Part shown: piece by piece, positions 1 to 64,000 of the stretch | Position numbering within the stretch: position 1 is the stretch's first letter | Layout of the letters: the number at the start of each line of letters is the position of its first letter | Source of the DNA: an uncultured Prochlorococcus sp. | Lineage (GTDB): Bacteria; Cyanobacteriota; Cyanobacteriia; PCC-6307; Cyanobiaceae | Reading direction: 5' to 3' | Assembly: GCA_902564535.1 (NCBI GenBank) | Contig: CACFBG010000001.1 | Coordinates: 144,564-208,563 of the forward strand | Length of the DNA stretch: 64,000 nucleotides | Notes under the pieces: model-generated | Databases searched by the model: none | The model's input: only the letters and a program-made list of their open reading frames with translations | Told to the model about the DNA's origin: nothing | Program-made: the position numbers and the translations under genes

Positions 1-249
1 TTCTCCTATCGACTGCAAAACCTGAGATTCAATATCACGAAAAGCTGTTTCTCCTTCTTTTTCAAATATTTGTGAAATATTCAAGCCAATCAATTGTTCG
101 ATAACAGAATCAGTATCCACGAATCGATATGAAAGTGCCTTTGCCAAAAGTGGGCCAGTAGAGCTCTTACCACTACCCATCATTCCGACCAGATAAAGAT
201 TACGTCCACCAAGTATTTTGATAAGTTCATTTAGAGAAGGAGCAGTCAT
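1..249 (-). CDS. aroK: Shikimate kinase, partial (runs off the window start)
   Basis: Reverse-strand translation from 249: [52 protein letters not shown]..., with P-loop GMMGSGKSS and the shikimate kinase DTD motif. Confidence 0.88.
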
Positions 250-302
250 AAAGCCAAAAATGATTTGAGGTTTATTAAGATGTGTTGTAGATAAATCTTG
301 CC

Positions 303-1226
303 ATGACTGAATTCCAATCCCAGTTCAGTCATGGCCATGGCAAAGAGTGTGTGATCACACGAAGGGCATGCTTTTGCGCAAGTCATAGATATTGGCTGCC
401 AGAACTTTCTTCAGATGACAATGCAGCGAGATTTGGACCTTGTGCAATCGCTCCTGGGCATGGTCATAACTATGAGCTAATAGTTTCTATGGTTGGGAGG
501 TTAGATAACTGTGGAATGCTCTTAAACTTATCAGATGTCAAAAAAGCCATCCATAATGAAATAACTTCTCAATTGGATTTTCGCTTTCTTAATGAAACCT
601 GGGAAGAATTTAACATCAACAATCCAAAAGGATGCTTACCTACTACGGAAGCCCTTACACAAGTAATTTGGAATAGACTTAAATCTGAACTACCATTACT
701 TGCAATACGACTTTATGAACACCCTGCCCTATGGGCAGATTATCTAGGAGCTGGAATGGATTCTTATTTAAGTATTCGCAATCATTTTGCGGCAGCACAT
801 CGACTGGCAAAGCCAGAGCTTAGTCAAATAGAAAATGAAAAAATCTACGGAAAATGTGCGCGTCCAAATGGGCATGGTCACAATTATTTAGTAGATATAA
901 CTGTGCGTGGTGAAATTGATAAAAGGACAGGAATGGTTTGTGATCTTTCAGCCTTACAAAGGCTTGTTAATGACTTAGTTATTGAACCCTTTGATCATAC
1001 TTTTTTAAATAAAGATATAGAATATTTCCATACGTGTGTACCCACTGCAGAAAACATTGCTTTACATATTGCTGATCGTTTAGCCGCTCCAATCAAAGCA
1101 ATTGGTGCAAATTTGCATAAAGTAAGACTCCAGGAAAGTCCAAATAATGCCGCTGAAGTTTATGCAGAGAAACCACAACTGGGTGTTCTTACTTCCACAC
1201 TAGAAAAATCCATAGCTTCACAATAA
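303..1226 (+). CDS. Tandem-domain 6-pyruvoyl-tetrahydropterin synthase / 6-carboxytetrahydropterin synthase-like protein
   Basis: 307 aa with two PTPS-like repeats, each carrying C-x(4-5)-GHGHNY ([15 protein letters not shown] and [15 protein letters not shown]). Confidence 0.85.
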
Positions 1227-1233
1227 AATTATT

Positions 1234-1905
1234 TTGAATAAGCCATGGGTGCGACTAGTTCTTGCAATCAGTATTGATGGGCGTCTAGCAGAACAATCTG
1301 GAGGAGAAGCAAAAATTGGAGGTGAAGGTGATAGAAGTGTTTTAGAAGAAAGTCTTGCTTGGGCAGATGGCATGTTAGTTGGTGCAGGAACTATGAGAGC
1401 ACACAAAAATATTTGTTTAATTAAAAAGCCTGAACTAATTCAAAACCGTTTATCTCGAGGGAAAACAAAACAACCTATAGCAATAATAGTTAGCAATAAA
1501 ATATTATCTTCTCCTGAATGGCCATTATTTAATCAACCAATTCAAAGATGGATGCTAACCAAAGAAGAAAATCATCATCAAAATTTATACAAAAAAGAAT
1601 ATGATCGTATAATTTACCTCAAAGAAAGCTGGGATAAAACTTTATCTAGCCTTTACAAATATGGTATTTCAAAGATCGCATTATTAGGTGGTGCAATATT
1701 AGTCTCATCACTAATTAAAGAAGATCAAATAGATGAGCTACAGCTAACAATAAGCCCTAAAGTCTTGGGAGGAAAATATACATGGTTACCTTATGACCAC
1801 TATAATCTTCCAATAGATTTAACTACAGGAAAAGCTTGGTCACTTAACAATGTAAAAAAATTAATTAAAAACGAAGTTATGCTTAGCTATTACAGGAATC
1901 GTTAG
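1234..1905 (+). CDS. RibD C-terminal domain / DHFR-like pyrimidine or pteridine reductase
   Basis: TTG start; RPWVRLVLAISIDGRLA-type start, MLVGAGTMRAH, and LLGGAILVSSLIKEDQIDELQLTISPKVLGG are typical of RibD_C. Confidence 0.8.
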   Translation: MNKPWVRLVLAISIDGRLAEQSGGEAKIGGEGDRSVLEESLAWADGMLVGAGTMRAHKNICLIKKPELIQNRLSRGKTKQPIAIIVSNKILSSPEWPLFNQPIQRWMLTKEENHHQNLYKKEYDRIIYLKESWDKTLSSLYKYGISKIALLGGAILVSSLIKEDQIDELQLTISPKVLGGKYTWLPYDHYNLPIDLTTGKAWSLNNVKKLIKNEVMLSYYRNR

Positions 1906-1924
1906 AGATTTTTAATATAATGCT

Positions 1925-3097
1925 ATGAAAGATATTACAATTCGCTGGCACAAATCAACTGATGAAATTAAGGAGTATATATGGAAAGGTTTCATGAATA
2001 ACAAGAGTAATCCTTTTTTCGAATGGAGTTGGCTTAACCAATTAGAAAAGTCTCATAGCGTAGAGCCTAATACAGGTTGGCAACCATTACATATTTCTCT
2101 ATCGCGCAATGAAAATATAGTCGCAATCGCACCTTTATACCTTAAGGCACATAGCTATGGAGAGTTTATCTTTGATCAAAACTACTATCAACTTGCTTTA
2201 GATCTTGGACTTAAATACTATCCGAAACTCATAGGCATGAGTCCTCTAAGTCCTATAGAAGGATATCGTTTTCTTATTGCACCTAATGAGAATGAAATGG
2301 AAATAACTTTATTAATTATGAAAGCAATAGATAAGTTTGCGAAAAAAAATAATATTCTAAGCTGTAATTTTTTATATGTAGACTCAAATTGGGCAAAAAT
2401 CGCAGAACAAGCTAATTGCGCAAAATGGTTAAATAAGCATAGCATATGGCTAGCAGATGGTAAGCAAAATTTTTCTGATTATTTATCTAGTTTTAACGCA
2501 AATCAAAGGCGAAATATCAAGAGAGAGCGTAAATCATTAATAGATTCTGGCATGCATATTTCTACTTATACTGGAGATCAAATTACTGAGAGTTTGATGA
2601 TAGATATGCATGCTTTTTATGAATTACATTGTTCAAAATGGGGAGTATGGGGCAGCAAATATCTTTCAGAAAGCTTTTTCAAAGCACTAGCTAATTCTCA
2701 TCACAAAAAAAATTTGGTATTATTTAGTGCAAATAATGAAGATTCGAAACATCCTTTGGCAATGTCAATGTGTATCGCCAATGACAACAAGTTATGGGGA
2801 AGATATTGGGGAGCAACTGTAGAAATTAATTGTCTTCATTTTGAATTATGTTATTACTCACCAATATCCTGGGCTTTAAATCATGGAATAGAAAGCTTTG
2901 ATCCTGGTGCAGGAGGGAATCATAAGCTTCGTCGCGGTTTTCAGACTAAGGCTAATATTAGTCTCCATAGATGGTACAACCAAAAAATGGACTATCTCAT
3001 TAGAGAGTGGCTTCAACATTCAAATAAACTCGTTATAGAAGAAATTGAAGCAATAAATAATCAATTGCCATTTACAGCAAAAGCAACTTCCATATAA
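1925..3097 (+). CDS. GNAT-family / peptidogalycan biosynthesis-like acyltransferase (COG3146-type)
   Basis: NPFFEWSWLNQLEKS...GWQPLHISL start; RRNIKRERKSL and FDPGAGGNHKLRRGFQT motifs. Confidence 0.75.
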   Translation: MKDITIRWHKSTDEIKEYIWKGFMNNKSNPFFEWSWLNQLEKSHSVEPNTGWQPLHISLSRNENIVAIAPLYLKAHSYGEFIFDQNYYQLALDLGLKYYPKLIGMSPLSPIEGYRFLIAPNENEMEITLLIMKAIDKFAKKNNILSCNFLYVDSNWAKIAEQANCAKWLNKHSIWLADGKQNFSDYLSSFNANQRRNIKRERKSLIDSGMHISTYTGDQITESLMIDMHAFYELHCSKWGVWGSKYLSESFFKALANSHHKKNLVLFSANNEDSKHPLAMSMCIANDNKLWGRYWGATVEINCLHFELCYYSPISWALNHGIESFDPGAGGNHKLRRGFQTKANISLHRWYNQKMDYLIREWLQHSNKLVIEEIEAINNQLPFTAKATSI

Positions 3098-3112
3098 CAA
3101 ATTGATCAAATT

Positions 3113-3514
3113 ATGTGTTCAAATAATAGTAAAAATAAATTAACAAAATCATTGGAAATTCTGGACAATGAACTATCTAAACGTTTTATCCAGCTTGATC
3201 CCAAGGGTTATTTTTTAATCAAAATTGACTGGGAAACAAAAGAAATCCTAGTCGAACATTTTTCTAATGATCTAGATGAAGAAGGAAGGGCACTAGACCC
3301 TGAGACCGGGGAGCCAATAAAATGCAGTGGAGCTGTAAAGCGCAATCCAATCAATGTATTCAGAGGCAGGAGTGCCAAAGAGGTTGGTATAAAGCTCACA
3401 GAGAATGGGGATTGTAATCTTCTTAGCAGGCTTGAGCATGCTCTTTACCTAGGGAGAGAGCTTCAAAAAGCAGAAGCTTGTCTATTAAACGATGAAAAGT
3501 ATATTCAAGATTAA
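3113..3514 (+). CDS. DUF4346-family protein
   Basis: LDPKGYFLIKIDWETKEILVEHFSND...DPETGEPIKCSGAVKRNPINVFRGRSAKEVGIKL...LSRLEHALYLGRELQKAE resembles DUF4346. Confidence 0.7.
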   Translation: MCSNNSKNKLTKSLEILDNELSKRFIQLDPKGYFLIKIDWETKEILVEHFSNDLDEEGRALDPETGEPIKCSGAVKRNPINVFRGRSAKEVGIKLTENGDCNLLSRLEHALYLGRELQKAEACLLNDEKYIQD

Positions 3515-3674
3515 AATCAATTTAAAAAACGCCCGCTTGTCTCCTTTATCTGATCTAATAGATATAGAAACTTCAAATTACATGGGCATTATTTTTTATC
3601 TTGGTATTGTTGGCTCAGGACTTATTACAGCTTATGTAATTAATAAAATTCTTCGTAAGATTAAATTGATATGA
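3492..3674 (+). CDS. Small hypothetical membrane protein
   Basis: 60 aa ORF with one hydrophobic helix (IIFYLGIVGSGLITAYVI); overlaps the 3' end of the DUF4346 gene. Confidence 0.5.
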   Translation: MKSIFKIKINLKNARLSPLSDLIDIETSNYMGIIFYLGIVGSGLITAYVINKILRKIKLI

Positions 3675-3796
3675 ATTTTGAGATTGACAAGTCATTATAA
3701 GGTCATCAAAACAAAATTCGCTCTTCTGAGTTAGCATCGTTGATTTAAGATTAGTCAATATCAATAATCCTTAGACTTAGAATCTATCAATTTTAT

Positions 3797-4747
3797 ATGG
3801 CCTCCTCACGTCTTAAAAGTCGGAGAAACCAAGAGCAAGGGTCAAAATCATCAAGAATAGCCATCGCTATTCTTGCCACCATAGGTCTTGTAGATACAGG
3901 TTCTATAACCCTAGATCGATGGGGATTAATTGGATCTTTGTCTTGTCCTGGAGGCATGACAGGTTGTGACAAGGTTCTTAATAGCCCATGGGGAACGATA
4001 TTTGAAAATGAAACATTGATTATTCCATTATCATTTATAGGATTTCTAAGTTATTTAATTCTTTTATCAATGGCAATATTGCCATTGATTCTCAATAAAA
4101 ATTTAAATAAAAATAATATTACTAGAAATACTTGGTGGATTTTATTTTATAGTTCATGTGTAATGAGTGCTTTTAGCCTATTTCTAATAGGCTTAATGAT
4201 TTATAAAATTCAAGCTTTTTGTTTCTTTTGTATACTATCAGCAATTATATCAATCTTAATCCTATTTTTGTCAATATTAGGAGGAGCATGGGATAATTTG
4301 GAACAGTTATTTTTTAGAGGGATTTTGCTATCTCTTTCAATTCTCATAAGTAGTTTGATCTGGTCCTCAAATGTTGACCCTAGCCTTTCAATTGCCAATA
4401 ATTCTTCCAATGGGCTGCCGCCTCCTGTACTTTCTCAAAGTAATGTAGAAAAGATTGAATTTGCTAAGTTTTTAACTGCTAAGGATGTTGCTATGTATAG
4501 TGCATATTGGTGTCCTCATTGTCATGATCAAAAGGAACTTTTTGGTCGCAAAGCATATGAAAATTTAAATATCATTGAATGCGCAAAAGATGGTTACAAT
4601 AATCAAAGTGATTTTTGCGATAAAAAAGGAATAAATGTTTACCCATCTTGGGAAATTAATGGAGAAATCAATGAAGGAGTCAAGTCTTTGCAAGAATTAG
4701 CAGAGATAACCGGATATAAAAAGTTTTCAAATAATTTCCAAGATTAA
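3797..4747 (+). CDS. Vitamin K epoxide reductase (VKOR)-thioredoxin-like fusion, disulfide-bond formation
   Basis: Multi-TM domain with CFFC and a C-terminal thioredoxin-like AYWCPHCHDQKELFG. Confidence 0.88.
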   Translation: MASSRLKSRRNQEQGSKSSRIAIAILATIGLVDTGSITLDRWGLIGSLSCPGGMTGCDKVLNSPWGTIFENETLIIPLSFIGFLSYLILLSMAILPLILNKNLNKNNITRNTWWILFYSSCVMSAFSLFLIGLMIYKIQAFCFFCILSAIISILILFLSILGGAWDNLEQLFFRGILLSLSILISSLIWSSNVDPSLSIANNSSNGLPPPVLSQSNVEKIEFAKFLTAKDVAMYSAYWCPHCHDQKELFGRKAYENLNIIECAKDGYNNQSDFCDKKGINVYPSWEINGEINEGVKSLQELAEITGYKKFSNNFQD

Positions 4748-6420
4748 GTATTAACTGGTCTAGTTGATATCTCTTTGCCTAATCTCTGTTGAGAGTGACA
4801 TTGCCAATAAGGCAATGTCATTTGGAAATCATTCCTAAAATGGCCGCCCCTACTTTCTTTTCTAAATAAAGAGGCTTGAAGCATCAATTTGGTAGCAATT
4901 TGCCTATGATGTAAATCCAAAAGTAGATTTAAATCACGACTTGAATCATCATTTAAATCATATTTTATGCCAACACTATTTGATCGAACTAGCTCCAGCA
5001 AAGGTTGCTGTTCTATTTTAGATTCCAACTTTATAACTTGTTCTAAAGCATTTTGCATTCCTTTAAAACTTCTCTTTACGCCTGCTTCAGCCCAACACAA
5101 ATCGCGCAATTTTTTAATATCAATCATTAAGGAATTAGAGGTAATGTTATTTAATCTTAAGTCGCATTTTTTTGAAATTAGGGTGTAATTTTTGTTAAAA
5201 TTTTGATTATTTAAATTGTAATTAATGCTAGCCATCTGCTTTGCAAAGATAATACATTCCATCAATGAATTACTGGCTAATCTATTTGCTCCATGTAAGC
5301 CTGTTGAAGCGACTTCTCCAACAGCATATAAACCAGGCAAAGTCGTTGAAGCATCCAAATTAGTCGCAATCCCACCCATCCAATAATGAGCAGCAGGTGC
5401 AACAGGTATTGGCTTATTAAAAGGATCTAAACCCAATTCTCGACAATTTTTGATGATATGTGGAAATCTTGCTTCAAGTCTTTTGAATGGAATTGGACTT
5501 AAATCCAAGCCAAAGCTACTTACATTATTTTTCTTCATTGCATCTACTAATGCCTTACTAACTTGATCTCTAGAAGCAAGGTTGCCTCCTTTTAAATTTG
5601 CAATAGGACTATTGCCATATTGATCTATCAAAATGGCTCCCTCTCCTCTTAAAGCTTCGGAAAGCAAAAAACATGGTGCACCTTCTAGGTGTAATGCAGT
5701 GGGATGAAATTGAACAAATTCCAAATTCTCAATTGTTGCGCCCGCCTTCCAAGCCAAGGCAATACCTTCTCCACATGCTTGGGGTGGATTGGTCGTATTT
5801 GCAAATAAATGGCCTCCGCCACCTGTCGCCAAAACAACTGCTTTTGAGTAAATCCAAGTAAGACTTACACCCTTTAGAACTTGCACTCCTTGACATTTTT
5901 TATTGCTTACCAAAAGTTGAGTTACTCGCGTACCTCGCTGATGACAAATATTTGCTCTATTATTTACTTGATCTACAAGAACATTTGTTAAGGCTTTACC
6001 TGTACTATCTTTAACATGTAATACACGTCTAAAGCTATGGGCTGCCTCTAAGGTCCTAGCTAGATTCCCCGACGCATCTTTATCAAATTCCATCCCTAAT
6101 TGTTGAAGACTTTCTATAGCCTTAGGCGCCTGATTAACAAACATTCTGACCGCATCAGCATCACATAACCCTGCTCCAGCATTCAGAGTGTCTTTAATAT
6201 GACTATCTAAAGAATCATCTTCTCCAACTACTGCTGCCATTCCACCTTGGGCCCATCGACTTGAAGAAAGCCTTCCTTGATTCCCATTTAACAACAAAAC
6301 TTTTAGATGCGAGGGCAACTCTAAGCAAGTCATCAAACCTGCTGCTCCAGCCCCAACAACTACTACATCCCACATTTCTAAATCATTAGATCGGATAATG
6401 GAATGGGAACCTAAACTCAT
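4744..6420 (-). CDS. nadB: L-aspartate oxidase
   Basis: FAD-binding VVVGAGAAGLMTCLEL, SSRWAQGGMAAV, HPTAL, and AAHYWMGGIATNLDASTTLPGLYAVGEVASTGLHGANRLASNSLMECI. Confidence 0.95.
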   Translation of the reverse strand: MSLGSHSIIRSNDLEMWDVVVVGAGAAGLMTCLELPSHLKVLLLNGNQGRLSSSRWAQGGMAAVVGEDDSLDSHIKDTLNAGAGLCDADAVRMFVNQAPKAIESLQQLGMEFDKDASGNLARTLEAAHSFRRVLHVKDSTGKALTNVLVDQVNNRANICHQRGTRVTQLLVSNKKCQGVQVLKGVSLTWIYSKAVVLATGGGGHLFANTTNPPQACGEGIALAWKAGATIENLEFVQFHPTALHLEGAPCFLLSEALRGEGAILIDQYGNSPIANLKGGNLASRDQVSKALVDAMKKNNVSSFGLDLSPIPFKRLEARFPHIIKNCRELGLDPFNKPIPVAPAAHYWMGGIATNLDASTTLPGLYAVGEVASTGLHGANRLASNSLMECIIFAKQMASINYNLNNQNFNKNYTLISKKCDLRLNNITSNSLMIDIKKLRDLCWAEAGVKRSFKGMQNALEQVIKLESKIEQQPLLELVRSNSVGIKYDLNDDSSRDLNLLLDLHHRQIATKLMLQASLFRKESRGGHFRNDFQMTLPYWQCHSQQRLGKEISTRPVNT

Positions 6421-6430
6421 TTAGCGTTAT

Positions 6431-7207
6431 TTAAATCAATCCACTCAAGCGAGGTTGAAAAAAAGCTGTTACCAAAAAAAGACCATCAACCCACAAAGTT
6501 GTACTTAAAGCAGCACTCGCAACAATCCATATTGATCCATCTGAATCATCGAGTGTTGCTCTTTTTCTTAATCTATATGCAACAAATCCAATTAAAGTAG
6601 CTGCAATAATTAATAAGCAAATAGCCCTAAAATTAACAAGCTGGAGAGCAGTTAAATGCAAGATTTCTGGAGCGTCTTGCAAAGAAGCTTGAACCACATC
6701 AGGCCAATTTTTCATTACTCCAGTCAAAACCATCAACAAATCAGTTAATGCGGTGCCCAATAAACAAGCTACGTAAAAAACAGCTCCTAATCTCCATCGA
6801 GTAAATATTCCAATCAAGGCTATTGGGAGCGCAACCGCTTCAACGGGTATATGAAGGACAGGATATTCTCGCAACCATCCCCAATACAAGGAGCCTCCTA
6901 GCCAGCTTCCGCTAACTCCTACCAATAGAGACCCCACATTAAACCATCTATCTCCTCCTAGAAGCCCAAGCAATGCACCGGCAAGTACAATAAAAATGCT
7001 AAACAAACATGCTGAAAGAGGGTTAAAGTGAGCCCAAGGAGCTTGCAAAAAGACTGGTAGGACTACCAATGCTCCTGTAAAAAATTGCAGGGTGCTATCA
7101 GTAGATAAATATGGATCACCCAAAAATCCAACAGAATTGTCTCCTGAAGTCATTTCTGTCTTTATCATTGTTTTTTTGCTTGCCAAATCCGAATTGCTTA
7201 AGGACAC
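6431..7207 (-). CDS. DUF3120-like cyanobacterial membrane protein
   Basis: Multi-TM ORF; GGDRWFNVGSLLVGVSGSWLGGSLYWGWLREYPVLHIPVEA resembles the cyanobacterial DUF3120 family. Confidence 0.65.
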   Translation of the reverse strand: MSLSNSDLASKKTMIKTEMTSGDNSVGFLGDPYLSTDSTLQFFTGALVVLPVFLQAPWAHFNPLSACLFSIFIVLAGALLGLLGGDRWFNVGSLLVGVSGSWLGGSLYWGWLREYPVLHIPVEAVALPIALIGIFTRWRLGAVFYVACLLGTALTDLLMVLTGVMKNWPDVVQASLQDAPEILHLTALQLVNFRAICLLIIAATLIGFVAYRLRKRATLDDSDGSIWIVASAALSTTLWVDGLFLVTAFFQPRLSGLI

Positions 7208-7336
7208 TGCTTTTGTTGGCCAAATAAAGAAATCAATGCTCCTGCATCAATCAAATTTAATGAACCTTATAAGACTGTCATACCTGCTTTGAAATCAGTA
7301 TGAGAATTCTTTATTTGGCATAACGTCTTTATTGAA

Positions 7337-8209
7337 ATGGATCCAAGCATGAGTCACATTTTTGCTGACATTAAAATCATTCAAACATGCTGGGAATACT
7401 TTATTTTAGGCATTATTCAAGGAATCACCGAATTTCTTCCAATTAGCAGCACTGCGCATCTAAAAGTTTTACCAATACTTTTCGGATGGGATGATCCTGG
7501 TTTTTCTATATCAGCGGCAATTCAACTTGGAAGCATCATTGCGGTAATTATTTATTTTAGAGAGGATCTAAGAAAAATAATAAACGGAATAAGCCAAGCA
7601 TTCTATTTAGGTAATTGGAAAAGCTCCCATGCTCAGCTAGGGATAGGAATCATTCAAGGGACATTACCTATTTTATTCGCTGGGATAGGAATCAAACTTT
7701 TCTTGCCTAATTTTGATATTTCTCCTCTACGAAGCATTCCTTCAATATCTTTTTTCTCAATTATAATGGCCTTATTTTTAGCCTATGGAGAAAGAATAGG
7801 TAAACGTAGAAAAAACATTACTGATATCACAGGAAAAGATAGTCTTTTCATTGGCTTTGGACAAATGCTTGCCATTATTCCAGGGGTATCTAGATCTGGC
7901 ATTACTTTAACTACAGCATTAATTCATGGGTTCAAAAGGAAAGATGCTGCCAGATTCTCTTTCCTTCTAGGTATTCCAGCAATTTCCATTTCAGGGTTAG
8001 TAGAATTCAAAAAAGCATTTTCTACTGATTTATCAAGTGCATTCTTACCATTAACTATTGGAATAATAACTTCGGCATTCGTCTCTTGGATTGCAATTGA
8101 TTGGATTATTAAATACCTAGAAAAAAGTAATACTCAAATTTTTATCATGTATAGATTAATATTTGGCGTTACTTTAATAATATGGTGGCTAAACTTCCAA
8201 TATCATTAA
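7337..8209 (+). CDS. uppP: Undecaprenyl-diphosphatase (BacA/UppP)
   Basis: LGIIQGITEFLPISSTAHL and IIPGVSRSGITLTTAL motifs. Confidence 0.95.
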   Translation: MDPSMSHIFADIKIIQTCWEYFILGIIQGITEFLPISSTAHLKVLPILFGWDDPGFSISAAIQLGSIIAVIIYFREDLRKIINGISQAFYLGNWKSSHAQLGIGIIQGTLPILFAGIGIKLFLPNFDISPLRSIPSISFFSIIMALFLAYGERIGKRRKNITDITGKDSLFIGFGQMLAIIPGVSRSGITLTTALIHGFKRKDAARFSFLLGIPAISISGLVEFKKAFSTDLSSAFLPLTIGIITSAFVSWIAIDWIIKYLEKSNTQIFIMYRLIFGVTLIIWWLNFQYH

Positions 8210-8267
8210 ATCTAGTTCATGTAATATATGAATGTCATTTCTATCCAACTAATTTTATGTATGTTTC

Positions 8268-9626
8268 ATGAATAACACATATACACAAAAATATATAGCA
8301 CCTGCAATTATTGAATCAGTAGAGCCTAATTCGATTGGTGAAGAACTCGGCTTTGAACCGGGAGACAAATTATTACGAGTTAATGGAATACAGCCAAGGG
8401 ACTTAATTGATTATCGTTTGTTAATTGTTGAAGAAGTATTGAAACTTGAAATAATAGATCTTAATGGCAATATTCATCATATCAATATAGAAAAAGATCC
8501 TGATGAGGGACTTGGATTGATTTTTACAGAAGCTCTGTTTGATGGGCTAATGCAATGTAACAATAAATGTCCTTTTTGCTTTATAGATCAGCAACCTGGA
8601 GGCAAAAGAAAAAGTCTCTATCTTAAAGATGATGACTATAGATTGAGTTTTCTATATGGATCATATCTAACTCTGACAAATCTGACTAATGATGACTGGG
8701 AGAGAATAGAAAAACAAAGATTATCTCCCTTATTTGTATCAGTACATTCAACAAATCCAGTTCTTCGCAAAAAACTACTTAGAAATTCCCAAAGTGGTTC
8801 AATTATGCAGCAAATCAAATGGCTTGCTGAAAGAAAATTACAAATACATGCTCAAGTTGTTGTTTGTCCTGGCTTAAATGATGAAGAAAATTTAGAAGAA
8901 ACTCTCAATGATTTAGCTAGATATGGAACTGGAGAATGGCCCGCTGTTATTTCAACGGCGGTTGTACCCGTTGGATTAACTCGGTTTCGTCCAGATAATG
9001 ATGGTCTTAAAGCTGTAAATGAATTATGCGCAAGAAAAACTATCAATCAGGTTGAAGTCCTTCAAAGAAAATTCAAAGAAAATCTAGGATCTAACTTCGC
9101 TTGGTTATCCGATGAATGGTACTTAATAGCAGGGAAAGAACTTCCTGAAAAAATCTCTTATGAAAATTTTCCTCAACAAGAAAATGGCGTTGGTAGCATT
9201 AGAGCATTCTTAGCAGAGATGAATCACGCAACAAGAGTGCTTCCAAAAAAACTAATTAAGCCAAGAGAATGTAGCTGGGTCGTCGGGAAGCTTGTAGAAA
9301 AGGCCCTTCAGGAAGCCTGCCAAAGATTGAATGCGATAAAAGGGCTAACTTTGCATCTTCATGGCCTGGAAAGCCCTTACTGGGGGCAAGAAAAAATTGT
9401 TACTGGACTACTAACTGGTCAAGACCTAATTACTGGATTAAAAAATGCTGAACTAGGCGAACTATTACTCTTGCCTTCTGTGATGCTCAGACATGATCAA
9501 CCAATTTTTCTTGATGACATGCATCTGGAGCAAGTAGAAGATTGTTTAGGGGTATCGATCTGTATTGTGGATGGAGCAGATGAAATAGTATCTGCCGCGA
9601 TAGGAGATTGCGCACCAACTCTCTAA
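8268..9626 (+). CDS. PDZ plus radical-SAM-like plus DUF512 protein
   Basis: N-terminal PDZ-like domain (IIESVEPNSIGEELGFEPGDKLLRVNG), CNNKCPFCFIDQ cysteine motif, and a conserved C-terminal DUF512 region. Confidence 0.88.
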   Translation: MNNTYTQKYIAPAIIESVEPNSIGEELGFEPGDKLLRVNGIQPRDLIDYRLLIVEEVLKLEIIDLNGNIHHINIEKDPDEGLGLIFTEALFDGLMQCNNKCPFCFIDQQPGGKRKSLYLKDDDYRLSFLYGSYLTLTNLTNDDWERIEKQRLSPLFVSVHSTNPVLRKKLLRNSQSGSIMQQIKWLAERKLQIHAQVVVCPGLNDEENLEETLNDLARYGTGEWPAVISTAVVPVGLTRFRPDNDGLKAVNELCARKTINQVEVLQRKFKENLGSNFAWLSDEWYLIAGKELPEKISYENFPQQENGVGSIRAFLAEMNHATRVLPKKLIKPRECSWVVGKLVEKALQEACQRLNAIKGLTLHLHGLESPYWGQEKIVTGLLTGQDLITGLKNAELGELLLLPSVMLRHDQPIFLDDMHLEQVEDCLGVSICIVDGADEIVSAAIGDCAPTL

Positions 9627-9650
9627 AATAATTAAAATTTCTTATTTGCT

Positions 9651-11345
9651 GTGCGGAGGATTACTACAAGAATTGTTCTTCTAGCTAGTTTCCTGATTCC
9701 AGGGATCTATGCAGTCCAAGCAGAACAAGCTGCAAATATGAAAGGAAGCAATAAGTTGCTAGCTAAAAATTCAAAGCAGGTTTTTTCAGATTCTCTTAAC
9801 TCTCTGAAAAAGTTATCATTAAATAATAAAATTAAATCCAATAATAATAGCGCGCTTAACAAATTCAAGAGAAGAATTACTTATTTTGAAAGACTTAAAT
9901 TAAATAAAAATATCTCTATTCCTCAAAATAATGAAGAGGTTTTAATCCAAGAAATACTTCCTATTACACTTAAAGAAGTCCAGAAATTAATGATCAGTAA
10001 TAATCCTGATTTAAAGGTAATGAAGACTAGAGTTGAACAAGAGTCTGAACTAGTTAAATCTTCAATTGCAAGATGGTATCCAACAATTAATCTAAATGCA
10101 AATGGATTGCCTGAATATTTAACTGCAGATAATTATAGAAATCCTGATTTTGGTTCAGATACAAAAACCAAACAATGGAAAACTTCCATGAGTGTGCAAG
10201 TTCAATGGAACTTAATCGACCCAATCCGTGTGCCAACTATTGCAGCTGCAAAAGACTCTTATGAAAAAGCTAGAGATTCATATTTAATTACACTTAGAGA
10301 TTTAAAACTTAGAGCAGCTAATCAATATTTCTTATTACAACGTGCAGATGAAGGAGTCAGAATCGGCAAACAATCAATGCAAGCTTCTTTAATAAGCCTG
10401 AGAGATGCTAAAGCTCGTTTTGAAGCTGGAGTTGCAACAAGACTCGAAGTGCTCGAAGCAGAAACACAATTAGCAAGAGATAAGCAACTTTTGACAGGCA
10501 AACTTGGAGATCAAAAAATTACACGTCGGTCAATTGCAAATACATTAAATCTACCTCAAGGAACAACTCCTATAGCTGCATCTTCAGCGAAAGTTATAGG
10601 AACATGGCAAGCATCACTTCAAGAAAGCATAATAGCGGCCTATTCGTTTAGAGAAGAGCTAAATAGGCTACTATTAGATATTTCTATAAATAATAATAAT
10701 GCAAACATAGCCCTTGGAGCTACTCAACCAACTATCAGTCTTTCTAATAATCTAAGTTATACAAATACCAAAGGACAATCAGGAATTAGTTCTACTTCAT
10801 CAATAGATATGGATGATTATTCTTCATCCATTAGCAACTCAATAGCAATTAATGCAAATTGGACAATATTTGATGGAGGGAGGGCAAAAGCTCTTTATAA
10901 ATACAATAAATTAAAAGCAAAAGAAGCTGAAGAGTCTTTTATCTCCAGGAAAAATAGTATAAGGCAAGAAGTTGAAGAAAGTTTCTTTAATCTGCAAACA
11001 GCCAATCAAGATATTGCAACAACGACAAGAGAAGTGTTGGCCTCTAGGGAATCATTAAGATTAGCAAGGTTAAGATTTCAAGCAGGAGTTACTACGCAGA
11101 GAGAAGTTGTTAATAATCAAAGAGATTTAACACAAGCAGAAGTTCGTTATTCTGATGCAATCACTAATTATAATAGAAGCCTTTCTCAATTACAAAGGCG
11201 AACAGGTATCGACCCAGTAAAAGCCTGCGAATCTAAGATATCAACTTCTAGTGAAGTTGATAAAGATAACTTAATTGATATGCCTATAGAGCCATTTCCA
11301 TTAATTCCAGCATGTGAAGCATCAACAATCCAAAGGAAAGAATGA
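9651..11345 (+). CDS. TolC-like outer membrane efflux protein
   Basis: GTG start, signal peptide, and two repeats of the outer-membrane efflux protein type (ARFEAGVATRLEVLEAETQLARD; LRFQAGVTTQREVVNNQRDLTQAE). Confidence 0.9.
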   Translation: MRRITTRIVLLASFLIPGIYAVQAEQAANMKGSNKLLAKNSKQVFSDSLNSLKKLSLNNKIKSNNNSALNKFKRRITYFERLKLNKNISIPQNNEEVLIQEILPITLKEVQKLMISNNPDLKVMKTRVEQESELVKSSIARWYPTINLNANGLPEYLTADNYRNPDFGSDTKTKQWKTSMSVQVQWNLIDPIRVPTIAAAKDSYEKARDSYLITLRDLKLRAANQYFLLQRADEGVRIGKQSMQASLISLRDAKARFEAGVATRLEVLEAETQLARDKQLLTGKLGDQKITRRSIANTLNLPQGTTPIAASSAKVIGTWQASLQESIIAAYSFREELNRLLLDISINNNNANIALGATQPTISLSNNLSYTNTKGQSGISSTSSIDMDDYSSSISNSIAINANWTIFDGGRAKALYKYNKLKAKEAEESFISRKNSIRQEVEESFFNLQTANQDIATTTREVLASRESLRLARLRFQAGVTTQREVVNNQRDLTQAEVRYSDAITNYNRSLSQLQRRTGIDPVKACESKISTSSEVDKDNLIDMPIEPFPLIPACEASTIQRKE

Positions 11346-12154
11346 AAGACATTGAAATGCAGACTCTAAGTGAATCACAAATACATTCAATTCACGAATT
11401 ACTTGACTGTGTAGCTGAACGACAAAGAAATGATTTTGGTACGATTAGTTCGGATGTCAAAATTGATGGTACTTTAATAACTGAATGTGATCGTTGGAGT
11501 GATTTTACTATTGTCGAAGGGTTATCAAAAATAACCAAGGGTTTTGGCATATTAAGCGAAGAAGGTTCACAAATTGTTCCTGACTCAGATAATTATTGGA
11601 TCGTTGATCCATTAGATGGGACAACAAATTTTGCCGCTGGAATCCCATATTGGGCTATTTCCGCAGCTCATTTTGTTCAAGGCAAACCAGAAACCGCTTT
11701 TCTCGACATTCCCGCACTTCAACAAAGGCTAATTGCAATTAAAGGAAAAGGAGTATGGTTAAACAATCAACCATTGACCATAGAATCAAGATTCAAACAA
11801 AACAGTCAACTTGTATCTCTATGTAGTAGATCTATAAGGATTTTACAAAGAAGGCCTAATAAACCTTTCCCAGGGAAAATTCGTTTACTAGGTGTTGCAA
11901 GCCTAAATATGACAAGTGTCGCAATTGGACAAACAATTGCTGCATTAGAAGCAACACCAAAAATATGGGATTTAGCATCAGCGTGGCTAGTTTTATCAGA
12001 ACTTTCTTGCCCTATGACATGGCTAAGTCAAGATCCTTCTACTATTAAGTCAGGACAAGACCTAAATGCAGTGAGTTTTCCGGTATTAGTGGCAAATTCA
12101 CAAGAAGAGTTAAATAGATTAATTCCTTGGGGAGAAGAATTAATTAAAAACTAA
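11342..12154 (+). CDS. Inositol monophosphatase family protein
   Basis: LSEEGS and WIVDPLDGTTNFAAGIP motifs; WDLASAWLVLSE. Confidence 0.92.
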   Translation: MKDIEMQTLSESQIHSIHELLDCVAERQRNDFGTISSDVKIDGTLITECDRWSDFTIVEGLSKITKGFGILSEEGSQIVPDSDNYWIVDPLDGTTNFAAGIPYWAISAAHFVQGKPETAFLDIPALQQRLIAIKGKGVWLNNQPLTIESRFKQNSQLVSLCSRSIRILQRRPNKPFPGKIRLLGVASLNMTSVAIGQTIAALEATPKIWDLASAWLVLSELSCPMTWLSQDPSTIKSGQDLNAVSFPVLVANSQEELNRLIPWGEELIKN

Positions 12155-12310
12155 AGTCATTCTCATATTGCTTTTGAGATGAATATAAAGTAATTATAAA
12201 AGTTTTCTTGAGACCTTTACTTATAAAAAAAGATTCAATATGAATAAAAACATATAACTAACAAGTAGTTATATACGAGCTACCGTTACTAAGAGTAGGA
12301 CTACAAAAGC

Positions 12311-13258
12311 GTGGATTTTAGATGGCGCAGTAAAACCCATGGGTTATTACGTAGCCTTTGGAAAGCTTATGAGAGCTGGTCTCGCTGTGATTGCGTTGAT
12401 CTAAGTGCAGCATTTGCTTATTACACACTTCAATCATTTTTTCCAATTTTATTGATATCACTTTCAGTTGCATCTTGGTTACTTGGGAAACAGCCTGGGC
12501 TTGATCAACAAATTATTAATTATGCAGCGCAAATTTTACCGCCATCAGTAGTTGGTTTAGTTGAAACGACTTTGGTCAAGCTAGTTAATCAAGGCTTTGG
12601 AGCCGGATTATTAGGTGCAATCTTTCTAATGATCACATCTGGCAATGCCTATTTAACTTTACAAAGAGGTTCTGACAGGCTTTGGGAAGATAGTTTACCT
12701 GCAAAAAAATTCCCTACATCATGGAAGATTCAAGCATTTAGATTTATAAGGACAAGAGTTGAAGCATTTTTAATAGTTCTTTTAATTGGTGTATTAGTAG
12801 TTGTTGATCAAATTAGCACCAATATTAAAATGATTCCAGGTGCAGTTTTTGATGATTTAACTAAAACTATTCCATGGATTGCAACTACATTTTCAAAGAT
12901 TCCAGTACTTGAAGTTGGTCAATTCGTAATTCCTTTTTTAAGTTTTTCCTTGATGGCCTTATTACTACAAGCTTTATTGCCTAGTCGAAGAGTTCCTATA
13001 AAGCCATTAGTTCCTGGGTCATTAATGATAGGTATTTTGCTTACAATTCTAAATTTAACAGTTAGCAGAAGTATTCTATCTCTTGGTAGTCGTTTTCAAG
13101 CTTATGGATTTATTGGAGGGGTTTTAGTATTAACTCTTTGGGTATGGATGATTGGTGTAATTATTTACTTTGGTCAATGCTGGAGTGTTGTTCTAGCAAG
13201 TATGACAATTAATAGGAGAGGGGCTCCTCAACGTCTTAATAATGAAATAACAAGGTAA
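12311..13258 (+). CDS. YihY/virulence factor BrkB family membrane protein
   Basis: DLSAAFAYYTLQSFFPILLISLSVASWLLG and FQAYGFIGGVLVLTLWVWMIGVIIYFGQCWSVVLA. Confidence 0.88.
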   Translation: MDFRWRSKTHGLLRSLWKAYESWSRCDCVDLSAAFAYYTLQSFFPILLISLSVASWLLGKQPGLDQQIINYAAQILPPSVVGLVETTLVKLVNQGFGAGLLGAIFLMITSGNAYLTLQRGSDRLWEDSLPAKKFPTSWKIQAFRFIRTRVEAFLIVLLIGVLVVVDQISTNIKMIPGAVFDDLTKTIPWIATTFSKIPVLEVGQFVIPFLSFSLMALLLQALLPSRRVPIKPLVPGSLMIGILLTILNLTVSRSILSLGSRFQAYGFIGGVLVLTLWVWMIGVIIYFGQCWSVVLASMTINRRGAPQRLNNEITR

Positions 13259-13290
13259 TCTTTACTTAAAAACAAATTGTCTATTTCCAT

Positions 13291-13629
13291 ATGCAAAAAA
13301 ATGCTTCTTTAATTTGGTTCTTTTTATTAGCAATTCTGATTCTTCCAACAGCAGCAGGAAGGCTTTTACTAGATTTAGCAGGGGGAATTATTCTAATATT
13401 CTTTACTATAAGTTTAGTGTTGGCTTGCCTTGGATGGTTTTGGTGGAAAAAAATTAATGCAATAATGCAAACATGCAAGGTTTGTGGTGCAAAAAGTCTT
13501 TCTAATTCTAGTCAATGTATGATTTGTGGATCTAAGATAAATACAGATATCAATTCTAATACTATGAATGTGGAGGCTAATCAAGCGACTATTGATATAA
13601 TTGCAAAAGAAACAGAAGAAGGGAATTGA
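13291..13629 (+). CDS. Hypothetical membrane protein with C-terminal zinc-ribbon-like motif
   Basis: Two hydrophobic segments followed by CKVCGAKSLSNSSQCMICGSKI. Confidence 0.6.
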   Translation: MQKNASLIWFFLLAILILPTAAGRLLLDLAGGIILIFFTISLVLACLGWFWWKKINAIMQTCKVCGAKSLSNSSQCMICGSKINTDINSNTMNVEANQATIDIIAKETEEGN

Positions 13630-13677
13630 AGTTTATGATAGATATCGTTCAATCAACTTGCAAAACAACCATATATT

Positions 13678-13998
13678 CTAATCCTTCAACTCCTCTGTAT
13701 CCAAAGTTATAATTTTCTGCTCTAAATTAGATAAGAGTTTCTCACAATGATCAAGGTAAAGCCTTCCTTGATCATAAATTTCCTCTAAATCATTTAAAGG
13801 GGTATTTTCTTGTTGAAGTTTAGAAAGTATAGAGTCTAAAGAATCTATAGACTCCTCATAGCTCATGTTTAAAATTTCTTCCTCAAGAAGGCTACTTGAA
13901 GATTTATTTGATATTAATTTTTTTGATTGATTTTTGAAATTCTCCTTAGAGTCAATCACTTTTGAAGAATTGTTATTTTTTGATTTTGAGTTACTCAC
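13678..13998 (-). CDS. xseB: Exodeoxyribonuclease VII small subunit
   Basis: SYEESIDSLDSILSKLQQENTPLNDLEEIYDQGRLYLDHCEKLL; directly follows xseA with overlap. Confidence 0.85.
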   Translation of the reverse strand: MSNSKSKNNNSSKVIDSKENFKNQSKKLISNKSSSSLLEEEILNMSYEESIDSLDSILSKLQQENTPLNDLEEIYDQGRLYLDHCEKLLSNLEQKIITLDTEELKD

Positions 13999-15154
13999 TT
14001 ATGGAACCTTTGGAAGGATTAACAAATTGAACTTGAACATCTACATTACCATCAATAAGCTGAATTGTTAACTCATCATGATATGAAATATTTTCAACTT
14101 TATTAACTATATTTCCTGAAGAATTTCTTATTATAGTAAACCCTCTGGACAAGTAGCTTGCTGGAGATAAAGCATTCAGAAGAAGTCTACGTTGCTGCAG
14201 TATTAATCTGCGAGATTTAATTTTAATCTCAAGATTATTCTCTTGTAAAAGCAATTCAATATCTTTTAAATTTTGTCTATATTGCTTAACAATAAAGTTA
14301 ATATAATCATTAATTCTTTTTCTTTTTTGTATACATTCTCCTAGTTGTTCATCTCGACTAGGCAATAAAGAAATCATTGCTGCAGTAGGAGTTGCAGATC
14401 TATAATCTGCAACAAGATCCGCAACAGTTATATCATCTTCATGACCTATACCAGTAACGACTGGTATAGGAAATCGTGCAATTTCTCTACATATTTTTTC
14501 ACTATCAAAGATAGCTAAATCTTCTCTACTTCCTCCACCCCTTGCGATAACTATTGCTTCAATATCAAATCCTGAATAGCATTTCGAGAGACTAATTAAT
14601 GTAGATTGGATTGATTTTTCAGCAAGACCTTGAACAGGTATCGGTATAATTACTAATCTGGCCAAGGGCCATCTTTCTTGGGCAGTTTTTTTTATATCGG
14701 CCAATGCAGAACTAGGTGAACTGGTAAGAATTGCAATAGATTTTGGATATAAAGGTAACTTACGTTTTCTACTAATATCAATTAAACCCTCCTTTTCTAA
14801 TTTATCTTTTACTATTTCAAACTTTCTTAAAACAGTTGAAATAGTAGGTTTAATATCAATCACTTGCACACTTAAAGAAGCTCTAGCTGGCCAAAAGTTC
14901 AATTTACCAATAATCAATACGCCATCGTCTAAAGAAGGTTCATAATCAATACGTTGCAAAATCGATGCCCATACAACTGCAGTAATAGAAGATTTTCCAT
15001 CCGACAATGTCAACCACAAATGTCCTTTCTTCTTCTGGAATTTAGATATTGATGCTTGCAAAAGAAAATTAGGAGCAAACCCCCTTTCTAACAATTTACC
15101 TATAGCAGAGTTCAATTCTGAAACTGAATACTGTGGCAGTGAATTAATTATCAA
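13991..15154 (-). CDS. xseA: Exodeoxyribonuclease VII large subunit
   Basis: N-terminal OB-fold, IVIARGGGSREDLAIFDSEKICREIARFPIPVVTGIGHEDDITVADLVADYRSATPTAA. Confidence 0.95.
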   Translation of the reverse strand: MIINSLPQYSVSELNSAIGKLLERGFAPNFLLQASISKFQKKKGHLWLTLSDGKSSITAVVWASILQRIDYEPSLDDGVLIIGKLNFWPARASLSVQVIDIKPTISTVLRKFEIVKDKLEKEGLIDISRKRKLPLYPKSIAILTSSPSSALADIKKTAQERWPLARLVIIPIPVQGLAEKSIQSTLISLSKCYSGFDIEAIVIARGGGSREDLAIFDSEKICREIARFPIPVVTGIGHEDDITVADLVADYRSATPTAAMISLLPSRDEQLGECIQKRKRINDYINFIVKQYRQNLKDIELLLQENNLEIKIKSRRLILQQRRLLLNALSPASYLSRGFTIIRNSSGNIVNKVENISYHDELTIQLIDGNVDVQVQFVNPSKGSISE

Positions 15155-15260
15155 AATAAAATGATTTCTTATTTATATAGTAAGATCAAAACTTAAATAA
15201 AAAATAGATTTGTCCAAAAATATTTGATTATGTTATTGCTTAATTAAAAGGAAGTAATAT

Positions 15261-15407
15261 TTATTTAATACCCAATTGAACTAGGATCCCTTGCCTTGTT
15301 AAAAGTTCAGTGCTTAAACATACAAAAATTCCAAACATTGCAAATCGACCATTCCAAGTTTCTGCAAATTTTACAAAGCCAAAACGAGGTTGTCTATTGA
15401 CTAACAT
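15261..15407 (-). CDS. High-light-inducible (Hli) protein
   Basis: Not in the ORF track. Reverse-strand translation MLVNRQPRFGFVKFAETWNGRFAMFGIFVCLSTELLTRQGILVQLGIK (48 aa), with the CAB/ELIP helix signature ExxNGRFAMFG. Confidence 0.88.
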   Translation of the reverse strand: MLVNRQPRFGFVKFAETWNGRFAMFGIFVCLSTELLTRQGILVQLGIK

Positions 15408-15494
15408 TTCGATTTTAATATCTAAACTATTTTAATAAAGTAAAAATCTTTGAAAAGATATTGTAATCACTTCTTAAACAAGTGTTGAGAAGAT

Positions 15495-15878
15495 TTATCG
15501 AACATGCCTAGAACCATCAACAGGATGATAATCCTCACCTGTTCGTTCTTCATAAATGATTGCAGGTAGACCAGTTTCAAACATTGTCTGCAAAGCCTCC
15601 TTCAGAAAGGGGTTCCAACCTCCTGTACTAACTGAGCCATGGCGAACAGTCCAATCCCAAGTACCTTGCAAATCTCTTGGGATACGTCCTTCTCTATCCC
15701 TCCTCGCCACTAAATCAAGAGACTCAACTAAACCAACCTGAATAGGATCTTTCCCATAAGCAGGGGTGAGACTTAATTCAAGTCGCACTGGATCCTCCTT
15801 CAAGAGTTTCAAACGAAATCTTGGAGGTAATTTCACAGTCTTGAGGACTGCCAAAACTATGCGAGTTCTTTGTTCCAC
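15495..15878 (-). CDS. Conserved cyanobacterial hypothetical protein
   Basis: 127 aa ORF with well-formed globular composition; family not recognised with confidence. Confidence 0.65.
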   Translation of the reverse strand: MEQRTRIVLAVLKTVKLPPRFRLKLLKEDPVRLELSLTPAYGKDPIQVGLVESLDLVARRDREGRIPRDLQGTWDWTVRHGSVSTGGWNPFLKEALQTMFETGLPAIIYEERTGEDYHPVDGSRHVR

Positions 15879-15938
15879 TAGTCGGTCCCTTTTCTAAACA
15901 TATTCGGTGAATTTTGAAGGATTCAAAGCCTATATAAC

Positions 15939-16220
15939 CTATTCAGCCGAAGTTTCTGCTGATTGAGGTGGATCTGAGTCTAAGTCCTCAGAAAATCTAA
16001 CGGTTAACAAATTCTCATTTGTTATTCGGCCCTCATTATCTAAAAGCTCAGGATGAATCGTAAGACGGCCAGTCCTATCCTCATTAGACATCTGCTTTTT
16101 TACCTTCATAGGAGATCTAAGGAAATTCACATCAAATCCTCTTCCCATGACTCGAAAAGATTGCCAGAGGAGAACAATGACAATCAAACCATATAGGAGA
16201 GGGAACAAAGAGCTCAACAT
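15939..16220 (-). CDS. DUF2973-like small membrane protein
   Basis: N-terminal TM (LFPLLYGLIVIVLLWQSFRVM) and RTGRLTIHPELLDNEGRITNENLLTVRF. Confidence 0.65.
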   Translation of the reverse strand: MLSSLFPLLYGLIVIVLLWQSFRVMGRGFDVNFLRSPMKVKKQMSNEDRTGRLTIHPELLDNEGRITNENLLTVRFSEDLDSDPPQSAETSAE

Positions 16221-16542
16221 TTCAACTTTAGCAATGGCAGTAAGGCTTTAACGCACAATAACGAAAATCCTCTCTTAATTGCTTATTAGCTTAAATGGTA
16301 AGAGCTGGTCAAACATAGACTGAATCAAAATGATTCAAAATTCACTCGCCATAGAAACTTATAGTCATTATTGAAATGGTTAGTCAAAGATGACCTTTAT
16401 CTAGAGTTTGAATGATATGGCAGTATGCAGGGATTAGCAAAAAGGAAATAATTCATTATGCATATAGCCAAAGATTATTAATGCGTTGTAAAATAAAAAA
16501 TCCGAAGAAGAGCATGTTTAGAAATGACTTCTTTATGAGATT

Positions 16543-17736
16543 ATGATGGTGTTGCCAAACAAGCAAAAAATTACAAAAGCATTTTTCTTAAAAGGGAAAA
16601 AGCTTTCAAAGCTATTATTATTACTTATTTTTAGTAATTGGATTTTTTTTGAATTCTATCCTCTTAAATCTTTAGCAAAAGGAAATTCTCCTTCAGAAGA
16701 TAAGAATAATCTATCGTCAAGAAACTTTGTATCAAATGCAGTTCAACGAAGTGGGCCAGCTGTTGTAACACTTGAAACACAAAGAACAGTAATTTCACGA
16801 AACAACTCAAGACTTCCGCAAGGCATTTTTATTGATCCATATTTTGATAATTTTTTCAGATTCAGAGGAATCCCTGATATCCCAAGGTCTCGAATAGAAA
16901 AGAATCAAGGTAGTGGCGTAATTTTCTCCCCAGAAGGTCTTGTCTTAACAAATGCACATGTTGTGGAAAAAATCGACCAATTAATGGTTGGTCTATCAAA
17001 TGGGCAAAGAGTTCCGGGCAAAATAATTGGTATTGATACTTTGACAGATCTGGCCATAATTCGTCTAAATGGAACTGGACCATGGCCTACTGCTCAGTTA
17101 GGTAATTCCGATGATTTAAAAGTTGGTGATTGGGCAATTGCAGTAGGCAATCCTTATGGACTAGAAAATACAGTGACCCTTGGGATCATTAGTAATCTGA
17201 ATAGAAATGTCTCTCAACTAGGAATCTCAGATAAAAGACTAGATCTAATCCAAACTGATGCAGCAATTAATCCAGGCAATTCAGGAGGTCCTTTGCTCAA
17301 TGCAAATGGAGAGGTAATTGGAATAAATACCTTGGTTAGATCAGGGCCAGGAGCAGGATTAGGCTTTGCTATCCCAATAAATAGAGCAAGACAAATAGCA
17401 GAACAACTAATAAGCAAAGGTAAAGCTAGTCACCCAATGATTGGAGTAGGGCTAGCACCATTAATTATTAATGATAAAGATAAAAATAATGCAAATGGAG
17501 GGGCAATAGTTCGCTATGTAATAAAAGGTGGGCCTGGAGATCAGGGAGGATTAAAAATAAATGATCTAATAAGAAAAGTTGGTGAAAAGAAGATCGAAAA
17601 TCCTTCTGATGTAATATCTATAATCAATAAAGCTAGACCGGGACAACCATTAAAATTTATAATAAATAGATCAACCAAAGTATATGTTTTATATATCACT
17701 CCAAAAGATATAAGGGAAATAAGAAGAAGGAATTAA
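16543..17736 (+). CDS. HtrA/Deg-family trypsin-like serine protease with PDZ domain
   Basis: LTNAHVVEK, TDLAIIRL, and INPGNSGGPLLNANGEVIGINT; C-terminal PDZ. Confidence 0.95.
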   Translation: MMVLPNKQKITKAFFLKGKKLSKLLLLLIFSNWIFFEFYPLKSLAKGNSPSEDKNNLSSRNFVSNAVQRSGPAVVTLETQRTVISRNNSRLPQGIFIDPYFDNFFRFRGIPDIPRSRIEKNQGSGVIFSPEGLVLTNAHVVEKIDQLMVGLSNGQRVPGKIIGIDTLTDLAIIRLNGTGPWPTAQLGNSDDLKVGDWAIAVGNPYGLENTVTLGIISNLNRNVSQLGISDKRLDLIQTDAAINPGNSGGPLLNANGEVIGINTLVRSGPGAGLGFAIPINRARQIAEQLISKGKASHPMIGVGLAPLIINDKDKNNANGGAIVRYVIKGGPGDQGGLKINDLIRKVGEKKIENPSDVISIINKARPGQPLKFIINRSTKVYVLYITPKDIREIRRRN

Positions 17737-17793
17737 GTCAAAACCAAATATTAATAGAATTTTTTTTATTCATAATCCTCAAATTCACTCATA

Positions 17794-19524
17794 TTAGGAT
17801 CGCTTCTTTTCCTTTTTAACAGCTTTTCTTTTCCTCTGTCGATCCCTATTTGCTAATCTTTTAGCTTCCTTTTCTGCTAAAGCAAGCTGATTATCTTGCT
17901 CAATTTTTTCTTCGAGTTTCTTTTCTTGAAAATAAGAATAACCACCTTTATACATAATTAATTCTCCATCTCTTAACTCTACGATTTTATTAGCGACTTG
18001 AGAAATAAAATATCTATCATGAGATACAATTAGTGCTGAGCCTTCATATTCTATTATTGCTTTTTCTAAAATATGTTTTGCTGGTATATCTAAATGATTG
18101 GTAGGTTCATCCAAAATCAACAAGTTGCAAGGTTTAACAATCATTAAAGCAAGAGCGAGTCTTGCTTTTTCTCCCCCACTAAGTTGGCCTACGATCTTAA
18201 ATACTGAATCTTTACTTAAGCTGAAACTTCCTAATAAAGATCTAATTTGAGTTTGACTCCAATCAGGAACAGCTTCGAAAATTGTTTCTATAACTGTCTT
18301 TTTAAGATTTAATGCTTCTGCTTGATTCTGGGCAAAATACGCCGCGTGAACATTATGTTTACCTAATCTTGCGAATCCATCTTCTGGCTTTTCAATGCCA
18401 ATAATCAATCTAAGCAAAGTAGATTTACCAGATCCATTTGGCCCTATGAAGGCTATTCGATCGCCAGGCTCAACATCAAGATTGGCCCCCAAAAATAAAA
18501 TTTTTTCTCCATAGCTATGAGTCAAGTCTTTAACTGAAACAACTTCTTTTCCTGATCTCGGTGCAGGAGGAAATCGAAAAATAGGTTGCATCACCTTTTC
18601 TAGAGGTGCTTCTATTTTCTCTAATTTATCTAACAACTTCTCACGACTTTTTGCCTGAGTACTTCTTGTAGCACTTGCTCTAAATCGATCTATATAAAAC
18701 TGTTGGGAAGCGATTTCCTTTTGCTGCCTTTGAAATGCTGCTTGATTAGCTTCTTTTTCAATTTTTTCTTGCTCTAAATAAGAACTATAATTGCCCAAAT
18801 AAATACGAGAATAGCCTGCTTCTGTTCTGACTATTTGTGTGCAAATTCGATCTAAAAATGTGCGATCATGACTAATAAGAACAATAGAAGCAGATTGTTT
18901 ACTGAGATAATTTTCAAGCCATTCAATTGTTTCTAAATCAAGGTGATTAGTTGGTTCATCTAATAGTAAAAGATCTGGATCTTGTAATAGAATTTTGCCT
19001 AAAGCAATTCTCATCTGCCATCCACCAGAATAACTAGAAACAAGTTGATTAGCACTGTCTGAAGAAAATCCTATTGTGGGTAAAAGTTTTTCAATTTGCG
19101 CTTCAATTTCATATCCATGTATAGCTTCAAACTCACTTTGCAAATTTCCCAGATCAATAATCAAGCTATCTAAATAATCAGAATCATTTATTGCTTCCTT
19201 TGATTGCATAGCCTGTTCAACTATGCATTTTTCTCCTAATACTCTTGCAGCATCAGAAAAGGCCTGAAACAATTCCTCTCTAACAGTCCTATTAGGGTCA
19301 ACCTCAAATTCCTGCTTTAAGAATGCAATCTTCAATTCACCCTGCCGCACTACTTGGCCACTAGTTGGTTCTTCTAACCCAGCAATGATCTTTAACTGAG
19401 TTGATTTACCTGAACCATTTACTCCTACAAGACCTATTCTGTCTCCAGATTTAACTTCCCATGTGACGTCTTTCAAAACCTCACTATTGGGATATAACTT
19501 GCTAATCCTCTCAAGCCGAATCAC
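17794..19524 (-). CDS. ABC-F family ATPase
   Basis: Two nucleotide-binding domains (GVNGSGKST, GPNGSGKST; SGGWQMR, SGGEKARLAL), no TM segments, Lys/Arg-rich tail. Confidence 0.93.
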   Translation of the reverse strand: MIRLERISKLYPNSEVLKDVTWEVKSGDRIGLVGVNGSGKSTQLKIIAGLEEPTSGQVVRQGELKIAFLKQEFEVDPNRTVREELFQAFSDAARVLGEKCIVEQAMQSKEAINDSDYLDSLIIDLGNLQSEFEAIHGYEIEAQIEKLLPTIGFSSDSANQLVSSYSGGWQMRIALGKILLQDPDLLLLDEPTNHLDLETIEWLENYLSKQSASIVLISHDRTFLDRICTQIVRTEAGYSRIYLGNYSSYLEQEKIEKEANQAAFQRQQKEIASQQFYIDRFRASATRSTQAKSREKLLDKLEKIEAPLEKVMQPIFRFPPAPRSGKEVVSVKDLTHSYGEKILFLGANLDVEPGDRIAFIGPNGSGKSTLLRLIIGIEKPEDGFARLGKHNVHAAYFAQNQAEALNLKKTVIETIFEAVPDWSQTQIRSLLGSFSLSKDSVFKIVGQLSGGEKARLALALMIVKPCNLLILDEPTNHLDIPAKHILEKAIIEYEGSALIVSHDRYFISQVANKIVELRDGELIMYKGGYSYFQEKKLEEKIEQDNQLALAEKEAKRLANRDRQRKRKAVKKEKKRS

Positions 19525-19606
19525 TAGAACAATCCTTGCCTTTAATAATTAAATCATTAACCGTAAGCTAATAGATGAATCTACCAAGCTTTAACTTTAT
19601 AAAATC

Positions 19607-19762
19607 ATGTTAAGACTGGAACAAATAGCTGCTTTATTTTTAGCTGCTGGTCTTGCTATACCTAGCTACTGGTTTTTTTGGAGTCTCGCAGGTGGTGGTG
19701 GTTACGATAGAAGAAATAATCAAAATTCAGAATTAATAGATCAACGAAAATCCATCAAATAA
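19607..19762 (+). CDS. Small membrane protein, 51 aa
   Basis: Not in the ORF track. MLRLEQIAALFLAAGLAIPSYWFFWSLAGGGGYDRRNNQNSELIDQRKSIK; one TM helix. Confidence 0.55.
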   Translation: MLRLEQIAALFLAAGLAIPSYWFFWSLAGGGGYDRRNNQNSELIDQRKSIK

Positions 19763-19774
19763 TAACAACCTTGC

Positions 19775-20005
19775 CTATAAGCCTCCTCTAGCTTTCACAA
19801 TCCACTGTTTGGTTTCAGCTTCATCTAAAGAATTTAAATAGTTTTTCACTTCTTCAGAAGAGACTGGGAGACCATATTTAATTCCTAAGTCACATATTGC
19901 TTGTATGGCTCCTTGTGGATTCTGAAGAGCTTGTCGAAACAATATTTGAGTTTGATCTTGATCCTCTTTAATGCGGCGATAAAGCTCCGCAGCGTTACTG
20001 GCCAT
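19775..20005 (-). CDS. Nif11-like leader-domain small protein
   Basis: 76 aa: AELYRRIKEDQDQTQILFRQALQNPQGAIQAICDLGIKYGLPVSSEEVKNYLNSLDEAETKQWIVKARGGL; helical pattern like Nif11/N11P leaders, ends in GGL. Confidence 0.5.
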   Translation of the reverse strand: MASNAAELYRRIKEDQDQTQILFRQALQNPQGAIQAICDLGIKYGLPVSSEEVKNYLNSLDEAETKQWIVKARGGL

Positions 20006-20030
20006 AAAAAAATAATATCTATGTATTTAT

Positions 20031-20396
20031 TTAAGCCACTTTTTGAGAAAATTTTGAATGATTAAACTTTTCCAAATCTTCATCTCTTAACCCAACAGCC
20101 GAAGCATCCTCCATACTTCTTGCATCCATGCACAAAACCTTCCTCAATTGAGCAAAATTCTTTGCCTGAAGAGTGCGGCCTTCTTTGGAAGCTCCATATT
20201 CTGCTCGCTGCAAAACGTTATGAAGATAAGTCAAAAGGTAAGTACTGATTACTGCTGAAATCAGTACATCACTAGATTTTTTATTATTGGCAGGTCTCCT
20301 ATTTCTTTTTTGTGGAACTTTTTTGTCAATTAATTTAGTGGATGCTCGAGATTGGGAAGCCCTAGGAAGAGATTGCTGGGAATTTGATTTGGACAT
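20031..20396 (-). CDS. Hypothetical protein, basic N-terminus
   Basis: 121 aa ORF divergent from the ribbon-helix-helix gene. Confidence 0.55.
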   Translation of the reverse strand: MSKSNSQQSLPRASQSRASTKLIDKKVPQKRNRRPANNKKSSDVLISAVISTYLLTYLHNVLQRAEYGASKEGRTLQAKNFAQLRKVLCMDARSMEDASAVGLRDEDLEKFNHSKFSQKVA

Positions 20397-20447
20397 GAAA
20401 GGAGCCTCTAGCTATTGAGAAATTGAAAAGGAAGCGGTTCAAGCGAT

Positions 20448-20498
20448 GCCTTGCAAGGCTGACGCTAATACCAACAACCATACACATGGATACTATCC
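20448..20498. promoter_or_regulatory. Cluster of palindromes in the divergent promoter of the RHH gene
   Basis: GCCTTGCAAGGC (20448-20459) and GGATA-C-TATCC (20488-20498). Confidence 0.45.
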
Positions 20499-20544
20499 TT
20501 GCACATGACTGTACACTAATGAATATCCATTACTCTTTAAGGCT

Positions 20545-20841
20545 GTGGCCACCCGACAAAACTCATCAAATGGGAAGCCAAAGTCCCCACGGATCCAGGT
20601 AGTTTTAACAGAGGAGCTCCTTTTTCAGCTGTCAAAATTAGCTAATGCAGAATCTCGGACAGTAAGCAATATGGCAAAGGTCCTAATCAAAGAAGGTTTA
20701 ATACTCTATGAGGAAAATTCTTCAAAGAAATCAACACCTACTGCGCTAACAAATACAGAAGGATTTAGATCTTCACTTGAGGCACAAGAACCAAAGAGAT
20801 TAAAAGGTGCACCAAAAAGATTAAGGCTATACAAACCTTAA
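20545..20841 (+). CDS. Ribbon-helix-helix (CopG-like) putative DNA-binding protein
   Basis: GTG start; RIQVVLTEELLFQLSKLANAESRTVSNMAKVLIKEGLILYEE matches the RHH pattern. Confidence 0.7.
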   Translation: MATRQNSSNGKPKSPRIQVVLTEELLFQLSKLANAESRTVSNMAKVLIKEGLILYEENSSKKSTPTALTNTEGFRSSLEAQEPKRLKGAPKRLRLYKP

Positions 20842-20845
20842 TCAA

Positions 20846-21985
20846 TTAGAAGGGGTTAACTTTTACTCCCAAAACAACTGATTTATGAGCACCTGTAATT
20901 TGTTTGGATGCAGAGGAATAATTATTAATATTCCACCAAGCTAATAGAGCAAAAGCTAAAGCCTCCCTTGCTAAAACAGGAATTCCATATCTTTGTAATT
21001 TAGATACTCTTAAGCCTTTACATCTTAAAACAAGTTGTTTCATTAAAAATAAATTTTGAGCCCCACCTCCTGCAACTAATAACTCAATTGGCCGAATCTT
21101 AGATCTTTTATTTAAATTAATTAAATCCTGTGCAACCAATTGAGCCGTAAATGCAGTTAAAGTAGCAATTTTATCCTCAATTGAAAGATGAGACATGTCT
21201 GTCATTCTTTTGTGTAAATCATTAGCACCAAATTGTTCCCTTCCTGTAGATTTAGGGGGTGGAAGGTGAAAAAAATATTCATCAATCCATTTAGAGATTA
21301 TTAATTCATCAGGAATACCAGACTGAGCAATAGAACCATCTTTATCAAAAAATAATCTACCTTGAGTAAATTCTTGAATAGCTAAATCAACGAGGGTATT
21401 TGCAGGTCCACAATCCCATCCTAAAACTTGCGCTGAAGAATCCATCCCTTGATTTGGGGGAATCAAAGTTAGATTGGCAATCCCTCCTAAATTCAATATT
21501 GCGCGCCATCCGCATTCTCTTCCAATAAATACTTCATCAACTAAAGGAACTAAAGGAGCACCTTGTCCTCCATTAGCTAAATCAGCAGCTCGAAAGTCAT
21601 AGACAACTGGTCTCTGTAACAGTTGAGCTAATAATGGTGCTCTAAGTATCTGCAGACTAGAACCTCTATGTTTCTTCGTAGGAGGTCTATGAAAAATAGT
21701 CTGACCATGGCAACCAACAAGTTGTGATGATTTTAAAGGGTCACATTTGAATGCAGCATAGGCATTAAATTCTGTGATTCTTTCTTCTAAATCCAACCAT
21801 TCCTCACTATCTAACTTCAATCCTTGACTAACATCTAGAATTCTTTTTCTTAGAGATCTTGGATATTCATATGAACAGATGTTTAATAATTTCCATTTAG
21901 GTTTATTAATTCTGCCAGAAAAATCAACCATCGCCGCATCAATTCCATCAGCACTAGTCCCACTCATTAGGCCTAGTACTCGCAT
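20846..21985 (-). CDS. anmK: Anhydro-N-acetylmuramic acid kinase
   Basis: MRVLGLMSGTSADGIDAAMVDF, GCHGQTIFHRP, LNLGGIANLT, GWDCGPANTLVD, and VAGGGAQN. Confidence 0.95.
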   Translation of the reverse strand: MRVLGLMSGTSADGIDAAMVDFSGRINKPKWKLLNICSYEYPRSLRKRILDVSQGLKLDSEEWLDLEERITEFNAYAAFKCDPLKSSQLVGCHGQTIFHRPPTKKHRGSSLQILRAPLLAQLLQRPVVYDFRAADLANGGQGAPLVPLVDEVFIGRECGWRAILNLGGIANLTLIPPNQGMDSSAQVLGWDCGPANTLVDLAIQEFTQGRLFFDKDGSIAQSGIPDELIISKWIDEYFFHLPPPKSTGREQFGANDLHKRMTDMSHLSIEDKIATLTAFTAQLVAQDLINLNKRSKIRPIELLVAGGGAQNLFLMKQLVLRCKGLRVSKLQRYGIPVLAREALAFALLAWWNINNYSSASKQITGAHKSVVLGVKVNPF

Positions 21986-21988
21986 AAA

Positions 21989-22693
21989 TTAAATTTGTGG
22001 AAGCTTTTGCAAATCTTCCATTAATCCCATTACAACCAAAACATGATCTTTCTCAAGCAAATATGTGGCAGGTGGGTTAACAGTTAAACCTTTCGTTGGT
22101 CCAGCCGCTAATACATTCACTAAATAATTCTTACGAAGGTTTAAATCACGAAGTGTTCGTCCTACGAAAATCTCTGGGACTTTTATCTCGTCAATTCCTG
22201 TTTGATCATCAAGTTCAAGGCGTTCTATCAAATTAGGCCTAATCAACTCTAAACCTAGACGTTCCCCTTGCATTCTTGAAGGGAATACAACTCTGTCTGC
22301 ACCTACTCTTTTAAGCATTTTTTCATGAAGATCACTCGTTGCTCTCGCAATAACTTGTTTCACCTGACTACCCTCACTATCTTTTGCAATCAAAGTAGTT
22401 GTAATACTGGCCTCAATCGGTTCACTTATACCTACAACTACAGTCCCCATTTCAAGCACGCCTGCTTCCCTCATAGATTCTTCATCGGTAGAATCCACAA
22501 CTCTTGCCTCGATAGAAGGCTCCAATTGTCTTAACTCCTCAATTGCCTTCTCAGAAGCATCAACAGCCAAAACATCTGCACCGTTACTTAGCAATTCTCT
22601 GCAAACTGCGCTCCCAAAACGGCCTATTCCAACAACAGCAAACCCACCTGCATCGGTTACCTGCTTTGGCGACCATTGCCACCATTCACTCAT
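21989..22693 (-). CDS. Trk/Ktr-type K+ uptake regulatory subunit (RCK, NAD-binding)
   Basis: FAVVGIGRFGSAVCRELLSNGADVLAVDASE plus an RCK_C domain. Confidence 0.92.
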   Translation of the reverse strand: MSEWWQWSPKQVTDAGGFAVVGIGRFGSAVCRELLSNGADVLAVDASEKAIEELRQLEPSIEARVVDSTDEESMREAGVLEMGTVVVGISEPIEASITTTLIAKDSEGSQVKQVIARATSDLHEKMLKRVGADRVVFPSRMQGERLGLELIRPNLIERLELDDQTGIDEIKVPEIFVGRTLRDLNLRKNYLVNVLAAGPTKGLTVNPPATYLLEKDHVLVVMGLMEDLQKLPQI

Positions 22694-22728
22694 AACAACT
22701 CCGAAGCAAAATTACAGCCTTCATAAAG

Positions 22729-24132
22729 TCAAACATAAATATCTCCTTTTGGATAACCAATGCGATTCTTATTATTCAACCTACCTCTATTCAAAGCTTC
22801 CCATATAGCACTTAAAAGTAACAAAATTCCTAAACGACCAACAAACATTCCCACTACTAAAACCAATTGACCAAAATGACCTAACTCCTGAGTCACACCT
22901 AAATCAAAACCAACTGTTGCAAAAGCTGAGATACAAGTAAAAAGCATTTCAAGAAAAGAAAATGACCTTGTTGCATTTACATTGATAGTCATGCTTAATA
23001 ATAAAGCCATAACTAAAACAAAAATAAGAGACCCAACTGTTATCCCAACCGCTTTTAAAACAACTTTATCTGATATTTGCCGATTACCAATGATCACATC
23101 ATCCTGACCTCTTAATGTAGATCTTGTAGCAGCCATTAAAGCAGCCAATGTCGTAGTTTTAATTCCTCCTCCGGTCCCTCCAGGACTAGCTCCAATAAAC
23201 ATTAAAGTCATTAAAAGTAACAAGCCTGAATCAGATATAGTATGAACAGATATAGGAATATTTGTAAATCCAGCTGTTCTTGAGCTTACAGATTCAAATA
23301 AAGCAGTCATAAATCGGTCTTGCCAACCAATGTTGAAAAAGAAATTCTCTTGACCTATCGACTCAGTGACAAGTAATCCTATAGTTCCAAGTAAAATCAA
23401 AATAAAAGATGTTCTTATTACCAATCGCGTATGAAGACTTAATCTTCTTCGAACCAAGTTTCTCCTATTACTCCAAAGATCACTTGTAACTCGCCAACCT
23501 AATCCTCCCAGTAGGATTAACATAATGATGACTAAATTTACTACCCAATTAGTACGATAAGATTGCAAACTATCTGACCAAAGACCAAATCCAGCATTGT
23601 TATATGCAGAGATGCTATGAAATAAAGAAGCCCAAAGTCTTTGTCCCGTGTCTGGGATATCGTTAAATCCAAAGTAGAAAAGTGTAGTTGCCCCGATAAT
23701 TATTAATACCGTTGCAGTAATAGCAATTCCCCTAAAGGTTCTACCTACTCCACCTACTCCAAATTCATCCAAAGTTTTGCCACGATCAAGTCGACATCTC
23801 AATTCAGTACCTCTAACAACAAATCCTTGTAAAAAAGTTGTTATTGCCATCAAACCTAAACCTCCTATTAAGAGCATTGCAGCAAGAACAATTTGACCAA
23901 AAAGGGTTAAATCCTTTCCAACATCAATGATCGTTAATCCTGTAACTGTCACAGCAGATGTAGCAGTAAACAAAGCCTCCCATAATCCAACACTTTCTAC
24001 TGAACAAAAAGGGGTCGCTATAAGGAAAGTGCCAACCAAAATAACCAATAAGCCTGTTACAACAGTAAACTGAGGGACAGTCAAGCGCTTATAGCGCTCT
24101 GATTTTCGAATTATAGTTTTAGAGAAAGGCAC
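22729..24132 (-). CDS. Trk/Ktr-type K+ or Na+ transporter membrane subunit
   Basis: Multi-TM with selectivity-filter repeats TSAVTVTGLTI, SAYNNAGFGLW, SSRTAGFTNIP and SAFATVGFDLG. Confidence 0.93.
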   Translation of the reverse strand: MPFSKTIIRKSERYKRLTVPQFTVVTGLLVILVGTFLIATPFCSVESVGLWEALFTATSAVTVTGLTIIDVGKDLTLFGQIVLAAMLLIGGLGLMAITTFLQGFVVRGTELRCRLDRGKTLDEFGVGGVGRTFRGIAITATVLIIIGATTLFYFGFNDIPDTGQRLWASLFHSISAYNNAGFGLWSDSLQSYRTNWVVNLVIIMLILLGGLGWRVTSDLWSNRRNLVRRRLSLHTRLVIRTSFILILLGTIGLLVTESIGQENFFFNIGWQDRFMTALFESVSSRTAGFTNIPISVHTISDSGLLLLMTLMFIGASPGGTGGGIKTTTLAALMAATRSTLRGQDDVIIGNRQISDKVVLKAVGITVGSLIFVLVMALLLSMTINVNATRSFSFLEMLFTCISAFATVGFDLGVTQELGHFGQLVLVVGMFVGRLGILLLLSAIWEALNRGRLNNKNRIGYPKGDIYV

Positions 24133-24239
24133 AAGAATTATTTAATTAAGAAGACAAATTGAAATGATAAGAAAGAGCACAAAAGCTGTTTAATGCACAC
24201 CATATGTAATGAATATTGACGTAATTATTACTCATATTT

Positions 24240-26054
24240 TTATCCATAATGCCAAAGAATTAAAGCTGGGATCATCAATGTCATCAAAATTGTTAGGCCC
24301 GCTCCATATCTTGTCACATCAAGGAAACGATATCGACCTGGACCAAAAACCATCAAATTAGTTTGATATCCCATTGGAGTTAAAAAAGACTGACTAGCTC
24401 CAAAAAGAACAGTTATCAAAAGGGCTACTGGAGGAAGATTTAAGCCTGTTGAAAGTTGCACCGCTACAGGAGATAAAAGTGCAACTGATGCAGCATTACT
24501 AATCAACTGCGTCAAAATTGTAGTCGCTAAAAATATTATTAATAAAGAAGAATAAGTTGGCAATCCTTTCAAAGAATATTCCAAACTTGAACCCAAAGCA
24601 TCAGCTAAACCAGTTGTTTGAATTGCAACGCTAAAACTAGAAAGAGAACCAAGTAATAAAATCACATCAAGTCGAATAGATCTTTGTACTTCTCCAGGAC
24701 GAATACATCCACCCACTACCATTGCAACTACAGCTAATAATACTGATGCAACCAAAGGCAAGCCTGTAAGGGAAGGTAAAATGAGCATTAAAATAGCAAT
24801 AGAAATTGCTATTGGTTTTCTACTAACTGTTGGCAAATTATCTTCCAACTGATCTAAAACAAGTAAGTCATTAGTTGATTGCAAGCCGCGAATAGAATCT
24901 ATAGGCGCCTGTAATAGCAATACATCGCCTTCTCTTAGAACAGCTTGACCTAATCTTTCTTGAACTGTCTGCTGTCCTCGGCGTAACGCTAAAACCGTAG
25001 AATTATGTCTTTGACGAAATCGTAATTCTCTCAAACTAGCTCCGGCTAAAGTTGAGCCTGCTGGTAAAAGCACTTCAACTATTTTTTGAACTTCATCGGC
25101 ATTAGATAAATCATTATTCAATGCTTGATTCCAAGAAGGCTTAGCAAGTTGAACTGTATGTTCTTGCTGCAACCTAAGCAAATCACCCCTTGTTACTCTC
25201 AAAAGTAATCTATCGCCTGGCTCAATTCTGCGATCTGCAAGAGGAGGTAAAAATCTTTCCTTGCCTCTCTGTAACTCGAGAACATCTACATCAAATCTTC
25301 GTTGCAATCTACTGTTATTAAGAGATTGACCAACAAGATTGGAATCTTCAGGAATAGTAACTTCTGTTGAATAACCCACATCATTAACATTGCCTTTGAG
25401 CTGATTCCTATCTCTCCCTCGATCAGGTAATAGTGCCTGTGGAGCAAATAATAAATAAATGGTGCCTACCAGCCAAATTGGAATTCCTATAGAAGTAAAG
25501 CTAAAAAGTCCTAAAGATCCATAACCTAATTGCTCACTTATATCGCTGACTAACAAATTTACAGAGCTTCCTAAAAGCGTAAGCGTTCCTCCTAAAACTG
25601 TTGCAAAAGAGAGTGGCAAAAGAACTCTTGAAGGAGAAAGATTGCGTTTATTACACCAAGCTTCAATGACGGGTAATAAGGAAGCCACTACTGGCGTATT
25701 TGGAACTACTCCAGAGATTGGAGCTACAACAAATCCTAATAAAGCTATTAATCTTCTAGGAGATGAAATTCTTTCAGATGCAATCAATTCTCTTAACCGA
25801 TCTAAAGCTCCGCTTCTAAATAATGCTGCAGAGACAGCAAACAAACCCATCAAAGTAATTAATGCAGGACTACCAAAGCCAGCCAAAGCCTTTTGAGGAC
25901 TCAATACTCCTGTTGCAATAAGAATTGCCATGCTCAAAAGTCCAGTTAATTCAGGCGCCAAAATTCCCGTCAAGAACAGACTGATAGCAAGGCACAAAAC
26001 AAAAAGCGTGATCTGTGCCTGCGGATCTTGAATAACTACACTTAGCTCACTCAT
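24240..26054 (-). CDS. SLC13-family anion/sulfate transporter with two internal RCK_C (TrkA-C) domains
   Basis: Multi-TM with NTPVVASLLPVIEAW and NAASVALLSPVAVQL; two RCK_C-like cytosolic repeats around residues 225-385. Confidence 0.9.
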   Translation of the reverse strand: MSELSVVIQDPQAQITLFVLCLAISLFLTGILAPELTGLLSMAILIATGVLSPQKALAGFGSPALITLMGLFAVSAALFRSGALDRLRELIASERISSPRRLIALLGFVVAPISGVVPNTPVVASLLPVIEAWCNKRNLSPSRVLLPLSFATVLGGTLTLLGSSVNLLVSDISEQLGYGSLGLFSFTSIGIPIWLVGTIYLLFAPQALLPDRGRDRNQLKGNVNDVGYSTEVTIPEDSNLVGQSLNNSRLQRRFDVDVLELQRGKERFLPPLADRRIEPGDRLLLRVTRGDLLRLQQEHTVQLAKPSWNQALNNDLSNADEVQKIVEVLLPAGSTLAGASLRELRFRQRHNSTVLALRRGQQTVQERLGQAVLREGDVLLLQAPIDSIRGLQSTNDLLVLDQLEDNLPTVSRKPIAISIAILMLILPSLTGLPLVASVLLAVVAMVVGGCIRPGEVQRSIRLDVILLLGSLSSFSVAIQTTGLADALGSSLEYSLKGLPTYSSLLIIFLATTILTQLISNAASVALLSPVAVQLSTGLNLPPVALLITVLFGASQSFLTPMGYQTNLMVFGPGRYRFLDVTRYGAGLTILMTLMIPALILWHYG

Positions 26055-26185
26055 GTCTTAATTTTGTGTCTGTAATTGTTTAAATTCTGGTAGGCGATTC
26101 AAGAATGGAGACATGAAACATTATCCCAATAAACCTTCAAATTCATGAGATCTAACTCTTAAAGTAAAGCTAGCCTCTTTATACA

Positions 26186-26920
26186 GTGACAATTGCCTCT
26201 TTGCTAAAAGAATCTCTCCAAACTACTCAGAAACGCCTCAAAGGACTTAAGGCCGAGGAAAGACTGTTGTGGGCGAGCCAACAATTTGACTCAAGATTTG
26301 TTGCTACAACAAGTTTTGGAATTCAATCAGCTGTCTTATTGCACATGCTGCATTCCCATGAAGAAACTTCAAAGATATCTATTATTTGGGTTGATACAGG
26401 ATATTTGCCAAAAGAAACCTACCAATATGCTGACCTATTAATAAATCAACTCAATCTAAACTTAATCGTAGTTCAAAGCGAGCTTTCTCCAGGAAGGATG
26501 GAAGCTATATATGGCAAGCTATGGGAAACAAACCAATCCGAGGATCTTGAAAAGTATCATTTCATAAGGAAGGTACAACCTTTAGAAAAGGCATTAGAAC
26601 AACTTCAAGTTGAATGCTGGGCTAGTGGCGTACGTGGCAATCAAACAAACCACAGAAGTTCTATGACTTGCCTTGATGAAATAAGAGATCGGTTTTCAAT
26701 TAGGCCTCTTCTAGATTGGAGTAAAAAAGATATTTATTATTACATGCAAGAACATAAATTACCTCAACACCCTTTATTTGAAAAAGGATATTCAACTGTT
26801 GGTGATTGGCATTCAAGTGCACCTGATGGTACAGAAGTTAGTGGAAGAGATACAAGGTTTGGAGGGATCAAAGAAGAGTGTGGCATCCATCTACCAGGTT
26901 ATTTAGGTGATGGTATCTAA
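26186..26920 (+). CDS. cysH: Phosphoadenylyl/adenylyl-sulfate reductase
   Basis: FVATTSFGIQSAVLLHML, IIWVDTGYLPKETYQYAD, and ECGIHLPGYLGDGI. The KEECGIH catalytic Cys is present. Confidence 0.93.
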   Translation: MTIASLLKESLQTTQKRLKGLKAEERLLWASQQFDSRFVATTSFGIQSAVLLHMLHSHEETSKISIIWVDTGYLPKETYQYADLLINQLNLNLIVVQSELSPGRMEAIYGKLWETNQSEDLEKYHFIRKVQPLEKALEQLQVECWASGVRGNQTNHRSSMTCLDEIRDRFSIRPLLDWSKKDIYYYMQEHKLPQHPLFEKGYSTVGDWHSSAPDGTEVSGRDTRFGGIKEECGIHLPGYLGDGI

Positions 26921-26922
26921 AA

Positions 26923-27606
26923 GTGAAGGCTATCAAAACTTATTTATTAATTGGCAATAGTCGATGGCATTGGGCAATTAATTATGAGAATCAATGGAAT
27001 TATTCTCATACAAAAGCCAAGGAAGATATGTTAAATAATTTAAATACCAAATCATTTAAATGGGCTTCTGTTGGTGAACTGCCTACTAATGAAACTTTGT
27101 TGGATAACTTCCAGGAAATAACTATTAAAGATATACCTTTAAAAAACATACCTCTTTGGCTTGGTATTGATAGAGCACTAAGTGCATTAGGTGCTGTCAC
27201 AAAAGCAAAAAAAAATAAAGCTATATCAAATGGGATCATAATCGCTGATGCTGGCACTATTCTGAGTGTTACATGCATCCAACTAGATGGAACTTTTTTA
27301 GGAGGTCAACTTGTTCCTGGATTAAAATTACAGATCTCGGCGATGGTAGGAGGTGCTAAAAACCTTAAAGATCCAGGAATCCTAAAAATTCCATCTGAAA
27401 TGTTTCCAAGACAAACTCATGAGGCGATGCAAAGAGGCTCTTTAGAAGCAGTCACTGGATGTCTAGCAAATGCACAAAAACATTTAAATATGCCAATCTG
27501 GCTATGTGGTGGTGATTCTGATCTTCTAATTCATGAACTAAAAAGACAACAATTAAATGTTGAGCATCATCCTAATTTAGTTTTAGAAGGCATGATAGAA
27601 TTATAA
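26923..27606 (+). CDS. coaX: Type III pantothenate kinase
   Basis: LLIGNSRWHWAI, GIDRALSALGA, IIADAGTILSVTCI, and GGQLVPGLKLQ. Confidence 0.85.
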   Translation: MKAIKTYLLIGNSRWHWAINYENQWNYSHTKAKEDMLNNLNTKSFKWASVGELPTNETLLDNFQEITIKDIPLKNIPLWLGIDRALSALGAVTKAKKNKAISNGIIIADAGTILSVTCIQLDGTFLGGQLVPGLKLQISAMVGGAKNLKDPGILKIPSEMFPRQTHEAMQRGSLEAVTGCLANAQKHLNMPIWLCGGDSDLLIHELKRQQLNVEHHPNLVLEGMIEL

Positions 27607-27620
27607 GGTAATTAATAAAC

Positions 27621-28088
27621 TTAAAGATCAGATAATATTTGATTAGCCATTATATCTGCTTTCACTTTCTTATAAATTAATTCTATTTTGCCTTCTTCAT
27701 TAATTACAAAAGTATGTCTCATCATTCCCATATATTCTCTACCCATAAACTTCTTTAATCCATAACTTCCAAAACTACTTGCAATTGGACAAGGCTCTAC
27801 ATCTGTCAACAAAATAAATGGAAGAGTATATTTTTTGATAAATTTCAAATGAGATTTTGAACCATCTTTACTAATACCAATAACCACTATATTTTTTGCT
27901 TCAAAATCATTCCAATGATCTCTAAAGCTACATGCCTCTTTAGTGCATCCTGGCGTATCATCCTTAGGGTAAAAGTAAATAACAACCTTTTGTCCTCTAA
28001 AGGATGAAAGAGTTACAGGACAGCCATCCTGATTTGGGAGGGTGAAATCAGGTGCTAGATCACCAACTTGCAAGACCATTACCGCCAA
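27621..28088 (-). CDS. Peroxiredoxin (BCP/PrxQ type)
   Basis: [17 protein letters not shown] and [20 protein letters not shown]. The start is probably the internal Met at codon 4. Confidence 0.93.
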
Positions 28089-28738
28089 AGGAACTCAGAC
28101 AACTAAGAGTACTTCCACTTTGGCTATTTCCAACCAACATCCCCCCTAAAATCTTAAGCGAGTCAGAAAAATCACTTGCTGCCAGTTTATCTGGTCTCAG
28201 ATCTGCTCAATACAGACATTCTAGAAGCTATTTAAGGCATGCATTGTCTCAGCTATGGGGGATTCCACCTCTCAGCATTCCAATCAAATCTTTGCCAGGA
28301 CAACCTCCAGAACTAGCTAACGGATGGGGACATGTAAGTATGAGTCACTGTTCTGATGCTCTGCTTATTAGTTGGTCAGAGAATAAGATTGGTGTAGATA
28401 TTGAAAGGTTAGATAGAAAATTTTCCGCCCAAAAAATCGCAAATAGATACTACTCAAAAGCAGAACAAGAATCCTTAAAAAATTTAAATGGAGCCCCACT
28501 TCAACAAGCTATTCTAAAGCAATGGATCAAAAAGGAAGCTTCTATTAAATGGCAGAAAGGTAGCATAAAAGACGATTTAAAAAAATGGGAAATATTATCA
28601 AATTCAAATATTTTAATCCATCAAATTTTAGATTATAAAGTGCATATCAATTATTTAAATTATGAATCTTGGATAATTGCTATTGCTTCAGATTATAAAA
28701 AAATAAATAAAGATATTATGCTATGTAGATATTATTAG
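28052..28738 (+). CDS. 4'-phosphopantetheinyl transferase (Sfp/HetI-like)
   Basis: [33 protein letters not shown] and [13 protein letters not shown]. The GTG start overlaps the divergent peroxiredoxin 5' end, so the start is uncertain. Confidence 0.88.
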
Positions 28739-28770
28739 TAGTCAAGTAAAAATTAAATTTACAAAAAATT

Positions 28771-30990
28771 TTACTTCTTTGTCCTTCTGCCATAAATGAT
28801 CTGATGAGATAATTCCTGAGGAAGCCTCTCTCCTTCTAGACTAAGCAAAAGAGATTGAAATCTTTCGATACTTTCTGATTTAATTTTTCCATCTAAAAGA
28901 GATCTATACATAGTGTTTTTAGCCAGCCAACGATGTTCTAAATTCTTATCGATCTTCAAGGCAAGTTTTTCTTCCCATTTTTTAATCTCCAGTATCCAAT
29001 CACAATCTATCAATTTTTGATTTAAATACTCAGAATTAAATTTAGATTTGATCCATGTTTGCTCTAAACTAATAATTTCATTTAAGAAAGAAATATCAAT
29101 TTCAACTTTCCCACTGCTTTCAAGCATTTGCTTTAAGGCTTTTGCAGGAGCTAAATTCGGTGTAGTAGTTAATAGACTTAAAGCAGATTCCGACGTTAAT
29201 CTTCTAGTAATTGCAGACCAGATATTATCAATTTTTGCCATGGATAAATCTTCAAAATAAATACGTCCTCCAATCCATTCAAATTTAAAATCTTTAGATA
29301 AGTTATCTATCCCTTGAGCAGTCTTATCTATTAAGATAGGCTGATCAAGCGAATCTAATAATTCTAATTGAGAATTTAGCCGTTCATGATTCTTTAATGG
29401 GCTAGCAATAACAACTCCACCTTCAGGAACCAGCTTCAAAGGATTTAATGCCCAAAGTAAAGAATCTCCTGTTAGTACTAAAATACGATGATGTCGTTTA
29501 ATATCAAGATCACTCCATAGTTGACTTGCTAAATCATTTAATCTATCAACTTCTTGAGATGATTGATTTTGCAGCCAGTTATTTAAGGTACTGTTTTGTG
29601 GTCCATTAGTTAATAATAAAGTATTGGCTGAATTCACCTCATTAATTATTGCCATTTGAGTCACTCTTTTCTCAAGCACTTTTTGTCTTTGCCTACCTTC
29701 CCAACCTTCCGGGGTGGGATCCCAAAAAAATTTTCCATGTAATTCATTTGGCATATATTGCTGAGGAACCCAATGGTTTAAATATGAATGTGGATACAGA
29801 TAATTTGCACCATCACCAAACGATTCTCCATCATGATGTGCATCTCTTAAATGTAAAGGAACATCTTGTTTCTGAAACTCTTTAACAGCTTTTTGCGCTG
29901 AAAAAAATGAAGATAAGCTATTACTTTTAGCAGTTGTAGCTAAATATAAAGCTGCTTGTGTTAATGCATAAATTCCTTCTGGAAGACCAATTCTCTCAAA
30001 AGCATCTGCACATGCTTGAACTACAACAATTGCCTGTGGATCTGCTAAACCAATATCCTCTCCTGCTGATATCAACATTCGTCGAAAAATGAATCTGGGG
30101 TTCTCCCCTGCCTCCAGCATTCTGGCAAGCCAAAACAATGATGCATCTGGGTCTGAACCTCTTAATGACTTAATAAATGCACTTATTGTATTAAAATGCG
30201 AATCACCATTTTTATCATAAAGAACAGCTCTTTCTTGAATCGATTCTTCAGCAATTAAAAGATTAATTCTGATATAACCTTCTTTATCTGGTTTTGTACT
30301 TTCTACAGCTAATTCAAGAGCATTTAGTAAACTTCTTGCATCTCCATTAGAGATGTCTACTAGATGATTTGCAGCTTCTTCATTAACAAGAACTTTTATC
30401 TTTCCATATCCTCTTTCTTCATCTTCTAAGGCTCTCTTCAAGAGCTGATGAAGATCACTTGCTTCAAGTGGTTGCAAACGAAACAATCTTGTTCGACTCA
30501 ACAAAGCTTTATTGACTTCAAAAAAAGGGTTTTGAGTAGTGGCACCTATCAGGGTAATAGTGCCATTCTCAACCCAAGGTAATAATGCGTCTTGTTGTGC
30601 AGTATTAAAACGGTGAACTTCATCAACAAAAAGAATACTTCGTAAGCCATATAGTTCTAATCTTTCTTTTGCATCATCAACTTCTTTTCGCAAATCTTTA
30701 ACACCAGCCAAAACAGCATTTAATACGCTGAAATGAGATCTAGTCTGTGCAGCAATAATTTTCGCCAATGTAGTTTTCCCAACTCCTGGAGGTCCATGAA
30801 GCAAAAGATTGCCAATACGATCAGAAGCTATCGCTCTTCGAAGTAATCGACCTTCAGCTAGGATTGATGTTTGACCAACAAACTCATCAAGAGTTCTAGG
30901 TCTTAATCTTTCAGCCAAAGGTGCCGTATTCTTTAACACCTGATCGCTATTAAAGCTAAAAAGATCTTTGGCCAAAAAATTATCCTTCAA
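28771..30990 (-). CDS. RarA/MgsA-like AAA ATPase fused to a C-terminal domain of unknown function
   Basis: N-terminal LAERLRPRTLDEFVGQ, LLHGPPGVGKTTLAK, FVDEVHRFN, and GATTQNPFFEVN. The remaining ~300 aa are not part of canonical RarA. Confidence 0.93.
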   Translation of the reverse strand: MKDNFLAKDLFSFNSDQVLKNTAPLAERLRPRTLDEFVGQTSILAEGRLLRRAIASDRIGNLLLHGPPGVGKTTLAKIIAAQTRSHFSVLNAVLAGVKDLRKEVDDAKERLELYGLRSILFVDEVHRFNTAQQDALLPWVENGTITLIGATTQNPFFEVNKALLSRTRLFRLQPLEASDLHQLLKRALEDEERGYGKIKVLVNEEAANHLVDISNGDARSLLNALELAVESTKPDKEGYIRINLLIAEESIQERAVLYDKNGDSHFNTISAFIKSLRGSDPDASLFWLARMLEAGENPRFIFRRMLISAGEDIGLADPQAIVVVQACADAFERIGLPEGIYALTQAALYLATTAKSNSLSSFFSAQKAVKEFQKQDVPLHLRDAHHDGESFGDGANYLYPHSYLNHWVPQQYMPNELHGKFFWDPTPEGWEGRQRQKVLEKRVTQMAIINEVNSANTLLLTNGPQNSTLNNWLQNQSSQEVDRLNDLASQLWSDLDIKRHHRILVLTGDSLLWALNPLKLVPEGGVVIASPLKNHERLNSQLELLDSLDQPILIDKTAQGIDNLSKDFKFEWIGGRIYFEDLSMAKIDNIWSAITRRLTSESALSLLTTTPNLAPAKALKQMLESSGKVEIDISFLNEIISLEQTWIKSKFNSEYLNQKLIDCDWILEIKKWEEKLALKIDKNLEHRWLAKNTMYRSLLDGKIKSESIERFQSLLLSLEGERLPQELSHQIIYGRRTKK

Positions 30991-31062
30991 TCATTACTTA
31001 GAGTAGAACATTTAACCAGAATATTTATTAAAGAAAACCTTGGTAAATCAAAAAATTATTAT

Positions 31063-32712
31063 TCAAGTAATTACCGTAGGTCTATTCATTCCAGTTCTTG
31101 TGGAGATTTCCGCAAGAGAATCAATACCCTGAATTAAATTCTTAAGCGCCCATTGTGGATCTTGTTTCAAATCTCCAGTCGATGGAACATAATCCTCAAA
31201 ATAAATTCGCAAAGTTGATCCTTTAGTTCCTGTTCCAGATAGACGAAGAATAACCCTACTTCCATTAGCAAGAAAGATTCTAATACCTTGCTGGTCTATA
31301 AAAGAATTATCAATTGGATCCTTATATTCAAAGTTATCCATATGTTTAACAGAGCTTCCAGCAAAATTCTTCCCAATAATCTTATTCGAAAGAGATTCAA
31401 GTCTTTCATACAAAGAAAAAGCTATATCAGTAGGAATATTTTCATAGTCGTGACGAGAATAATAATTACGACCAAATCTCAACCAATGATCCTTCATTAA
31501 CTCAGCTACCGAGATCCTCTTTTCTGCAAGTATCTGCAACCAAAAAAGGACAGCCCAAAGGCCATCTTTCTCCCTTACATGATCACTACCTGTGCCAAAA
31601 CTTTCTTCTCCACAAATTGTGATTTTGCCTGCATCTAAAAGGTTTCCAAAGAATTTCCATCCAGTAGGAGTCTCGTAATATGGAATAGCTAATTCTTTTG
31701 CAACAACATCGACAGCTGAGCTAGTTGGCATAGACCTAGCAACACCTTTTAAACCATTGCAATAAGCAGGTACACACTTATAATTTGCGACCAAAATTGC
31801 AAGGCTATCGCTAGGATTCACAAAACATCCTCTACCCAAGATCATATTGCGATCACCATCACCATCACAAGCTGCGCCAAAGGAATAAGAGGAGTTTTTA
31901 TCTAATAACAGTTCCGCTAATTTATTAGCATAAGTCAAATTTGGATCAGGATGTAACCCACCAAAGTCTTCTTTTGGAATTCCATTTCGTACAGTTCCCT
32001 CAGGGGCCTTAAGTAACCCTTCTATTAATTTCTTTGCATATGGTCCTGTAACAGCATTAAGGGCATCAAAGGCAATATGAAAATCATCATTAATGAAGTC
32101 TGATATTTTGTCCAAATCAAATAATTTTTGCATTAGTTTCAAATAATCATCTACTCCATCGATTATCGTAACTTCCATATTAAATATTACATATTTGTCA
32201 GGTTTTTGCAGGGAAATTGTTTGGTTTTTACAGATACTGTATTCTGTTAAAGTTTGAGTGCATTTGTAAATCTCATCAGTTAGTGACTCTTGTGCTGGAC
32301 CACCATTTGAACCATTAATCTTAACACCAAAATCTCCATTTATCCCCCCTGAATTATGGCTAGCTGATAAGATAATAGCCCCTATTGCATTATTCAATCG
32401 AACCAAGTTTGAAGCAGCAGGAGTAGACAGAATCCCATCGACAGTTGTGATAACTCTTTTTACATGATGAGCCGCAGCCATCCTTAGTATGATATCGATA
32501 GCCCTCCTATTTCCATATCGGCCATCTCCTCCAAGAATCAAAGTTCCTCCTTCAACTCCAGGTAATGTTCGAAATATAGCCTCAATAAAACTTTCTAAAT
32601 AATGAGTCTGTTCAAAATGTCTACTGCTTTTACGCAAACCAGAAGTGCCTGGTTTCTGATCAGAAAAAGAAGTAGGTATTTTGATTGTTTGGATAGGAGA
32701 TGAAACTGACAT
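31063..32712 (-). CDS. pgm: Phosphoglucomutase (alpha-D-glucose phosphate-specific)
   Basis: GTSGLRKSSRHF, ILSASHNSGGINGDFGVKINGSNGGPA, CDGDGDRNMILG, and CGEESFGTGSDHVREKDGLWA. Confidence 0.95.
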   Translation of the reverse strand: MSVSSPIQTIKIPTSFSDQKPGTSGLRKSSRHFEQTHYLESFIEAIFRTLPGVEGGTLILGGDGRYGNRRAIDIILRMAAAHHVKRVITTVDGILSTPAASNLVRLNNAIGAIILSASHNSGGINGDFGVKINGSNGGPAQESLTDEIYKCTQTLTEYSICKNQTISLQKPDKYVIFNMEVTIIDGVDDYLKLMQKLFDLDKISDFINDDFHIAFDALNAVTGPYAKKLIEGLLKAPEGTVRNGIPKEDFGGLHPDPNLTYANKLAELLLDKNSSYSFGAACDGDGDRNMILGRGCFVNPSDSLAILVANYKCVPAYCNGLKGVARSMPTSSAVDVVAKELAIPYYETPTGWKFFGNLLDAGKITICGEESFGTGSDHVREKDGLWAVLFWLQILAEKRISVAELMKDHWLRFGRNYYSRHDYENIPTDIAFSLYERLESLSNKIIGKNFAGSSVKHMDNFEYKDPIDNSFIDQQGIRIFLANGSRVILRLSGTGTKGSTLRIYFEDYVPSTGDLKQDPQWALKNLIQGIDSLAEISTRTGMNRPTVIT

Positions 32713-32766
32713 TTGTGAAACTATTTAATTAAGCAAAATAAAACGAAAGATACAGCTATTGAAAAA

Positions 32767-32937
32767 TTAATGAGGCATTTCTGAAGTACGGAGCATTGCA
32801 ACAAACCAAATAACAGTAAAAGTTAATGCCAATAAAACACCCTGACTAATACCAAATTTAGCTATCGTTATCGCAATCAAAATAGGAGACACAATCGCCC
32901 CAATCATAGGTGTTAAAGCAACAAACCAACGCAACAT
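32767..32937 (-). CDS. Small membrane protein, 56 aa
   Basis: Not in the ORF track. MLRWFVALTPMIGAIVSPILIAITIAKFGISQGVLLALTFTVIWFVAMLRTSEMPH; two hydrophobic helices. Confidence 0.6.
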   Translation of the reverse strand: MLRWFVALTPMIGAIVSPILIAITIAKFGISQGVLLALTFTVIWFVAMLRTSEMPH

Positions 32938-32959
32938 TAGTGATTAAAAAATAGAATAA

Positions 32960-34069
32960 TTAAAACCATTCGGCTTTCTGGGACAGATTAGGGGTTGTAT
33001 TATCCTCTGGCGTAATGCGTTCAAATTGCATAGTAATATTACGTTTTTGCCCACCTTCTTCTACACTAGCTTCAATTGGATACTTCTGAATACCATCTCT
33101 AAATGGAACCTGTAATCTAAAAGTTCCATCATTTGAAAGAGGAACCTCTTGATCACCAATAGTTAACTTTGCAGAAGGATCTGTAGATCCATAAACAATT
33201 AATTCTGCATCAGCAACAAGCCAAAAGAAAGAATCTCTTGGGGCAACACCACCTAAACCTGATTGATTTAATCCACTAGCCCAAATACCAGAACCAGAAT
33301 CATTTAATGAGCTTTGACCCGAAAAAGGATTTTGTTGAAACTCTTCTGAACCTATACGAATATTTCTAAAATGATCAGTTGCATTTTTATATAAGCGTTC
33401 ATGCAAGCCTGAATCAGTGGCTTCTGAAACAATCGAATTTACATTAGTAGAATCATTTAAAGTATTTGGCTTGTCATCTAGGCTAAATGGCACAAACTGA
33501 TCTAAAACTTGCCCAGTAGGTTGTAACAAAGGAACTCTTGCAACAGAAGAAAATCCTAAAGAAATCCAACGTGAACCTGCTCGATATCCAAGTTCAACTC
33601 GATAGTCTCTATCACTCATTGGAATCGGTAAATACCACTCAGTATTATGACTATCGACTTGAAGTTCTTGAAGAGTTTGCCGATGAGCTGTCCCATTCTC
33701 TACACCTGTTACATCTAAAAGACGCAAGCAAAGACTATTTGCATTTTGAGATTGAGCTCTTTTCTTATCTGATTCTGAAATCTCCCAGAAAACATAAGCC
33801 CATTGAGGATCTCTAGGTAAAAAAACAACTTTTGTATTAGCTTGAGATTTAAAAAAGGATATTTTTTCAAGAGTCTTTTGACTCCAAAATGGTCCCGATT
33901 GTTTATCAAGAGATTGATTGGAAGAGCTTATATTTTTTTCTTTAAAAGCAATTTCTTTGACTAATTTGGCTTTGCTCTTCCTACTATAAAGAGGAACCCC
34001 CAAGTCACTTGCTTTTTGGCGCAGCTGACGGAGAGTGAGACGTGCCAGTGAATCTTCAGATAGCGTCAC
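32960..34069 (-). CDS. DUF4912 protein with N-terminal Rho-N/SAP-like segment
   Basis: LTLRQLRQKASDLGVPLYSRKSKAKLVKEIA plus VVFLPRDPQWAYVFWEISESDK, and LIVYGSTDPSAKLTIGDQEVPLSNDGTFRLQVPFRDG. Confidence 0.85.
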   Translation of the reverse strand: MTLSEDSLARLTLRQLRQKASDLGVPLYSRKSKAKLVKEIAFKEKNISSSNQSLDKQSGPFWSQKTLEKISFFKSQANTKVVFLPRDPQWAYVFWEISESDKKRAQSQNANSLCLRLLDVTGVENGTAHRQTLQELQVDSHNTEWYLPIPMSDRDYRVELGYRAGSRWISLGFSSVARVPLLQPTGQVLDQFVPFSLDDKPNTLNDSTNVNSIVSEATDSGLHERLYKNATDHFRNIRIGSEEFQQNPFSGQSSLNDSGSGIWASGLNQSGLGGVAPRDSFFWLVADAELIVYGSTDPSAKLTIGDQEVPLSNDGTFRLQVPFRDGIQKYPIEASVEEGGQKRNITMQFERITPEDNTTPNLSQKAEWF

Positions 34070-34329
34070 GCCTAAAAAACTCCATGTTTTGTTCGGGATT
34101 AGTATCTAATTAATTTTGCCAATCCGTTCATCTAAATTGACTGCGGTCAGCATCTACTGACTCCACTGCTATTAAGACAAGCCAAGAGCAACTCCTCTAA
34201 TCGATTGCAAATAAAAGGCTTAGAAGGAAAAACGACTAACTTTGCAAAAAAGAAAAAACCCAACTTTTTCTTTGGGATCACTCTTCCAGCTAAGCAAAAA
34301 ATAAAAAGCTTTGAATGAGAAGCATCACT

Positions 34330-34695
34330 TCATAAGCTTTTAAGCTTAAGACTTTCAGTAATCAGATCCTGAAGAGTTAGCTCAAGAGGAGTGATATGCA
34401 AGTCATCAGCAACTTTCTCTAACTGCAAAGCTGCAGAAGAAAATTGATCCAAGAGCAAAGAAACAAAAGCATTATCATTCGCAAGAATTGGCTGATTAAG
34501 GCACCAATTCAATCTCTTTTTTTGATCAGGGAAAGCACCTAACTGCATTCCTGAAGCCATATTTTTAAAACAAGCTAGGCAATGGGCTAACAACCTTAAA
34601 TGATGGCGATCTAAAGGAGGCAAATGAGTATCTTCAATTCTTTTTAGATCTTCAAGGCTTAAAGGGCTATTTAGTAAAGACTTTTGATCATCCAT
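34330..34695 (-). CDS. Hypothetical protein overlapping sufR
   Basis: 121 aa ORF; its start overlaps the sufR stop region by 8 bp, suggesting translational coupling. Confidence 0.65.
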   Translation of the reverse strand: MDDQKSLLNSPLSLEDLKRIEDTHLPPLDRHHLRLLAHCLACFKNMASGMQLGAFPDQKKRLNWCLNQPILANDNAFVSLLLDQFSSAALQLEKVADDLHITPLELTLQDLITESLKLKSL

Positions 34696-35344
34696 TAGGC
34701 TTATTAGGAGTTATTTGAAAACCACAAGAATGTCCAGAATCAAATCTCCAATGGACTCTCATTACTTCACAATCATTAAAAATAGAACGAATTAATTCTA
34801 ATTCTTGATCACAAATTATGGGATATTTTTCCGCAATACTTCGAATAGAGCAATGAAATGCATTTAAAAACCAACTAGATGATCCATCATTAGATTGATA
34901 AATTTCTGAAATATGACCTTCTTCATTTCTCAATTGAACAAGTTTTCTTAAACGCATATTTAGGTTTCCCTTACCAATCAATCGCCTGTAATTGCTAGCC
35001 TTTTGCTTGGACTGATTAATTAATAATTTCGAGATAACTTCTTTAGGAAGAGTATCTTCAATAGTATTCAATACCTCTAAAGCAAACTTTTCACTGCCAA
35101 TGCCATTATTAAAAAGATTTTGGCCCTTTAAAGTTAATTGCCATAAATTTGAAGGTCTCCCTGGACGATCTGAAGAAGGACTTGCTTCAACTAGGCCATC
35201 CAATTCCAGGCTTCGCAAATGTCTACGCATTGCCTGAACCGAAATCCCCATAAATGCCGCAAGGCTTGATGCACTACTAACTCCCTCCCTTAAAAGGAAA
35301 GTCAAAGTTGCCTTGCGAGTGGTGACTTGCACCTTGGAAGTCAT
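34688..35344 (-). CDS. sufR: SufR-type transcriptional repressor
   Basis: N-terminal winged HTH (SAFMGISVQAMRRHLRSLELDGLVEA); divergently adjacent to sufBCDS; C-terminal region with several Cys. Confidence 0.88.
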   Translation of the reverse strand: MTSKVQVTTRKATLTFLLREGVSSASSLAAFMGISVQAMRRHLRSLELDGLVEASPSSDRPGRPSNLWQLTLKGQNLFNNGIGSEKFALEVLNTIEDTLPKEVISKLLINQSKQKASNYRRLIGKGNLNMRLRKLVQLRNEEGHISEIYQSNDGSSSWFLNAFHCSIRSIAEKYPIICDQELELIRSIFNDCEVMRVHWRFDSGHSCGFQITPNKPNG

Positions 35345-35452
35345 TGCGAAATTAGTGATCGATCAATGCTCATCTCTAGTTTAAAGAATAGAAAAAATTT
35401 GCCTTTTAGTAAAACCAAACAAGAAGCAAAATCTTGCGTAAAAGACTGATAA

Positions 35453-35467
35453 TGTCAGGACCTGACA
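35453..35467. promoter_or_regulatory. Perfect 7-1-7 inverted repeat in the sufR/sufB intergenic region, candidate operator
   Basis: TGTCAGG-A-CCTGACA, read directly between the divergent sufR and sufB starts. Confidence 0.55.
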
Positions 35468-35754
35468 AACACGGCACTCATAGGATGCCTCAGGCTGTGT
35501 CCTAAAGTGTGTTAAGAAACTTGTTCGTTTCGTAATTCTTCCTCAATCCCAGAAAATAAATGGCTATTGATTGGAGTGTGCACCCAAAGAGCAAAGGATT
35601 GGATTATTTGCTTAGAATATTTTTTTACTCATCAGTAAATCAATTTATCTTGGTTGACGAGTATATAAACCAAAATCTATCCAGGGAGGAAAGGAGAAAG
35701 ATGATTTTCATAGACAATGAAAAAAAATTATTAGCCTAAATCAAGGAAATTATT

Positions 35755-37197
35755 ATGACTGGCCAAAATACAGTTGATAAACTTGTTTCCAAACCCTACA
35801 AATATGGGTTTGTCACAGATATCGAAACTGAAAAGATTGATAAAGGTATAAATGAAGATGTTATAAAACTAATCTCCAGGAAAAAAGACGAGCCTGAATT
35901 CCTTCTTGAGTTTCGTTTAAGAGCATATAAACAATGGCTGAAAATGAAAGAGCCAAATTGGGCAGATCTCAAATATCCTAAAATTAATTATCAAGACATC
36001 ATCTACTATGCAGCACCTAAAAAAAGCGAAAAAAAGGCAAGTCTTGATGACGTAGATCCTAAATTATTAGAAACTTTTGATAAACTAGGAATCCCGCTGA
36101 GTGAACAAAAACGTCTAAGTAATGTTGCCGTTGATGCAGTATTTGACAGTGTATCAATAGCAACAACTTATAAAGAAAAACTTGCTGAGCATGGTGTTGT
36201 ATTTTGCTCTATAAGTGAAGCTGTTGTTGATTATCCAGAATTAATAAAGCGCTATCTTGGTAGTGTAGTTCCAATTAGTGACAATTATTTTGCTGCACTA
36301 AATTCTGCTGTATTTAGTGATGGTTCATTTGTATATATACCTAAAGGCATTAATTGCCCAATGGAATTATCCTCATATTTTAGAATCAACTCAGGAGATA
36401 CCGGTCAATTTGAAAGAACATTAATTATTGCAGAAGAAAGATCATCTGTGAGTTATTTAGAAGGGTGTACTGCCCCTATGTTTGATACTAATACTCTTCA
36501 TGCTGCAGTTGTAGAACTAATTGCTTTAGATGATGCCTCAATAAAATATTCAACTGTGCAAAATTGGTATGCAGGGAACGAGGAGGGTGTGGGTGGTATT
36601 TACAACTTTGTTACAAAGAGGGGTCATTGCAGAGGCAAAAGAAGCAAAATTAGTTGGTCTCAAGTTGAAACTGGTTCAGCAATTACATGGAAATATCCAA
36701 GTTGCATTCTTCAAGGAGAAAAATCGGTGGGAGAGTTCTACTCAGTCGCTTTAACTAATAATTTACAAAAGGCAGATACTGGTACAAAAATGATACATAT
36801 TGGGGCTCAAACTCGATCAACAATTGTCAGCAAAGGAATTAGTGCAGGAAAGTCAAGTAATAGTTATAGAGGTTTAGTACAAATTGGTCCGCAAGCAACT
36901 GGAGCTAGAAACTATAGCCAATGTGACTCAATGTTAATTGGAGATCAAGCATCAGCGAACACATACCCTTATATACGATCTCAACAACCACAATCCAATG
37001 TTGAACATGAAGCTAGTACATGTCGCATTTCTGAAGATCAATTATTTTATTTACAAAGTCGAGGAATAAATTTTGAAGAAGCTATATCAATGATGGTAAG
37101 CGGTTTTTGTCAAGATGTTTTTAATCAGTTACCTATGGAATTTGCTGCTGAAGCTGACAAACTTTTAGCATTAAAACTGGAGGGATCTGTTGGCTAA
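35755..37197 (+). CDS. sufB: Fe-S cluster assembly protein SufB
   Basis: [41 protein letters not shown], and [23 protein letters not shown]. Confidence 0.97.
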
Positions 37198-37267
37198 TTC
37201 ATTAAAATAATTGAATTAAAGTCTTTATGATCTGAACCCCTTCTGCATAGTTTTCTCTTAATCTATC

Positions 37268-38059
37268 GTGTTAAAATCTGAAACTAAATTAATTCTTGAA
37301 GTATGTGATCTCCATGCAAATGTTGAAGATCAACCAATTCTTAATGGAGTTAATTTACAAGTTTATGCAGGAGAAATACATGCAATTATGGGACGTAATG
37401 GGAGCGGAAAAAGTACACTTTCAAAAGTAATTGCTGGTCACCCTGCCTATAAGATTACTGGAGGAACAATCAAATTTGAAGATAATAATTTATTAGATTT
37501 AGATCCTGAAGAAAGGGCAAGATTAGGGGTATTTCTAGGGTTCCAATATCCAATAGAGATTCCAGGAGTGAGCAACCTTGAATTTTTAAGAGTCTCGACA
37601 AATGCACGAAGAGAATATGAAAAAAAGGAAGAACTAGATACCTTTGAATTTGAAGATTTTGTACAAGAAAAACTAAAGATTGTCAAAATGGATCCAGCTT
37701 TCCTTAATAGAAGTGTCAATGAAGGATTTTCTGGTGGAGAAAAGAAGCGAAATGAAATACTGCAAATGGCACTTCTAGAGCCAAAACTAGCAATTCTTGA
37801 TGAAACAGATTCTGGCCTTGATATAGATGCACTTCGAGTTGTTGCTGCAGGTGTAAATAAACTTGCAACCCCAAATACTGCAACGATATTAATAACTCAT
37901 TATCAAAGACTTCTTAATGAAATAACGCCCAATTATGTACACGTTATGGCTAATGGAAAAATCCTCAAAACTGCAGGAAAAGAACTTGCTCTGCAATTAG
38001 AAAAATCTGGTTATGACTGGATTGAGCAAATATCCTCTAATAAGGAGGAAAATCAATGA
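37268..38059 (+). CDS. sufC: Fe-S cluster assembly ATPase SufC
   Basis: [32 protein letters not shown], and [14 protein letters not shown] start. Confidence 0.97.
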
Positions 38060-39291
38060 AAACCGAATGTCTTGAGTGGTTAGAACAACTTCCTTCTCCT
38101 GATGGCGTACTTGCAAGTGAACAGCTCATAGGAAGAGAATCATTAAGAAATCTAGGATTGCCGAAAAAATACTCTGAAGCTTGGCGATTAACTAATTTAA
38201 AAAGAATTGAAAAGATTTTAAAACTTCCTTTAGCACAATCAAATCAATATGAAAACTCAATCGATAAAAATCAATGGCCTGAAATTCCAAAGGATGGGGT
38301 TCGGATTATTCTAAATAATGAAACAAATTATAAAACGAACTTACCCAATGGAATTAGATTCCTGAGTAATGATGATATAAAAGAAACCATTAATCTTTCC
38401 CATCAATCAATAGATGAAACAAATGATTGGGGTGTCTCAGTCAACAAAGCTTGTAATAATAAACTCTTAGCCTTAAAAGTTGATGGTTTAGAGGAGCAGT
38501 CCCTTGAAATACTAATTCCAAGCCAAAAGGAAACACTTAATCCAAGTAGAATTTTATTAGTGCTAGGTAAGAAGGCAAAATTAAAATTACTACAGGTCAT
38601 CATCGGAGAAGGAAAATCCTCAAATAATAATCTGATTCAAATTCATCTTGATGAGGGTTCTGAATTAAACCATGGTTTAATTTGTTTTGGTAAAAATGAT
38701 TCAAGTTTATTTACTCAAGCTTGCATCAAGCAAAATATAGATAGTAAATATGAACTGAATGCAATTCAACATGGTTGGTCTATAAGTAGATTTGAACCTA
38801 GAGTTTTTCAACAAAATGGCAAAGCAAAAACTAAGCTTAATGGGCTTCAAATATCCAGTGAAAAGCAACAATTAGCAACACATTCATTAGTAAATTTTAA
38901 TGGCCCAGAAGGAGAATTAGAGCAATTGCAAAAATCAATCGCAGCTGATCAATCACATTGTATATTTAATGGAGCAGTTAAGGTGCCTAAAGAAGCTCAA
39001 AAAACAAATGCCTCTCAATTAAGTCGTAATTTATTAATCTCTAAAGCAGCAAGAATAGACACCAAACCCGAACTAGAGATTGTCGCAGATGATGTCAAAT
39101 GTGCTCATGGTGCAACTATTAGTCAACTTCAAGAAGAAGAATTATTCTATCTTCGTAGTAGAGGAATAGATTCTAATCAAGCAGCTACTCTTCTTTTGAA
39201 AGGATATTGTCAAGAAATAATAAATAATCTTCCTGTTGCGGCAGAAAGATGGCAAATCTTAAATCAGATAATCGAAAATCTAAATAAATGA
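38056..39291 (+). CDS. sufD: Fe-S cluster assembly protein SufD
   Basis: [36 protein letters not shown]; operon position. Confidence 0.95.
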
Positions 39292-40544
39292 GCGACAACT
39301 ATAAAAATTTGGCAGATATAACTCGGAAAGATTTTCCTATGTTTATAGATATAGATGCCAAAAAAGACAACTTTATTTATTTAGATCATGCAGCAACGAG
39401 TCAAAAACCCCAAACCGTCATAAAAAGTCTTGAAGAATATTATCACTATTACAATGCAAATGTGCATAGAGGGGCACACCAATTGAGCGCCAAAGCAACA
39501 GAAGCATTTGAAGACTCCAGAAATATTACTTCAGTATTCATAAATGCTAACTCTTCAAATGAAGTCATATTTACAAGAAATGCAACTGAAGCAATTAACT
39601 TAGTCGCAAGATCTTGGGGTGATGATCAAATTGAAAAAGGAGACGAAATACTCATCTCATTAATGGAGCATCATAGCAATATTGTTCCTTGGCAATTACT
39701 AGCTCAACGCAAAAAATGTATTATCAAATTCATTAATATCAATAAAGATGGTACATTAGATATCAATGACTTACGCTCGAAAATTAATAATAAAACTAAA
39801 CTTGTTAGCATTGTTCATATCAGTAATACATTAGGTTCTTGTAATCCAATTGAAGAAATTGCAGAAATCAGTCATAAATATGGTTCATTATTATTAGTTG
39901 ATGCTTGCCAAAGTCTTGCACATCAAAAAATAGATGTTAAACAACTAAATATAGATTTTCTAGCAGGATCATCCCATAAAATATGCGGCCCAACAGGAGT
40001 AGGTTTTCTATGGGCTCGTGAAGAAATTCTTAATAATATGCCACCATTCTTGGGTGGTGGTGAAATGATTCAAGATGTTTTCTTAGAGAAGAGTACTTGG
40101 TCTGAATTACCCCACAAGTTTGAAGCTGGAACCCCTCCTATTGCAGAAGCTATAGGAATGGGAGCAGCCGTAAAATATATACAGTCAATAGGTTTAGATC
40201 ATATTCAAAAATGGGAGCATGAGCTAACTAAATATCTTTTTGAAGGATTAAAAAGAATAGAAAGTGTTAAGATATTAGGACCCTCTCCAAAAATACAGAT
40301 AAATAGAGGTGCTTTAGCTACATTCATTGTTAATGATATACATGCTAATGATATTGCAGAGTTACTAAATAATAACAATATTTTTATCAGAAGTGGGCAT
40401 CATTGTTGTCAGCCACTTCATAGACATTATTCAGTAAATGCATCCGCACGAGCCAGTCTGAGTTTTACAACTACTTTCACAGAAATTGATAGTTTTCTTG
40501 AAGAACTTATCTCATCAATCAAATTTCTTAAAAATTACATTTAA
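39288..40544 (+). CDS. sufS: Cysteine desulfurase SufS
   Basis: YLDHAATSQKP, NVHRGAHQLSAKAT, SSHKICGPTGVGFLW, and RSGHHCCQPLH. Confidence 0.97.
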   Translation: MSDNYKNLADITRKDFPMFIDIDAKKDNFIYLDHAATSQKPQTVIKSLEEYYHYYNANVHRGAHQLSAKATEAFEDSRNITSVFINANSSNEVIFTRNATEAINLVARSWGDDQIEKGDEILISLMEHHSNIVPWQLLAQRKKCIIKFININKDGTLDINDLRSKINNKTKLVSIVHISNTLGSCNPIEEIAEISHKYGSLLLVDACQSLAHQKIDVKQLNIDFLAGSSHKICGPTGVGFLWAREEILNNMPPFLGGGEMIQDVFLEKSTWSELPHKFEAGTPPIAEAIGMGAAVKYIQSIGLDHIQKWEHELTKYLFEGLKRIESVKILGPSPKIQINRGALATFIVNDIHANDIAELLNNNNIFIRSGHHCCQPLHRHYSVNASARASLSFTTTFTEIDSFLEELISSIKFLKNYI

Positions 40545-42501
40545 TATCCAAATGTTTATTAAAGAAATTCTCAGTTTTCTCTAAAACATCTATTCTCACA
40601 TCAGCATCTTTAAATCCATGTGCTTCATTCTTATAGGTATGTAACTCTACTGGTATATTTTTTTTAATTAAAGATTGTACAATTAGATTAGTCTGATCAG
40701 GGGGTACAACCTTATCTTTTAATCCCTGAAAAAAGATAACTGGACAGTTAATATTATGTAAATTATTGATAGGTGATCGTGATTTGTAAATTTGATATTT
40801 TTTTTGGATTGAACCTAATAAATATTCAAGATATCCTCTTTCAAAGCGATGGGTTTCTTTTGTTAAAGCTATTAAATCAGTAACACCATATCTACAAGCT
40901 CCTACTTTAAAAATATCGCTCGAGCATAAGCATGACAAAGTAGTAAAGCCTCCTGCACTTCCACCTTCAATAGCAATCCATCTAGGATCTGCTTTACCAG
41001 AGGATATTAATGTTTTTGCTGCTAATTCACAATCATATACATCAACCAATCCCCAATTCCCTTTTAAGCGTTCTCTATAACTCCTTCCAAATCCAGTTGA
41101 ACCTCCATAATTTACATCTACAACGCCCCAACCTCGAGATGTCCAAAACTGAATAGACCAATCTAAACCTCTTCCAGCCATAGCAGTAGGTCCACTATGG
41201 CTTTTTACCAATAAAGGTACTTTACATTCAAAAGAATTACTGGGAGGGTAATACCAAGCATAAGTTTTCTTACCTTCAAAGCCATCAAATACAAATAATT
41301 CGGCCTTACTTATTGAGTTATTGTTCAATTGAAAAGGAAAGTTGTTCGAATGATTCCAATTACCTGTTTTCAAGTCTATTTCTAACAATCCACTTCCTTT
41401 AACTGGGCTACTAGCTACTGCAAGAATTTTCTCATTGTCAGCTTGCAAATAAGATAAATCATCAAAAGGTTGATTTATTATACTTCTAGCTCCATCTGAA
41501 TCTATAAGATCTATTTGCCATAATCCATGTTTACAATTAGCAGAGACAATTTTTTCATTTGAAAAACTTGTTGTTGACATACCAAATATCCATTGTGGCA
41601 TCGCACTTTCTGTATCTAAAGTAAAAATTCTTTGCCATTTCGGAAAATCCTTATCAGTATAAGAGATATTTGAAATCATAAGGTTCCACCATCCACTACT
41701 ATCTTCTGTAACCAAAAGTTCTCCCGTTTTTAACCATATAGGCTGAAATACAGAGATATCCTTTTTATTATTAAAACTGCTTCCAGCAATACATTTTTTT
41801 GAAATAATGTCACCTTCTTCATTAATAAAGCCCCACCAAAGTTGGCTATTATCCCATGGCATATTAGGTTGCTGCCATTCAACCCATGCGAGTTGATTAC
41901 ACTCAAAATTTAGGGTTGCATAACCAGCAAAATCTATAGATTGATGAAGAAATTTTGGATTTTGATTTTCCTTATTTAACTCAAAAGATACAAGAAAATC
42001 TTTCTCATCTTTCTCTAAAAATCCAATCCAACGATTTTTTTTGATATCTATTAATCCACCACCTAGTGCATACAGATTTTGCTTAGATAAGCAAATTAAT
42101 TTAGAAGAAGGTTCCAGCCAATTCTTATTTTGATTTTTTTTCTTGGGCAGAATAAAAAAAGATTGTTTGCATAGGCATCCTTCTGAATCATCAATCCATA
42201 TCAGAAAAAGTTGATCTTGATCAATAAAAGCAGTAAAAACTCCGCCTCCATAAGTATGAATCCTGGTTTTCAAATTTATTGGTTTAGGAGTTAACTCTTG
42301 AGCCTCTAATTGATTTCCCATCCAAGGACGAATCAAAGCTGTTGTTCGGCCCCTTTCATTGGGACGTTGTTCCAACCAAATTATCCAATCACCTAGGATA
42401 ATAGGCTCTTTAATAGTAGGAATTTGCCCTACAGCCAATTTGGCTGGAATAGGAAAAGGAACAGTATTGTCAGAATTTGGGTTAAGAGCTTTATCTAGCA
42501 T
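40528..42501 (-). CDS. S9-family prolyl oligopeptidase-like peptidase
   Basis: C-terminal GGSAGGFTTLSCL, NYGGSTGFGRSYRERLKGNWG, and HGFKD; N-terminal beta-propeller-like region. Confidence 0.9.
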   Translation of the reverse strand: MLDKALNPNSDNTVPFPIPAKLAVGQIPTIKEPIILGDWIIWLEQRPNERGRTTALIRPWMGNQLEAQELTPKPINLKTRIHTYGGGVFTAFIDQDQLFLIWIDDSEGCLCKQSFFILPKKKNQNKNWLEPSSKLICLSKQNLYALGGGLIDIKKNRWIGFLEKDEKDFLVSFELNKENQNPKFLHQSIDFAGYATLNFECNQLAWVEWQQPNMPWDNSQLWWGFINEEGDIISKKCIAGSSFNNKKDISVFQPIWLKTGELLVTEDSSGWWNLMISNISYTDKDFPKWQRIFTLDTESAMPQWIFGMSTTSFSNEKIVSANCKHGLWQIDLIDSDGARSIINQPFDDLSYLQADNEKILAVASSPVKGSGLLEIDLKTGNWNHSNNFPFQLNNNSISKAELFVFDGFEGKKTYAWYYPPSNSFECKVPLLVKSHSGPTAMAGRGLDWSIQFWTSRGWGVVDVNYGGSTGFGRSYRERLKGNWGLVDVYDCELAAKTLISSGKADPRWIAIEGGSAGGFTTLSCLCSSDIFKVGACRYGVTDLIALTKETHRFERGYLEYLLGSIQKKYQIYKSRSPINNLHNINCPVIFFQGLKDKVVPPDQTNLIVQSLIKKNIPVELHTYKNEAHGFKDADVRIDVLEKTENFFNKHLDIKCNF

Positions 42502-42566
42502 GGATGAATTTCAAAGAAAGTTCAGAAAATTGCGTAGAATCAATTCCTCAATAAAGAGTATTTACT

Positions 42567-43175
42567 TTGTCTAGAAGCTTTGCTCAACTTGCCAAGAAAG
42601 CAGAGGCCAATAAGACTGCCATAGCTGTCTCCAAAGAGCCTTTAGCAGAACCACCTTTAGAGATTCACAAACTTGGCACCCAATTTTTACGTCAATCTGG
42701 TCGACATATCAGTAAAGTTGATGATTCCATAAGAGATTTAGCAAAAGACATGCTCAAAAGCATGTATTCTGCAAAAGGTATAGGACTAGCTGCTCCTCAA
42801 GTTGGAATTGAAAAGAGAATTCTGGTAATTGATTTGGATATTGAAAATCCCACTAATCCTCCACTAGTAATTATTAACCCAGAAATAATCAACTCAAGTG
42901 CAACTGTCGATACTTATGAAGAAGGTTGTCTAAGTATTCCTGGTGTTTATTTAGATGTCATAAGACCCTCTTCAATCAAGGTCAGTTTCCGCGACGAAAT
43001 GGGCCGTCCAAAGAAAATGAATGCAGATGGATTAATGGCTAGATGTATCCAACATGAAATAGATCACTTAAATGGAGTTTTATTTGTCGATAGAGTAACG
43101 GATCAAGAGGAATTAAAGAAAGCTCTCACAGAACATGGCTTCAATAAAAAAGACGTTTTTTCTCCACCAGAATAA
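42567..43175 (+). CDS. def: Peptide deformylase
   Basis: GIGLAAPQVG, EEGCLSIPG, and QHEIDHLNGVLFVDR. Confidence 0.96.
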   Translation: MSRSFAQLAKKAEANKTAIAVSKEPLAEPPLEIHKLGTQFLRQSGRHISKVDDSIRDLAKDMLKSMYSAKGIGLAAPQVGIEKRILVIDLDIENPTNPPLVIINPEIINSSATVDTYEEGCLSIPGVYLDVIRPSSIKVSFRDEMGRPKKMNADGLMARCIQHEIDHLNGVLFVDRVTDQEELKKALTEHGFNKKDVFSPPE

Positions 43176-43298
43176 ACAGACCAACCCTGAATCCAAAGAA
43201 GTTAATAGAGATAAATACCTAAGAATTAAAAACAAGTCAAATTACTTGTTGTCAAAAAAAAATATATTGACAGACTACAATTAGCGATAAGTTTTTTT

Positions 43299-43442
43299 AT
43301 GATTTCTTTTTTAAAAGGCTTGCAAAAGTTGCTTTCTGAATCTCTTGAATTTACATTAGGGAACCCAAGCAAAGCAGAACACCTACCACCACCTATAGGT
43401 CCACAACCATATACTCATAAACCAATCAAGGCTTATTATTAA
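43299..43442 (+). CDS. Small hypothetical protein, 47 aa
   Basis: Not in the ORF track. MISFLKGLQKLLSESLEFTLGNPSKAEHLPPPIGPQPYTHKPIKAYY. Confidence 0.5.
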   Translation: MISFLKGLQKLLSESLEFTLGNPSKAEHLPPPIGPQPYTHKPIKAYY

Positions 43443-43537
43443 CTTTCGAAGGGATAAGCCTTATTTTGTCAGGGAATATTACGAGAACTAAAATATCTAT
43501 CATTTATAATTATAAATAATAATTTAGTATTTTAAGT

Positions 43538-43879
43538 ATGGAAGAAGAAACTATTTTTGGTAAAATACTTAAAGGTGAGATACCTTGTGAAGAGATTTAT
43601 AGTGATGAGTTGTGTCTAGCCTTTAAAGATATAGAGCCACAAGCTCCAGTTCATATTCTAATAATTCCAAGAAAGAAAATCAGGAGCTTAAAAGATGCCA
43701 AGATAGAAGATCAGGAAATCCTAGGTCACCTTCTGTTAGTAGCATCTAAAATTGCAGCAATTGAAAAAATAGAAGAATGGAGAACAATAATAAATACAGG
43801 TGAAACAGCTGGTCAAACTGTGTTCCATCTTCATCTGCATGTAATAGGTGGCCGAAGCCTAAAATGGCCTCCGGGCTAA
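43538..43879 (+). CDS. HIT-family protein
   Basis: FGKILKGEIPCEEIYSDELCLAFKDIEPQAPVHILIIPRK and GQTVFHLHLHVIGGR. Confidence 0.95.
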   Translation: MEEETIFGKILKGEIPCEEIYSDELCLAFKDIEPQAPVHILIIPRKKIRSLKDAKIEDQEILGHLLLVASKIAAIEKIEEWRTIINTGETAGQTVFHLHLHVIGGRSLKWPPG

Positions 43880-44070
43880 ATTAACATATAATAATTAGCT
43901 ATAAATCTAAACAAATAATCCTTTAATTTAGATAATTAGTGCAGTAAAATTGATTTCAACATTTTTGCTTCTAATAAAAACAATTTTTGAGTTGTAATTT
44001 ACGAAAAAAATAAATGATCTAATGTATAATCCTATAAATTAAATAGAAAGCAGTCAAACTTTAAGAAGAA

Positions 44071-44319
44071 ATGAACGAACAAGAAAAAATGAATTTCTAT
44101 GATTTCCACATTAGGTGTATTCATCCTGTTATAAAGTCACAACCTAATACCAAGCCTCTTTGGAGACGATTATATTGGAGTACAGCAAAAAATTCTATAG
44201 AATACAAATGTGGCTGTATAGATATACTAAAAGAACATTTCCCATATCTATTTAAAGAATTAAAGCGTATATATATTGAAGAGACGAAATTTCATGAAAA
44301 ACAGGAATATTTAATATGA
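44071..44319 (+). CDS. Orphan hypothetical protein, 82 aa
   Basis: Isolated ORF with three Cys and CGC; no family recognised. Confidence 0.45.
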   Translation: MNEQEKMNFYDFHIRCIHPVIKSQPNTKPLWRRLYWSTAKNSIEYKCGCIDILKEHFPYLFKELKRIYIEETKFHEKQEYLI

Positions 44320-44446
44320 TTTATTTATTGAATGGTGTTTTATTGACGGTCTGAATAGAAACTTTAAAAAGTTGTAAGATTGATACTTATATCATAAACT
44401 TTAAAGCATACTAATTTGTCTTAAAGGAAATGAGGGAGATAATTCA

Positions 44447-46435
44447 ATGACTCAGGCTTTTAATGAATCAAAAAATAATTGGAATACCCAGCTAGGCAAA
44501 ATTAGAAGACTGGCTCAACCATTTTTCCTTCCCCTCGACCAAGTTGAAGGTTGGAAATTTATTTGGTTACTCATATGCTTAATTTTTTGTGTTGGGGGTC
44601 TTGTCTTAGTTGCGTTAACAGGAATTGTTGAACTTCTCCAACAATTCCAACCAGAATTAACTGAGAAATATTTATTTGGTGTTGTTAAAACCATTCAATA
44701 TATATGGTCAACTTGGTGGGGATATTTATTCTCAGGACTATTTGTCTTAGGTTGCGGAAGTTTTTTTAGTCTTAGACAACAACTAAGGGGTAAAAGATGG
44801 TTGCATTGGTTAATGCTAGGAATCATAGTTCTTATGCTACTCGCAGTTAATGGTATTAATGCTGGTATTGGATTTATTGCAAGAGATTTAACCAATGCAT
44901 TAGTTGAAAAGCAGGAATCAGGTTTTTATAGAATATTAGGAATTTATGCTTGCTGCTTTATTGTTGCATTACCTATTAGGGTCTCACAAATATTTTTTAC
45001 ATATAAGTTAGGAATAATTTGGAGAGAATGGCTTTCCAATAGTCTGATTTCAGATTACTTAAATAATAAAGCTTATTATATTTTAAATCCAAATGACGAA
45101 GAGCAAACAGATGTGGATAATCCTGATCAACGTATTACTGATGACACAAGAGCATTTACTGGACAAAGTCTTCAATTTACACTGGGTATTTTTGATGCTC
45201 TTTTAACCTTTAGTCTAAATATCATTATCTTGTGGAGTATAAGTAAGACTTTAACTTTATCATTATTTGGATATGCAGCATTTGCTACAAGTATTCTATT
45301 AATTGCGGGAAGAAATCTTGTGAGAATAGATTTTGATCAATTAAGGTATGAAGCAGATTTTCGTTATGGATTAGTTCATATACGAGACAATGCAGAATCA
45401 ATAGCATTTTATGCAGGTGAAGATCCTGAAAAGAATGAAACTCAAAGGAGACTTAATGAAGTGGTACGCAACTTTAATCTTCTAATTATTTGGAGAGTAA
45501 TAATTGATGTTATGAGGAGATCAATTAATTATGCAGGTAATTTCTTTCCATATTTAATCATGGCAATACCATACTTTGCTGGTGAAATAGATTATGGGCG
45601 ATTTATACAAGCCAGTTTCGCATTCGGAATGGTAGAAGGATCATTATTTTTTATCGTGAATCAAATAGAAGAGTTGGCAAAATTTACTGCAGGTATTAGC
45701 AGGCTAGAAGGTTTTCAATCAAAAGTAGAACAAGTAAATAGAAATTCTAATAATAGACAAATAGTTAATACTGCTAAAAATAATTCCATTTTAGTTCGTA
45801 ATGCTGATTTATATCCTCCAGGTAGTAAAGATCCAATAATTAGCAAGCTTAATCTAAGTATTAATCAAAATGACAAATTACTAGTAGTTGGTCCTTCGGG
45901 ATGTGGAAAAACATCTTTACTAAGAATGATTAGTGGCTTATGGCAACCCCGTGAAGGCTTCATAGAGAGTCCTCAATTAGGTGAATTGTTATTCATACCT
46001 CAAAAGCCTTATATGCTTTTAGGGTCTCTTAGAGAGCAACTTTGCTACCCCACAGAAGAAAGTAAATTTGGGGATGATCAGCTAAGGTCAGTACTAGAAG
46101 AAGTTAATTTGAGTTCTTTATTAGATCGATATCCAGATCTTGATATCAAGCAAGATTGGCCAAGAATCCTTTCATTAGGAGAACAGCAAAGATTGGCTTT
46201 CGGTCGTCTTCTCTTAAATGGGCCAAGATTTGTAGTACTTGATGAAGCAACTAGTGCATTAGATGTGAAAACCGAGAAATATTTATATGAACTTCTCAAA
46301 AAGCGAGATTTAGCAGTAATAAGTGTTGGTCATCGTCCAACGCTTATAGACTTCCATACATCAGTTCTAGAACTCATTGGAGATGGCAGCTGGCGTCTCC
46401 TACCCAAAGAAAGCTACAAGTTTGAACCAAACTAA
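44447..46435 (+). CDS. SbmA/BacA-like fused permease-ATPase ABC transporter
   Basis: TM domain with DNPDQRITDD and YEADFRYGLVHIRDNAESIAFYAGE; C-terminal NBD GPSGCGKTSLLRMISGLW and LSLGEQQRLAFGRLLL. Confidence 0.92.
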   Translation: MTQAFNESKNNWNTQLGKIRRLAQPFFLPLDQVEGWKFIWLLICLIFCVGGLVLVALTGIVELLQQFQPELTEKYLFGVVKTIQYIWSTWWGYLFSGLFVLGCGSFFSLRQQLRGKRWLHWLMLGIIVLMLLAVNGINAGIGFIARDLTNALVEKQESGFYRILGIYACCFIVALPIRVSQIFFTYKLGIIWREWLSNSLISDYLNNKAYYILNPNDEEQTDVDNPDQRITDDTRAFTGQSLQFTLGIFDALLTFSLNIIILWSISKTLTLSLFGYAAFATSILLIAGRNLVRIDFDQLRYEADFRYGLVHIRDNAESIAFYAGEDPEKNETQRRLNEVVRNFNLLIIWRVIIDVMRRSINYAGNFFPYLIMAIPYFAGEIDYGRFIQASFAFGMVEGSLFFIVNQIEELAKFTAGISRLEGFQSKVEQVNRNSNNRQIVNTAKNNSILVRNADLYPPGSKDPIISKLNLSINQNDKLLVVGPSGCGKTSLLRMISGLWQPREGFIESPQLGELLFIPQKPYMLLGSLREQLCYPTEESKFGDDQLRSVLEEVNLSSLLDRYPDLDIKQDWPRILSLGEQQRLAFGRLLLNGPRFVVLDEATSALDVKTEKYLYELLKKRDLAVISVGHRPTLIDFHTSVLELIGDGSWRLLPKESYKFEPN

Positions 46436-46444
46436 ACTAGTTTC

Positions 46445-46699
46445 ATGAACCAAACAAATTCAGACCTCAAATTGGAACAAGACACAAGAGTGAGTGGATC
46501 CGCAGAGACACTCTCTCAAGACAATGAAGAGATTGAGGCTCCTAGTGCAACCACTAACGAAATTCCTGATTTTGGTTGGAGTAGCTATGCCGAAAGAATA
46601 AATGGAAGATTTGCCATGATTGGTTTCTTTGCAATTCTTCTGGTTGAATTATTTTCCCAAAAAGCCTCCTTCTTAGAGTGGGCAGGCTTATTAAATTAA
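46445..46699 (+). CDS. High-light-inducible (Hli) protein
   Basis: C-terminal WSSYAERINGRFAMIGFFAILLVELFSQKASFLEWAGLL. Confidence 0.93.
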   Translation: MNQTNSDLKLEQDTRVSGSAETLSQDNEEIEAPSATTNEIPDFGWSSYAERINGRFAMIGFFAILLVELFSQKASFLEWAGLLN

Positions 46700-47208
46700 A
46701 AGTAATTATCTAATTGAATAATATCTATCTTTGTTTTCCCATCTCTAAGAACTTGTATTGCTAAAGTTTTACCTGAAGCTGAAAGACTTAATTTCATAGG
46801 AACATCTTTTGAATCAAAATTAATTTGGCGTAAAAATCCATTTTTCCGAAAATAAATAAATAAATAATTTTCTCCATTTTCTTCTTCTATAAATGCAATT
46901 TTATTCGCATTAGAACTCATACTAACGCTGATAGGATTTCCTTTATTACTATTAATTCCAGGTAAAAATATTATTTTTTTACGATCTAGATCTATTAGCT
47001 CCATCCTTAGATTACCTTTATATTGAACTATTGTGATTAAATATTTTTGCGAAATTTTTGGGTCTCTATAAGAAATTAAAGATCCAGCAAAAAAACTATT
47101 TAAGCTATAAATTGGAGTAACTTTTTGACTATAACACCCACTCAACAAGATTAATGGAATTAGATATATATATTTATTGATTAAAGAGTTTTTCATAATA
47201 AATTTCAT
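46696..47208 (-). CDS. TolB-like (WD40-like beta-propeller) small lipoprotein
   Basis: Lipobox LILLSGC; ISVSMSSNANKIAFIEEENGENYLFIYF and LSLSASGKTLAIQVLRDGKTKIDIIQL repeats. Confidence 0.7.
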   Translation of the reverse strand: MKFIMKNSLINKYIYLIPLILLSGCYSQKVTPIYSLNSFFAGSLISYRDPKISQKYLITIVQYKGNLRMELIDLDRKKIIFLPGINSNKGNPISVSMSSNANKIAFIEEENGENYLFIYFRKNGFLRQINFDSKDVPMKLSLSASGKTLAIQVLRDGKTKIDIIQLDNYF

Positions 47209-47215
47209 CTAAGTA

Positions 47216-47725
47216 TTATCTATCCTTTAGATTCTTTGATAAGTCAAGTTCTAATATCTTTGTTAAATCAAAAAATTGAAAAGATCTCTTACCATTAGCA
47301 TCGAATTGAATGACCAATTTACTTGCATCAGGAGCCAAGCTAACGCTTACAGGAGATAATGATCTAAATTGAGTAATCCTATGAAACTTTCCTGATAAAA
47401 GATCCTCTATTAAAACTATTCGCTTACCACCAATATCGCTAATCACTGCTATATATCGTCCATTCCAACTTAATGAAGGAGAAATATTATTCTTGTATCT
47501 AGATAAAAATCTTAAAGGTATAACCTTTCCAGTTCGTAAATCTTTTAACTGAACAAATTTATTTCCATTTTTATCAATTACAAACGCTAATTTTTCACCA
47601 TTTCCACTTAAGGCAGGGTCATTTTTAGAGTAATTAGATGAAAAATCCTTTATCCGATAATCGCTTGCTATGCAACTAGAAAGTAGTATGCAAAGTAAAA
47701 AGAAAATAGATTTGTATAGATTCAA
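47216..47725 (-). CDS. TolB-like (WD40-like beta-propeller) small lipoprotein, paralog of the adjacent gene
   Basis: Lipobox ILLSSC; PALSGNGEKLAFVIDKNGNKFVQLKDLRTGKVIPL and PSLSWNGRYIAVISDIGGKRIVLIEDLLSGK repeats. Confidence 0.75.
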   Translation of the reverse strand: MNLYKSIFFLLCILLSSCIASDYRIKDFSSNYSKNDPALSGNGEKLAFVIDKNGNKFVQLKDLRTGKVIPLRFLSRYKNNISPSLSWNGRYIAVISDIGGKRIVLIEDLLSGKFHRITQFRSLSPVSVSLAPDASKLVIQFDANGKRSFQFFDLTKILELDLSKNLKDR

Positions 47726-47728
47726 ATT

Positions 47729-48697
47729 TTAATCATCAAATCTAGAGCTATTATCTCTAATCCTTGCACCTCTTCTCGGGGAAGGTCGAGAACTAGAAGA
47801 TGAAGGGCGAGATCGAAATTTATCTTCTTTAGCATTTAGGGCATCAAGATTATTATTTCTACTGGTATTAGACCTCTTATTTCTTGAACTTGGGTAAAAA
47901 GCAGCGTCTTCAGTTTTTCTTCCCATGACAGATTGATCTGAACTACGCAAATTCTGGGAAGAAGTCTTAGGCCTAGATGATGATGAATATTTCAAATCAT
48001 CATTGTTCAATCTCCTAGTATTAGAAGTTTCTTTATTGGAAATTGGCCTTGAACCTCTTCTTTGTTCTTGTCTAAAATTGCGCCTTTGCCCAAAATCAGA
48101 TGCTTGATCAAGCTCTTGATTCGAATTACCAAATCTAGCCATCCTTCTTTCAGACGTAGATTTTTGGTCCCAAGAATCACTATTAATATTTTTTGCAGTT
48201 CTTCGACTTTCAGCTGATTCAGGTATCGCTCTTCTAGAAATTCGTCTTTGGCTATAAACATCTCCTGATTCTTCTTCTAAAGAATATTCTCCTCCATCAA
48301 ATCTTCTCCTAGGCAAAGGAGATTCATCAAATTGATCGTACGCATCATCCCATCCTCTTCTCGTCGTTCCAGAGCCAAATCTTCCCGGTTCTGGGTTCTC
48401 ATCAAAATACGATGACCTCCTAGCCTGATCAGTGGCTATTCCCCTAAGGCGAACACTTTCATATGCAAAAAATACAGTTGTTCCAGCTAAGAGAAATTGA
48501 CCGAATTGCAAAATTGGATCCAACCTCCAACCCTGGAAGAAAAGAATTCCTCCACAAAGCAACCCGATAGCTGCAAAGAAAACATCGTAATCTCTAGCTA
48601 AAGCGGGCTTAAAAGAACGCAAGAAGTAAAGCCCTGCCCCACAAACGGCCAGAACGATACCTACAATGCTGGCCCAATTAAGACTGGCATTGACCAA
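47729..48697 (-). CDS. Ycf66-family protein with Arg/Ser-rich C-terminal tail
   Basis: N-terminal NWASIVGIVLAVCGAGLYFLRSFKPALARDYDVFFAAIGLLCGGILFFQGWRLDPILQFGQFLLAGTTVFFAYESVRLRG. Confidence 0.9.
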   Translation of the reverse strand: MVNASLNWASIVGIVLAVCGAGLYFLRSFKPALARDYDVFFAAIGLLCGGILFFQGWRLDPILQFGQFLLAGTTVFFAYESVRLRGIATDQARRSSYFDENPEPGRFGSGTTRRGWDDAYDQFDESPLPRRRFDGGEYSLEEESGDVYSQRRISRRAIPESAESRRTAKNINSDSWDQKSTSERRMARFGNSNQELDQASDFGQRRNFRQEQRRGSRPISNKETSNTRRLNNDDLKYSSSSRPKTSSQNLRSSDQSVMGRKTEDAAFYPSSRNKRSNTSRNNNLDALNAKEDKFRSRPSSSSSRPSPRRGARIRDNSSRFDD

Positions 48698-48713
48698 TGT
48701 TGTGCCCCCGTAA

Positions 48714-48751
48714 AAAACCTACTTAATGAGATTGTTAAGCAACCTCATTAA
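48714..48751 (-). terminator. Rho-independent-like terminator downstream of psbX-like gene
   Basis: Minus strand TTAATGAG-gTTGcttaaCAAt-CTCATTAA followed by GTAGGTTTTTT. Confidence 0.65.
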
Positions 48752-48780
48752 TCTAAGTCTACGAAGTTAATGAAAGATGA

Positions 48781-48903
48781 CTAGCGTCCGCGTTCTAATG
48801 CATCTTTTTGACTAACCCAAATGAGAAGGATTGAAGCAGGAACAACGATTAAAACCGCTGCACCAACAAAGCTGAGCAAGGCATTTACAGCAGAGGGGGT
48901 CAT
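48781..48903 (-). CDS. psbX: Photosystem II PsbX-like protein
   Basis: Not in the ORF track. MTPSAVNALLSFVGAAVLIVVPASILLIWVSQKDALERGR; PsbX-type single TM followed by SQKD. Confidence 0.75.
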   Translation of the reverse strand: MTPSAVNALLSFVGAAVLIVVPASILLIWVSQKDALERGR

Positions 48904-48948
48904 GGCAGCCTTTCTAAAAATTCAAAAGCAAGACAATCTTAAAGATTA

Positions 48949-49299
48949 ATGGCCGCTTTATACGATGAAAGTATGAATGCTTTGAGCTTTGTGACTCCAC
49001 TCCTAATTCAATACCTCCCAATTATCAATTTTTTTCTTGGATTTCTTTTTACTGGACTGACTTTAGCCTTTTTGATGAGAATCGTTCTCACTTGGTACCC
49101 TCAAGTGGATCAATCCAAAGGGTTGTGGTTAATCGCAACAATTCCAACCGAGCCTTTTTTACAAATCACCAGAAAAGTTATTGCTCCAATCGGTGGTGTT
49201 GATATAACACCTGTGATATGGGTCGGTTTAATTAGTCTTGCAAGAGAGCTTTTAGTTGGGCAGCAAGGGATATTATCATTACTTTTATTAAAAGTTTAA
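48949..49299 (+). CDS. YggT family membrane protein
   Basis: FLMRIVLTWYPQVDQSKGLWLIATIPTEPFLQITRKVIAPIGGVDITPVIWVGLI. Confidence 0.92.
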   Translation: MAALYDESMNALSFVTPLLIQYLPIINFFLGFLFTGLTLAFLMRIVLTWYPQVDQSKGLWLIATIPTEPFLQITRKVIAPIGGVDITPVIWVGLISLARELLVGQQGILSLLLLKV

Positions 49300-49319
49300 T
49301 TTATAAATCAAATCAAATT

Positions 49320-50669
49320 TTAAGGAAGCATTTCTTGCTCAACAAATTTGGTGTGAACATCTCCATTAATAAACTCTTCTCGTTCAAGAAGTTCAAGATG
49401 AAATTCAATTGTTGTTGGTATTCCTGTGACAGCACATTCATTTAAAGCTCTTTTCATTCGAGAAAGTGCTGACTCTCTATTATTACCCCAGACTATTAAT
49501 TTACCTATCAAGGAATCATAAAAAGGAGGTATGTCATATCCAGTGTAAACATGGCTATCTACTCTTACACCAGGACCTCCAGGAGGTAACCATCCAGTTA
49601 TTCTGCCTGGTGATGGCCGGAAATTATGTTTCGAATCCTCAGCATTTATTCTGCATTCAATAGCATGACCATTTAATTTTATATCTGACTGTTGAAAAGT
49701 GATTGGATCACCACCAGCAATACGAAGTTGTTCTGCTATTAAATCAATACCTGTAACCATTTCAGTCACAGGATGCTCTACCTGAATTCGTGTATTCATT
49801 TCCATAAAATAAAAATTACCGTTCCTATCTAAAAGAAATTCAACGGTTCCCGCGCCTTCATAATTAATACTTTTTGCAGCAGCAACAGCTGCCTCACCCA
49901 TTCTTAGTCGAAGATCATTGTCTAGAGCTGGGCTAGGAGATTCCTCCAATAATTTTTGGTGTCGTCGCTGAATAGAACAATCTCTTTCTCCTAAATGAAC
50001 AACATTGCCATGTCTATCTGCCAAAATCTGAACTTCTACATGGCGAGGGCGATCTATAAATTTCTCCATATAAAGACCTGCATTGCCGAAGGCAGCTTCA
50101 GCTTCGCCTTGGGCAGCCTTAAAAAGATTCTCCATTTGATCTGATTTTTGCACCAAGCGCATACCTCTCCCTCCTCCTCCAGCCGTTGCTTTAATCATTA
50201 CGGGATAAGACATCTCCTTCGCCAAAGCATCAGCTTCTTCAGGCCCAGATAACAAACCATTGCTTCCTGGAACAGTAGGAACACCCCCTTGCTCCATTGT
50301 CGCTTTAGCAGTTGATTTATCACCCATAGACCTAATCGCATGTGGCGAAGGTCCCACAAAAACTATTCCATGATCTCTACAAATTTCAGCAAAACGATCA
50401 TTTTCAGCAAGAAAACCATATCCAGGATGAATGGCATCTACTCCTCTTGAAGTAGCAGCAGCCAAAATGTTCGGAACATTTAGATAGCTTTTACTGCTAG
50501 GAGCATCCCCTACACATACGGCTTCATCAGCCAATTGAACATGCAGAGCATTGCGATCAACCGTGCTGTAGACAGCAACAGTGGAAATACCGACCTCCCT
50601 ACAACTCCGGAGAATTCGAAGGGCAATCTCCCCACGATTGGCTATTAAAAGCTTCCCTATAGCCATCAA
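49320..50669 (-). CDS. accC: Acetyl-CoA carboxylase biotin carboxylase subunit
   Basis: [41 protein letters not shown], and [24 protein letters not shown]. Confidence 0.97.
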
Positions 50670-50787
50670 GGATTATTCGTTCCTGGCGAGATAGTATCAG
50701 TCTTAGTATCCCTAGTAATTTGACTTTGAAAATAAGCTTGAACGTTATGATCAATTTTAACTAAGACAAAGATGCTTAGTTTCCCCC

Positions 50788-50869
50788 GCGGATGTGGTGG
50801 AATTGGTAGACACGCACGTTTGAGGGGCGTGTGGCTTCGGCCTTGCGAGTTCAAGTCTCGCCATCCGCA
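50788..50869 (+). tRNA. tRNA-Leu (anticodon GAG)
   Basis: Acceptor GCGGATG/CATCCGC plus discriminator A; anticodon arm CACGT-TTGAGGG-GCGTG (GAG); long variable arm; T-arm GCGAGTTCAAGTCTCGC; no encoded CCA. Confidence 0.95.
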
Positions 50870-50884
50870 TTAATTAATTCAAAT

Positions 50885-52186
50885 TTGAAATCGAGCACTC
50901 CTTTCCCTTATACAAAAGCGAATCTGGCAATAGTAATTGTCTCTAATGGGCCAGGAGAGCTATCTACATGGGTTAGGCCAATTGCAGAAAAACTTCATCA
51001 AGAATTATTGAATAAGACTCGATTAAAGGAAGCCAGCGTAAGCATCAGATTAATTTTAGTTCCATGCCCCAATGCTACTGGGCAAGAAAAACAAGTCGCT
51101 GAGCAATGGGGAATATTTGATCTAATTACTAAAGCTAATGATTTCTGGAAAGTTTTAATTAATCCAAAAAGTTTTTGTTCTTGGCCCAACGAAGGTCTCG
51201 TTCTTTTCTTAGGAGGAGACCAATTTTGGAGTGTTCTACTTTCGGCAAGATTAGGATATATAAATCTTACTTATGCAGAATGGATATCTAGATGGCCCCA
51301 ATGGAACCACAAAATTTTTGCAATGTCGTCAAAAGTAATAAACCGTGTCCCTAAAAAATATAGAAATAGATGCATGGTTGTTGGGGATTTAATGGCAGAT
51401 TTAAATCTGCCAATAGGTAATAGAAAAATACTTGCTAAAGGTTCATGGGTTGCATTATTACCAGGTTCAAAAAAAGCAAAACTCTCTGTAGGTGTACCTT
51501 TTATGCTCGAAGTCGCTGATCGTTTAAAAAGAAAGCTGCCAGAATGTAATTTCTTACTGCCTATTGCTCCAACTACCAATATAGAAGAAATTTGCCAATT
51601 AAGTAATGCTAGTAATCCTATAGCCACTCAATATGAATCTGAGATAAAAGAAGTGGTTAATCCAATTGAAAAATTAGAAATGAAAAAAATAATAACAAGT
51701 AATGGAACAGAGATCTTTTTAGAGGAAGAAAGTCCAGCCTATATTACATTAAGTCAATGCAATTTAGCCATAACAACAATTGGAGCAAATACCTCTGAAT
51801 TAGGTGCTTTAGGAGTGCCAATGTTGGTAATCGTGCCAACACAACATCTTCATGTAATGAAAGCTTGGGATGGATTCCTTGGTGTTCTTGCTAGGCTTCC
51901 TATCTTAAGCGCTATTTTGAGTTTTCTTATAGGGAAATGGAGATTGAGAAAAAATAATTCTTTAGCTTGGCCCAATATATCTGCAGGTAGAAAGATTGTT
52001 CCTGAAAAAGTAGGGAATATTATTCCTTCTGAAATTGCCAATGAAGCATTCGAATGGCTTACCTCTCCTCAAAGACTAAAGGGACAAAAAGATGATTTAC
52101 GTTCCTTAAGAGGTACTCCTGGAGCAGTCAAATTATTAACAAATGAAATTATTAAAATTGTTCTAACTTTATATAATAAAAATTAA
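50885..52186 (+). CDS. Lipid-A-disaccharide synthase-related glycosyltransferase
   Basis: NLAIVIVSNGPGELSTWVRPIAEKLHQEL, ALLPGSKKAKLSVGVPFMLEVADRL, and TTIGANTSELGALGVPMLVIVPTQ. The ORF-track start at 50831 lies inside the tRNA; the TTG at 50885 is a plausible start. Confidence 0.85.
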   Translation: MKSSTPFPYTKANLAIVIVSNGPGELSTWVRPIAEKLHQELLNKTRLKEASVSIRLILVPCPNATGQEKQVAEQWGIFDLITKANDFWKVLINPKSFCSWPNEGLVLFLGGDQFWSVLLSARLGYINLTYAEWISRWPQWNHKIFAMSSKVINRVPKKYRNRCMVVGDLMADLNLPIGNRKILAKGSWVALLPGSKKAKLSVGVPFMLEVADRLKRKLPECNFLLPIAPTTNIEEICQLSNASNPIATQYESEIKEVVNPIEKLEMKKIITSNGTEIFLEEESPAYITLSQCNLAITTIGANTSELGALGVPMLVIVPTQHLHVMKAWDGFLGVLARLPILSAILSFLIGKWRLRKNNSLAWPNISAGRKIVPEKVGNIIPSEIANEAFEWLTSPQRLKGQKDDLRSLRGTPGAVKLLTNEIIKIVLTLYNKN

Positions 52187-52214
52187 ATTGAGGGCAAAAT
52201 CTTATTGATTAATA

Positions 52215-53288
52215 TTACCAAGGATCTTCTATCTCATTTTGAATAGATTTCAATTCCGGATCAGTTTTTTCATTAAGCAATTCAGATTTTTTTTGGGGTT
52301 GTACTTTATAATCAACAGGTTCAACATCTAAAGGATCTCTAGAGTTACTAACAGGTCTTCTAGAAGCAGGTTTCGGAATAAATTCTGTTTCTTTTGAGAC
52401 TCCAACTAAATCCTCTTGAATGATTTTCTGATTTTGATAATCATCAATTCTATTGTCTTGATAATTCTCAGAATCGTCTATATATCTGCGCTCTCTAATG
52501 ATTTCTTCCCTATCTTCTAATTCAACATATTCCATTTCTTCTTCTACTTCTTCTTCAAGTAATTGATTAGTTGCAGGTTCAAGAATTCTTTGATTTTCTT
52601 CATTACTTTCTCCAGATGACAATTGATTTTCAACGGGTACAAGATTCATGCGATAACGCTCTCTTTCTTGTTCCTCCCAACTAGTTCCTCCAACTCCTAA
52701 TTTCTCTAGAAAGCCACTGTTAAGTTGTTTAAGTTTATCTTCAGCTCCCTCATAAACAATTATTCGATCTGCTCCACTGCTAACAATTTCGTCAACCGCA
52801 ATTTCCCATGTACTTAACACACCTTCTCCAAGCACAGGAACTCCTAAAGCACCCATTACTAACGTAGTTAATTCTCCGGTTTCAATATCAAAAGAAAAGC
52901 CCAGAACCCTTCCCAATTGCTGACCCGATTCAGTAATCACTTGACAATTAATGACTCGGCTAAATCTGTCTGGAGTGAAATTTTCACTTAAAGAGTCAAC
53001 CGAATCAACAAGAATGACATCACCTACCTGCCTTATTCGATCCAAAGGCATCCATCGGGGTAAGCCTGGAAGGAAGCGAGTTAAAGGGTTATCTCTTAGA
53101 CCTAACGCTACAACTTCACGATGATCAATATCTACTACCACTTCTCCAACCACACCTAAGCGTCGTCCTGTATCTCTCGTAATGACCTGTGTTCCCATTA
53201 ATTCCGATCGCAGCCATAATCGATCACTAGGAACAGGCTCTGGGGATTGGTTTTGAATTGGAGTATTTGTCAATCGTAAAAAAACCAA
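52215..53288 (-). CDS. PRC-barrel domain protein (two PRC repeats) with acidic tail
   Basis: LMGTQVITRDTGRRLGVVGEVVVDIDHREVVALGLRD and VINCQVITESGQQLGRVLGFSFDIETGELTTLVMG; Glu-rich C-terminus. Confidence 0.88.
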   Translation of the reverse strand: MVFLRLTNTPIQNQSPEPVPSDRLWLRSELMGTQVITRDTGRRLGVVGEVVVDIDHREVVALGLRDNPLTRFLPGLPRWMPLDRIRQVGDVILVDSVDSLSENFTPDRFSRVINCQVITESGQQLGRVLGFSFDIETGELTTLVMGALGVPVLGEGVLSTWEIAVDEIVSSGADRIIVYEGAEDKLKQLNSGFLEKLGVGGTSWEEQERERYRMNLVPVENQLSSGESNEENQRILEPATNQLLEEEVEEEMEYVELEDREEIIRERRYIDDSENYQDNRIDDYQNQKIIQEDLVGVSKETEFIPKPASRRPVSNSRDPLDVEPVDYKVQPQKKSELLNEKTDPELKSIQNEIEDPW

Positions 53289-53336
53289 CTTAAATGCTGT
53301 TGTCTCATTTTGACGTAATGAGTGTTTAGAAGCATC

Positions 53337-56300
53337 TCATGCTGCTGCTGGTAAGCCAACAACTTGAGTATGGGCTCCGCGAGCTTGAGTTACACCTATT
53401 GTCCTACTTGAAGCGCCAATCATCGGTCGACGGTGACTGACAACTAAAAATTGCGCCTGTTGGGCTTGAGTAGCAATCAGTGCAGATAGTCGCTCTACAT
53501 TTACACCATCCAAAAAGCTATCTACCTCGTCTAAAGCATAAAAAGGCGAAGGTCTGAAACGTTGAAGTGCAAAAAGAAAACTTAAAGCTGTTAATGATTT
53601 TTCACCACCTGACATTGCAGCAAGACGTCTTACAGCCTTACCTTTTGGATGAGCCACTAAAGTCAAGCCCCCTTCTAAAGGATCTTCAGGATTATCAAGT
53701 TGTAAATGACCATCACCTTCAGAAAGACTCGCAAAAATCTCTCGAAAATATTTATCAACTGCTTCAAAAGCTTCCATAAAAGCTTCTTGCCTCAAAGTTC
53801 CCACAGTTTCTATGCGAAGTAATAGCTCTGAACGTTCATCACTGAGAATATCTAATTTCTCAACAAGATCTCCTAATCGAATTTCAAGTTTCTCTAATTC
53901 CTCTAATGCAAGCATATTGACAGGTTCCAAAGCTTCCATTTTTTGCTGAAGTTCGTGAAGTTGTTGTTGCAAAGCTTGAAGTCCTTCATTCCTTAGTTCA
54001 TCTGAAATTTCTGGTAATGGTTGTGGCAGAGAGTTTTCTAACTCCTTCAGACGATTACTGCCACTTCTAATTTCTTCTTCTAAAGATTTTTGATCTTCAC
54101 GCAAACGTTCTAATTTCCACTGAGCTTCTTGCAAAATCTCCCTTTGTTTAGATACTTCTACTTCTGCAGCATCTCTAGCTCGTCTTTGTTCCCCAAAAAG
54201 AGCTTGCAATTTACTTTGTTGCTTTTCAAGGCTCTTTCGACATTCAACTAAATGCTCTGATTGTTTTTGCCATTCTTTATGAGCGCTAGCTAAATTCTGA
54301 ACTTCAACTTTTAACCTATTTTCTTCATTATCTAGAGATAACTTCAGTGCTTGATATCTTTGCAAGGTCAGCTCACGCTGTCTATGAAAATTCAATACTT
54401 CATCTCTTTCTTTCCGTACATTTAAAAGGATTAAATCAGCCGAATCAAGTTCATTTTTTAATTGTTTCCAATTCTCAGAATCACCTTCAACTTTAGCATT
54501 TTCATCCTCCTTATCTAGTTCATTTAATTTTACAAGAATTGGATTTATCTGATGATTAATTGACTCTAATTTAGATTGATATTCTTTTTTAGTATTATCC
54601 AAATCTTTCAATCTGTCATCACATTTTTTCTTCCTTTCAACTAATGGTTCATTAGAACGTAAGAAAGCATTTCTTTCTGCTTCCAAGGCAACATGTCTTT
54701 CCTCAAATTGCTTTAAAAGATTACGAATATTTTCTAGTAAAGAACCTTTTACATCCTTTTCTTTACTGCAAATTAATAAAGTTTCGCCTAATTGTAGCAA
54801 TCTTTGGCGAAGAGGCTCTGCTTCATCAAAATCATGATTTCTGCTAAAACTAAGTCCTAAGCTTTTTTTTAAAAAGCTACCTCCAGTCATTGCTCCACTT
54901 TTCTCAAGTAATTCACCATCAAGAGTTACTGCTCTGGTTTTACCAATATGTAAGCGAGCATTACTTAAAGATTCAAAAACCAAAGTATCTCCAAAAACAT
55001 AATTAAATACATCCCTGTAAATAGAATCATATTTAACCAATTGAAAAGCTTGTCCTATGCAACCTGAAATTTGATTATAATCGAGAGAAGGATGTCTACC
55101 TTTCGATAAAGCAAAGTTTCCATTTGCACCTGTAGATTTAATTTTATTCAAAGGCAAAAATGTTAATCTTCCTGCTTTTCTTTGTTTCAAAATATCAATT
55201 GCTTTAGCTGCAATTTGATCATTATCAACAACAATTTGACCTAATCTAGCGCCTGCCGCGACATCTAAAGCTAATCTATAAGCGTTTTCAACATTACCTA
55301 ATTGTGCTACTGGCCCATGAATCCCCTCGAGTCCTGACTCTAAAAGCAATCTAAGAGCTCCTGCTCCTCGAGTTTCCTGTATAGCATCTCTTCTACTATC
55401 TATACGAGCAATATCTCTTTCTAATTTGGTTTTTTCTCTATCTAAGCGTTCAAAGGTTCTAGCTTGAACTTGAAGAGCTTCGATAGCATCTTGATATTGA
55501 GCTTTATGAGTAGTAATTTTTTCTTGTAGAAGCTTAAATTCACTTTCTAATGAATCAAGATGTTCAACAACTTCTTTATTTTGAGCATTATCCCTTAACT
55601 GATCAGCCTTAAGTTCCTCCCTTCTAGAAGAAACTTGTACCAATCCTTCTTTCAATTTTTGTTGATTTTCTTGTAAGGGATAAATAGCTTCTTGTAATTC
55701 TTTCCTAATGGCATTACGTTTTCTTTGCTCCTCAAACCAAGCACCAGATTTACCAGCAACATCTCCTAATCTTCGTCGAGATGCTTCTACCGAAGCTTCA
55801 GCATTTCTACAAGCTAATTCAACTGAATCAAGTGATTTTAGATTTGAATCTTTCTGCTCATTTTTCTCATCTTTAAGAAGTTGATTTCTTTTTTCAATAA
55901 GTTCCTGACGAGAATCATTTAATCTTTCTCCTTCATCTTTAAGCTTTAAAGCTTGTCGATCTAATTCGCGTGATTGTGTTTCCAAGCCAGCTAATTCAGA
56001 TTGAACTGCTAACAATTTATCTTCACCTAGATTTTTTACATTTTCCTGCAAGTTTTTCAATAATTTTGTAGATTCAACTAATTTATTTTCTTGATCTGTA
56101 ATACTTTTAGAATCTAAAATTTCTTTTTCTTTCAGATTCTTTGATTTATTATTTAAGTCATGAAGCTTCACTTTAGCATCATCAAAAGCAAGCACTAATT
56201 CCTGTTGTTTACCAAGATACATTTTCTCTTTTAATTCTTGATATACTCTTGCTTTAGTACAATCTTTTTCTAAACGTTGTTTAGAAGTAATTAATTCTTG

Positions 56301-56960
56301 TTCAACGATTCTACAGCGTTCTTGTCGTTCATGAACATCATCAAGTTTTCTACGAGTTTGCTCTATCCGATTATCAAATAAGGCAACTCCTGCTAATTCA
56401 TCTATTAAGCCACGTCTATCCTTATTACTCATGGATACAATTCGTGTCACATCTCCTTGCATCACTACATTGCTACCTTCAGGATCAATTCTTAATCTTC
56501 TTAATTGAGTTTGTAGTTGTTGCAAATTGCAGGGTTCCCCATCTGAGCTATAGCTAGAGCTATAAGAACCACCTGGCATTACTCGTAGTCGTCTGCTTAC
56601 TATCCATTCCTTTTGATCTGAGCGAATCCAAGGGCCTTCGATTTCTTGCTCCAGTCCATCTTCGGCTGCATCAGGCTCCCAATCACTAAGATCAAAACGA
56701 ACACTTACTTCTGTTTCCGCAGCTTTACCGGCTCTTAAAACACCGCTATTTATAAGATCTGGAAGACGGTCGGCTCTCATCCCTTTGCTATTTGCCAGTC
56801 CAAGGCAAAAAAGGACTCCGTCCAGAATATTGCTTTTTCCAGAACCATTGGGTCCGGTAACTACTGTAAATCCTTGTTCAAGGGGGATGCTAATAGTCCC
56901 CCCGAAGGACTTAAAATTCGTTAGCCCGACCTCATTGATATAAACCAAGAGGAGGCCCAA
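53337..56960 (-). CDS. smc: Chromosome segregation protein SMC
   Basis: VVTGPNGSGKSNILDGVLFCLG, coiled coils with a hinge region, MSGGEKSLTALSFLFALQRFRPSPFYALDEVDSFLD. Confidence 0.97.
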   Translation of the reverse strand: MGLLLVYINEVGLTNFKSFGGTISIPLEQGFTVVTGPNGSGKSNILDGVLFCLGLANSKGMRADRLPDLINSGVLRAGKAAETEVSVRFDLSDWEPDAAEDGLEQEIEGPWIRSDQKEWIVSRRLRVMPGGSYSSSYSSDGEPCNLQQLQTQLRRLRIDPEGSNVVMQGDVTRIVSMSNKDRRGLIDELAGVALFDNRIEQTRRKLDDVHERQERCRIVEQELITSKQRLEKDCTKARVYQELKEKMYLGKQQELVLAFDDAKVKLHDLNNKSKNLKEKEILDSKSITDQENKLVESTKLLKNLQENVKNLGEDKLLAVQSELAGLETQSRELDRQALKLKDEGERLNDSRQELIEKRNQLLKDEKNEQKDSNLKSLDSVELACRNAEASVEASRRRLGDVAGKSGAWFEEQRKRNAIRKELQEAIYPLQENQQKLKEGLVQVSSRREELKADQLRDNAQNKEVVEHLDSLESEFKLLQEKITTHKAQYQDAIEALQVQARTFERLDREKTKLERDIARIDSRRDAIQETRGAGALRLLLESGLEGIHGPVAQLGNVENAYRLALDVAAGARLGQIVVDNDQIAAKAIDILKQRKAGRLTFLPLNKIKSTGANGNFALSKGRHPSLDYNQISGCIGQAFQLVKYDSIYRDVFNYVFGDTLVFESLSNARLHIGKTRAVTLDGELLEKSGAMTGGSFLKKSLGLSFSRNHDFDEAEPLRQRLLQLGETLLICSKEKDVKGSLLENIRNLLKQFEERHVALEAERNAFLRSNEPLVERKKKCDDRLKDLDNTKKEYQSKLESINHQINPILVKLNELDKEDENAKVEGDSENWKQLKNELDSADLILLNVRKERDEVLNFHRQRELTLQRYQALKLSLDNEENRLKVEVQNLASAHKEWQKQSEHLVECRKSLEKQQSKLQALFGEQRRARDAAEVEVSKQREILQEAQWKLERLREDQKSLEEEIRSGSNRLKELENSLPQPLPEISDELRNEGLQALQQQLHELQQKMEALEPVNMLALEELEKLEIRLGDLVEKLDILSDERSELLLRIETVGTLRQEAFMEAFEAVDKYFREIFASLSEGDGHLQLDNPEDPLEGGLTLVAHPKGKAVRRLAAMSGGEKSLTALSFLFALQRFRPSPFYALDEVDSFLDGVNVERLSALIATQAQQAQFLVVSHRRPMIGASSRTIGVTQARGAHTQVVGLPAAA

Positions 56961-57032
56961 TAAAGAGTCTAAAATCTAGCGGGATTTAAAAAAAACTCAA
57001 GGGCTACTTAACCATCGCTTATGAAAGCAGTC

Positions 57033-57440
57033 TCAAGAGCGCAAAAAACATTGTTGTTTAGAAATCATTAATGTTCCCGTTAATTTCTCTCCTAACAATT
57101 TTATTTGAAAAGCCACATCATTAGATTGAGGTAATTCACCAATAAAAAATCCAGAACTTACAGGAGAAGCCCAGCCTCTTCCTCCTGAAACCTCTCGTCC
57201 TGCAGTATCTAGCCAAGAAAGATTATGTGGAGCTATGGAAGTGATCTTCAATGCTGGGCCATTTAATTGAGGAATTTGCGATAATCGCCATGAGCGACAA
57301 TTCAAACCATCCTCTATCAAGAGATCAAAGTGAAAGGAAAGTAAATCCTCAGAAGATTCATTATGTTTTAAAAGAACCCATCTATTTGTCTTTTGCATTG
57401 ATAAAGAAAATAGCAATTTTTTGTTAGAACTTGTATTCAA
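57033..57440 (-). CDS. Hypothetical protein, 135 aa
   Basis: RWVLLKHNESSEDLLSFHFDLLIEDGLNCRSWRLSQIPQLNGP; globular composition. Confidence 0.65.
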   Translation of the reverse strand: MNTSSNKKLLFSLSMQKTNRWVLLKHNESSEDLLSFHFDLLIEDGLNCRSWRLSQIPQLNGPALKITSIAPHNLSWLDTAGREVSGGRGWASPVSSGFFIGELPQSNDVAFQIKLLGEKLTGTLMISKQQCFLRS

Positions 57441-57444
57441 TGTT

Positions 57445-57588
57445 ATGCATTTTAAAAATGAAGTAACTAATCAAGCTAGATATATAGCAAGAAGTCTTTA
57501 TTTAATGATTGCTAAGATTAAGAACTTAAAGGGTAATTTAATCAACAGTTTAAAGATATTTAAATTGCAATACTTTTATACTGCATAA
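57445..57588 (+). CDS. Possible small basic protein, 47 aa
   Basis: Not in the ORF track. MHFKNEVTNQARYIARSLYLMIAKIKNLKGNLINSLKIFKLQYFYTA; no homology call. Confidence 0.25.
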   Translation: MHFKNEVTNQARYIARSLYLMIAKIKNLKGNLINSLKIFKLQYFYTA

Positions 57589-57651
57589 ACTTTTGAAGAA
57601 AGCATTCATGCAATCAAATTTTCTATTAAAAAAAAAATAATACAAGATTCT

Positions 57652-57678
57652 AAGAGTGAGAGAAAACTCACTCTCTTA
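57652..57678. terminator. Intergenic hairpin, possible terminator of the minus-strand gene ending at 57720
   Basis: AGAGTGAG-AGAAAA-CTCACTCT, an 8-bp stem, with a T-rich tract further downstream on the minus strand. Confidence 0.4.
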
Positions 57679-57719
57679 AATCACCGAATTAATCAAGGAA
57701 GAATCTATTAAGGCCTTAA

Positions 57720-57950
57720 TTAACTTTTGGCCTCTGGAACAAACCTCAACGCAATGAGCAAAAGGCTACCAGCCCCAGCAAATGAGGCCGCAACGATACC
57801 GAAAGAGGTTGGAATGGTGTTGGACGCAAAATACATTGCTGACAAACCGACGTCCATAATCACTAAAGTAAATGCTGAAAGACTTTTAGCATTAGAACCA
57901 TAGCTATAGCAATTAAATGTAAGCAAAGTCGACGCTTTGATGCACTTCAT
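57720..57950 (-). CDS. Small membrane protein
   Basis: Two hydrophobic stretches; the internal Met (MDVGLSAMYFASNTIPTSFG...) may be the true start. Confidence 0.55.
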   Translation of the reverse strand: MKCIKASTLLTFNCYSYGSNAKSLSAFTLVIMDVGLSAMYFASNTIPTSFGIVAASFAGAGSLLLIALRFVPEAKS

Positions 57951-58058
57951 AGACCTTAGAAAAAGCGTTTTATGCGGAAAAACGAAGAATGAGATTATAT
58001 TTGATGTGGAAAGCTACACAAAACTAAGGGTTCCCTTGAGGCTTAGTGCTTACTAGGC

Positions 58059-58541
58059 TTGATACAAATTCTGGATTTTATGGAATCAATGAATTCCTCA
58101 TCCGGGGAACCTCAAACTAGGATCAAAGAGGCTAATGATCTAGAGCAAAAGCTCACAGATCAATGGTTGAATGAAAGATTTGAAAGTTTACTGCCCAAAA
58201 TCCAAGAAGAGTGGCCAGACTTGGCACGGCAAACACTTGAGGCAACTCGTGGGAGCCTAGATGAATTAATCACTGTTATTGCAAAACATTCAGGCAATAC
58301 CAATTATGGAGTTCAAGAGCAATTAGAAGAACTTTTCAACACTGCAAGTGAAAAAACAAAGGATTTTGCTGAAAGCCTCGAGCCTTTAGAAAAACAATTA
58401 GAAGCTCTGCTGGATGAATTAAACAAAACTCTTAGGCCAAAAATTGAACAACCTGTCAGGAAACGACCTCTTTTAGCTCTTGGAATAGCTGCAGGAATTG
58501 GCGTTATTCTTGGCGTAATGCTTTCAGGAGGTAAAAGATAA
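58059..58541 (+). CDS. DUF883/YqjD-like protein
   Basis: Charged amphipathic helices followed by a C-terminal RKRPLLALGIAAGIGVILGVMLSGGKR membrane anchor. Confidence 0.6.
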   Translation: MIQILDFMESMNSSSGEPQTRIKEANDLEQKLTDQWLNERFESLLPKIQEEWPDLARQTLEATRGSLDELITVIAKHSGNTNYGVQEQLEELFNTASEKTKDFAESLEPLEKQLEALLDELNKTLRPKIEQPVRKRPLLALGIAAGIGVILGVMLSGGKR

Positions 58542-58543
58542 TC

Positions 58544-58930
58544 ATGGAAGCACCAGATCGGTCCAAAAACCTTGGCGCTGCAGCAAGAGTAACTGCATTA
58601 GCAAGTTCAGTCATGGATTTGCATGTAAGAATTGCCTTGCAAGAAATGGATCGAGAAAAGCGTCGATTGATTAGTGGTGGAATTTTTCTTGGAATGGGCG
58701 GTATTTTATTGCTATTTGCATTATTAGCCTCAGAAATAGTTTTAATTCATTGGATGCAAGAGAAATTGGGTTGGGATTTTGATATTTCACTAATAGTTAT
58801 CGCCTTATGTGATATTGCATTAGCTGGCCTAAGTTTAAGAATAGGAGGCAAGCTTTCGAAAGGACCATATCTACCTGAAACCCTTGAAGGTATTTCAAAA
58901 ACAACAAAAGCTGTGCTTGGAAAATCATAA
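58544..58930 (+). CDS. YqjE-like / phage holin superfamily III (DUF1469-type) membrane protein
   Basis: Immediately follows the YqjD-like gene; two TM helices, N-terminal amphipathic helix LHVRIALQEMDREKRRLISGGIFLGMGGILLLFALLA. Confidence 0.65.
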   Translation: MEAPDRSKNLGAAARVTALASSVMDLHVRIALQEMDREKRRLISGGIFLGMGGILLLFALLASEIVLIHWMQEKLGWDFDISLIVIALCDIALAGLSLRIGGKLSKGPYLPETLEGISKTTKAVLGKS

Positions 58931-58933
58931 TTA

Positions 58934-60082
58934 TTAATTAATTGAATAATTTAACCATCTACAATCAATCCCTCCATTACTTATAGGAATTTTTTTATTA
59001 GCCTTCATTCGAAGAGACTTAGTTAAAGTTGGATTACCACTAAGTATCCACAAGTCCCATCCTGAGGCTTTTTCTTTGAAACAATCACCTAACTGTCCAT
59101 AAAGTAAAGATAAGTCTTTATCAAAACCGACTCTTTTTCCATATGGTGGGTTACAGACAATGGTACCTATTTCCTTTGGAAAAATTAAATTTTTAAAATT
59201 AATATTTTTAATCTTTATATAATTTTGTAGGCCAGCAGAGCGAATATTGAATCTAGCCTGTTCTGCAACATTTGGATCCTCTTCACAGCCTATAATATAA
59301 GGATTTACAAAATTTAAAGAGGGTCTTTCATTCACCTTATCCTTCTCCTTTTGCCAAAGAATTGGATCAAAATCCAACCAATTTTCAAAAGTAAAGTGTC
59401 TATTGAAATTAACAGGTCGTCCTTTAATTAAACTAACAGCTTCTATTAACAAAGTGCCTGATCCACAAACAGGGTCTATTAAAGGGGAGAGTCCATTCCA
59501 TCCTGACAAACGAATTAATCCCGCAGCAAGATTTTCTTTTAATGGTGCAGAACCCATTGCAGATCTATAGCCTCTTCGATGCAAGCTTGTGGCAGAACCA
59601 TCCAGACTCAAAACTCCTTCATTATCTGATAAATGCAGATGCAAACAAAGATCTGGTTGCTCAAGATTAATATTCGAGCGAATGCCCCATATTTCTCTTT
59701 GTAGGTCAATCAGAGCATTTTTAACTTGTAAAGCAGAATAATGACTATGTGGTAAACAAGCAGATGTTCCTGAAACATCCACACGAAAAGTCAATGATGG
59801 ATGTAGCCATAATTCCCAATCAAAAGCTTCTCTAACTCCTCTATACAAATCTTTCGGATCATGACATTGAAATCTTGCAACTTGTCTTAAAAGCCGAAAA
59901 GGCAAGCGGGCTTGCAAATGCAATCTATAAAAACACGCAAGATCTGACTCAAAAGCAACTGAACGTCTCATTGGCACTATTCTCTTAGCCCCTAACTCAT
60001 CCAGTTCCTTGCAACCTTCTTCTTCTAGGCCAGGAGGTAAAACAGCAATGAAATGCATGGATTCAAACCTATTCATGCTCAA
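58934..60082 (-). CDS. THUMP-domain rRNA/tRNA N2-guanine methyltransferase (RlmL N-half-like)
   Basis: VLPPGLEEEGCKELDELGA, GYRSAMGSAPLKENLAAGLIRLSGW, DPVCGSGTLLIEA, and CNPPYGKRVG. Confidence 0.92.
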   Translation of the reverse strand: MSMNRFESMHFIAVLPPGLEEEGCKELDELGAKRIVPMRRSVAFESDLACFYRLHLQARLPFRLLRQVARFQCHDPKDLYRGVREAFDWELWLHPSLTFRVDVSGTSACLPHSHYSALQVKNALIDLQREIWGIRSNINLEQPDLCLHLHLSDNEGVLSLDGSATSLHRRGYRSAMGSAPLKENLAAGLIRLSGWNGLSPLIDPVCGSGTLLIEAVSLIKGRPVNFNRHFTFENWLDFDPILWQKEKDKVNERPSLNFVNPYIIGCEEDPNVAEQARFNIRSAGLQNYIKIKNINFKNLIFPKEIGTIVCNPPYGKRVGFDKDLSLLYGQLGDCFKEKASGWDLWILSGNPTLTKSLRMKANKKIPISNGGIDCRWLNYSIN

Positions 60083-60170
60083 AAACTATTTTTTTAGAAA
60101 CTAGGAATACTTAATAGTTATCTATTCACAGTAATAACTGTAAGAATAGATGTGTTCATTTTGTGAACTA

Positions 60171-60220
60171 GGTGATCCACACCAGTGTTTCGGACAGCGG
60201 TTCGATTCCGCTCAGCTCCA
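60171..60220 (+). ncRNA. ssrA: tmRNA, acceptor piece (3' portion) of a circularly permuted ssrA
   Basis: T-arm AGCGG-TTCGATT-CCGCT and acceptor CAGCTCC-A lie upstream of the coding piece. GGTGAT (60171-60176) can pair with ATCACC (60390-60395) as the P2 helix. Confidence 0.88.
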
Positions 60221-60235
60221 CTTAATTCTTTTTAT

Positions 60236-60433
60236 GGGGCTGCAATGGTTTCGACGGGACATAAGGCGGGTGACTGAAGCCTGCTCGGCATGAGCAAAAC
60301 CGTAACAGCGAACAACATCGTTCGTTTCTCCCGTCAAGCAGCCCCTGTTGCTGCCTGAACCTAAAAGGAGATGGGGTTAAATCAGCCTTATCACCCAAAT
60401 GATTCAATGGGGGAGGATAGCCCCCTATTAAAT
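60236..60433 (+). ncRNA. ssrA: tmRNA, coding piece with proteolysis tag ANNIVRFSRQAAPVAA*
   Basis: GGGGCTGCAATGGTTTCGACGGGAC start; resume codon GCG at 60308; tag ORF 60308-60358. The 3' boundary is approximate. Confidence 0.92.
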
Positions 60434-60437
60434 TCAA

Positions 60438-61397
60438 CTATTCATTCATCAAAGCCCATACCTCTCTCAAATGTTTATCGCAGTAATCAGCCAACTCATC
60501 AGTACTTAAGTACTTCCAAGCTGCATGACTTCCAATAGAAGACTTATAATAAATAGTCTCAAAAGCAAAGGCTTTAGCTATATGAACTGGAACAGGAGTC
60601 AAAAATTCATTTAAATGTCTACTAAAAAATACATCCTCTTGCTCATTATCAGGACTTAGTCTTCCATATTTCTTGCAAATTTCACTCATTAAAGATCTAC
60701 GTCTGATAGATAATCCTCCGTTACCATAAAAATGAGGATATATATCCTTATTAGGTGAACAATTAAAAGGTGTATCTACCTTAAAGAAATTAGTAATTTC
60801 ACCATTAACTTGAGAGCGATTAGAAAAATATTCACTTCTAACTCTAGGTAAAAATGGTGCGCCAAGATAACCCACATCAAAAAAATATTTTGGCAATGGC
60901 TCTGACAATAATGCATCTGTTTGGATTATTAAAATATTCTCATAAGGTAGTATTTCCCAAAAATTAGATGACTTCATAAATCTATTAAAACTAGTATTAT
61001 TTTCCAAATTAATTGCAGGCTCAATTGAATCTATTTGATACCAAATTGCCTTTAAATCGATATTATGATTAATTAAAATAGATTTCGCTAATCCTTCATT
61101 CTTCGAATCAGTTATAAAACATATTCCGGTATTTTCAGGACACATCAAAATTGTATTTAAAACAGTGAAAAGCCATTGTTTGTCAATCCTATTTTCTATA
61201 AGTACAATTATCTGTTCATATTTATCTTTGGTTTGGTTTAACTTTGTTTGAGCCCAGGGAATCAAAAAATCTTTTAAAATATATTCACAATGGCTTAACC
61301 AAATATATTTTCGATACTCAAGCAGCATTGGCAATGCTGCTTGAGTGTTAAATTTCAAATTTTGATCAGACTGATTGTTTTCGTTATAAGCAACCAT
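60438..61397 (-). CDS. DUF5672-family putative glycosyltransferase
   Basis: ENILIIQTDALLSEPLPKYFFDVGYLGAPFLPR, YGNGGLSIRRRSLM, and NEQEDVFFSRHL. Confidence 0.8.
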   Translation of the reverse strand: MVAYNENNQSDQNLKFNTQAALPMLLEYRKYIWLSHCEYILKDFLIPWAQTKLNQTKDKYEQIIVLIENRIDKQWLFTVLNTILMCPENTGICFITDSKNEGLAKSILINHNIDLKAIWYQIDSIEPAINLENNTSFNRFMKSSNFWEILPYENILIIQTDALLSEPLPKYFFDVGYLGAPFLPRVRSEYFSNRSQVNGEITNFFKVDTPFNCSPNKDIYPHFYGNGGLSIRRRSLMSEICKKYGRLSPDNEQEDVFFSRHLNEFLTPVPVHIAKAFAFETIYYKSSIGSHAAWKYLSTDELADYCDKHLREVWALMNE

Positions 61398-61474
61398 ATC
61401 TTCAATGAAAAAAGAAGAGGTGAAATATTAAATGGATTAAAAAATAACTAAACATCAATTGTAATTACTTCATA

Positions 61475-62026
61475 TTAAGCACCAGGCATTGCAGGTTTAT
61501 AACCTTGCTCTTGATCAGAACATTCAAGGCTTTCTTTGGTTGAAATCCCAGTTTTTGGGTTAACTCCAGAGGCTATTTTACAAAGATTTCTCTGATCATC
61601 ACTATCTAGGACTGCAAAGGTAAAGTCTGCACCTTCGATAACTGCTCCGGCAAAGCTACTGCCAGATGCAATCATGTTGGTCAAAACAGCATTGGTCAGG
61701 TCAGTGCGCTGAAAATTTACGCGATCAGAAAGAGTATCTGACAAATCGATGCCTTGTAAATTAGATCCTTTTAAGTCAGAGAGGGTCAATACAGTCCCAT
61801 GCAGATCCACATCACTTAAATTGGCATTACGAACCACTGCTCCCGCAATAGAAGACCTTGAAAGATCTTCGCCATGTAAATCAATACCTGTTATGTCTGC
61901 ACGTACATAATTGGGTACTTCTTCTCCCTGGTCTAGCACTGCTTGAGCAGGCCAAGCAACTACAAAAAGAATAATCAAAGAAAGCAATCCTTTAAAAATT
62001 CGACTTTTGCTCGATTCTATTAACAT
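61475..62026 (-). CDS. Pentapeptide-repeat protein with N-terminal signal peptide
   Basis: A(D/N)LxG-type pentapeptides ([30 protein letters not shown]...), signal peptide [16 protein letters not shown]. Confidence 0.88.
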
Positions 62027-62403
62027 GATGCTGATTCAAACCTGCATGAACTTTACTTCTCTAATCTCCTAATTTGATGGAAAGCTTAAATGAGATCACT
62101 TAAAGCAAAGCCATCAGTAGAGCTCAAAAGGATTCAGGAAAGGATAAGAATTATGAGAATTACAAATTTCTCAAGACCAATACTACTTCTGACAAAACTC
62201 AAAACCCCCTATTTTCATTTAAGTTGCTAAATCTCAAAATCCCTTTCCAAGAAAGCAATCTGAAAGACTAGGGAGCGGTAAATTCATACTAAATTCTTGA
62301 AAAAAAAAATCATATAAAATTGATCCGTTACAGAAGGCATCCAAGTCACTTGACCATAAAAGACAAACTTGCGTAGTATGTGGATCGCTTACTGCTAACC
62401 GAT

Positions 62404-62547
62404 ATGGACCTCAGAGTTGTTCTCGTTCTGTTCCCAATAATTGCTTCAGTTGTCTGGACGGCTTTTTGGCTAACGAAGTGGGGAGTATTTAAATGGGATC
62501 TACTCGGTGGCTTAAAAGAAGTTGTAGATGGTTCGGGGCAGAATTAA
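62404..62547 (+). CDS. Photosystem II PsbY-like protein
   Basis: Not in the ORF track. MDLRVVLVLFPIIASVVWTAFWLTKWGVFKWDLLGGLKEVVDGSGQN; resembles the MDxRVVxVLxPxxxAxxWxxF start of PsbY. Confidence 0.5.
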   Translation: MDLRVVLVLFPIIASVVWTAFWLTKWGVFKWDLLGGLKEVVDGSGQN

Positions 62548-62653
62548 TTTACGCAAATAACCGAAATTGATGCCTGAAGATTGCGTCTATTGACGTAAGT
62601 ATTTGTTGTGAAAAAATAATGTCAATTATTATTGAGAGGAATCAGTAGGTTTT

Positions 62654-62794
62654 TTATTTTTCTCTTAGATCAAATGTAGGTCGTTCTTTAGGATCTTTGC
62701 CTTCAATTGATTTTATAAAAATACTTAAACCTCTACCTAATAAAGGAACCCAAAATTCCTCATATGCAAATTGTAAAAAATTCCTTTTTTTCAT
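62654..62794 (-). CDS. Small hypothetical protein, 46 aa
   Basis: Not in the ORF track. MKKRNFLQFAYEEFWVPLLGRGLSIFIKSIEGKDPKERPTFDLREK. Confidence 0.5.
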   Translation of the reverse strand: MKKRNFLQFAYEEFWVPLLGRGLSIFIKSIEGKDPKERPTFDLREK

Positions 62795-62909
62795 TCACTT
62801 AACTTCTTGTTAGGTTTGTTGAAAAGATCTAACATAGGTTAATCTAATTCTACTTATAGCTAAAAGCACGCTGAAGATGCTAAACAGTTAAAGATTCGTA
62901 AGTGAATTC

Positions 62910-63416
62910 ATGGATATCAACAAAAAGCAGAAAAGAAATAAATCAACTGCTATCTCTCAAGTAATTGATCTTAAACAAACTAATATAAAAGCAATAAAAG
63001 ATGAAATTGCCATTATCGATAAAGAGATAATTGAACTAATGTCTGGATTATTTGAAGCTAAAAAAGTACAAATTAAATCCGCGCTGAACACAAATAATAA
63101 TTTTTTATTTAAACTTCAAAGAAAGTTCATTTCCTCTGCAGCAACTCAATCAGCCTATTGGCATGAAAATAATTTAAAAAATTTATATCAAAAAAGAAAA
63201 TTTTTACAAATTAATTTAGAAAAAATCACAGGAACTTATTGGAAAAATAAGATCAAAAGAATCTTTTTTATAACAATATTAATATTTATAATCGCATTAG
63301 TCATATCATTAATATTAATGGGGATCTTGTTAACCGCTTATCTATTACCCTTATTGTTATTTGGAGGCTTCGTGTATATATTGATTCAAAACAAGGTGAT
63401 AAGAAGGAGAAGGTAA
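62910..63416 (+). CDS. Hypothetical protein with basic coiled region and C-terminal TM helices
   Basis: 168 aa ORF; C-terminal IFFITILIFIIALVISLILMGILLTAYLLPLLLFGGFVYIL. Confidence 0.6.
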   Translation: MDINKKQKRNKSTAISQVIDLKQTNIKAIKDEIAIIDKEIIELMSGLFEAKKVQIKSALNTNNNFLFKLQRKFISSAATQSAYWHENNLKNLYQKRKFLQINLEKITGTYWKNKIKRIFFITILIFIIALVISLILMGILLTAYLLPLLLFGGFVYILIQNKVIRRRR

Positions 63417-63465
63417 AATCATTTGTCACGATAATCTCTCGAATTCGTTAAAATATCCTTCCTAC

Positions 63466-63639
63466 TCAAAGAATATTTAATAGAGTTTCATCAGAAGCTT
63501 TTAATATTTGTTCTGGAGTTCGATAACCTACATAAAAAAATACTTGGGCATTTTTCTTTCCTATTACTGGAAATTTAGTAAGCTTAATGTATGCCTTCCT
63601 AGGTTTTATTCTCAAATTGACTTGAGAGAAAAAGCTCAT
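63466..63639 (-). CDS. Small protein with possible helix-hairpin-helix C-terminus
   Basis: Not in the ORF track. MSFFSQVNLRIKPRKAYIKLTKFPVIGKKNAQVFFYVGYRTPEQILKASDETLLNIL (57 aa). Confidence 0.45.
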   Translation of the reverse strand: MSFFSQVNLRIKPRKAYIKLTKFPVIGKKNAQVFFYVGYRTPEQILKASDETLLNIL

Positions 63640-63899
63640 AAAAAGCTTGTATGTCTTAACAATCAGCTATGCAAAAGATCATGAATCAGCACGAAATCAA
63701 TGCCAAAATATTAAAAACATAATTTGTCTAAAAATCCATCAAAAAAAGGGAAAAATCTTTAATCCTATAAAATAATCCACAATTATATAGCTTTTTTATA
63801 TAGATAAAATTTTTCGTTTGATTCATAGCAAATCAGAAAGATGGCTCATTTAAGAAATCTCACGAGTTATGTTATAATTCATAATTATTAAATAAAACA

Positions 63900-64000
63900 A
63901 TGAAGTCAAAATTAAAATGTCAAGAATGGGTTGTAAGGTTCGATGGTTCCATTAAACAAAAAATCGTTGAAGCTCTTTCATCAAAAAATGAATACAAAAA
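63900..64000 (+). CDS. Partial hypothetical protein (runs off the window end)
   Basis: ATG at 63900 opens MKSKLKCQEWVVRFDGSIKQKIVEALSSKNEYK..., with no stop before the window edge. Confidence 0.35.
   Translation, partial: MKSKLKCQEWVVRFDGSIKQKIVEALSSKNEYK

What the first reader, a model, noticed from the sequence alone, without database searches (positions are those of the whole stretch)
303..3674. Candidate pterin operon: fused double PTPS, RibD-C reductase, acyltransferase, DUF4346 and a micro-membrane protein
Five same-strand, tightly spaced ORFs begin with two PTPS domains fused in one chain. Next comes a RibD_C (DHFR-fold) reductase, the type used for pterin and deazaflavin intermediates, then a COG3146-type acyltransferase. 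A DUF4346 protein follows; as I recall, that domain is found with dihydropteroate-synthase-like and methanopterin-related proteins in archaea. Marine cyanobacteria make unusual pterins, and a PTPS product needs a reductase. The grouping suggests a pathway for a modified (possibly acylated) pterin. The acyltransferase link is the weakest part.
Basis: partly seen in the sequence, partly recalled or inferred. Interest (0 to 1): 0.6.

Follow-up and report, generated by a model that had tools for sequence, protein, structure and literature searches.

The report
Double PTPS paired with DHFR-like reductase
In marine picocyanobacteria a known two-domain pterin-making enzyme is always encoded next to a reductase that, across cyanobacteria, swaps places with dihydrofolate reductase; it is probably the reductase that keeps the cell's pterins (and perhaps folate) reduced, for which most cyanobacteria have had no known gene.

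Summary
The five ORFs are real, but they are not one five-gene pathway. The fused double PTPS is the known bimodular cyanobacterial PTPS-II (Kong 2006). The 'micro-membrane protein' is cytochrome b6f PetL (true start 3582). The COG3146 and DUF4346 proteins occur in all 42 complete genomes searched, whether or not the pterin genes are there.

The firm unit is PTPS-II plus the standalone RibD_C protein. They are neighbours in 35/35 Cyanobiaceae loci (median gap 6 nt), while the other junctions break. This RibD_C is not RibD: the genome has RibD elsewhere, and RibD's substrate motifs (DNPxLT, E before GG) are lost. It instead has Asp33 and Thr172, which align with DHFR Asp27 and Thr113.

In 291 near-complete cyanobacterial genomes it is replaced by true DHFR (FolA). 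Of 29 genomes lacking it, 18 have FolA; of 262 having it, 11 do (p=4e-14; genus level 3e-8). Of 11 genomes without PTPS-II, 6 lack both RibD_C and FolA, against 5 of 280 with it (p=2e-7).

Best reading: an NADPH-dependent, DHFR-type dihydropterin reductase working with PTPS-II, possibly also the missing cyanobacterial DHFR. No activity was shown; all of this is comparative.

The parts
303..1226 (+). Bimodular PTPS-II (fused double 6-pyruvoyl-tetrahydropterin synthase). Domain 2 (about residues 152-288) keeps every catalytic residue; domain 1 keeps zinc ligands and pterin anchor but has lost the catalytic His (Asp-His becomes Asp-Phe).
   Evidence: PF01242 two stretches; domain 2 matches mammalian PTPS at 1e-30; residue conservation in 51 orthologues
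1234..1905 (+). Standalone RibD_C protein (TTG start), proposed DHFR-type dihydropterin reductase
   Evidence: PF01872; model fold matches M. mazei Rib7, Rv2671 and T. maritima DHFR; residues D33 and T172; exchange with FolA
1925..3097 (+). FemAB_like / COG3146 N-acyltransferase-type protein; ancient neighbour of RibD_C, not specific to the pterin unit
   Evidence: PF04339 6.6e-125; in 42/42 complete genomes; next to RibD_C in four other families
3113..3514 (+). DUF4346 protein; conserved across cyanobacteria, function unknown
   Evidence: PF14251; 42/42 complete genomes; confident model (pLDDT 89) without a PDB match
3582..3674 (+). PetL, cytochrome b6f subunit (30 aa); not part of the pterin unit
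   Evidence: NF008824 above cut-off; conserved only from codon 31 of the 60-aa ORF
1..249 (-). N-terminal part of shikimate kinase (aroK), divergent from PTPS-II; a conserved flank (35/35 loci), not part of the unit
   Evidence: open-ended ORF; the name aroK rests on the reading of the sequence, no family search was made

Best explanation
The core is a two-gene pterin unit: bimodular PTPS-II followed after 7 bases by a RibD_C-fold reductase. PTPS-II converts dihydroneopterin triphosphate to 6-pyruvoyl-tetrahydropterin (shown by others for the Synechococcus PCC 7942 orthologue; inferred here). The RibD_C protein is an NADPH-dependent DHFR-type enzyme that reduces 7,8-dihydropterins back to tetrahydropterins. 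Asp33 would hold the pterin ring as DHFR Asp27 does, with Thr172 in the place of DHFR Thr113 (inferred). It thus keeps the pool made by PTPS-II reduced and may also reduce dihydrofolate. FolA can take its place, so lineages that gain FolA lose it. The genes that follow (FemAB_like, DUF4346, PetL) are conserved neighbours, not steps of this pathway.
For: (1) PTPS2-RibD_C adjacency in 35/35 family loci, median gap 6 nt in 29; same order in G065 of another family. (2) Exchange with FolA in 291 genomes, nearly all at least 95% complete: RibD_C absent: 18 FolA+, 11 FolA-; present: 11 FolA+, 251 FolA-; Fisher p=3.8e-14, genus level 3.0e-8. Ten genera in nine families show FolA without RibD_C. (3) Co-loss with PTPS-II: 6 of 11 PTPS2-less genomes lack both, against 5 of 280 PTPS2+ ones, p=2.5e-7; three of those five (G114, G181, G235) carry another RibD_C type with D33/T172. 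(4) RibD hallmarks lost (W27/T29, DNPxLT at 57-62, E151) and D33 (45/45) and T172 (43/45) present; HHalign aligns the family with cyanobacterial FolA over 163 columns, pairing D33 with the FolA Asp and T172 with its Thr. (5) Fold: Rv2671 with bound dihydropteridine (4xt4) TM 0.80; T. maritima DHFR matched by fold and by sequence profile, 2e-9. (6) Full RibD elsewhere in G000 (C8:35877-36431).
Against: No biochemistry. The best structural match is archaeal Rib7, a riboflavin-pathway reductase that also has the Asp. Eleven genomes keep both FolA and RibD_C. Six genomes have FolP but neither FolA nor RibD_C, so some unknown enzyme must reduce dihydrofolate there. Five of 11 PTPS2-less genomes keep RibD_C. 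Genomes are not independent samples; only a crude genus-level correction was made. In most families PTPS-II and RibD_C are far apart, and RibD_C-FemAB adjacency has the wider distribution.
Confidence: 0.52

Rival explanations
1. RibD_C is the missing folate DHFR of cyanobacteria and nothing more; its place beside PTPS-II reflects loose clustering of pterin genes.
For: Prochlorococcus DHFR is listed as a missing gene (PMC1971073 Table 2); cyanobacteria lacking FolA are noted (PMC4531292 citing Myllykallio 2003); FolA exchange; precedent of Rv2671 as DHFR analogue.
Against: Co-loss with PTPS-II and perfect adjacency to it are unexplained; six genomes keep FolP yet lack FolA and RibD_C.
Confidence: 0.2
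2. RibD_C reduces the side chain of 6-pyruvoyl-tetrahydropterin, replacing sepiapterin reductase.
For: Adjacency to PTPS-II; no genome has a sepiapterin reductase over the curated cut-off.
Against: FolA-bearing genomes drop RibD_C but keep PTPS-II, and FolA is not known to reduce ketones; SDR candidates near 1e-20 occur in most genomes.
Confidence: 0.08
3. RibD_C is a second riboflavin-pathway reductase (RibD/Rib7 type).
For: Pfam RibD_C; best fold match M. mazei Rib7.
Against: NCBIfam hits fall below every RibD/Rib7 cut-off; bifunctional RibD is present in the same genome; substrate motifs DNPxLT and EGG lost, Thr in place of the RibD/Rib7 Phe or Cys; separate clade with support 0.999; exchange with FolA would be meaningless.
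Confidence: 0.04
4. One reading: all five genes make a modified, perhaps acylated, pterin.
For: The order PTPS-RibD_C-FemAB-DUF4346 is conserved in Cyanobiaceae and in G065; RibD_C-FemAB adjacency in four more families.
Against: FemAB_like and DUF4346 are present in all complete genomes, including G038 and G040, which have neither PTPS-II nor RibD_C; PetL is a b6f subunit; junctions after RibD_C break often.
Confidence: 0.05
5. RibD_C acts on an unrelated substrate; the statistical links come from shared ancestry and genome streamlining.
For: Genomes are related; no full phylogenetic correction; eleven FolA+ genomes keep RibD_C.
Against: Association holds at genus level (p=3e-8) over nine families; in the 60-genome set PTPS-II, FemAB_like and DUF4346 are kept in every FolA+ genome, so the loss is specific to RibD_C; DHFR-like residues.
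Confidence: 0.11

Closest known systems
Bimodular bPTPS-II of cyanobacteria (Kong et al. 2006, FEBS Lett 580:4900; cited in PMC3546692, discussed in PMC5041015)
   Same: Two fused PTPS domains, CxxxxxHGH motif in both, pan-cyanobacterial
   Different: Nothing essential. Added here: domain 1 has lost the catalytic His in all of 51 orthologues (45 Phe, 3 Tyr, 3 others), while domain 2 is fully conserved
Rv2671 of M. tuberculosis (RibD_C-fold DHFR functional analogue; PDB 4xrb, 4xt4, 4xt6)
   Same: RibD_C fold, standalone, structure solved with dihydro- and tetrahydropteridine rings bound, TM 0.80 to the model
   Different: About 20% identity; the cyanobacterial family lost the Glu before GG that RibD and Rib7 have, is widespread across a class, replaces FolA there and is paired with PTPS-II
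FolA dihydrofolate reductase (PF00186)
   Same: Fold; GxxT and GG motifs; Asp and Thr at the pterin site; largely complementary distribution
   Different: No PF00186 match; about 220-260 aa, with insertions relative to the 160-200 aa FolA
RibD / archaeal Rib7 pyrimidine reductases
   Same: RibD_C fold; Asp33 shared with M. mazei Rib7 Asp33
   Different: DNPxLT / DDPxLT and EGG substrate motifs lost; Thr172 instead of Phe or Cys; no deaminase domain
DHFR salvage of 7,8-dihydrobiopterin in animals (general knowledge)
   Same: A DHFR-type enzyme keeps the PTPS-derived pterin reduced
   Different: Different protein family; here genetically coupled to PTPS

Membership tests
bimodular PTPS-II | two PTPS domains in one chain | tested here: met
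   PF01242 two stretches; 280 of 291 genomes hold the full-length form
bimodular PTPS-II | CxxxxxHGH motif and catalytic Cys/Asp/His/Glu plus three zinc His | tested here: met
   domain 2 invariant in 51/51; domain 1 lacks the His
bimodular PTPS-II | PTPS activity | not testable with these tools
   shown by others for Synechococcus PCC 7942 PTPS-II (PMC5041015)
RibD / Rib7 pyrimidine reductase | curated family cut-off | tested here: not met
   TIGR00227 92.7 bits (cut-off 150), TIGR01508 74.3 (186), TIGR00326 56.7 (156)
RibD / Rib7 pyrimidine reductase | substrate motifs D-N/D-P-x-L-T and E before GG | tested here: not met
   near-invariant in 14 cyanobacterial RibD proteins; absent in the window protein and nearly all of 45 standalone proteins
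FolA (PF00186) | Pfam DHFR_1 match | tested here: not met
   no PF00186 match in G000; window protein matches only RibD_C in Pfam
FolA (PF00186) | pterin-site carboxylate (Asp27) and Thr113 equivalents | tested here: met
   D33 45/45, T172 43/45; HHalign pairs them with FolA Asp and Thr
DHFR-like function | NADPH-dependent reduction of dihydrofolate or dihydropterin | not testable with these tools
   only comparative evidence
Rv2671-type DHFR analogue | fold similarity to Rv2671 | tested here: met
   4xt4 TM 0.80, E 1.5e-14
Rv2671-type DHFR analogue | same clade as Rv2671 | not tested
   Rv2671 itself was not placed in the tree
PetL | NF008824 above cut-off | tested here: met
   27.7 bits against cut-off 25; 33 conserved loci
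FemAB_like / COG3146 | PF04339 over full length | tested here: met
   6.6e-125, profile positions 3-368 of 369
DUF4346 | PF14251 over full length | tested here: met
   1e-27, 1-86/86

The most novel reading that the evidence does not exclude
This RibD_C family is the long-missing dihydrofolate reductase of FolA-less cyanobacteria, including Prochlorococcus. It serves both folate and PTPS-II-derived tetrahydropterins, so a large share of the ocean's primary producers runs folate and pterin reduction on a RibD-derived enzyme rather than on FolA.
Probability: 0.35. Interest if true: 0.78.

Novelty: new variant of a known kind. Interest (0 to 1): 0.6.

Why it matters
Prochlorococcus and most other cyanobacteria have folate biosynthesis but no recognised DHFR, a gap listed in the literature since 2003-2007. 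A single protein family now has (a) exchange with FolA across the class, (b) DHFR-like residues, and (c) genetic coupling to the cell's PTPS. If confirmed it fills a missing step in a central pathway of major ocean phototrophs, bears on why cyanobacteria tolerate trimethoprim, and shows how a riboflavin-pathway fold was turned into a pterin reductase. It would also correct the riboflavin annotation that such genes are likely to carry.

Tried and rejected
Micro-membrane protein as novel: rejected, it is PetL. RibD_C as plain RibD: rejected on a separate RibD in the genome and on lost motifs. ThyA as hidden cause of the FolA pattern: only a weak ThyA-like match occurs (mostly in ~510-aa ORFs), and 8 of the 15 or more FolA+ genomes tested, among them G041, G042, G044, G134, have none. 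Sepiapterin reductase profile: uninformative because SDRs are everywhere. RibD_C neighbours outside the family (histidine kinase, RNase III-like and oxidoreductase-like, judged by eye) gave no functional hint. Folate-only reading: weakened because the six genomes lacking PTPS-II, RibD_C and FolA still have FolP. DUF4346 structure: no PDB match. No phage copies of RibD_C. Promoter/terminator scan no better than shuffles. Alignment-based scan of named genomes could not run; a PTPS scan gave one named relative, Prochlorococcus sp. AG-673-M19, with the same gene order. Literature searches found no report tying this RibD_C to DHFR, but only open-licence papers were searched.

Full report
OBSERVATION. 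The ORFs are as described. Families: PTPS twice, RibD_C, FemAB_like (COG3146), DUF4346. The fifth ORF is PetL: NF008824 above cut-off over residues 31-60; the first 30 residues have no relatives while the last 30 have relatives in 33 loci, so the gene is 3582-3674. Upstream and divergent lies an ORF read as aroK; downstream is a VKOR-family protein. The host is a picocyanobacterium of the Prochlorococcus family (GC 35%; PTPS 68% identical to Prochlorococcus sp. AG-673-M19, which has the same gene order). G000 is an incomplete genome (75%).

GENE ORDER. In 35 Cyanobiaceae loci PTPS2 and RibD_C are always adjacent (35/35), with a median gap of 6 nt where ORF ends could be read (29 loci). The later junctions are looser: RibD_C-FemAB within 300 bp in 25/34, FemAB-DUF4346 28/33, DUF4346-PetL 20/29. 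Outside the family PTPS2 usually stands alone. RibD_C-FemAB adjacency recurs in G053, G046, G059 and G047, the last with DUF4346 too, and G065 has the whole order PTPS2-(92-aa ORF)-RibD_C-FemAB-DUF4346.

PTPS. This is the bimodular PTPS-II already described from cyanobacteria (Kong et al. 2006, listed in PMC3546692; activity of the Synechococcus PCC 7942 PTPS-II stated in PMC5041015). In 51 orthologues domain 2 keeps all catalytic residues. Domain 1 keeps its zinc His (50/51), mostly Cys (46/51) and the Glu anchor (50/51), but the catalytic His is Phe in 45 and never His. Domain 1 is thus probably a non-catalytic partner (inference).

RIBD_C IS NOT RIBD. A full-length RibD is encoded elsewhere in G000 (C8:35877-36431, open frame 385 aa). 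Against 14 cyanobacterial RibD C-domains the standalone family has lost W27/T29, D57-N58-P59-x-L61-T62 and E151. It has D33 (45/45; Ala/Ser in RibD) and T172 (43/45; Phe in RibD). M. mazei Rib7 shares D33 but has DDPSLT, EGG and Phe at 172. HHalign with 20 cyanobacterial FolA proteins gives 66% probability over 163 columns and pairs D33 with the FolA Asp (18/20 Asp), T172 with its Thr (16 Thr, 3 Ser), and the GxxT and GG motifs. The RibD control gave under 1%, but that alignment was shallow and not an ideal control. The AlphaFold model (pLDDT 84) matches Rib7, Rv2671 with bound dihydropteridine (TM 0.80) and T. maritima DHFR. The family is monophyletic (0.999) apart from RibD; a second cyanobacterial type (G058, G114, G181, G235) with D33 and T172 but EGG is its sister.

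EXCHANGE WITH FOLA. In 60 relatives, strong FolA hits occur in G041, 42, 44, 48, 49 and 52; RibD_C is missing in G038, 40, 41, 42, 44, 49 and 52. In the same genomes PTPS2, FemAB and DUF4346 are kept wherever FolA is present, which is a specificity control. In 291 class genomes (all but G000 at least 95% complete), calling FolA at E<1e-30 and RibD_C at E<1e-25: RibD_C absent, 18 FolA+ and 11 FolA-; present, 11 FolA+ and 251 FolA-; p=3.8e-14; genus level (10, 5, 5, 109; counted by hand from the tables) p=3.0e-8. The 'present' class includes about 25 genomes whose only copy is of the second type. Weak PF00186 hits (20-31 bits) were taken as a different DHFR-like family. ThyA does not explain the pattern.

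COUPLING TO PTPS-II. Eleven of the 291 genomes lack the double PTPS at E<=1e-60. Six (G038, 40, 122, 229, 258, 265) also lack RibD_C and FolA, against 5 of 280 PTPS2+ genomes; p=2.5e-7, or 1.6e-8 if the second RibD_C type counts. Independent PF01872 searches confirm that these six hold no standalone RibD_C of this size. No PTPS2-less genome has FolA. All six have FolP, so they make dihydropteroate without FolA or RibD_C. A folate-only role would not predict this; a role in keeping PTPS-derived pterins reduced would.

INTERPRETATION. The data fit a DHFR-type dihydropterin reductase that works on the PTPS-II pool and can be replaced by FolA; it may also be the DHFR listed as missing in Prochlorococcus (PMC1971073). 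Shown: adjacency, exchange, co-loss, residue signature, fold. Inferred: chemistry, substrate, physiological role. PTPS activity in this organism is inferred from the Synechococcus work.

LIMITS. Presence calls rest on score gaps (about 1e-27 to 1e-100 for the families, 1e-15 to 1e-21 for RibD). The residue numbering of DHFR (Asp27, Thr113) is from general knowledge of the E. coli enzyme. Literature search covered open-licence papers only. No experiment was possible.

FEMAB_LIKE, DUF4346, PETL. The first two are near-universal in cyanobacteria irrespective of the pterin genes. DUF4346 has a confident model (pLDDT 89) but no PDB match; its Pfam name (PterinBD-DUF4346) and its likeness to the ends of TIGR00284 and MtrA keep a pterin link open but untested. 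PetL is a known photosynthesis subunit.

Noticed in passing
window 3797-4747 (+): VKOR-family protein with a C-terminal thioredoxin-like part, a disulfide-forming fusion, directly after PetL. In most relatives a MiaB/RimO-type radical SAM gene (Pfam UPF0004, Radical_SAM, TRAM) lies between petL and VKOR on the opposite strand; it is missing here.
   Followed up: partly
G038, G040, G043, G049, G062, G135, G153, G159, G218: ThyA-like domain matched only in part, mostly inside ORFs of about 500-540 aa (359 aa in G062), in cyanobacteria; among them are the two PTPS2-less genomes G038 and G040.
   Followed up: no
G038, G040, G122, G229, G258, G265: Cyanobacteria with FolP but neither FolA, standalone RibD_C nor PTPS-II; their dihydrofolate reductase is unknown.
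   Followed up: partly
L140-L143 (G058, G114, G235, G181): A second cyanobacterial standalone RibD_C type with D33 and T172 but an EGG motif, sister to the window's family; it may be the counterpart in that family.
   Followed up: partly
window 303-760, PTPS domain 1: Conserved loss of the catalytic His in the first PTPS domain of the cyanobacterial orthologues, while zinc ligands and the pterin-anchor Glu stay: a conserved non-catalytic half.
   Followed up: yes
G057 C1:4778433-4778591: 536-aa open frame whose match to DUF4346 (residues 78-133) suggests an archaeal-type DHPS-like protein with a DUF4346 end in a cyanobacterium.
   Followed up: no
L189 6159-6437 (-): Unassigned 92-aa ORF between PTPS2 and RibD_C in G065; no Pfam match.
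   Followed up: partly
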